A stretch of 30,753 nt of DNA from a virus, in the IMG/VR virus record IMGVR_UViG_3300009164_000231, positions 1 through 30,753 of that record. The stretch is one strand, 5' to 3'. Every line of letters starts with the position of its first letter. Position 1 is the first letter of the stretch. The notes under the pieces are model-generated. The model did no database searches. It had not been told where the DNA came from and saw nothing but the letters and a program-made list of their open reading frames with translations. This document shows positions 1-30,753 of the stretch, in pieces. Position numbers and translations under genes: made by a program.

Positions 1-14
1 ATAAACCCATAGTT

Positions 15-215
15 ATGACAATACCTGAAATCGCAAAAAAGTACGGAATATCCGAAGCTTACTTAAACGCAAAAGATGATGCACTTCAAATAGCAGCTGC
101 ATCTTTAATAGACCTTAAAGGAATGTTGGAAGCAAACCAACCAAAAGCTCCAATTGCAGCAAAAATGCAGTTTTTAGCTGATTTTCTTTACGATGTAAAG
201 AATTCTAATCATTAA
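15..215 (+). CDS. Small protein of unknown function (possibly 5'-partial)
   Basis: A 66-residue ORF ending in TAA. I do not recognise a family. The product looks soluble and alpha-helical, with an Ala/Leu-rich centre and no membrane segment or signal peptide. The first turns (IPEIAKKYGIS) resemble the start of a small helix-turn-helix, but that is weak. The reading frame stays open upstream of the ATG to the edge of the window, so the true start may lie outside. It is followed within about 50 bp by the promoter of the primase gene, so it is probably the last gene of an upstream transcription unit. Confidence 0.5.
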   Translation: MTIPEIAKKYGISEAYLNAKDDALQIAAASLIDLKGMLEANQPKAPIAAKMQFLADFLYDVKNSNH

Positions 216-247
216 TTTGGCAAATCCCCAAAAAAGTTGTATATTTG
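216..247 (+). promoter_or_regulatory. Bacteroidota-type promoter upstream of primase
   Basis: TTTG at 216-219, a 20-nt spacer and TATATTTG at 240-247 match the known Bacteroidota sigma-ABfr consensus (TTTG near -33, TAnnTTTG near -7). The spacing is identical to that of the promoter at 12880-12911, which also shares the TTTGGCAA start and an A-tract followed by GTT. The start codon of the primase follows 17 nt after the -7 box, so the leader is very short and has no Shine-Dalgarno sequence. Confidence 0.8.
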
Positions 248-259
248 TATAGAATATAC
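239..259. repeat. 7-bp inverted repeat overlapping the -7 box
   Basis: GTATATT at 239-245 and AATATAC at 253-259 form a perfect inverted repeat with a 7-nt spacer, covering the -7 element and the probable transcription start of the primase promoter. Such a placement suits a repressor operator. It is not conserved at the sister promoter at 12880, and AT-rich DNA yields such repeats by chance. Confidence 0.3.
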
Positions 260-264
260 TAATA

Positions 265-1203
265 ATGGTATCTGGGAAGAACAAACTAACAGTCATTAAC
301 ATTTTAGACACCGCTTTGGGTGTAGGTTCATCCTTAAAGGGAAACGAACAGGCCCATCACTGTCCATTTTGCAATCACCACAAAAAGAAACTACAAGTAA
401 ACTTAGATACTCAAAGATGGCATTGCTGGGTATGTGATTCTAAGGGTAGAAGTATCCAATCCCTCCTTCGCAAACTCAATGTAGATATAAGAGACCTCAA
501 TAGATTGAAAGATATCTATGGTGAGGATGATTATACATTAGTTGAGAAAGATGAGTATGTAGCTAAGTTACAATTACCATCAGAATTCAAACAATTACAC
601 TTCAAACCAAAAGGATTCCAACCTGAATACAATCAAGCACTTAATTACATTAAAGAAAGAGGTATTACTCAAGCTGATATCGTTAAATACAACATCGGAT
701 ATTGTTCTGATGGATTGTACTTTGGCAGAATCATTGTACCTTCGTATGATGCGAATGGTGACTTGAATTACTTTGTAGCTCGTTCATATTACAAAGAGGA
801 ACGAATGAAGTATAAGAATCCGCCGGTTAATAGAGATGTGATTGTGTTTGAAAATCAAATCAATTGGAACGAACCTATTACTTTGGTAGAGGGAGTATTT
901 GATTCATTTTCAGTTAAACGAAATTGTATTCCTTTACTTGGTAAATTCTTATTGAATAAATTAAAGAACAAGATTATAGAGAACGGAGTTAAGGATATAA
1001 CAATACTACTGGATTCAGATGCTATTGCAGATTCCACAAAGCATACTGATTATTTTATAAAGAATGGTATTAATGTAAAGAATATTATACCAAAAGGAAA
1101 GGATGCAGGAGATATGGGATTTAAAGCAGTTAGAGAATTATTAAAAGGAGCAACACAAACTGGATGGGATGATTTAGTTCTATCCAAACTAAATAATATA
1201 TGA
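265..1203 (+). CDS. DNA primase, DnaG type (T4 gp61-like)
   Basis: This protein probably makes RNA primers for lagging-strand synthesis together with a phage replicative helicase. The N-terminus holds a CHC2-type zinc-binding domain: CPFC at residues 33-36 and CWVC at 54-57, with the basic and aromatic residues usual between them. A Toprim catalytic domain follows, with the invariant Glu in LVEGVFD (E209) and the acidic DSD pair in ILLDSDA (D250, D252). At 312 residues it is close to T4 gp61 and much shorter than cellular DnaG, so it lacks a C-terminal helicase-binding module. The ATG was chosen because it lies just downstream of a host-like promoter. Its stop overlaps the next start (ATGA), implying translational coupling to the recombination nuclease gene. 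Confidence 0.88.
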   Translation: MVSGKNKLTVINILDTALGVGSSLKGNEQAHHCPFCNHHKKKLQVNLDTQRWHCWVCDSKGRSIQSLLRKLNVDIRDLNRLKDIYGEDDYTLVEKDEYVAKLQLPSEFKQLHFKPKGFQPEYNQALNYIKERGITQADIVKYNIGYCSDGLYFGRIIVPSYDANGDLNYFVARSYYKEERMKYKNPPVNRDVIVFENQINWNEPITLVEGVFDSFSVKRNCIPLLGKFLLNKLKNKIIENGVKDITILLDSDAIADSTKHTDYFIKNGINVKNIIPKGKDAGDMGFKAVRELLKGATQTGWDDLVLSKLNNI

Positions 1204-4200
1204 GGTTAAAGAGAATTTATCACATTGCGGATATACACATTCGTAATATAAAAAGACACAAAGAGTTTAGAGAAGTATTCTACTCAATGTTCGAAGAAAT
1301 CAAAAAGAGAGGAACTGAAGATTCTATTATCTACTTAGCTGGAGATATCGCTCACGCTAAATTAGAAATGAGTCCCGAATTAGTTAGTGAGATTAGCTGG
1401 TTGTTTACGGAATGTAACAAACTATGTCCCACTATTGTAATCGCTGGTAATCACGATTGTAATATGAACAATTCGGACAGATTAGATGTACTTACTCCAA
1501 TCGTTGATGCATTAAAGTTACCAAACCTAACGTATTTAAAGGATACGCAAGTTTATGGAATAGGTGATGTTGATTTTGCAGTATTTAGTATATTTGATAA
1601 CAAAGATAATTGGCCTAAAGCTAATACTTTATTTGGTAATAAGAAGATTGCACTATTTCACGGACCTGTTGATAACTCTACAACCGATGTGGGGTATGTG
1701 GTTAGTAGTAGACATTTTACAACTGAAATATTTGATGGATATGATTTAGCCTTATTAGGAGATATACATAAAAGACAAGAGATGATATCACCAAGCGGAT
1801 GTAAGGTAGTGTACGCCGGCTCTTTGGTACAACAAAACTTCGGTGAGACATTAGATAAGCACGGATTCTTAGTTTGGGATTTAGATACAATGACCTATGA
1901 GGAAGTTGATATCCAAAACGATTATGGTTATTACACGTTAGATATTGATGGTGGTATTGTGCCGGATGTAACTGATATGCCGTTGTACCCTCGTTTAAGA
2001 GTAAGGATATCTAATACGGATACCGCAGATACAAAGAGAATGATGGCTGATATTACGGCAAAGTATGGTGTGGAGGACTTTACAATCATTAGAACGGATA
2101 CATTCAATAAGAAGAAAACCAACGATAGAGAAGCAAGGTTAGAAGTAGATAGCATAGCTGATATAAACCATCAAAACTCTTTAATAGGGGAGTATATTGA
2201 ACGTATGATGCCATTCGTAACGAAAGAGGACTTAGCTGGAATAGAGAAAATCAATCGTGACATTAATAGTAGAATACAACCATCAGAACTACAAAGAAAC
2301 ATAAGCTGGAAACCAATTAAGTTTGATTTCAGTAATATGTTCTCATACGGAGAGAGAAATGTTATTAACTTTGATAAGGTAACTGGATTGATGGGATTAT
2401 TCGCACCAAATGCACAGGGTAAATCATCCCTATTTGATGCAATCTCATTTTGTTTATTTGATAAGTGTAGTAGGGCTTACAAAGCATCTGCTATTATGAA
2501 CAATCGTAAATCTGATTTCCATTGCCAATTAGAATTCTCCGTAGATGGAGTTATCTATGGTATTCGTAGAGAGGGTAGAACAATCAATAAGGGAAAGAAC
2601 GTAAAAGTGGATGTTGATTTTTGGAGAGAGGGAGATAGTGGTAGGGAATCACTTAACGGAACGGAACGTAGGGATACAAACCAAGTCATTGAAACCTATG
2701 TGGGTAGATATGAGGATTTTATTATGACAGCCCTTTCACTACAAAGTAACAACGCACTATTCATTGATAAATCACAATCCGAAAGGAAAGATTTGATGGC
2801 TCAGTTTATGGGCTTGGATATATTTGATAAGCTGTATGATACTGCTACCAACGATATCAAAGATGTGAACGCACTTATCAGAAATTTTAGAAAGACCGAC
2901 TTCACTTCGGAATTAGCCCAAAAAGAAAACGACTTGAATTCAAAGAGAGAGGAGTATGATAGTTTAGATGCGGATAAAATAGAATTAGAAAAAAGAAAAG
3001 GTGAGTTTGATGAGCAAATAATAAATCTATCTCAACAAATCGTTCCAATTCAAGGAAACTTAAATATTGATACTTTAAACTCAAAACTTAAAACAATTGA
3101 AGGTGATTTAACAACTTGGGGTGATACTAAATCCAAATTAGTTGAAAAGCATACGGAAGTTAAAGAGTTGGTTAGAGAAGCCAAAGAAATGATTGATTCC
3201 AAAGTTACTATAAACGGAACTGATATTAGTGAAGCACAAATCCAATTAAATTTAGTTAAAGGACAAATCAAAGATACTTTACATCAGATTGAATTATTAG
3301 AACAATCAATTGAAACTAACAAAGAGAAGTTATCACATTTAGCAGAGCATGAGTATGACCCTAATTGTAACTTTTGTATGAACAATGTATTCGTAAAAGA
3401 TGCACGGGAAACCGAAAAGAAATTAGGAGAGCAAGGTAATCAATTAGAAATACTAAACATATTACATGGTGCTCTTATAACTCAATTAGGTGAATTGGCT
3501 GGAGTTGAAGACCAATTCCGTCAATGGAAACAATGGACTGATGAGCATAGTAGATTAATTACATTAAGAGAAAGATTAGAAGCCGATGGTAAAACCGCAG
3601 AATCAAGAATTGAATTACTACAACATCAATTAGAAACAGCAAAAGCTGATATTAAAAGATATAATGATAATGTAGAAACAATTACAAACAATACTTCTTT
3701 AGTAAATCAAATTGAAAATATTAAAGAGGAAAAGCAAGGTATTGAAACTCAAATATCTAATGTCAATAAAAAGATGCTAAAATTAATGTCGGAGGTAGGT
3801 GCAACAAAAACCTACATTGATAATATGGTAGCTAAAATGGAAGAAGTAAAAGAATTGGAAAGTAAAAACCAATTATATACATTCTACTTAGATGCGGTGA
3901 AGAAAGATGGAGTACCTTACGAACTAATATCCAAAGCACTTCCAGCAATTGAAAACGAAGTGAACAATATATTAGGACAAGTGGTAGACTTCTCAATATC
4001 TATGGATACCGATGGAAAGAACATTAACGCTAGAATCGTTTATGAGGACCAGGAATGGGCTTTAGAGATGTGTAGTGGTATGGAGAAGTTCATATCGGGA
4101 TTAGCAATTAGAGTGGCTCTAATTAACATATGCAACCTACCCAGACCAAACTTCTTAGTTATTGATGAAGGATTTGGAACATTGGATGCGGATAACCTAT

Positions 4201-4343
4201 CATCCCTATTTATGATGATGCAATATCTTAAAACTCAATTTGATTTCATTTGGGTAATATCCCACTTAGAACAAATGAGAGATATTGTGGATGGACTTAT
4301 TGAAATTAAAAAAGTAAATGGGTTCTCTAAGATTAATTTCTAG
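1200..4343 (+). CDS. Fused Mre11-Rad50-type recombination nuclease/ATPase (gp47+gp46-like)
   Basis: One uninterrupted 1047-residue chain carries two proteins that are separate in T4. Residues 1 to about 340 form an Mre11/SbcD-like metallophosphoesterase: D11 and H13 (ADIH), D49 (GDIAH), GNHD at 83-86, H154 (FHGP) and GDIH at 187-190 supply the two-metal ligands. From about 365 comes a Rad50/SbcC-like ABC ATPase: Walker A at about 402-409 (PNAQGKSS), a long coiled coil with a zinc-hook CNFC at 723-726, a second coiled coil, an ABC-signature-like CSGMEKF at 958-964 and Walker B FLVIDE ending at D989/E990. In T4 the gp46/47 complex resects DNA ends for recombination-dependent replication and degrades host DNA. 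The start overlaps the primase stop (ATGA), and the transcript ends at the terminator at 4363. The fusion fixes a 1:1 ratio of the subunits. Confidence 0.9.
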   Translation: MRLKRIYHIADIHIRNIKRHKEFREVFYSMFEEIKKRGTEDSIIYLAGDIAHAKLEMSPELVSEISWLFTECNKLCPTIVIAGNHDCNMNNSDRLDVLTPIVDALKLPNLTYLKDTQVYGIGDVDFAVFSIFDNKDNWPKANTLFGNKKIALFHGPVDNSTTDVGYVVSSRHFTTEIFDGYDLALLGDIHKRQEMISPSGCKVVYAGSLVQQNFGETLDKHGFLVWDLDTMTYEEVDIQNDYGYYTLDIDGGIVPDVTDMPLYPRLRVRISNTDTADTKRMMADITAKYGVEDFTIIRTDTFNKKKTNDREARLEVDSIADINHQNSLIGEYIERMMPFVTKEDLAGIEKINRDINSRIQPSELQRNISWKPIKFDFSNMFSYGERNVINFDKVTGLMGLFAPNAQGKSSLFDAISFCLFDKCSRAYKASAIMNNRKSDFHCQLEFSVDGVIYGIRREGRTINKGKNVKVDVDFWREGDSGRESLNGTERRDTNQVIETYVGRYEDFIMTALSLQSNNALFIDKSQSERKDLMAQFMGLDIFDKLYDTATNDIKDVNALIRNFRKTDFTSELAQKENDLNSKREEYDSLDADKIELEKRKGEFDEQIINLSQQIVPIQGNLNIDTLNSKLKTIEGDLTTWGDTKSKLVEKHTEVKELVREAKEMIDSKVTINGTDISEAQIQLNLVKGQIKDTLHQIELLEQSIETNKEKLSHLAEHEYDPNCNFCMNNVFVKDARETEKKLGEQGNQLEILNILHGALITQLGELAGVEDQFRQWKQWTDEHSRLITLRERLEADGKTAESRIELLQHQLETAKADIKRYNDNVETITNNTSLVNQIENIKEEKQGIETQISNVNKKMLKLMSEVGATKTYIDNMVAKMEEVKELESKNQLYTFYLDAVKKDGVPYELISKALPAIENEVNNILGQVVDFSISMDTDGKNINARIVYEDQEWALEMCSGMEKFISGLAIRVALINICNLPRPNFLVIDEGFGTLDADNLSSLFMMMQYLKTQFDFIWVISHLEQMRDIVDGLIEIKKVNGFSKINF

Positions 4344-4491
4344 TAACTGGTAATACATTTTTAGGTGTGGTCTTATTCAAAGACTGCACCTTTTCTTTTA
4401 TAAGGGTCTCTACTAACCCATTTATTTTATATCCTTTCTCTTTACAAAATTCCTTTAATGCTTGATGTATTTCAGCATCTATTTGTATCAT
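4333..4491 (-). CDS. Ribbon-helix-helix DNA-binding protein, 52 residues
   Basis: Reading leftwards from ATG at 4491 to TAA at 4333 gives a 52-residue protein with the shape of an Arc/MetJ-type ribbon-helix-helix repressor: a short beta strand (MIQIDAE), an amphipathic helix (HQALKEFCKEKGY), and a second helix (INGLVETLIKEKV), then a polar tail. Such proteins dimerise and bind operators through the strand. It is the only - strand gene I find, and its 3' end overlaps the nuclease gene by 11 nt. An upstream ATG at 4508 is out of frame because of a 7-A run; a run of 5 or 8 would add a family-like MKK(K)YA start. The 10-bp direct repeats just upstream could be its operator. It may regulate itself or the divergent tail-fibre gene. 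Confidence 0.65.
   Translation of the reverse strand: MIQIDAEIHQALKEFCKEKGYKINGLVETLIKEKVQSLNKTTPKNVLPVTRN
4363..4399 (+). terminator. Intrinsic terminator after the recombination nuclease gene
   Basis: A 12-bp stem (4363-4374 pairing with 4380-4391), 5-nt loop ATTCA and T-rich tail TTTTCTTTT. Two adjacent pairs are G-U wobbles that form only in the + strand RNA; in the - strand RNA they become A-C mismatches. The hairpin therefore points to + strand termination even though it lies inside the - strand ribbon-helix-helix ORF. Confidence 0.75.
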
Positions 4492-4511
4492 TGCGTACTT
4501 TTTCATAACTT

Positions 4512-4531
4512 TCTTTAGTTTTCTTTAGTTT
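4512..4531. repeat. Tandem 10-bp direct repeat, possible operator
   Basis: Two adjacent copies of TTTCTTTAGT with a further partial copy after them lie 21-40 bp upstream of the ribbon-helix-helix start and between it and the divergent tail-fibre gene. The 10-bp period puts the copies on the same face of the helix, as is usual for ribbon-helix-helix operators. The operator role is inference. Confidence 0.4.
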
Positions 4532-4565
4532 TCTATATATAATTATAAAGATAAATAATTATTGG

Positions 4566-4575
4566 AATATTTATC
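4566..4575 (+). promoter_or_regulatory. Late-promoter-like box upstream of the tail-fibre gene
   Basis: AATATTTATC, sharing the ATATTTAT core of the box repeated before other virion genes, 21 nt before the start codon of the large fibre gene. See the finding on the recurrent TATATTTATA box. Confidence 0.4.
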
Positions 4576-4596
4576 ATAGAATAATAGAAACTATAC

Positions 4597-7500
4597 ATGG
4601 CAAGAATTAAAAAATACTCCCCAACGATTGACCCGCATTTAAAATACTACGAAACATTTTTAGTAGATACTGCGCCCAATTCAAGATACTTTAAGATTAC
4701 AGAGTTTAAAGATACTTTTACTGGTGGTAAAAATGGATTTTTAATTGAAGGTTCTCCTGAACTTTTGGAGTCTACGGAAATTAAGATTGAAATTTTAGAT
4801 GTTGAAGGAAACCCAATTTATTTTGAACCAGGTAATGGTATACCTGAATACTATGAAGGTAATTCTAAAGTTATAGCAGTTTATGTTTATGAGGATACCC
4901 CAATAGGTACGGCTGATATTACTATATTAGGTGAATTAAAAAAATATTATGATGGTGTTCAATTAAAAGATATACCTGATGAGTGGAAAGGTATTTATAA
5001 TGTAAAATGGCAGAGAGATTTTAAAGTAAACAAATTACTTTCAAATGAAGAAAAAGTAAGATTTTATAAAAGACCTACCATTACTATTACTGAAATTGTT
5101 AAACCTTTATTTACAACAATTTTACAACCAACTGTATTAAATGGGTTTGTTAAAGGGACTCCAATAGCACCATCTAATGAAACCTATTTAAAAGATTGGA
5201 CATTACCAACGTACTATAAACTAACGGCTGAAAATGATGGAACTAACCCCGCTGTATTTTTTACAGGTTCTATGGTAGGTACAAAATTAAATTTTAGTCA
5301 TCAAGTTTATGATGATATTAAAAACTTTAATCTTCCATACACCGACCCAATATTCGCTGCAGTAAATAGCTATTCACCAACTGTAGTAGAGGTATTAAAC
5401 TCTACTGAAATATTAGTAACCCAACCATTTACGATAGATAATAAATTTGGAAATCCATTTGTACAACCACTTCCAATTACTTTTCCAAAAAACCCCTTAC
5501 CTTATGATTATAATGGCGATGGTACTAATGATTCAATTGGATTTACTCAACAAGCCTTGGGTGTACCATTTACCGCATCTTTTATTGATACTAAAAATAT
5601 TATTAATATAGCAAGTGCACTAACTGGTTCATTTGCAAAAATAGATATAAGAGAATTAAGGACATTTACAGGTGATGTAGCTAGAGTTAGGATATTCAGA
5701 AAATCTCAATCAGATGTAGGAAATTATCAATTTACTCAAGAGGTGTTATTGGAATCAAATGAACTATTAGTAGATTATACTGTAGAAACAAAAAACCAAG
5801 AAAATTATGGTATATTTACAGAACCAATTATAACTGATTATTGGGATGCATCGGCTGGATTGACTACAACATTTAATCAAGATTATTTATACGATTCCGT
5901 AGAATTGGATGCTGGGTCTGTACCTAAATATTTTAGTACAAAAGATACATTTACTTTAAATGAAGGTAAGGAATATGCTTTAAGTTTTAATATTAGAAAA
6001 AACGGAATAGATGATACAAGTTATTTAAGAGCATTTATAAGTGGTTCAAGACAAGTAACAACAAACGGAGTAACAAAAACAATACAAATTCAGCAAGATT
6101 TTGTAAAAATATATACTGACCCCATTATATTACAAAAAACTACATCTACTAATAATATAAAAGTAGAACAAATAGATAATGCAAAACTTTATTTTGAAGT
6201 AAGAGGAACTAATTGGTATATAGCAAATGTAAGTTTAGTTGCTGCACAAGAAACAGCATTTTCTCCTGATGAAATAACATTTATACAATCAGTACCAAGA
6301 ACATTAACAGCAGAAACTTTTGATTATCGTTTTGAATTTTATGATATAAATAATAACTACATACCTGTAAAAGTTGAAACTCAAAAACTTTTTACTGGTG
6401 GTAATTTACAAGCAATTAAAAAGGGTATTTTCTTTAATCCAAAAATTTTAACATTTACATTTGATTCGGCATCCCATCCAGTACCACCAACTACACAATC
6501 ATTTAATGTAGAAAAGTTTTTAATTACTGGTTCTATAACTTATACATCACAATCTTATGATTATAATGGTAATTTATTATCTGGATTAGATTATCTTACT
6601 GCAGAAGGAATGCCTGGTTTATTAGATTTGTTCGACCCATTATCAGCATCTGATATAGATAATCCATCTATGACAGTAAATCATTTTACAGGTTCAAACG
6701 CAGATAAAACAGTCCAACTTATTAAAATTACAGGAACAACTGAAGGTTATTCAGATACAGTTACCTATGTTAGAATATTGGATGGGTTTGGTGGAGTAAA
6801 CCATATTATTAGACCTTATAGAGGAACACAAATTAGAAACAGTAGTACTCAAAGTTTAGAAGTACAAGCAATTAGAATAGATGGTATAAATGATATAGAA
6901 TTAAGTGCAGCATCAAGACCTGATAAAAAATGGAATTTAATCCAACTGCATGTACTGAGCGGTTCACAACCTTATCAAAAATTTATTAATTTAGAGAAAG
7001 CAAATAGTAGCGGGTTTGTGCAAGGATTAAGTGTTGGTGAATTAGGTAGTAAGGAATTAAACTTTAATGCCGTATTTAATCGTGATTCTATCAATAAAAG
7101 AATAACGGTATATATGATTGATTCTGCATCAGCAGCATACGATTGGGCATATAATACATCTGGTTCTGTTTTAGCATCTCAAATATTAGAAGATTTGCAA
7201 GATGGATTGGATAGTGGTATAGTTAAATTTAATGCAGATACATTTAATATTGATTTTAGAAATAGTCTATTATTTGCACCACCATCGGCATCAGCAACTG
7301 CGTCATTTTATATAAGGGGTTCGAATACCCAAACAGTAACTGCATCTTTCCAAGTATTTCCATCTATGTCAATTAATGATTGGTATGAGCCTGAATATTG
7401 GATATATTATACTACTCAAAGTGTGGATACTACAATATCAGTATCAGCTATTGATGAGAAAAAAAATGTTGTTAATGCTGGGGCAATCGGTTCGTATATA

Positions 7501-10500
7501 GGAGCTAATAATAAACAAAGTAAAAATTTAACATTAACATTTACATATACTGAACCATATACTAATGCAACTGCAAATATAGATAAAACATTTACTATTG
7601 TACAAAGTGGTAAACCTGGAGATGAAACTATAATATTTGAAGTAACCCCTGCTAATGTAACATTAAATGCAAATTCAAAAGGAACGGTATTGGATTACAA
7701 ACCATCAATTACTGATATTAGATTAAAGCAGGGGTCTAGGTATCTATTGTTTACCGCTAGTGCTGGTAATCCTGGTAAAGGAAACGATGGTACATTCCAT
7801 ATAGCTCAAAATCAAATAACATCAATAAACATAAATTCTGGTAGTGTTTATTTCAATAATTCATATACATCATCTTTAAGTGCTAGCGCAGCATCTAATT
7901 TTGTTCAATTAAGTGGTAGTATTACATATCCACTAATCATACATCCTTATTACACATCATCAATTTATACGGCAAGTGTTGTACAGCAATTTACAAAAGC
8001 TGTAGACGGAGCACCACCAATTCAGGTAATAATAAATCCTGCAAATGTTAATTTAGGAGCAGACCAAATTGGTATTGTTAAAGATTATAATCAAGCAAAT
8101 ACAATAATCAAATTAAAAGAAGGAACTGATTATTTAGTATATACAAATACTCAACAACCTGGTACTTTTAGAACATCATCGGTTACACAAACAAATATTA
8201 GTGTATCCACATTAACAGCAGACCCATCCGATACAACAAATTTAATTGTAAGTGGATATAGTGCTATGAATTCTAATAGTGCTAGTATTCAATATAATTT
8301 TGATGTATATCCATACTCACTTTTACCTGGCCATAGAACTGGTTCAATTGCAGTTAGTGGTTCTCAATATTTTACAAGAACGAAAGATGGGCAAACTGCA
8401 AGAAGTGTAACTCTAACAGCAAATTCTTTAGTAATAACTTTTGATGGAGATTCTTCGAATCCTGATCCTGGTACTATTACATTAACAGCAAAATCATTTG
8501 GAGTAACTGGTTCGGCATACTATCAATTTTTTAAAGATGGAATTTCATTAGGTGCACCGCTTACCGGCACTACAAAAAATTTAAATTCATCATATCTTCC
8601 TATTGCTAATGCTAAGTCTGTATATAAAGTTGAATTAAGAGATGGCTCAGCCACATTACCTGTTGCAGCAACTGCCGAAATTACAATAGCTGGTGTTAAG
8701 GCTGGTGGTGATGGTTATACTGTAACTTTAACAAATGAAAATACATCTATTGTATATAAAGTATCTGGTGCAACTACAACAACGGGAACTGGTACAAGTA
8801 TATTAGCAAGTAAAGGAACAACAGCATTACAACATGTATCTACATTTAATAATCAAACCTATGATAATGATGGAACTTATATAGGTTCTTTAGGGCAATA
8901 TAAAGTTACAATAGATAGTAAATCTGGTTGGTTGGCTTTAGCTGGTAGTCTTGTATCTGGGAGTACTGTACCAACTGTTTCAAATGTAGCTGTTCTTGGA
9001 GACATATCAGGATATACAAGTCCTAATTTATATCCAACGGCAAATATAGTTTTTAAAGTAGATGTAGAGGATGGTAGAGCAGTATATTATAAAACAGAAT
9101 CAATAGCAGTTCAGTATGAAGGAAACACTGGACCTGGTATAGTAATGAGAGGAGTTTATAAAGCTACAACAAATTATATTGGTAGTGTAGAAACAACAAA
9201 CTATCGTAGAGATGCAGTAATATATCCAGACCCAACAACTGTAGTAGATGGTGTAACAACTTACTATGCAGCTGTTAGTGGTAGTGGGCCTGCAAGTAGT
9301 GTACATGCACCAAACGCAGGTGGTAATAATGATTGGTGGCAGTATTTAGGAACTCAAGAATTCTTCATAGCAGCTAAGATTGCAATATTTGATGAATCGT
9401 ATGTAAAGAATACAATTAATGTTGGTACTTACGCAGATACTTCAAAATTTGCAAATGTAATTATAGCCGGCGGTAGAACTGACCCATATATCGCTATTGG
9501 GCAGCATGGTACATATGGAACTGGTAGTGGTGGGTACTCACCAACAGACCCTGCTATTATTGGATATGGACAAGAGGGTATTTATTTAGGAATATACGAA
9601 TATCCAGCAGTAAACGGAACTACTGGTAGATTCTCAATTAGTAATGCGGATGGTAGTAAGGCACTTAAATGGGATGGTTCTCAATTAATTATCAGAGGTT
9701 CGATAAAACAAACTGACGCTGGTGCAAATGAACCAACATTAAAAGGAGTTTGGGCATTCGGTATTACTTACTATAATAATGATGTAGTTAGTTATGATGG
9801 AAAATCTTGGATATGTACATCTGCAACATCTCACTTTTCAACTAATAATACAAATAGTACAACTGGATATCCTGGCTTTGGTCCTTGGAGTACATATATT
9901 GATAAAGGTGATACTGGAGCTGGTGTAGTATATAGAGGTCCATTCACAATAGGAACGGCATATAGTAGTAGTGCGGTTAGAAAAGATGTTGTACAAGGTA
10001 TTGACGGTGCATACTATCTATCTAAATTAACATATATACCAGCTAATACTGATTCAAGACCTGGAGTAGGGCAAACTGCACCAGCTGGTTCAACCGCTGG
10101 TACATATTGGCAAACATTTGGAGCAACATTTAGCTCAGTAGCAACTGATATATTATTAGCACAAGAAGCTACAATAACAAGAGGATTAGTTATGGGTAGT
10201 GATGCTGGTGGTATTGGCGTAATACGTTCTGTTGATGCATATTCTTTTACATCTGGTAGTGGGTTTTTTATGGATAAAACTGGAATAGCTAGATTCGGAA
10301 ATCCCGCGGGTAATCAAATAAAATTTGATGGAACTGATTTCCAAATTACTGGTTCAATAAATGCAACGGATGGACAAATTGGAGATTGGGTTATTGATGA
10401 AACTACAAGAGCATTAAGAGATAGTGATTCTCAATTAATATTTGACCCAAATGTTCCTGAAATACAATTTTATACTGGAAGTGGTGAAGGTAGGAGTAAA

Positions 10501-12150
10501 AAGGTAAGTATATCCCCACTAAAATTATTATCGGATTCTGGCGGCGGTTCAAACACTGTAAATTTCACAGGTTCATATTCGCCAGCAAATCCATCAATAA
10601 CAACAAATGCAGGTGATGGTTCACCCGTATTTGTAACTAGTTATTCAACAAAAACATCGACTGGTGGTTCTTCATCAAATGGTACATTTACACCAGCTGA
10701 CGCAGGTGATTATCAACTAACTATTGTTACTCCTAGTTTTGCAGTAGAAACCGGACCTGATACAATATCACATACTTCAACTGAACCAGACTTTGAAGCA
10801 CCTTACGATGGATACATACATACCGGATATTCTAATGCACAACAAGCATCTGCTGTTTTATATATAGAAGCCGTAAAAGTTAGTGATAATAGTGTAGTTG
10901 GTAGTCACCTTATTGGAAGTTCTACTTCCGTTGGGGCAAAAAATGTAGCTGGCTATTGGATTGGGTATCTTGGATATCTTTCTGTTACAGGCGATACATT
11001 AATTATAAATGAATTTGGAAACGAAGTTTATGCTAGAGATATTATTAGTGGACAAAATATAACTGCATGGAATTGGAGTGATTCGTTTAGCACATATAAA
11101 GTAGAAAATGTAAAAAGTAGAACTATTGATAAAGTATTCAAAGTTTCTGCTGGAGGTAATGAAGTAAAAGTATCAGATTCGCATGGATTTTGGTTAGATG
11201 GTAACGAACAAATCAAAGCTAAAGATTTAATACCGGGTGTTAGTAAAATAAATATAAGAGATGGTAATACTATTAAATTAGTAATTGTAGATGATGTGGA
11301 AATAATTGAGGGTGATGAAATGGTATATACATTCTCTGTACCTGGTGTAAATAACTATATTTCAAATGGTATAATATCTCACAATAGTCCAATGGGCATG
11401 ACAAACTGGGTAGAAGTACCTGAAAGTATCAACGCAGGTGGTTATGGCGCAATAAGTGGTTATACTCAGACAATAAATATGTATATAGATTCTACAACAC
11501 CAGTACAATTTAGATATAGATTTTATTATTACGCATATTCAGGAGTTCAAACTGATATAGGAGCATCCCCACTTTCTTATACCACTACCTATTATCCTTG
11601 GACATTTAATACATGGACCACATCACCATCATTTGCTAGTTCTATTATAGTAAAAGCACCAACAAACTTTGTTGAAATTAATGCAGGTGGAATGCAAGTA
11701 GTATCAGATGAAAATAGATACGTTAAAATGGCAAGACAAGAAGTTGGAGTTGGAGTTTCCGATTTACTTAAAGTTTTGGGCGGAAATATTAAAACAGATA
11801 CTATATTACCAAATGTGGCAGATACAAGTACTATTGGTACAAATGCGAATCAATATGGACATGTGTATGCTAATAATTTTACTAATAATGCATCTTCAGT
11901 AAGTGCAAACGGTTATACAAAATTAACAAATGGAATTATACTACAATGGGGATATGCAACCTACACTACAACAGCAACACCTGTGACATTTCCATTAACG
12001 TTCCCCACTGCTTGTACGTCTGTACATGTAACAACAAACAGACTTACTAATGGAGCAGGTGGATATAATCATGCTGGTGATGTAACAACAAGTGGATTTA
12101 AAGCAGTATTCGATGCAGTAGGTGGATGGTGGTCGGCAATTGGATATTAA
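4597..12150 (+). CDS. Giant tail-fibre-like protein (2517 residues) carrying a Hint/mini-intein segment
   Basis: A very large virion protein, probably a tail or baseplate fibre for receptor binding. The N-terminal 170 residues are unlike the rest and may attach to the virion. The middle is Ser/Thr/Asn/Gly-rich beta structure with related modules starting near residues 1009 (VTPANVTL) and 1140 (INPANVNL); two more beta modules begin near 1269 and 1374. Three short W/Y-rich modules near 1517, 1717 and 1779 recall chitin-binding-type carbohydrate modules. A DYNGDGTND loop (304-312) looks calcium-binding. Residues 2129-2263 form an intein-like segment listed separately. About 2393-2425 resemble the repeat that precedes fibre tips, and about 2438-2517 (NGYTKLTNGIILQWG) resemble the gp53-like tail-fibre C-terminal domain. 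A tail-assembly chaperone gene follows. The fibre role is inferred from C-terminus and neighbour; receptor and exact location are unknown. Confidence 0.8.
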   Translation: MARIKKYSPTIDPHLKYYETFLVDTAPNSRYFKITEFKDTFTGGKNGFLIEGSPELLESTEIKIEILDVEGNPIYFEPGNGIPEYYEGNSKVIAVYVYEDTPIGTADITILGELKKYYDGVQLKDIPDEWKGIYNVKWQRDFKVNKLLSNEEKVRFYKRPTITITEIVKPLFTTILQPTVLNGFVKGTPIAPSNETYLKDWTLPTYYKLTAENDGTNPAVFFTGSMVGTKLNFSHQVYDDIKNFNLPYTDPIFAAVNSYSPTVVEVLNSTEILVTQPFTIDNKFGNPFVQPLPITFPKNPLPYDYNGDGTNDSIGFTQQALGVPFTASFIDTKNIINIASALTGSFAKIDIRELRTFTGDVARVRIFRKSQSDVGNYQFTQEVLLESNELLVDYTVETKNQENYGIFTEPIITDYWDASAGLTTTFNQDYLYDSVELDAGSVPKYFSTKDTFTLNEGKEYALSFNIRKNGIDDTSYLRAFISGSRQVTTNGVTKTIQIQQDFVKIYTDPIILQKTTSTNNIKVEQIDNAKLYFEVRGTNWYIANVSLVAAQETAFSPDEITFIQSVPRTLTAETFDYRFEFYDINNNYIPVKVETQKLFTGGNLQAIKKGIFFNPKILTFTFDSASHPVPPTTQSFNVEKFLITGSITYTSQSYDYNGNLLSGLDYLTAEGMPGLLDLFDPLSASDIDNPSMTVNHFTGSNADKTVQLIKITGTTEGYSDTVTYVRILDGFGGVNHIIRPYRGTQIRNSSTQSLEVQAIRIDGINDIELSAASRPDKKWNLIQLHVLSGSQPYQKFINLEKANSSGFVQGLSVGELGSKELNFNAVFNRDSINKRITVYMIDSASAAYDWAYNTSGSVLASQILEDLQDGLDSGIVKFNADTFNIDFRNSLLFAPPSASATASFYIRGSNTQTVTASFQVFPSMSINDWYEPEYWIYYTTQSVDTTISVSAIDEKKNVVNAGAIGSYIGANNKQSKNLTLTFTYTEPYTNATANIDKTFTIVQSGKPGDETIIFEVTPANVTLNANSKGTVLDYKPSITDIRLKQGSRYLLFTASAGNPGKGNDGTFHIAQNQITSININSGSVYFNNSYTSSLSASAASNFVQLSGSITYPLIIHPYYTSSIYTASVVQQFTKAVDGAPPIQVIINPANVNLGADQIGIVKDYNQANTIIKLKEGTDYLVYTNTQQPGTFRTSSVTQTNISVSTLTADPSDTTNLIVSGYSAMNSNSASIQYNFDVYPYSLLPGHRTGSIAVSGSQYFTRTKDGQTARSVTLTANSLVITFDGDSSNPDPGTITLTAKSFGVTGSAYYQFFKDGISLGAPLTGTTKNLNSSYLPIANAKSVYKVELRDGSATLPVAATAEITIAGVKAGGDGYTVTLTNENTSIVYKVSGATTTTGTGTSILASKGTTALQHVSTFNNQTYDNDGTYIGSLGQYKVTIDSKSGWLALAGSLVSGSTVPTVSNVAVLGDISGYTSPNLYPTANIVFKVDVEDGRAVYYKTESIAVQYEGNTGPGIVMRGVYKATTNYIGSVETTNYRRDAVIYPDPTTVVDGVTTYYAAVSGSGPASSVHAPNAGGNNDWWQYLGTQEFFIAAKIAIFDESYVKNTINVGTYADTSKFANVIIAGGRTDPYIAIGQHGTYGTGSGGYSPTDPAIIGYGQEGIYLGIYEYPAVNGTTGRFSISNADGSKALKWDGSQLIIRGSIKQTDAGANEPTLKGVWAFGITYYNNDVVSYDGKSWICTSATSHFSTNNTNSTTGYPGFGPWSTYIDKGDTGAGVVYRGPFTIGTAYSSSAVRKDVVQGIDGAYYLSKLTYIPANTDSRPGVGQTAPAGSTAGTYWQTFGATFSSVATDILLAQEATITRGLVMGSDAGGIGVIRSVDAYSFTSGSGFFMDKTGIARFGNPAGNQIKFDGTDFQITGSINATDGQIGDWVIDETTRALRDSDSQLIFDPNVPEIQFYTGSGEGRSKKVSISPLKLLSDSGGGSNTVNFTGSYSPANPSITTNAGDGSPVFVTSYSTKTSTGGSSSNGTFTPADAGDYQLTIVTPSFAVETGPDTISHTSTEPDFEAPYDGYIHTGYSNAQQASAVLYIEAVKVSDNSVVGSHLIGSSTSVGAKNVAGYWIGYLGYLSVTGDTLIINEFGNEVYARDIISGQNITAWNWSDSFSTYKVENVKSRTIDKVFKVSAGGNEVKVSDSHGFWLDGNEQIKAKDLIPGVSKINIRDGNTIKLVIVDDVEIIEGDEMVYTFSVPGVNNYISNGIISHNSPMGMTNWVEVPESINAGGYGAISGYTQTINMYIDSTTPVQFRYRFYYYAYSGVQTDIGASPLSYTTTYYPWTFNTWTTSPSFASSIIVKAPTNFVEINAGGMQVVSDENRYVKMARQEVGVGVSDLLKVLGGNIKTDTILPNVADTSTIGTNANQYGHVYANNFTNNASSVSANGYTKLTNGIILQWGYATYTTTATPVTFPLTFPTACTSVHVTTNRLTNGAGGYNHAGDVTTSGFKAVFDAVGGWWSAIGY
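10981..11385 (+). other. Mini-intein-like Hint segment inside the tail-fibre gene
   Basis: Codons 2129-2263 (135 residues) show intein landmarks in order. Block A is SVTGDTLI, with Ser in place of the usual Cys at position 1. Block B is VKVSDSHGFW, with the block-B His at intein position 68. Block F is VYTFSVPGVNNYI. Block G is NGIISHN followed by Ser as the +1 residue, so the penultimate His, terminal Asn and +1 nucleophile are all present. There is no room for a homing endonuclease. Removal would join GYL to SPMGM within what looks like one continuous domain and leave a 2382-residue protein. Boundaries follow the canonical junction rules; splicing itself is inferred. Confidence 0.8.
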
Positions 12151-12163
12151 AAAATAAAAATAT

Positions 12164-12535
12164 ATGATTTATTACGCAACATTTAATGAAACGGGAGACT
12201 ATATTGGATTTTATACCAAAGAAATACATGGTGATAATATTCCAACCCCAAATGTAGAATTGACAGAAGAGCAATGGCAAGAAGCTATCACTGGTAGATA
12301 TAAATTAATAGATGGGGTACATACTCATAATCCATTTACGCAGGAACAATTAGATACTAGAGAACTATCAATAGCTAGGAGTAAACGAAACAATTTACTT
12401 AAGGAATCAGATTGGACCCAATTACCAAATAATCCACTAACAGCTGAAAAGCAAGAGGAATGGAATGTATATAGACAAAAATTAAGAGATATACCAGAAA
12501 CAATACCATATGTATTTCCAAATCCACCACTTTAA
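12164..12535 (+). CDS. Tail-fibre assembly chaperone-like protein
   Basis: A 123-residue protein directly after the fibre gene (13-nt gap). Its C-terminal half, from about residue 69 (ARSKRNNLLKESDWTQLP, then PLT, W, YRQKLRDIP), matches the pattern of the phage tail assembly chaperone family (PF16778-like), whose members are typically encoded next to tail-fibre genes and assist fibre folding or attachment. The N-terminal part (residues 1-60) is the variable portion of such proteins. No separate promoter box is visible, so it is likely cotranscribed with the fibre. Its presence supports the reading of the upstream giant protein as a fibre. Confidence 0.75.
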   Translation: MIYYATFNETGDYIGFYTKEIHGDNIPTPNVELTEEQWQEAITGRYKLIDGVHTHNPFTQEQLDTRELSIARSKRNNLLKESDWTQLPNNPLTAEKQEEWNVYRQKLRDIPETIPYVFPNPPL

Positions 12536-12562
12536 TAAATTTGTAATAAAAAGTAAAAACTA

Positions 12563-12572
12563 TATATTTATA
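12563..12572 (+). promoter_or_regulatory. Late-promoter-like TATATTTATA box
   Basis: Exact copy of the recurrent box TATATTTATA, 16 nt before the start codon of the 94-residue coiled-coil gene. Confidence 0.5.
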
Positions 12573-12588
12573 TATATAAAATAATATT

Positions 12589-12873
12589 ATGGCAATAAAA
12601 ACTGAAAAATTAGAGCAAGAAGTTCTAGAAAATATAACTTCTTTACAAAACAAAGCAGCAGAACAAGTGCATGTTTTGGGTGAATTTCACATTAGACTTA
12701 GAGAATTAGAGGCTGAAAAGAAAAGAATGCAAGAATTTGTATCTACAATTGAAGCTGAATATGACAAGTTAGCTACCACTTTAAATGAAACTCTTAAGGG
12801 ATTGGAAACAAAATATCCTAAAGGAGAAATTGATTTAAAAGAGGGAACTGTTATATTTGATGATGGTCAATAA
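12589..12873 (+). CDS. Small coiled-coil protein, paralogue of the 16311 gene
   Basis: A 94-residue, charged, largely helical protein with heptad-like Leu/Ile spacing over residues 5-75, then a short beta-like tail (KYPKGEIDLKEGTVIFDDG). It aligns with the 131-residue product at 16311: a helix containing HIRLRELEAEKKRM here against YIRRKEMEEEILRM there, and ETKYPKGEIDLKEGTV here against DDKYPQARINVADGTV there. The two are therefore probable paralogues. The function is unknown; a virion or assembly role is suggested by the late-type box in front and the surrounding structural genes. The leader is A/T-only before ATG, with no Shine-Dalgarno sequence. Confidence 0.6.
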   Translation: MAIKTEKLEQEVLENITSLQNKAAEQVHVLGEFHIRLRELEAEKKRMQEFVSTIEAEYDKLATTLNETLKGLETKYPKGEIDLKEGTVIFDDGQ

Positions 12874-12879
12874 AATAAA

Positions 12880-12911
12880 TTTGGCAATTTAAAAAAAGTT
12901 TCGTATATTTG
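12880..12911 (+). promoter_or_regulatory. Bacteroidota-type promoter for the sugar-transfer cassette
   Basis: TTTG at 12880-12883, a 20-nt spacer and TATATTTG at 12904-12911, the same architecture and near-identical flanks (TTTGGCAA, A-tract then GTT) as the primase promoter at 216-247. The start codon follows 8 nt later, so the mRNA would be nearly leaderless. It separates the expression of this cassette from the late-type genes on both sides. Confidence 0.78.
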
Positions 12912-12919
12912 TTACAACT

Positions 12920-15112
12920 ATGAGTAAAAAGAAATTACTGTATATTTGTCCGCATCTTTCTACCGGCGGACAACCTCAATACACTTACAAGCAGATAAAG
13001 CAATTTATCAATGATTATCAAATAGAAGTTGTTGAAATAAACAATAGTGGTGGAAATGCGTTTGTAGTACAAAAGAATAGAATCAAAGCATTAGTTCCTG
13101 TTCATACATTAGGGGATAACAGAGCAGAAATAATTGATATCATTAATACTTTCAAACCTGATATTATACATTTTCAGGAGATTCCACAACATGATTTATC
13201 AACTGATATTTTAGATAGAATATTTTCGGATAAAAGAAAATATTTTATTGTAGCATCTACACATGGGTCTTTAACAAATCCTGAAGAAATAATTTACCAT
13301 CCCGATAGATATATTTTAGTATCCGAATGGAGTAGACAAAAGTTTATTGATACTGGTGTTGAAACTGATATATGGGAATATCCAATCGAAGAATATGTGT
13401 TTGATAAAGCAACTGCACAAAAAGAATTAGGATTTGAATCTGATTGGAAGCATGTACTTAATGTTGGATTATTTGCACCAGGTAAAAATCAAGGTGAAGT
13501 ATTTGCAATAGCAAGGCAATTAGAAAAATACAAAATTAAATTTCACTTTGTAGGAAATCAAGCTGGAAACTTTGAACATTATTGGGGAGATATAATGAAA
13601 TACAAACCTGATAATTGTATTGTTTGGGGAGAACGGAATGATGTTGATACTTTTTACGCAGCATCGGATATGTTCTACTTTAGTTCTATAATTGAATTAA
13701 ATCCGTTATCAGTTAAAGAAGCATTATCATACGGACTACCATCTATATTTAGAAAGTTACCAACTTATTTAGATACATACGATAATAATCCATTGGTTAC
13801 ATACATTGGTGATGATTTAAAAGTTACTAAAAAAATTATATTAGAAACTTTACAACCTGAATTCAATGAGATACCGGGTTGGTTTGTTTATGATACTATG
13901 TATGATGATATGGTTAAGAATGCTAAAGGTGGTGAAACTTTTGTTGAGTTGGGTTCTTGGTTTGGTAAGTCTACAAATTATATGGCAACTAAAATTAAAG
14001 AATCTGGTAAGAATATAAAATTCACAACAATAGATACATTTAAAGGAACTGCAGATGAAGGGTTGCATAATACAATAGTAAATGGTTCTTTTGATGGAGA
14101 TATATTTTATGAATTTATAGATAATACAATCATATCAGATAACTACGGAACATTTGATATCATAAAAGATACATCACATAATGCTACCAACCAATTTCAA
14201 AATAACAGCATTGATTATATAATGTTAGATGGTGGGCATAGTTATGAGGATGTAAACGAAGATATAAAACTTTGGTATAATAAAGTAAAACCGGGTGGAT
14301 ATATTTCTGGAGATGATTATGGTGGTAGTTTCTTTCCTGGTGTTACTAAAGCAGTTGATGAATATTTTTATAATCAATGTGAAATTGGATTTAGAACTTG
14401 GAAAATGAAAAAACCAAGAATACAAATAAAGCATTTATTAACAAGACCTGATGATGCTAGAGAAAGAGTAAGTATTCAATCATTAAAGCAATTATCAAAA
14501 TACGGAATGGATTATGTACAAATGATAAATACTCCATACGAAGGATTAGCACCTGTTGAAAATTGTAGAAGACCTGAAAATGTTAGTAAAGATAATAAGC
14601 CGGGTGAATTATATCCGGGAGCAGGTATTGGATATATTACGGGTAGACACTATGGTTGTTATCTAGCACATAGAGGAGCTTTGGAATCTATTGATGATAC
14701 AAATTATGATTATACTTTAATATTTGAAGCAGATGCTTTTATTAATGTAGGTATTGAGGAGTTTGTTGAAATAGTACATAGAGCTTGTTTCATTTCACAA
14801 AGAGATAATGTTTATTATATAGGATTCGCAAATAATCCTTCTTGGAATAGATGGGGAGTTGATGAACTATTTGCAAAAACTGATTTTAATCAAGACCTTG
14901 CACATTGTTATTTAATTCCAAATCGACACAAGCAATTCTATATGGATAGACTGGAAGATATTGGATGGGATGTTGGTGATTTATGGTACAACCATGTATT
15001 CTATGACCATAGACATTTGAGATATACAACTAATAAAAATTATAGTAAGCAAGCTGAGGGCTATTCTTTATTAGATGAAAAAATAAAAAGTTGGAAAGAA
15101 AATTGGAACTAA
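12920..15112 (+). CDS. Three-domain glycosyltransferase / methyltransferase / GT25-like protein
   Basis: A 730-residue multifunctional enzyme acting on a glycan or glycoconjugate. Residues 1 to about 310 resemble a GT-B, GT4-like transferase: a STGGQPQYT nucleotide-sugar loop near the N-terminus and an EX7E motif (ELNPLSVKE) in the second Rossmann fold. About 320-500 is a class I SAM-dependent methyltransferase; the Gly-rich motif is FVELGSWFGKS at 341-351, with an acidic TIDTF strand after it and MLDGGH further on. About 505-730 resembles GT25 (LPS-type) transferases: R and Y positions of the family, GRHYGCYLAHRGAL from 575 (compare GEIGCALSH) and the metal-site-like FEADAF (E603-D605). The acceptor and sugars are unknown. 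The stop overlaps the next start (TAATG), so the O-heptosyltransferase-like partner is translationally coupled. Domain assignments 1 and 2 are firmer than 3. Confidence 0.78.
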   Translation: MSKKKLLYICPHLSTGGQPQYTYKQIKQFINDYQIEVVEINNSGGNAFVVQKNRIKALVPVHTLGDNRAEIIDIINTFKPDIIHFQEIPQHDLSTDILDRIFSDKRKYFIVASTHGSLTNPEEIIYHPDRYILVSEWSRQKFIDTGVETDIWEYPIEEYVFDKATAQKELGFESDWKHVLNVGLFAPGKNQGEVFAIARQLEKYKIKFHFVGNQAGNFEHYWGDIMKYKPDNCIVWGERNDVDTFYAASDMFYFSSIIELNPLSVKEALSYGLPSIFRKLPTYLDTYDNNPLVTYIGDDLKVTKKIILETLQPEFNEIPGWFVYDTMYDDMVKNAKGGETFVELGSWFGKSTNYMATKIKESGKNIKFTTIDTFKGTADEGLHNTIVNGSFDGDIFYEFIDNTIISDNYGTFDIIKDTSHNATNQFQNNSIDYIMLDGGHSYEDVNEDIKLWYNKVKPGGYISGDDYGGSFFPGVTKAVDEYFYNQCEIGFRTWKMKKPRIQIKHLLTRPDDARERVSIQSLKQLSKYGMDYVQMINTPYEGLAPVENCRRPENVSKDNKPGELYPGAGIGYITGRHYGCYLAHRGALESIDDTNYDYTLIFEADAFINVGIEEFVEIVHRACFISQRDNVYYIGFANNPSWNRWGVDELFAKTDFNQDLAHCYLIPNRHKQFYMDRLEDIGWDVGDLWYNHVFYDHRHLRYTTNKNYSKQAEGYSLLDEKIKSWKENWN

Positions 15113-16260
15113 TGATATACGATAATTTAAAAAAGAATTTAAATAACATAATACAAATAAAAAACAAAGTAATTGTACACTTTGTTAGAGGACCTTTTGT
15201 TGAAGTAAAAGGAAATACAAATGCTGAGTATCGTATTGAATTTATAGATAGAAGTACTGGAAAAGTTATTCACACTGGAAACATAAAAAATAATATGTGG
15301 AGTAAGTGTAATATAGAATATTTTGTAAATTGGCAAATAAAGATATTCGAAAATGGAAAATTGTATGAGGAACATAACTACGATGCAACTGGTAAAAGAG
15401 TTTATATAGCTATGGATTCAAGAGCATTAGGTGATACATTGGCATGGTTTCCATACTTTGAAGAATTCCGAAAACAATGGGGATGCAAATTAATAGCATC
15501 AACCTTTATGAATGACATGTTTAAAGATGAATACCCAGATATAGAATTTGTAAATCCTGGCTCTGGTGTTGAAAATATATACGCAATGTATGGAGTTGGA
15601 TTATATTATAAAGAAAATGATGAATATAATGAATATAAAAATCCAAATAATTTTAGAGAGCAAACAACGCAAAAAATGGCATCTGATATTTTAGGATTGG
15701 AATATAAAGAAGTTAGACCAAAAATAAAAAAGAGAGATGTTAAAATAGATAAACAATTAAAGCAAGTTTGTATTGGTGTATTTGGAACGGCTCAATCTAA
15801 ATTTTGGAATAACCCAACAGGATGGCAGGATGTTGTAGACTGGTTGAATACTAGAGGTTATACAGTTAAATTAGTATCTAAAGAGGGAGATGACTATATG
15901 GGTAATAAACTACCAACCGGAATAATTAAACACCCAGAAGGACCATTAGAATTAGTTATGGATGAAATGAAAAAATCAAAAGCATTCATTGGAATTGGTA
16001 GTGGGTTGAGTTGGTTAAGCTGGGCCCTAAATGTTCCTACTGTATTGATTAGTGGATTCTCATATGATTGGGCTGAAATGCAGGATTGTGTAAGAATTGC
16101 GGCACCTAAAGGTAAATGTGAGGGTTGCTTTAATAGGATTAGATTAGATGCTGGGGATTGGAATTGGTGCCCTGACCATAAAGGTACTCATAAACAATTT
16201 GAATGTACAAGAACAATAACTTCAGATAGTGTGATAAAAGAATTGGAAAAATTCTTATAA
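15112..16260 (+). CDS. AAH/TibC-like protein O-heptosyltransferase (GT9-like fold)
   Basis: A 382-residue protein matching the autotransporter strand-loop-strand O-heptosyltransferase family (bacterial AAH and TibC), which transfers heptose from an ADP-activated donor to serines of surface proteins. An N-terminal beta domain (about 20-95) precedes the catalytic part. The family signatures are MDSRALGDTLAWFPY (from 101, with G107/D108), ASTFMNDMF, EYPDIEFVNPG, a donor-site region GIGSGLSWLSWAL, and a C-terminal Cys cluster C336-x2-C339, C353, C365 around GDWNWCPDHKGT, corresponding to the iron-binding finger of TibC. The start is the ATG overlapping the previous stop; a TTG seven codons upstream is less likely. 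Donor and acceptor here are unknown: candidates are the neighbouring fibre or a host surface protein. No ADP-heptose synthesis gene is in the window, so the donor would come from the host. Confidence 0.85.
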   Translation: MIYDNLKKNLNNIIQIKNKVIVHFVRGPFVEVKGNTNAEYRIEFIDRSTGKVIHTGNIKNNMWSKCNIEYFVNWQIKIFENGKLYEEHNYDATGKRVYIAMDSRALGDTLAWFPYFEEFRKQWGCKLIASTFMNDMFKDEYPDIEFVNPGSGVENIYAMYGVGLYYKENDEYNEYKNPNNFREQTTQKMASDILGLEYKEVRPKIKKRDVKIDKQLKQVCIGVFGTAQSKFWNNPTGWQDVVDWLNTRGYTVKLVSKEGDDYMGNKLPTGIIKHPEGPLELVMDEMKKSKAFIGIGSGLSWLSWALNVPTVLISGFSYDWAEMQDCVRIAAPKGKCEGCFNRIRLDAGDWNWCPDHKGTHKQFECTRTITSDSVIKELEKFL

Positions 16261-16278
16261 AAATTTAAAAACAATATA

Positions 16279-16293
16279 GTTATATATATAAAC
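16279..16293 (+). promoter_or_regulatory. AT-rich late-promoter-like box (degenerate)
   Basis: GTTATATATATAAAC, 17 nt before the start at 16311, in the place where other virion genes have TATATTTATA. It lacks the TTT core, so it is a weaker candidate. Confidence 0.25.
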
Positions 16294-16310
16294 AATAAAA
16301 AACATAAATT

Positions 16311-16706
16311 ATGGCAGAATTAGATAACATTCCACAAACACAAACAGTGGAATTAGCACAAGTTAAATTAGATGACAGTACTTTTGAAAAAATTAAAGAG
16401 CTGAACAGTAGAGTTCAAAGTTTACTTTTAGAAGTAGGCTCTATATACATCAGAAGAAAAGAAATGGAAGAGGAAATTCTTAGAATGGCAGATGTATTAG
16501 AAGCTCATGAAAGTGAAATTAAATCATCTAATCTACAATTAAACGATATGGCATCTGAAATTGATGACAAATATCCTCAAGCAAGAATCAATGTAGCTGA
16601 TGGTACTGTACAATATCAACCAGGTGCACCTACTAGAAAGCAACAACAAGCTGAACAGGCACAACAACAAAGTGGAGCATCTGACTTCAAAGTTGTAAAA
16701 GAATAA
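16311..16706 (+). CDS. Coiled-coil protein, paralogue of the 12589 gene
   Basis: A 131-residue helical, acidic protein. Residues 20-85 have coiled-coil spacing, then a conserved DDKYPQARINVADGTV segment shared with the 94-residue product at 12589, then a Pro/Gln-rich tail (KQQQAEQAQQQ) absent from the paralogue. It has no signal peptide or membrane segment. The function is unknown; small coiled-coil proteins in this position are common in T4-like virion modules. Together with the 12589 gene it brackets the glycosyltransferase cassette, so the pair may have arisen by duplication before the sugar genes were inserted between them. Confidence 0.6.
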   Translation: MAELDNIPQTQTVELAQVKLDDSTFEKIKELNSRVQSLLLEVGSIYIRRKEMEEEILRMADVLEAHESEIKSSNLQLNDMASEIDDKYPQARINVADGTVQYQPGAPTRKQQQAEQAQQQSGASDFKVVKE

Positions 16707-16711
16707 TCTCA

Positions 16712-16721
16712 TATATTTATA
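16712..16721 (+). promoter_or_regulatory. Late-promoter-like TATATTTATA box
   Basis: Exact copy of the recurrent box, 21 nt before the start of the two-enzyme fusion gene at 16743. Confidence 0.5.
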
Positions 16722-16742
16722 TGATATAAGATATATCGTATA

Positions 16743-19145
16743 ATGAATGAATTATCAAATTTTTTAGTAGAATCAATATTATTGGAAGCGGCCTCTATAA
16801 ACAAAGTAATTGTTGTTTATTCTGGCCGCTTTCAACCTTTTCATAAGGGCCATTACGCAACTTATGATAATTTAGTACGCAAATTCGGAAAGGATAGTGT
16901 GTATATCGGAACTTCTAATGTTACCGATTCAAAGAAATCTCCATTTAATTTTAAAGAGAAGAAAGCAATAATGACAAATATGTTTGGTATTCCATCAAAC
17001 AAAATTGTCAATATCAGAAATCCCTATGCACCTGAAGAAATTCTAAATAAATACGATGAAGATACAACTGGTTTAATAGTTGTAGTTGGTGAGAAAGATG
17101 AGCAAAGACTTGGTGGTAAATATTTCACACCATATAAAGGTAAAGTAACTGAACCTTTTTTAGATAGAGGATATGTTTATGCAGCACCAGCAGAATCAAA
17201 CCCAATTAGTGGTACTGATGTTCGTTATTGGTTAAGTGCTGGAAGTGCTGCTGATAGAAAGAAAAACTTTACAAAAGCATATCCTAGATTTGATGACCAA
17301 ATATTCAAATTAATTACCCTTAAGTTAAAGAGTTTAAAAGAATGTATTAATGAGGAAATTAAAATAAATGTAAAAATTGGAGATACTATTCTAATGGGTA
17401 GATTTAAAAATAAAAAAGTAGTTGTAAAAACAATAGGTACAGATGATTGGGGAATGCCAACAATCAATGGTAAGAAGGTAGCAACATTTAGAATTCCAAA
17501 AAAAGATAATTTAAAAGAAATGGGACTTGGTGGCGGAGCTGGTGTAGGTTTAAGTTTACCGGGTGGATATATTAATGGAGCACCTGATAGTAAAGATGTT
17601 AAGAAGAATAGCAAAAAACTTAACAACAACGGAATGAGTGGATATGAGGAGATTGATGAAGAAAATAACATTTTAGAATACACTGGAAACGAAGCGTTTG
17701 ATAATGATACGGGTGGCACTACTGGACACACTTGGAATAAAGATTGGGAAGAATATGATAAAGCTGAATATTATTTAGAAGATTTAGAAGGTTGGGAAAA
17801 TATGAATCATAAGAGTGATAAAGATGACAAAATAAGAAAAAACAAAGTTCCAATTTTTAATCACGACGATACAACTGATAAATACAATCGTATATTAAAG
17901 CATGATTTAAAATCTCCTAATGATTTTATAAAAGAATCATTAATAATGGAAGGTGGAGCTTATGGACATATGGCACATCCATTTGATATTGAGATGGGTT
18001 TAACATTTGGTGACCTTAAACAAATAGTAGTAAGAGCTCTTAATGGTGATTTGGAATTAGCAAGAGAAAAGACTGATGGGCAGGCATTGGCAATTAGTTG
18101 GGTAAATGGTAGATTGGTTGCAGCTCGTAATAAATCTCATTTAAAAGATAAAGGAGTTGGTGCTATGACAATAGGACAGGTAGCAGATAAGTTTGCTGGT
18201 AGAGGTGGATTAACTGATGCATACAATTTCGCTATGCAAGATTTATCTAAAGCAATTGGAGCCCTATCCGAACCTCAACGTAAGAAGGTTTTTAACGATG
18301 GTAGTTCGTTTATGAACTTGGAAGTAATATATCCAACGTCTGTAAATGTAATCCCTTACAATCAACCCCTATTAGTATTTCATGGTACATTTGATTATGA
18401 TATGACTGGTACTATAATTGGACAAAATCAAGACGCAGCAAAAGTATTAGGTGGAATGATTAAGCAAGTAAATGCACACGTTCAATCCAAATATACAATA
18501 CAGGGACCTCCAATGCAAACACTTCCTAAAACCGAACATCTTTCTAAATTACAAGGAAAGTATTTAGGAATGATTTCTAAACTACAATCTGAATTTGGAT
18601 TAGCTGACTCTGATGGTGTAGCAGATTATCACCAAGCTTGGTGGACAAATTTTGTAGAAAAGGGAGCAAAGAAATTGGATGCACAGCAAAAGATAGGACT
18701 AATTAAAAGATGGGCTTTTGGAGATAAAAGCTTTCGTATAGCGGATATAAAAGATGATAAGATAAGAGCTTGGGCTGACCAAACAGATAAGCAAGACCAA
18801 CAAAAGATATCAAAGCAAAATTTAATGAGATTTGAGGAAATATTCTTAGGTGTGGGAGCAGATGTATTATCATTTATGACATCAGTATTAACTGCAAATC
18901 CTGCAGAAGCTACTAAACAAATGAAAGCAAAATTACAAAGTACAATATCGCAAGTAAAAGCAAGTGGTGACCCTAAAAAGATTGCAAAACTTAAATTAGA
19001 ATTAAGTAGAATGCAGGCTTTAGGTGGATTTGATAAAATCGTACCAAATGAGGGATTGGTATTTGTATATGGTGGAAACACCTATAAACTAACAGGTGCA
19101 TTCGCACCCCTAAATCAAATTTTAGGCATATTTTTTGATTCTTAA
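16743..19145 (+). CDS. Fusion of NMNAT-like nucleotidyltransferase and putative KxDG ligase-like domain
   Basis: An 800-residue protein with two enzyme-like parts. Residues 20 to about 195 form an HxGH-superfamily nucleotidyltransferase: GRFQPFHKGH at 28-37 and the ISGTDVR motif at 155-161, the pattern of NadM/NadR-type NMN adenylyltransferases, though a cytidylyltransferase role is possible. A Gly/Asp/Lys-rich linker (about 250-400) follows. From 404 on, the sequence EKTDGQALAI (K443 in KTDG), GRLVAARN and LEVIYP resemble motifs I, Ia/II and III of covalent nucleotidyl transferases (DNA/RNA ligases), with a possible motif V in LIKRWAFGDKSFRI. LLE/AAS at 13-18 and LIME/GGAYG at 400-408 fit prohead-protease cleavage sites and would release the two enzymes. 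The NMNAT-like part is well supported; the ligase-like part is tentative. It could serve NAD-dependent or RNA-repair chemistry at infection start. Confidence 0.65.
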   Translation: MNELSNFLVESILLEAASINKVIVVYSGRFQPFHKGHYATYDNLVRKFGKDSVYIGTSNVTDSKKSPFNFKEKKAIMTNMFGIPSNKIVNIRNPYAPEEILNKYDEDTTGLIVVVGEKDEQRLGGKYFTPYKGKVTEPFLDRGYVYAAPAESNPISGTDVRYWLSAGSAADRKKNFTKAYPRFDDQIFKLITLKLKSLKECINEEIKINVKIGDTILMGRFKNKKVVVKTIGTDDWGMPTINGKKVATFRIPKKDNLKEMGLGGGAGVGLSLPGGYINGAPDSKDVKKNSKKLNNNGMSGYEEIDEENNILEYTGNEAFDNDTGGTTGHTWNKDWEEYDKAEYYLEDLEGWENMNHKSDKDDKIRKNKVPIFNHDDTTDKYNRILKHDLKSPNDFIKESLIMEGGAYGHMAHPFDIEMGLTFGDLKQIVVRALNGDLELAREKTDGQALAISWVNGRLVAARNKSHLKDKGVGAMTIGQVADKFAGRGGLTDAYNFAMQDLSKAIGALSEPQRKKVFNDGSSFMNLEVIYPTSVNVIPYNQPLLVFHGTFDYDMTGTIIGQNQDAAKVLGGMIKQVNAHVQSKYTIQGPPMQTLPKTEHLSKLQGKYLGMISKLQSEFGLADSDGVADYHQAWWTNFVEKGAKKLDAQQKIGLIKRWAFGDKSFRIADIKDDKIRAWADQTDKQDQQKISKQNLMRFEEIFLGVGADVLSFMTSVLTANPAEATKQMKAKLQSTISQVKASGDPKKIAKLKLELSRMQALGGFDKIVPNEGLVFVYGGNTYKLTGAFAPLNQILGIFFDS

Positions 19146-19163
19146 TCGTTTTTTTGATTTTGA

Positions 19164-19173
19164 TATACTTATA
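19164..19173 (+). promoter_or_regulatory. Late-promoter-like box (TATACTTATA)
   Basis: One mismatch from the TATATTTATA consensus, 23 nt before the start codon at 19197. Confidence 0.4.
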
Positions 19174-19196
19174 TATACAAATATATCGTATATAGT

Positions 19197-19880
19197 ATGG
19201 CAAAGGAATTCAATAAAAAGTTTATGCATCCAACTCGTAGAAAGTTGGTTGATATGGTAATGCATGGTGCTGAATATGAAAAGGAATCATTTATTTCATT
19301 TTCTGGAGCAGATAAAGAAAAGGTAAAAAGAACAATTGGTGAAAAATGGACCGATGTAGATGGTAGGTCTTGGGAACAATTAGAAGCTGGTAAAATTGAA
19401 GTTTCCGAATTGGGTGACATTATGGCTGAAACAAGAGCTTACTTAGATAAGTTAAACACTTGTAAATCGGATAATTGTAAAACAATAAAAATAGGTAGAG
19501 TTGATAAAAAATTAATATCTAAAACAGGATATTGTTTACATTGTCTTTCTTTAAGAGAAGCTCAAATTAAATATGATGGATTGTGGAAAGAATATGAAGA
19601 TTATAAAATATATTCCAATATGATTGCACATGGTAAAGATGTAATTGCACAATTTCAACAAGCATATAATGACGCAAAGCAAACTTATGAAGTAGTTCAA
19701 GAAGATGGTAAAATTGAAACTTGGAGTATGGAAAGAGATGTTAATGAATTGAAAGCAGAAATAATGACGGATATTATTAATTTTGAAAAAGAAATAGAAG
19801 AAGTTACAAAATTAAGAAATGAGGCTTACAATAAACTAAAAGATAAAAATTACGATTTAGTAAGACCTCTTAAAGATTAA
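19197..19880 (+). CDS. Unknown protein with Cys4 zinc-ribbon-like motif; candidate small terminase
   Basis: A 227-residue protein one nucleotide upstream of the terminase large subunit gene. A charged N-terminal part is followed by CKSDNC and CLHC separated by about 18 residues, a plausible Cys4 zinc site near residues 88-116. The C-terminal half is a long charged helix with coiled-coil character. T4-like phages place the small terminase (gp16) directly before gp17, and small terminases are helical oligomers, so position makes gp16 function possible. I see no clear sequence signature of gp16, and a zinc site is not typical of it. Tight spacing to gp17 implies co-translation. The function should be treated as unknown. 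Confidence 0.7.
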   Translation: MAKEFNKKFMHPTRRKLVDMVMHGAEYEKESFISFSGADKEKVKRTIGEKWTDVDGRSWEQLEAGKIEVSELGDIMAETRAYLDKLNTCKSDNCKTIKIGRVDKKLISKTGYCLHCLSLREAQIKYDGLWKEYEDYKIYSNMIAHGKDVIAQFQQAYNDAKQTYEVVQEDGKIETWSMERDVNELKAEIMTDIINFEKEIEEVTKLRNEAYNKLKDKNYDLVRPLKD

Positions 19881-19881
19881 T

Positions 19882-21477
19882 ATGAGCACTGGTATAACAC
19901 AAAAGAAATCGTTAAAAGATATTATTGCCGAAGAATATAAAAAGTGTGCGGTAGACCCTATTCACTTTATGAAGAAGTATTGTATGATTCAGCATCCTGT
20001 AAGAGGTAAGATACCATTTCAATTATTCCCATTTCAGGAAAAGACTTTAACACAATTTAAAGACAATAGATTTAATGTAGTCCTAAAATCAAGACAAACT
20101 GGCATCTCAACACTTTGTGCTGGTTTTGCACTTTGGAAAATGATATTCAATACTGATTTCAATGTGTTGGTAATCGCAACAAAGCAAGATGTAGCAAAGA
20201 ATTTAGTAACAAAGGTTAGAGTAATGCATGAATTGCTTCCAAGCTGGCTTAAAGGTGGCTCTATGGAAGATAACAAGCTTTCCCTTCGTTTACAAAATGG
20301 TTCTCAAATTAAGGCTATTGCTAGTTCTCCTGATGCAGGACGTTCTGAAGCATTATCACTTCTTATATTTGATGAAGCAGCTTTTATTGATGATATTGAT
20401 GAGATTTGGGTGGCAGCTCAATCTACACTTTCAACAGGTGGAGCTTGTATAGCACTATCTACTCCGAATGGTGTTGGTAATTGGTTTCATCAAACTTGGT
20501 TAGGAGCAGAAGAAAGCACAAACCCATTTAATACAATCAGATTACATTGGACAGTTCATCCTGAAAGAGACCAAAGGTGGAGAGACGAGCAAGAGAAGTT
20601 ATTGGGTACAAAGAAAGCAGCACAAGAGTGTGATTGTGATTTTATATCTTCTGGTGAAACTGTAATTGAACCCGAATTATTAATGTTCTATAAAGAAACA
20701 TATGTAATACCACCGATTGAGAAAGGTGGATTTGATGGAAATCTTTGGAAATGGGAACATCCTGATTATTCAAAATCATATATGGTAGTTGCCGATGTGG
20801 CTAGAGGTGATGGTGGGGATTATTCTACTTGTCATGTAATTGATATTATTAATTCAGTACAGGTTGCGGAATATAGAGGTAAGGTGGATACCAAAGATTT
20901 TGGAAACTTCTTAGTTGCACTTTCAACGGAATATAATGATGCTTTACTTGTAATAGAGAACGCAAATATTGGTTGGGCAACAATTCAGCAAGTAATTGAT
21001 AGAGGATACAAAAACTTATTCTATATGAGCAAGGATTTAAAATACATTGATATACAACATCAAATGACAAACAGATATAGAAGTGAAGAAAAGGGATTAG
21101 TAGCTGGATTTTCAACTACTTCTAAGACTAGACCTTTAATCATATCTAAATTAACGGATTATTTTAGAGAGAAATCAATTATAATTCGTTCTGCTCGTTT
21201 AATAGATGAGTTATTTACATTTATCTATATGAATGGTAGGGCTGAAGCAATGAAGGGTTATAACGATGACTTAGTTATGGCTATATCAATTGGATTATGG
21301 GTTAGAGATACTGCACTTCGTTTAAGACAAGAAGGTATTGATTTAACCAAACAAGCGGTAAGTAGTATTACATCAAACACATCTCAAGGGATTTATGGTG
21401 GTAATGATACAATGAATGATAACCCTTGGAAAATGAGAGTTGGGGATGATTTTGAAGATTTATCCCAATGGTTGTAG
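19882..21477 (+). CDS. Terminase large subunit (T4 gp17-like)
   Basis: The DNA-packaging motor: an N-terminal ATPase drives DNA into the prohead through the portal, and a C-terminal RNase H-fold nuclease cuts the concatemer. The 531 residues carry Walker A KSRQTGIST (R71 to T77), Walker B LLIFDEAAF with D164/E165, and a coupling-motif-like ALSTPNG. The nuclease part has the acidic triad region ADVARGDGGD (D305, D313), LLVIENANIG, and NDDLVMA (D462/D463). Length and order suit the T4 family (gp17 is 610 residues). It follows the candidate small terminase with one base between, and no internal intein or frameshift interrupts it. Confidence 0.95.
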   Translation: MSTGITQKKSLKDIIAEEYKKCAVDPIHFMKKYCMIQHPVRGKIPFQLFPFQEKTLTQFKDNRFNVVLKSRQTGISTLCAGFALWKMIFNTDFNVLVIATKQDVAKNLVTKVRVMHELLPSWLKGGSMEDNKLSLRLQNGSQIKAIASSPDAGRSEALSLLIFDEAAFIDDIDEIWVAAQSTLSTGGACIALSTPNGVGNWFHQTWLGAEESTNPFNTIRLHWTVHPERDQRWRDEQEKLLGTKKAAQECDCDFISSGETVIEPELLMFYKETYVIPPIEKGGFDGNLWKWEHPDYSKSYMVVADVARGDGGDYSTCHVIDIINSVQVAEYRGKVDTKDFGNFLVALSTEYNDALLVIENANIGWATIQQVIDRGYKNLFYMSKDLKYIDIQHQMTNRYRSEEKGLVAGFSTTSKTRPLIISKLTDYFREKSIIIRSARLIDELFTFIYMNGRAEAMKGYNDDLVMAISIGLWVRDTALRLRQEGIDLTKQAVSSITSNTSQGIYGGNDTMNDNPWKMRVGDDFEDLSQWL

Positions 21478-21493
21478 TGTTTTGATATTTTAC

Positions 21494-21503
21494 GATATTT
21501 ATG
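21494..21503 (+). promoter_or_regulatory. Late-promoter-like box upstream of portal
   Basis: GATATTTATG with the ATATTTAT core, 38 nt before the portal start codon in a 64-bp gap. Confidence 0.35.
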
Positions 21504-21541
21504 TTATATAATGTCAAAATAGAAAACTGATAAAATAAATT

Positions 21542-23323
21542 ATGGCAGAACAAGAATTAGATGACAGTAAAAGTTTTTTTGGTAGACTAAAGAAATTATT
21601 CTCAACAAATGCTATTGTTACCGTTGATAAAGATGGTAAGCGTAGAGTTGTTGATACGGATGAAAAACAAATGAACACAAATTTTGTTAATCTTAGAGAT
21701 AGATATACAAAATTACAAAGGTCATACTACGAAACCAATCAGGGTGCACAATCAATGGCATACCATCAGGTTCGTAGAGAATTATTTAGAGATTATGATG
21801 CTATGGATAATGACCCAATTATAGCATCTGCATTGGATATATATTCAGATGAATCCACAACAAAGAATGAGTATGGTGATATATTGGCAATTAAATCATC
21901 AAACGAAAATGTAAGTGCAATACTACATAACCTATTTTATGATATTATAAACATAGAATTTAATCTTTGGCCTTGGACTAGAAATTTAGTAAAGTACGGA
22001 GATTTCTTTTTAGCATTAGAAATGGCAGAGGGTAAGGGTATTATTAATGTAACTCCATATTCTGTATATAATACGGAAAGGTTGGAAGGTACTGACCCAA
22101 TGAATCAAAACTATGTTAAGTTTAAGGTTGAATTAGATAGATTTGGTAAAAAAGAATATGAGAACTATGAAATGGCTCACTTTCGTTTATTATCAGATAC
22201 AAACTTCCTACCATATGGTAAGGCTATGATTGAAAACGGCCGTAGAGTTTGGAAACAATTACAATTAATGGAAGATGCGATGTTAATTCATCGTATTATG
22301 AGAGCTCCTGAAAAGAGAATATTCAAAATTGATATTGGTAATATCAACCCTAATGAAGTTGATAACTATATGCAAAAGATTATTAACAAAATGAAGAAAA
22401 CTCCATTTGTTGATAAAAATAGTGGTGATTACAATTTAAAATACAATATCCAAAACCTTACGGAAGATTTCTTTTTACCTGTTAGAGGTGGTGATAGTGG
22501 TACATCAATTGATAACTTAGCTGGATTAGATTATTCAGCTGTTGAAGATATTGATTACTTAAAAGCTAAATTATTTGCAGCACTTAAAATACCTAAAGCA
22601 TTTTTGGGATATGAGGAAGATGTAAATGGTAAAGCAACTTTAGCAGCACAGGATGTTCGTTTTGCTAGAACTATTGAAAGAATTCAAAGAACAATTGTTA
22701 GTGAATTATATAAGGTAGCAATTGTACACTTAGCTGGACAAGGTATTGATGATTCTGAAATGACAAACTTCCAACTTACTTTAACAAACGCTTCTACAAT
22801 ATATGAGCAAGAAAAAGTAAACTTATGGAGTGAAAAAGTTAGATTGGCAAGTGATATGAAAGCATTAAACATGTTATCTACCGATTGGGTTTATCATAAT
22901 ATATTTGGTATAAGTGAAGATGAGATGGATACCGAAAGAGCTAAAATGGTATTAGACCTTAAAGATAGATTCCGTTATAATTCAATTGAACAGCAAGGAC
23001 AAGACCCAGCAAATCCACCACAACAACAAAATGTGGAGGAGGAGATTGAAAAAATGAAGCAGGAGATTGTGGATAATAAAGGTGGTAGACCAAGAGAGGG
23101 AAATACTTACGGAAAGGATAAACATCCATTAGGTAGAGACCCACTGGGAAACAAAGAAAATGAGAAAGAGAGAAAGAGAGAAACTCGTACAAATGAATCA
23201 AATAAAAAAATAGCACAAGAATATATAAACGGAATTTCGGCAAAAAAGAGGATTTTAAGTGAAAAAACACAAAAAACTGACCTTTTGGATGAAAATAATT
23301 TGTTAGATGACAGTAAATTTTAA
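21542..23323 (+). CDS. Portal vertex protein (T4 gp20-like)
   Basis: A 593-residue portal subunit; twelve copies would form the channel at the unique head vertex, nucleate prohead assembly and dock gp17. The family pattern is visible in the region YHQVRRELFRDYDAMDND followed by ASALDIYSDE, in LVKYGDFFLAL (the portal core), in APEKRIFKIDIGN, and in LKAKLFAALKIPKAFLGY with ARTIERIQRTIV after it (stem and crown helices). The last 90 residues are a Lys/Glu/Asn/Gln-rich tail that looks like a lineage-specific addition. T4 has tail sheath (18) and tube (19) genes between 17 and 20; here gp17 and portal are adjacent. Confidence 0.93.
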   Translation: MAEQELDDSKSFFGRLKKLFSTNAIVTVDKDGKRRVVDTDEKQMNTNFVNLRDRYTKLQRSYYETNQGAQSMAYHQVRRELFRDYDAMDNDPIIASALDIYSDESTTKNEYGDILAIKSSNENVSAILHNLFYDIINIEFNLWPWTRNLVKYGDFFLALEMAEGKGIINVTPYSVYNTERLEGTDPMNQNYVKFKVELDRFGKKEYENYEMAHFRLLSDTNFLPYGKAMIENGRRVWKQLQLMEDAMLIHRIMRAPEKRIFKIDIGNINPNEVDNYMQKIINKMKKTPFVDKNSGDYNLKYNIQNLTEDFFLPVRGGDSGTSIDNLAGLDYSAVEDIDYLKAKLFAALKIPKAFLGYEEDVNGKATLAAQDVRFARTIERIQRTIVSELYKVAIVHLAGQGIDDSEMTNFQLTLTNASTIYEQEKVNLWSEKVRLASDMKALNMLSTDWVYHNIFGISEDEMDTERAKMVLDLKDRFRYNSIEQQGQDPANPPQQQNVEEEIEKMKQEIVDNKGGRPREGNTYGKDKHPLGRDPLGNKENEKERKRETRTNESNKKIAQEYINGISAKKRILSEKTQKTDLLDENNLLDDSKF

Positions 23324-23339
23324 CAAACATTAAAAAGTT

Positions 23340-23349
23340 TATATTTATA
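23340..23349 (+). promoter_or_regulatory. Late-promoter-like TATATTTATA box
   Basis: Exact copy of the recurrent box, 41 nt before the start of the 293-residue gene. Confidence 0.45.
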
Positions 23350-23390
23350 TGTGTTAGTTTATGTACATAGGTTAAATTATAGGGAAATAA

Positions 23391-24272
23391 ATGAAAAAAA
23401 TAAAACATTCTAAGGTTAAGAATACCGGAGTGTTATTTGAGCTTTTAGTAAGACAAATAACATTGGAGGTACTTAATGGTGATAAGACTGAGAACGCAAA
23501 ACATATAGTAAAAGAATTCTTTGCCGCAGGTACGGAATTAAATAAAGAATTACGTCTTTATGATTTATTATTAAAAGAAAAATACAATTCGGAATCAAAA
23601 GCTGAAATGTTTGTTGAGACTGTATCACAGGCTCATTCTAAATTAAATGTTATAAAGTTATCTAAAGAAAAATACAATCTTATTAAAGAAATTAATTCAA
23701 AATTTGAATTAGAGCAATTTTTAACATCTCCTATAACTAACTATAAAGTATTAGCATCAATATATAAAGTGTTTGAATCTAAGAAATCTGAAAACTACGA
23801 TATTAAAGATGTATTTAATTCTAAGATTACATTAATTGAGAACATTATCTCTAGACCTCCTCTAAACAAAACAATTGAGGTATCCGATAGTACAAAACTA
23901 ATAGAAACCTATAAACAACAAGATAAAGACCTAAGATTATTAACCTATAAGATTCTTGTTGAGACTTTCAATAAAAAATACACAAATTTAGATGAAAAAC
24001 AAAAGGGCTTGTTAAAAGAGTATATTAATAACATGTCTAATACATCTAAATTTAAAGATTATTTAGCAGTAGAACTTCCACAAATTGTGAAAGAATTAAA
24101 AACAATTAAATCTAAAATATCAGATAAAGTAACTACAATCAAATTGTCAGAAACTATTTCTGTTTTAGAAAAAATGAAAATTGGTAAAACTGTATCTGAT
24201 AATAATGTTTCATCTATCATGCTTTCTTATGAGTTAATCAAAGAATTAAAATCAAAGGTAAATGTCAAATAG
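23391..24272 (+). CDS. Helical protein of unknown function in the head module
   Basis: A 293-residue Lys-rich, almost wholly helical protein, starting MKKIKHSKVKNTGVLFELLVRQIT. I do not recognise a catalytic motif, signal peptide or membrane segment. Proteins with this type of N-terminus are, to my recollection, found in the head gene clusters of marine and freshwater T4-like phages without assigned function. Its position between portal and prohead protease suggests a role in prohead assembly or as an internal head component. Its end overlaps the next gene by 11 nt, so the two are translationally coupled. Confidence 0.75.
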   Translation: MKKIKHSKVKNTGVLFELLVRQITLEVLNGDKTENAKHIVKEFFAAGTELNKELRLYDLLLKEKYNSESKAEMFVETVSQAHSKLNVIKLSKEKYNLIKEINSKFELEQFLTSPITNYKVLASIYKVFESKKSENYDIKDVFNSKITLIENIISRPPLNKTIEVSDSTKLIETYKQQDKDLRLLTYKILVETFNKKYTNLDEKQKGLLKEYINNMSNTSKFKDYLAVELPQIVKELKTIKSKISDKVTTIKLSETISVLEKMKIGKTVSDNNVSSIMLSYELIKELKSKVNVK

Positions 24273-24849
24273 ACTAAAAGAAATAATCAGAGGGATAGTT
24301 AAAGAAATCCAAGACGAAAAGGAATTGGAAGAAATGACTGGAACTGGTGCAGTTGCTGGATACGATACTCCAAACGCATTTTCAAAACCTGGCCAAACTG
24401 CAAAGAAAAACAAAAGATTAGCTAACGTAACTGGTGGTGAGGTTGTTGATGATTTAGAAGAAGCAAAGGATTATTTGAAAAACGATGTTCCTGCTAATTC
24501 TAAAAAACCATTAGCAATAAAGCCAACGGCAATTAGTTCAGCTGATGCTGGTGGTATTGCTGATAAGAGTGGTATGATATTAGCTAAAGAGGATGAGGAA
24601 GCTAGTTTAAATGAAAATCGTTGGTTAGAAATTAAAAACGGAGATGGTTCACCTAAAGCTAAAATGAGCAGAGGTGTAACATCTATCAAACAACAATTGG
24701 GTGAAGTAGAGAAATTTGTTAACTGGTATTCTAAAATAAAAAATGAGAATGGGGTTAAAAGAGGAGATTATTATAAAAGAACAAATAAGAGTTTACATAA
24801 GATAAAAGAAAGGTTAATGAATCTTTCAGAAAAAATAAGAACTTTATAA
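24262..24849 (+). CDS. Head-module protein with TGAVAGYDTPNAF motif, unknown function
   Basis: A 195-residue protein overlapping the preceding gene. The N-terminal helix NRLKEIIRGIVKEI resembles RLKELVKEVM in the next gene's product, and is followed by EEMTGTGAVAGYDTPNAF, a motif I recall from uncharacterised virion proteins of T4-like phages. The centre (residues 60-120) is low complexity and probably disordered; the C-terminal 60 residues are basic and helical. The function is unknown. The shared N-terminal helix could be a head-targeting or scaffold-binding peptide, but that is inference. Confidence 0.7.
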   Translation: MSNRLKEIIRGIVKEIQDEKELEEMTGTGAVAGYDTPNAFSKPGQTAKKNKRLANVTGGEVVDDLEEAKDYLKNDVPANSKKPLAIKPTAISSADAGGIADKSGMILAKEDEEASLNENRWLEIKNGDGSPKAKMSRGVTSIKQQLGEVEKFVNWYSKIKNENGVKRGDYYKRTNKSLHKIKERLMNLSEKIRTL

Positions 24850-24850
24850 A

Positions 24851-25525
24851 ATGCCAGCAGTATCAAAAGCACAACAACGATTTATGGGTATGGTTCATGC
24901 AGTACAAAATGGAGACATGGAAGCACCATCTAAAGAAGTTGAAAAAGCAGCTGATTCAATGAGTAAAAAAGATGCAAAAGATTACGCATCTACATCACAT
25001 AAAGGTCTACCAAATAAAAAAGAAAATATGAACACATCAATTACAAAATCAAGACTAAAAGAATTAGTTAAGGAAGTAATGACAGAAGAAACCGAATATC
25101 AAGCGTTTTTTGCTAAAGCATTAGAAAAAGCTGGAAAATCTATTCCATCTATGAGTGATGAAGAAAAGAAAGCTTTTTTTAATAAGATTGATTCTGCTTG
25201 GAACGGTAAAGGTGATAAGAATGAAGCATTGGTTGGTGGACAAAAAGAATTAGATGTTGATAAGGATGGTGATATTGAAGGAGATGATTTAGCAGATTTA
25301 AGAGCATCAAAAAACGAAGCTAGAGATTCTAGCGGAAATGAATTTCCTGAACTTGAAGATGTTAAAACAGCTGTTAAAAAAATAATCCAAAATAATGATG
25401 TTGAAAAGCTTTTAAGAAATAAAGTTACTGCTTATCTACAAAAAGAAAAAGGATTTACTGGAGCTGGTAATACAAATAGTAGTAGATTATACGATAAAGT
25501 AATAAATGATTTACTTAAACACTAA
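24851..25525 (+). CDS. DUF3008-like N-terminus with EF-hand-like loop, unknown function
   Basis: A 224-residue protein. Residues 1-57 (MPAVSKAQQRFMGMVHAV, then AADSMSKKDAKDYA and HKGLP) match the DUF3008 pattern, a short domain found in phages and bacteria. The RLKELVKEVMTEE helix follows, similar to the N-terminus of the upstream gene's product. Near residue 135 is LDVDKDGDIEGDDLADL, an EF-hand or dockerin-type calcium loop with Asp at positions 1, 3, 5 and 12. The C-terminal 60 residues are helical. A calcium-binding prohead or head protein is plausible; the function is unknown. It starts one base after the preceding stop region. Confidence 0.7.
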   Translation: MPAVSKAQQRFMGMVHAVQNGDMEAPSKEVEKAADSMSKKDAKDYASTSHKGLPNKKENMNTSITKSRLKELVKEVMTEETEYQAFFAKALEKAGKSIPSMSDEEKKAFFNKIDSAWNGKGDKNEALVGGQKELDVDKDGDIEGDDLADLRASKNEARDSSGNEFPELEDVKTAVKKIIQNNDVEKLLRNKVTAYLQKEKGFTGAGNTNSSRLYDKVINDLLKH

Positions 25526-25534
25526 GAATATATA

Positions 25535-26131
25535 ATGAAAGGACTTTTAATAGAAACAAAATTATTTGAGGGAAAAGTACAAGAAGATGAAGGTGGAAGA
25601 ACCATTGTTAAAGGTATTCTACAAAGAGCTGGTGCTGAAAATCAAAACGGAAGAATTTATCCGAAAGAAATCCTAATGAGAGAAGCTAAGAAGTATGAGG
25701 TATTCATTAAAGAGCGTAGAGCATTAGGTGAATTAGACCATCCGGATTCTACTGTAATTAACTTAAAGAATGTTTCTCACAATATTAGAGAGATTCATTG
25801 GGACGGTGATGATTTATGTGGAACTGTTGAAGTTCTATCTACTCCATCTGGTAACATCTTAAAAGAATTATTAAAAGCTGGTATCCTATTAGGTATTTCA
25901 TCAAGAGGTATGGGTTCTACTCGTAACTTATCTGGAAACAAAGTAGAGGTACAAGAAGATTTTGAATTGATTGGTTGGGATTTTGTATCTAACCCATCTA
26001 CACATGGTGCATTTATGGTACCTGTAAACGAATCGGTTAATAGAGGTTTACAACAAATAGGAACTGATGTTTGCGGAGACTTCTGTAAAGCACAAGACTT
26101 AATGAGAGAAATAATAACTGAAATAGCATAA
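25535..26131 (+). CDS. Prohead core protein protease (T4 gp21-like)
   Basis: A 198-residue serine-type maturation protease (T4 gp21 family). It is built into the prohead core, cleaves scaffold and capsid N-termini after [LI]xE, and destroys itself. Visible landmarks are GELDHP with candidate catalytic H69, GISSRGMG with candidate nucleophile S122 or S123, and GWDFVSNPSTHGAF. Near the N-terminus, KLFE/GKV (E12/G13) fits a self-cleavage site. Three small genes separate it from portal, unlike T4. The following gene starts two bases after its stop. Confidence 0.92.
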   Translation: MKGLLIETKLFEGKVQEDEGGRTIVKGILQRAGAENQNGRIYPKEILMREAKKYEVFIKERRALGELDHPDSTVINLKNVSHNIREIHWDGDDLCGTVEVLSTPSGNILKELLKAGILLGISSRGMGSTRNLSGNKVEVQEDFELIGWDFVSNPSTHGAFMVPVNESVNRGLQQIGTDVCGDFCKAQDLMREIITEIA

Positions 26132-26133
26132 TA

Positions 26134-26679
26134 ATGGCAAAGAACTTTGATATATACGATTTCGTACACAACAATAAGATAACCTTAAAAGTTGATGGCA
26201 ATAAAGGAACTACTGTAGCGAAAGCATACAATGATATCCGTAAAACTAACTTGAAAGAAGTAAAAATAGTTAATGGTAAATTCAGTTTAGCTGAAAACTT
26301 AGAAGATAGAAAATTATCAAATGAAGTTAAAAAACACTTCTTAGAGATTATTTCTACTTACAATACTTTCCAAGACCAAATGAGAAGACAATCTGATTTG
26401 ACTGAAGTTGCAAATACTTTAGGTGCTATCGTTGAGGCTGCAAAAGAAATGACATTAAGAGAAAGCGGTGATTGGTTTGATGCAGTGACTGTAAAAAGAA
26501 ATATGACTGAATTAGATAAGTTAGGTAAATCGTTTGATAAGTTTGCTGTTGAAGCAAACTCAATGGATGAAAGATTACATTCTTTATATGAAGATATGGG
26601 TCACATCTTAAATCGTTACTATGAAATCGCTGATATCTCTGTAGATACAATGAAAGAAAGATTAGGTAAAAAGAAATAA
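26134..26679 (+). CDS. Helical head-module protein of unknown function
   Basis: A 181-residue protein starting MAKNFDIYDFVHNNKITL. A short beta-rich N-terminal part (residues 1-50) is followed by long amphipathic helices to the end, without catalytic motif, signal peptide or membrane segment. It sits between the protease and scaffold genes with 2-nt gaps on each side, so it is cotranscribed with them. Its position matches that of small prohead core proteins (gp67/gp68) in T4, though they lie before gp21 there. I see no sequence similarity to them; the function is unknown. Confidence 0.7.
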   Translation: MAKNFDIYDFVHNNKITLKVDGNKGTTVAKAYNDIRKTNLKEVKIVNGKFSLAENLEDRKLSNEVKKHFLEIISTYNTFQDQMRRQSDLTEVANTLGAIVEAAKEMTLRESGDWFDAVTVKRNMTELDKLGKSFDKFAVEANSMDERLHSLYEDMGHILNRYYEIADISVDTMKERLGKKK

Positions 26680-26681
26680 TT

Positions 26682-27515
26682 ATGATTCGTTTAGGTGGTT
26701 TAATATCGCAAAAAGCATTTGGTAAATTTGAAATGGGTAAAGTAATTTCAAATCCATTTGCAACGGCATTCATTAAAGAAGGTGAAGGTGAAGACCATGA
26801 AGTTTCTATGGCAAACAATTCATTGGATACCATTATTAAAATGGCAACTGAATTGAAAGCTAAAATGGGAGAAAACGAAAAGGATATTCCTGCTTGGATT
26901 CAAGACCATATTACTAACGCAGCTAATTTTATTTCACAAGCATCAACTAACTATCACGAATACGGAACAAACGAATCGGTAAATGAAGGAGCTGGTAGAG
27001 AAGCAATGGGAATTGCTAAATTTACTGGTACTCGTGCAATTGCAGTACAAAAATTTATAGATGATTTTAATTTGAACGCTAAAAAGCTTTTTAACTTTAT
27101 AGCTAAAGGAAAATTAAAAGATAGAATGGACTTTGCAACAGCAATAAGTGGAACACGTGGTAACAAATATCAAGGTAATTTTGTAGGTATGTTCGGAGAA
27201 GGTACACTAAACGAAGATTCTGAAACAAAGAGATTGGAAATGCTAATTAAAAACTTGGAAGAAACAAATAAACTATTAGTACAACAACTTAAAGATAATA
27301 AAAGTTTAGCAAATAATAAAAAAGAAAATATTAAAAAATCAATAGTACTAAACTTAGATTTAATTAACTATTATAAAAAATGGTTAAAGGATTATCAATC
27401 AGCTGCAAACGAATCATTAGTAAACGAAGACGGCCCTTGTTGGAAAGGATATAAGCAAGTTGGTATGAAAGATAAGGGTGGCAAGCAAGTTCCTAATTGT
27501 GTTCCAAATAAATAA
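26682..27515 (+). CDS. Head-module protein ending in a conserved Cys-Trp/Asn-Cys tail
   Basis: A 277-residue protein with three parts: an N-terminal segment containing DIPAWIQDHITNAANF (about residues 66-82), a central basic helical region, and a C-terminal tail GPCWKGYKQVGMKDKGG then VPNCVP. That tail (CW-GY-G-K-KGG-VPNC) recurs, to my recollection, at the ends of many unrelated phage virion proteins. The function is unknown; the paired Cys residues could bind metal or form a small knuckle. The last gene of the run beginning at the portal; a long leader region follows before the scaffold gene. Confidence 0.7.
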   Translation: MIRLGGLISQKAFGKFEMGKVISNPFATAFIKEGEGEDHEVSMANNSLDTIIKMATELKAKMGENEKDIPAWIQDHITNAANFISQASTNYHEYGTNESVNEGAGREAMGIAKFTGTRAIAVQKFIDDFNLNAKKLFNFIAKGKLKDRMDFATAISGTRGNKYQGNFVGMFGEGTLNEDSETKRLEMLIKNLEETNKLLVQQLKDNKSLANNKKENIKKSIVLNLDLINYYKKWLKDYQSAANESLVNEDGPCWKGYKQVGMKDKGGKQVPNCVPNK

Positions 27516-27559
27516 ATTCTAAAGAAAAGTATAGTTTTTTTACGTTTTGTAAAATTTTA

Positions 27560-27569
27560 TATATTTATT
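27560..27569 (+). promoter_or_regulatory. Late-promoter-like box (TATATTTATT)
   Basis: One mismatch from the recurrent box. It lies 145 nt before the scaffold start, far more than at the other genes. Confidence 0.45.
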
Positions 27570-27663
27570 CTTAATAATAACCTATTAATTTAGGTTTTTC
27601 TATTGGTAAATGAATACTCTCGTTCTATGAGAAGTGACCAAAACGCCAATCAAAAACATACAT

Positions 27664-27689
27664 TGAAGTCCACAAATTTAATGACTTCA
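27664..27689 (+). repeat. Inverted repeat in the scaffold gene leader
   Basis: TGAAGTC at 27664-27670 pairs with GACTTCA at 27683-27689 around a 12-nt loop, ending 25 nt before the scaffold start codon. It is not followed by a T-run, so it is not a terminator; it might shape ribosome access. Confidence 0.4.
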
Positions 27690-27714
27690 GAAATCCGATA
27701 AATAAGGAAAACAA

Positions 27715-28833
27715 ATGGCAAGTTCAAAATTGTTGAAAGAAGCAATTGCTGATGCTAAAGCTGTACGTGAAACTGCTATCGCTAATGCTAAAATCGCACT
27801 AGAAGAAGCATTTACTCCTCGTTTACAATCTATCTTATCTCAAAAATTACAAGCCGAAATGGAAGGTGATGAAGAAGATACGGAAGATGCAGTAAATGAA
27901 GATAATGATACTTCAAGTGAAATAGCTAAAGGTGATAACAAACAACCTGCAGATAAAGCAAATTCAGCACAAACTGACCTAAGTGGAATCTCTAAACAAT
28001 CTGGTGAGCCAGGTAGCGAAGGTGAAGAAACTAAAGTTAAAGACCTTACTGAAGGCGAAGATGAGTTTGGTGCAGAAGAAGAAATTCCTGCAGAAGAACC
28101 AGCAGCTATGGAAGGTGAAGACATGGCTCCAGAAATGGACATGGATGCAGATGACGAAGATGAGTTAGATTTAGAATCTATCATCAGAGAGTTAGAAGCA
28201 CAAATCGCAGGTGAAGAAAGTGAGGAAGAAATTCCTGCTGAAGCACCAGCTATGGAAGGTGAAGAAGCGCCGGTTGAAGAACCAGTAGCAGCTGAACCAA
28301 CTGAAGCACCAGCAGTAGAGGGTGAAGACCCAGCTATGGCTGATGATGAAATTGACTTAGACGAGATTCTAAGAGAAATGGGATACGGAGAAGATGAAGC
28401 TGAAGAAGAAAAAGCTGACGATGCAACTGAAACTCAGGCTAAAATGGAATCATTACAGTCTGAATTAGAAGAAGCATTAGCAGTAATTAAATCTTTAAAA
28501 GGAACAATCAACGAAGTAAACCTTTTAAACGCTAAATTACTTTACACAAACAAATTGTTCAGAAGTTATAACCTAACTAACGAACAAAAAGTTAAAGTTG
28601 TAGAAAATTTAGACAGAACTTCTAACGTAAGAGAAGTTAAATTAGTTTACGCAACACTTTCTGAATCAATGAAATTCACAGGAACTGAAAGAAAAGTAGC
28701 TCAAGTTAAAAAGAACATTACCGAAGGTATTGCTTCTAAGGCTCAAGCTTCAACAGCTCCTAAAAAAGAAATTATTTCTGAAAGTAATGAATTAGCAAAT
28801 CGCTTTAAGCAATTAGCTGGTATCATAAAATAA
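27715..28833 (+). CDS. Prohead core scaffolding protein (T4 gp22-like)
   Basis: A 372-residue acidic protein between the protease module and the capsid gene, the place of gp22 in T4. Residues 1-50 are helical, a long Glu/Asp/Ala/Pro-rich stretch (about 50-245) is probably disordered, and the C-terminal 120 residues are helical with a LANRFKQLAGI end as in related phages. Scaffold proteins of this type form the prohead core, bind the capsid protein through the C-terminus and are degraded by gp21. LLKE/AIAD at 6-13 fits a gp21 site. The repeated acidic segments (PAEEPAAMEGE, PAEAPAMEGEE) show internal repetition. The assignment is by position and composition more than by motif. Confidence 0.8.
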   Translation: MASSKLLKEAIADAKAVRETAIANAKIALEEAFTPRLQSILSQKLQAEMEGDEEDTEDAVNEDNDTSSEIAKGDNKQPADKANSAQTDLSGISKQSGEPGSEGEETKVKDLTEGEDEFGAEEEIPAEEPAAMEGEDMAPEMDMDADDEDELDLESIIRELEAQIAGEESEEEIPAEAPAMEGEEAPVEEPVAAEPTEAPAVEGEDPAMADDEIDLDEILREMGYGEDEAEEEKADDATETQAKMESLQSELEEALAVIKSLKGTINEVNLLNAKLLYTNKLFRSYNLTNEQKVKVVENLDRTSNVREVKLVYATLSESMKFTGTERKVAQVKKNITEGIASKAQASTAPKKEIISESNELANRFKQLAGIIK

Positions 28834-28857
28834 TAATCCATAAAAAAATAAATAAAA

Positions 28858-30513
28858 ATGGCAAATTTTGATTTAAGCAAACTTATGGAAGGCAAGAACC
28901 CACAAGCGGTAATGTTGGCTGAAACACGTCAATTGAAAAGCAAATGGGAGAAAACAGGTCTTCTTGAAGGTATGAAAGATAGAGACCAACACTCTATGGC
29001 AGTTCTATTAGAGAACCAAGCTAAACAATTGTTGGATGAGGCAACTCAAACAGGTACATCATCAGGATCAGAAGAATGGTCTGGTGTTGCTTTACCTTTA
29101 GTAAGAAGAATCTTCGGAGAAATCGCATCTAAGGAATTCGTTAGTGTTCAACCAATGAACCTTCCTTCAGGTCTTATTTTCTTCTTAGACTTCAAATATG
29201 GTTCTTCTCAAGGTGCACAAGGACAATTCGCTGGTAAATCACTTTTTGGTGGTACTAACGTAACTGGTTCAGCAGCTAACTTCGGTAGAACTGACGCAGC
29301 AATAGGTGGTTTATATGGTGAAGGACGTTATGGCTATTCAGTAAATGATGCAGTTTCTGCAGCAGCAACTGGTAAAGCAAATGCAACAGTAGCTAACACA
29401 TTCTCATCAGCATCTGCAACATGGTCTGATGTTGGATTTGATGCATCTTTATCTGCATCTGTAGCAGCTGGTGACATTGTTAAATTAACAATTGCAAAAG
29501 CTAGTATTTCTACTACTGCTGACACTGAAGCAGTTCGTTCATTCGCTGTAAACAACGCAGCTGTTGCTTCTCAAATTGGTCAATTCAACTATGTATCTGG
29601 TACAAATGTTGTATTGTTCGTTTCTGCATCTGATATAACTGATTTCTATACGACTGGTGGTGAGACTATCACTGTAACTTATTCTGAAGTTCCTGTAGCT
29701 TACGATAGAGGTGATTTCGAAGATTCAACTGCAAACTCTGCTGGTAACACAACAACTGCATTGGATATTCCTGAAATCGATCTTGAATTAAAATCAGAGG
29801 CTATCGTTGCTAAGACTCGTAAGTTGAAAGCAGTATGGACTCCTGAATTAGCACAAGATTTGAATGCATATCATTCAATCGATGCTGAAGCTGAATTAAC
29901 TTCTATGTTATCTGATTATATCTCTTTAGAGATTGATTTAGAAATCTTAGATATGTTAAAATCAAACGCTTTGACTACTGAATACTGGTCTACAACTGTA
30001 GGTGAGGAATATGTACAAGGTGCTTGGTCTAATATCGGTGGTTCTTCAAATGCATACACAAAGAATGCATGGTTTCAAACTTTAGGTGTTAAATTGAACA
30101 AAGTATCTAACAAGATTCATCAATTAACATTAAGAGGTGGTGCTAACTTTATCGTTGCTTCTCCTGATGTTTGTACTGTTTTAGAATCAATTCCTGGATT
30201 CGTTGTAAATGCAGATAAAGATGCAATGCAGTTCGCTGCTGGTGTTACTGCAGTTGGTTCTATGAGTAATAGATACACAGTTTACAAAAACCCTTACATG
30301 ACTTCTAACGAAATCTTGATGGGTTATAGAGGTAACAACTTCTTAGAGACTGGTGCTGTTTACGCTCCATATGTACCATTGATTATGACTCCATTAGTGT
30401 ATGACCCTCAAAACTTTACGCCAAGACGCGGAGTAATGACGAGATACGCTAAGAAGATGGTCCGCCCTGAGTACTATGGAAAAATCTACATCAAAGATTT
30501 AAGCGCTATTTAA
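28858..30513 (+). CDS. Major capsid protein (T4 gp23-like)
   Basis: A 551-residue HK97-fold capsid subunit. The N-terminal 61 residues form the scaffold-interacting delta segment; QLLDE/ATQTG (E61/A62) fits gp21 cleavage as in T4 gp23. The core signatures are VQPMNLPSG and LDFKYG after the cleavage site, TRKLKAVWTPELAQDL with SIDAEAEL, and the C-terminal PRRGVMTRYAKKM. A Ser/Ala/Thr-rich stretch at about 160-285 occupies the place of an insertion domain exposed on the capsid surface. The codon choice is visibly less AT-extreme than in neighbours, as expected for a very highly expressed gene. It lies 24 nt after the scaffold gene and ends before a strong terminator. Confidence 0.95.
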   Translation: MANFDLSKLMEGKNPQAVMLAETRQLKSKWEKTGLLEGMKDRDQHSMAVLLENQAKQLLDEATQTGTSSGSEEWSGVALPLVRRIFGEIASKEFVSVQPMNLPSGLIFFLDFKYGSSQGAQGQFAGKSLFGGTNVTGSAANFGRTDAAIGGLYGEGRYGYSVNDAVSAAATGKANATVANTFSSASATWSDVGFDASLSASVAAGDIVKLTIAKASISTTADTEAVRSFAVNNAAVASQIGQFNYVSGTNVVLFVSASDITDFYTTGGETITVTYSEVPVAYDRGDFEDSTANSAGNTTTALDIPEIDLELKSEAIVAKTRKLKAVWTPELAQDLNAYHSIDAEAELTSMLSDYISLEIDLEILDMLKSNALTTEYWSTTVGEEYVQGAWSNIGGSSNAYTKNAWFQTLGVKLNKVSNKIHQLTLRGGANFIVASPDVCTVLESIPGFVVNADKDAMQFAAGVTAVGSMSNRYTVYKNPYMTSNEILMGYRGNNFLETGAVYAPYVPLIMTPLVYDPQNFTPRRGVMTRYAKKMVRPEYYGKIYIKDLSAI

Positions 30514-30575
30514 TAAATAGTTTTTGAATTAATGATTGGATAATTCTAATAATCTTAGATATAATCTATAAAATT

Positions 30576-30605
30576 GGGAGGGAAGAAATTCTCTCCCTTT
30601 TTTTT
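30576..30605 (+). terminator. Strong intrinsic terminator after the capsid gene
   Basis: GGGAG at 30576-30580 pairs with CTCCC at 30593-30597, extended by a G-U pair and GAA/TTC around a GAAA tetraloop, then eight T residues. This is the classic form and the strongest terminator in the window. Confidence 0.9.
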
Positions 30606-30631
30606 GCTCTTTTGGGTTTCTTAAACATTCT

Positions 30632-30641
30632 TATATTTATA
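30632..30641 (+). promoter_or_regulatory. Late-promoter-like TATATTTATA box
   Basis: Exact copy of the recurrent box, 23 nt before the gene that starts at 30665, and placed after the capsid terminator, where a fresh promoter is needed. Confidence 0.55.
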
Positions 30642-30664
30642 GGTAGAAAACAAATTAAAATAAA

Positions 30665-30753
30665 ATGGGACAACAAAAAGGAAATCCAACACCATCGTAT
30701 CAAAATCAGGCATACGAAACATTAAGACCAAATACTAATGCTAGAATCAATAG
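30665..30753 (+). CDS. Start of an unknown virion gene (3'-partial)
   Basis: ATG at 30665 opens a frame of 29 codons that runs off the window, beginning MGQQKGNPTPSYQNQAYETL. Gln/Asn/Pro-rich and not recognisable at this length. The late-type box 23 nt upstream and the preceding terminator support a real start. In T4 the vertex protein gene 24 follows gp23, but nothing visible here supports that identity. Confidence 0.6.
   Translation, partial: MGQQKGNPTPSYQNQAYETLRPNTNARIN

Follow-up and report, generated by a model that had tools for sequence, protein, structure and literature searches.

What is an autotransporter-type protein glycosyltransferase doing in a tailed phage? The question is raised by two overlapping genes, ORF A and ORF B, in a viral DNA stretch of 30,753 nucleotides (IMGVR_UViG_3300009164_000231), which was analysed at its full length and is referred to below as the window (Table 1). 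As originally supposed, the window comes from a phage genome, which is T4-like, with terminase, portal, protease and Gp23. The reading that we favour, with slightly more confidence than doubt, is that the two genes form a phage-encoded O-glycosylation module acting on the phage's own virion proteins, with heptose placed onto Gly-Ser/Thr-X repeats of its fibres. Family resemblance, fold, catalytic residues, gene pairing, HldE-like neighbours and association with repeats were computed for this module.

Table 1. Features of the gene pair and of its surroundings in the window
Feature	Position	Strand	Remarks
Tail-fibre protein	4597..12150	+	2517 aa; Gp53-like_C
Tail-fibre assembly chaperone	12164..12535	+	Phage_tail_APC; between fibre gene and pair
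Coiled-coil-like protein, 5' flank of pair	12589..12873	+	94 aa; related to the 131-aa protein
ORF A	12920..15112	+	730 aa; GT4-like, Methyltransf_24/TylF-like and GT25-like domains
ORF B	15112..16260	+	382 aa from ATG; predicted AAH/TibC-type (BAHT-like) O-glycosyltransferase
Asp-108 codon, ORF B	15433..15435	+	counterpart of TibC catalytic Asp-110
Lys-230 codon, ORF B	15799..15801	+	counterpart of TibC Lys-230 (phosphate and heptose contact)
Val-282 codon, ORF B	15955..15957	+	TibC Arg-286 position (adenine contact); departs from TibC
Iron-finger Cys-336, Cys-339, Cys-353 and Cys-365, ORF B	16117..16206	+	
Gap 3' of ORF B	16261..16310	+	HldE-like gene(s) here in 35/79 clade loci
Coiled-coil-like protein, 3' flank of pair	16311..16706	+	131 aa; related to the 94-aa protein

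ORF B as a predicted AAH/TibC-type O-glycosyltransferase

The ATG of ORF B (15112-15114) lies within a TAATG overlap with ORF A, and an in-frame TTG is found at 15091. A profile search matched ORF B to TIGR04414 with 283.8 bits (E 1.8e-84), above the curated cut-off of 200, and the E value against TibC (4rap) was 2e-51, which bears out the AAH/TibC-like assignment made from the sequence alone. The AlphaFold model of ORF B (pLDDT 93) superposed on 4rap with a TM score of 0.85 over 372 columns and has the TibC fold, an N-terminal barrel and a GT-B domain. The N-terminal beta domain of the original prediction was recovered as strands at residues 19-89 of the model, with a weak Pfam TibC_1st match (17.9 bits, cut-off 27). 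The GDTLAW motif and the Cys4 signature, both pointed out earlier, also found their counterparts: ALGDTLAW aligns with TibC Asp-110 and the four cysteines with TibC Cys-339/342/358/370. No PHROGs family was retrieved for ORF B at E 0.01.

TibC residues Asp-110, Thr-226, Lys-230 and Trp-305 and the four cysteines were intact in 84/84 phage homologues and in 152/152 aligned BAHT-like rows (141 phage rows, six of them second copies of contigs, and 11 rows from bacterial records), the catalytic Asp equivalent thus being present in 141/141 phage rows. At the thumb tip, TibC F265/V266 are replaced by Y in 136/141 and by M in 138/141 phage rows; ORF B has Tyr and Met as the hydrophobic pair and Phe at the position of Phe-368. 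TibC Arg-286, which contacts adenine, has been described as highly conserved in the BAHT family, and its replacement by Ala left the enzyme with no or strongly reduced activity (PMC4358343). This position is Val in the window and in 127/141 phage rows, and is non-Arg in 8 of the 11 bacterial-record rows. TibC Pro-300 is Gly in ORF B.

Loss of donor-binding residues had been named in advance as an outcome that would speak against the prediction. This outcome is seen in part: the Asp, Thr, Lys and Trp residues are in place, but Arg-286 is changed to Val. An enzyme inactivated by loss of Arg-286 was considered and rejected, since this site varies in bacterial-record relatives and the other tested residues are invariant. 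Because of the departure at Arg-286, we refer to ORF B as BAHT-like, and the donor base or sugar may therefore differ from that of TibC. Judged by sequence and structural model, ORF B is most likely an AAH/TibC-type (BAHT-like) O-glycosyltransferase, for which heptosyl transfer to Ser is predicted, serine being the residue that the bacterial enzymes of this type heptosylate.

Domain composition of ORF A

The partner of ORF B had been described as a GT4-methyltransferase-GT25 fusion; both ORFs and their overlap are where they had been placed, the GT25 part being weak when taken alone. The GT4-like (ca. aa 1-315) and Methyltransf_24/TylF-like (ca. aa 326-490) domains gave clear Pfam matches (Glycos_transf_1, 3.3e-10; Methyltransf_24, 8e-19), and Glu-259 and Glu-267 of the GT4 domain are invariant across 24 aligned sequences. 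The GT25-like domain (ca. aa 500-730) matched with an E value of 0.037 in the full protein and 0.011 as a separate domain; its score of 16.1 bits is below the PF01755 gathering score of 24 bits. GT25 was matched at E ≤0.1 by 12 of 14 aligned members of the domain, the window included, the best value being 2.4e-5. A PDB profile search with this domain retrieved no relative up to E 1; COLGALT1 was among the Foldseek matches of its model (1.7e-7).

Conservation of the pair among phages

The pair is carried by a large group of uncultured aquatic phages. Searching with the window sequence retrieved 139 relatives, and a profile search brought the number to at least 596 viral stretches. Each search for relatives kept 80 loci, so the counts below refer to kept loci, not lineages, and some contigs are present under two locus ids. 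The DNA upstream could be read at 127 phage loci, and 121 of these encode a glycosyltransferase directly upstream or have one fused in. The 135 phage loci, a set free of second contig copies and other doubles, comprise 8 cut upstream, 105 with a glycosyltransferase gene directly upstream, 21 encoding long proteins and 1 with neither. The BAHT-like domain stands at the end of the 21 long proteins; among 18 of these 21 (L154-L156 left out), 16 have GT4 at the start, the protein of L163 has no GT4 domain and that of L165 has a methyltransferase. Some phages, then, encode the BAHT-like enzyme and GT4 as a single protein. Among the matches listed for loci found through another gene, the enzyme was present in 23 of 27 with 2 kb of upstream DNA. 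With its many relatives and conserved pairing, the module is more than a chance occurrence.

One isolated phage, Microcystis phage Mel-JY01 (PP395634), encodes a BAHT-like homologue, and a Gly-Ser/Thr array of 149 triplets lies at the start of its record; no paper naming it was found in the open-access literature.

HldE-like genes in related phages

The gene following the ORF B homologue encodes an HldE-like nucleotidyltransferase in 35 of 79 kept clade loci, 25 of which also have an HldE-like kinase gene (for example, L036:11146-11535, and L049:11143-11529 and 11519-12262). An HldE-like kinase and nucleotidyltransferase also follow the GT4-BAHT fusion in the distant locus L158. The original prediction was made without sight of these genes. 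The best matches of the two small proteins among the NCBIfam models tested were the two HldE domains, and for the nucleotidyltransferases tested the closest specific family outside HldE scored ca. 33-44 bits lower. The scores of the tested proteins are below the curated cut-offs (91-105 bits against 345 for TIGR02198, 89-95 bits against 181.5 for TIGR02199), and HldE-like scores in whole records reach 110.7 bits. Of 26 records, one gave a GmhA match and the other 25 gave none. The window itself contains no HldE-like genes; the host would therefore have to supply the donor. A gmhC gene is entered as a viral auxiliary gene in a Lake Baikal table, in the accessible part of that source (PMC9611531).

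Gly-Ser/Thr-X repeats as candidate acceptors

Gly-Ser/Thr triplet arrays lie no more than 8 kb from the BAHT-like gene in all nine non-phage-like bacterial loci, a small set with some related members; Methylobacter is among the bacteria with a neighbouring repeat protein. In six of the nine the repeat protein is the next gene, and in 6/9 bacterial genomes the strict array pattern is confined to the BAHT locus. For viruses, a comparison inside the fetched stretches alone was too weak (4/80 vs 0/80), and whole contigs were therefore searched. BAHT was present in 19 of 50 viral contigs with Gly-Ser/Thr arrays and in 0 of 49 with Gly-Pro-Q/E/K arrays (Fisher 2.8e-7, the contigs being non-independent). 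The first set comprised 50 of the 51 contigs of at least 20.5 kb among the matches listed (L295 dropped) and the second 49 contigs of at least 20 kb among the matches listed, lengths being otherwise unmatched. General richness in glycosyltransferases as the cause of this link was unsupported: GT4 was found in 2/31 array contigs without BAHT and in 10/49 controls. The association could also reflect a shared lifestyle instead of enzyme and substrate.

The clade arrays that were read sit in Collagen-domain proteins, two of which have an Mtd_N domain, and the G004 array is near a probable tail sheath gene. A repeat-bearing fibre is encoded, for instance, at L483:6551-9796 (minus strand). The located arrays lie ca. 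17-46 kb from the BAHT-like gene, not adjoining the pair; the clade repeats are encoded in probable tail-fibre genes outside the window, and the window itself has no strict array. The near relatives G001 and G003 have no array on contigs that end ca. 8 and ca. 13 kb past the gene, none is present in clade contigs G015 and G043 despite more than 30 kb past the gene, and LR756504 encodes a BAHT but lacks a strict array. Of the 50 array contigs, the 31 without BAHT may be incomplete, or other enzymes may be used. The SLS repeats of autotransporters (TIGR04415) were rejected as acceptor: 0/20 records, many of them fragments, had a match over the cut-off, and one chance-like match scored 17.1 bits.

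Discussion

For the module in phages, the sugar, the acceptor and the order of steps are what we infer. ORF B would most likely use ADP-heptose or another NDP-heptose as donor and place the heptose on Ser/Thr hydroxyls of tail-fibre Gly-Ser/Thr-X repeats. ORF A, translated together with it, would most likely lengthen the glycan through its GT4 and GT25-like domains, and forms that have the methyltransferase domain would most likely methylate it as well; a plausible order is transfer of heptose followed by these later steps. In about two fifths of clade loci the phage-borne HldE-like nucleotidyltransferase, often with the HldE-like kinase, would serve donor supply. As to purpose, fibre stiffness, protease resistance, host-range change or masking can only be guessed at.

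A BAHT-like enzyme might act on collagen-like fibres with a sugar other than heptose, the HldE-like genes making another NDP-sugar. The replacements at Arg-286 and Pro-300, the sub-threshold HldE-like scores and the scarcity of GmhA are consistent with this, but both neighbours match the HldE domains best, the nucleotidyltransferases by the margin given above, and we consider another sugar unlikely. It is rather unlikely that, in infected cells, the module modifies LPS or surface proteins of the host, blocking other phages or re-adsorption. That is how glycosyltransferases and rfaE of pelagimyophages are usually interpreted, as far as the accessible part of the account goes (PMC7029224), and ORF B does resemble GT9 heptosyltransferases (Glyco_transf_9, 22.7 bits). 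However, the LPS heptosyltransferase I model gave 27.7 bits, far below the TIGR04414 score, the Cys4 finger and the strands at the N-terminus are characteristic of BAHT, and the repeats co-occur with BAHT against the Gly-Pro control.

The virion could also be glycosylated on another acceptor, chiefly the adjacent 2517-aa fibre, which the original prediction had put forward, or non-collagen virion proteins. A fibre gene lies 5' of the pair in many loci among the matches listed, with the chaperone between them in the window, and 15 listed loci (11 different contigs) have 8-11 Gly-Ser/Thr triplets in or near the fibre region. Yet the window fibre shows only GNTGPG and GDTGAG, of two triplets each, no giant fibre separates the pair of L160 from the SbcCD gene before it, and no SLS repeat exceeded the cut-off in the 20 records. 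The adjacent fibre is thus not the best candidate, the controlled association being with Gly-Ser/Thr-X repeat proteins elsewhere in clade genomes, and such other acceptors seem fairly improbable. Phage DNA glycosylation as in T4 is highly improbable: T4 alpha-glucosyltransferase (1y6g) is among the structural matches (Z 19.8) in a comparison that took in the GT4 domain of ORF A only, but many other GT4-type enzymes equal or exceed it, and ORF B resembles a protein-modifying family.

Virion O-glycosylation on collagen-like repeats, the reading we prefer, suggests an explanation, open to test, for the presence in viruses of heptose-nucleotide enzymes, whose role there has been called unsolved in a review (PMC11573728). 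It also offers a possible role for an autotransporter-type protein glycosyltransferase in hundreds of uncultured phages and a proposed substrate class for bacterial BAHT-like enzymes with an adjoining repeat protein. If true, a glycosylated collagen-like fibre bears on resistance to fibre degradation and on host encounter, and the Mel-JY01 isolate makes a direct test possible. More tentatively, and with rather more doubt than confidence, we suggest that phages run their own O-heptosylation pathway, made up of HldE-like kinase and nucleotidyltransferase, BAHT and GT4/GT25 extension, on the collagen-like Gly-Ser/Thr shafts of tail fibres and that the wider BAHT family, in phages and several bacteria, glycosylates Gly-Ser/Thr triplet proteins, AAH/TibC being one specialised branch.

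In agreement with the original prediction, searches of the open-access literature yielded no account of a phage system built in this way. ORF B shares with AAH/TibC (TIGR04414, PDB 4rap/4rb4) a score over the cut-off, the fold, the Asp/Thr/Lys/Trp residues, the Cys4 finger and the hydrophobic thumb tip. Unlike these enzymes, it is phage-borne, paired with a GT4-methyltransferase-GT25-like protein, has Val and Gly for Arg-286 and Pro-300, and goes with a different kind of repeat, no partner SLS repeat exceeding the cut-off in 20 records. The two small proteins following ORF B in relatives are matched best by the two domains of HldE (TIGR02198, TIGR02199) but are encoded by split genes, score below curated cut-offs and stand beside a protein-type glycosyltransferase. 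Freeman et al. 2023 reportedly linked mycobacteriophage virion glycans to phage-encoded glycosyltransferases. According to a source that cites this work, capsid and tail-tube subunits carry the glycans at their C-termini (PMC12619734). The window module differs in its enzyme family and in its proposed acceptor, collagen-like fibres. Pelagimyophages, likewise myophages of aquatic habitats, carry glycosyltransferases and rfaE, many of them close to tail fibres; in the accessible part of their description (PMC7029224), sugar/LPS genes of the host-recognition region are interpreted as serving O-chain modification, and neither BAHT nor a repeat acceptor is mentioned. The GT25-like domain of ORF A recalls collagen GT25 COLGALT1 (PDB 9evj), a likeness that is a lead only, as the alignment spans several domains with an rmsd of 16.7. 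Collagens of animals and giant viruses are glycosylated, and a collagen-like phage fibre bearing glycans would be similar to them.

Genomic Context of the Glycosyltransferase Pair

The window, a 30,753-base viral record, has a T4-like gene content. Its genes follow the order primase and SbcCD-like genes, fibre, fibre chaperone, ORF A/ORF B, terminase, portal, head protease and Gp23. When 50,697 phage records were compared, the terminase was found to be closest to those of immuto-group Flavobacterium phages (57.6%), followed by that of Microcystis phage Mel-JY01 (55.7%). ORF A and ORF B overlap at TAATG.

Coordinates of features in the window and in related records
Record	Positions	Strand	Feature
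Window	4597-12150		Fibre, 2517 aa
Window	12589-12873		Coiled-coil-like protein, related to that at 16311-16706
Window	12920-15112	+	ORF A, 730 aa, GT4-methyltransferase-GT25-like fusion
Window	15112-16260	+	ORF B, 382 aa, BAHT-like enzyme
Window	16311-16706		Coiled-coil-like protein, related to that at 12589-12873
Window	16743-19145		800-aa protein: NMN-adenylyltransferase-like N-terminal domain, conserved C-terminal part with EKTDGQ
PP395634 (Mel-JY01, L082)	4747-8430		1227-aa protein whose sole annotation is methyltransferase FkbM
LR756504 (L166)	430182-430640		GmhA gene
L226	5458-6054		Small 2OG-Fe(II) oxygenase-like gene
L242	510-6380		Epimerase and other sugar-type genes

Coiled-coil-like proteins flank the pair on both sides in 64 of 81 loci of the window's phage group (the clade), contig ends explaining the remainder at least in part. 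The fibre contains an intein-like Hint segment close to its C-terminal part (residues ~2140-2263; PF14890, 25.7 bits against a cut-off of 35.8), with SVTGDT near the beginning of the segment and SHN-S at the end. EKTDGQ of the 800-aa protein is reminiscent of a nucleotidyltransferase/ligase motif; the domain order of this protein is reversed in two relatives, L052 and L053.

ORF B Resembles Autotransporter O-Heptosyltransferases

In agreement with the original prediction of an AAH/TibC-type enzyme (BAHT, bacterial autotransporter O-heptosyltransferase), ORF B scored 283.8 bits against NCBIfam TIGR04414 (autotransporter strand-loop-strand O-heptosyltransferase; cut-off 200), and TibC was its sole clear relative in a PDB sequence search. 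The AlphaFold model of ORF B (pLDDT 93) superposes on TibC at a TM of 0.85, other GT-B enzymes reaching ~0.5 at best. In 84/84 phage homologues, the positions equivalent to TibC Asp-110, Thr-226, Lys-230, Trp-305 and the iron finger's four cysteines are conserved; with more distant phages and 11 bacterial-record rows added, this is true of 152/152 rows.

PMC4358343 describes Arg-286 of TibC, an adenine contact, as highly conserved in the family. The corresponding residue is Val in the window and 127/141 phage rows. Pro-300 sets stereoselectivity in TibC, whereas the window and 130/141 phage rows carry Gly there. The thumb-tip residues of ORF B are Tyr and Met. Since Arg-286 is also absent from 8 of the 11 bacterial-record relatives, we read its change as variation across the broader family, perhaps accompanied by a different donor preference, rather than decay. 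Because Arg-286 is replaced and the autotransporter partner was not found, ORF B is called BAHT-like.

ORF A and Its Coupling to the BAHT-like Enzyme

ORF A begins with a GT4-like domain (Glycos_transf_1, 3.3e-10) whose E-x7-E glutamates are invariant in 24 aligned sequences and whose structure is nearest to HepE, BshA and PimA (Z ~22-24). It is followed by a Methyltransf_24 domain (8e-19; Foldseek matches include NovP) and a third, GT25-like domain with a weak match. Three ORF A relatives (L005, L007 and L035) retain the GT4-like and GT25-like domains and lack the methyltransferase domain; methylation is therefore optional.

Scanning IMG/VR with the window protein retrieved 139 relatives of ORF B, and a profile scan at least 596. 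INPHARED phage records yielded only four matches, two of them identical in length and scores. Mel-JY01, an isolate, is among the four; in it, the BAHT-like domain forms the C-terminal end of a long protein whose N-terminal part matches GT4. Among 135 phage loci, 105 are directly preceded by a glycosyltransferase gene (in 90 the full three-domain form), 8 are cut off upstream, 21 carry the BAHT-like domain at the end of a longer protein and one, L084, shows neither arrangement. GT4 begins 16 of the 21 long proteins, as judged by direct match (L142, L145, L152, L158, L164) or Pfam (L082, L140, L153, L083, L146, L148, L149, L157, L159, L161, L162). The protein of L163 had no domain match in the Pfam scan, and that of L165 starts with a methyltransferase; the domain comparison covered 18 of the 21, and the ORFs of L154-L156 match that of L153 in length. 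Coupling to a glycosyltransferase, as upstream gene or GT4 fusion, was thus present in 121/127 loci with readable upstream DNA. Loci gathered via the downstream ligase-like gene, some of whose contigs overlap with the first set, contained the module in 23/27 cases with 2 kb upstream.

One of the remaining four, L242, belongs to the clade but lacks the module; it carries an epimerase and further sugar-type genes at that position, as if the slot held exchangeable sugar genes. The tree intermixes rows from phages with those from bacterial records, and well-supported branches force six changes, deep joins being unsure owing to several long branches. Two bacterial records, L091 (Bacteroidetes MAG, with a terminase-like ORF) and L086 (Rickettsiaceae MAG), look phage-derived, and their rows cluster with phage rows.

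Donor-Type Genes

In the 79 clade loci where the enzyme and the conserved gene that follows it can both be read, the gap between them is ~50 bases in 44, ~425 in 10 and ~1165 in 25. A nucleotidyltransferase ORF (128-149 aa as called) is present in 10/10 and 25/25 of the two longer classes, and a PfkB-type kinase ORF (246-253 aa) in 25/25 of the longest; L050, whose contig ends soon after, likewise has the nucleotidyltransferase. For the proteins tested, the best NCBIfam matches were the two domains of HldE, at scores under the curated cut-offs: 89-95 bits for the nucleotidyltransferases, versus 51-60 for the next non-HldE specific family, and 91-105 bits for the kinases. In the distant L158, a GT4-BAHT fusion is followed by an HldE-like nucleotidyltransferase and kinase. 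GmhA was found in 1/26 records, LR756504.

In this 636-kb phage genome, GmhA (251.5 bits, above the curated cut-off) lies ~27 kb from the BAHT-like gene. The oxygenase-like gene of L226 (PF13640, 22.8 bits; cut-off 27) is located between the HldE-like nucleotidyltransferase and kinase.

Since the window has no HldE-like genes, its donor would come from the host. According to an NDP-heptose review, such enzymes are present in viruses and their viral role is unsolved (PMC11573728); reports on pelagimyophages (PMC7029224) and Lake Baikal (PMC9611531) class rfaE or gmhC as LPS synthesis.

Gly-Ser/Thr-X Repeats as Candidate Acceptors

TIGR04415 repeats, the autotransporter substrate, gave no match over the cut-off in 20 records. 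The neighbours of bacterial relatives hold something else. A Gly-Ser/Thr-X triplet array (e.g., GTSGTSGTA) lies within 8 kb in 9/9 non-phage-like bacterial-record loci (L087-L090, L092-L096): six have it in the adjoining gene, L093 one gene further off, and L092 and L096 at a distance of ~6 kb. Over whole genomes, a strict DNA pattern was confined to the BAHT-like locus in six (G036-G041); one of three clusters is at the locus in G034, the strict match is ~17 kb away in G035, where a weaker array adjoins, and, among the matches listed for G042, places fall within or just ahead of the locus. Many diverged phage loci also have Gly-Ser/Thr arrays nearby.

Arrays in the clade sit in genes other than the pair. 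G002 encodes two adjacent proteins, one of 897 aa with 100 triplets and one of 1082 aa with 161, both matching Pfam Collagen, the larger starting with an Mtd_N domain; G013 has a similar pair, one member interrupted at the contig end. The giant repeat proteins of G004 adjoin a gene with a tail-sheath-like start, which we read as a putative tail sheath gene. The strict pattern matched at some point along the contig in 9 of 11 searched clade contigs reaching at least 25 kb beyond the enzyme (absent in G015 and G043), in 2 of the 17 shorter contigs, a class that includes the window, and in none of G044-G046, three records of the clade found without the enzyme. The array's absence from the window says little, because the window stops 14.5 kb past the enzyme. 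The fibre beside the pair has only GNTGPG and GDTGAG; 8-11 triplets occur within or near the fibre region in 15 listed loci (11 contigs).

A Proposed Glycosylation Pathway

The computational results show the family resemblance and the fold, catalytic residues that are intact, the conserved gene pair, the donor-type genes and the repeat association; the sugar, the acceptor and the step order are inferred. ORF B would transfer heptose, or a related sugar, onto Ser/Thr of Gly-Ser/Thr-X repeats in tail-fibre shafts, and ORF A would extend the glycan and sometimes methylate it. The main rivals place the acceptor elsewhere: on a different component of the virion, or outside it, with the host surface being altered. 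Among the matches listed, 19/50 viral contigs picked for a Gly-Thr-Ser-type array encode BAHT (E up to 1e-10), versus 0/49 control contigs picked for Gly-Pro-Q/E/K collagen-like arrays (Fisher P 2.8e-7, the contigs being non-independent samples). The empty control is no failed search, since the same profile finds BAHT in the Gly-Thr-Ser set. Array contigs without BAHT showed no general GT4 enrichment (2/31 vs 10/49 controls), and the existence of these 31 means that the link between BAHT and arrays is not strict. Repeats of fibre shafts are the acceptor that we propose.

Among the open-access papers searched, we found none joining phage virion glycosylation, BAHT enzymes and viral heptose enzymes. 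Each is known separately: virion glycosylation from mycobacteriophages, as cited in PMC12619734, BAHT enzymes from autotransporters, and viral heptose enzymes from the review PMC11573728.
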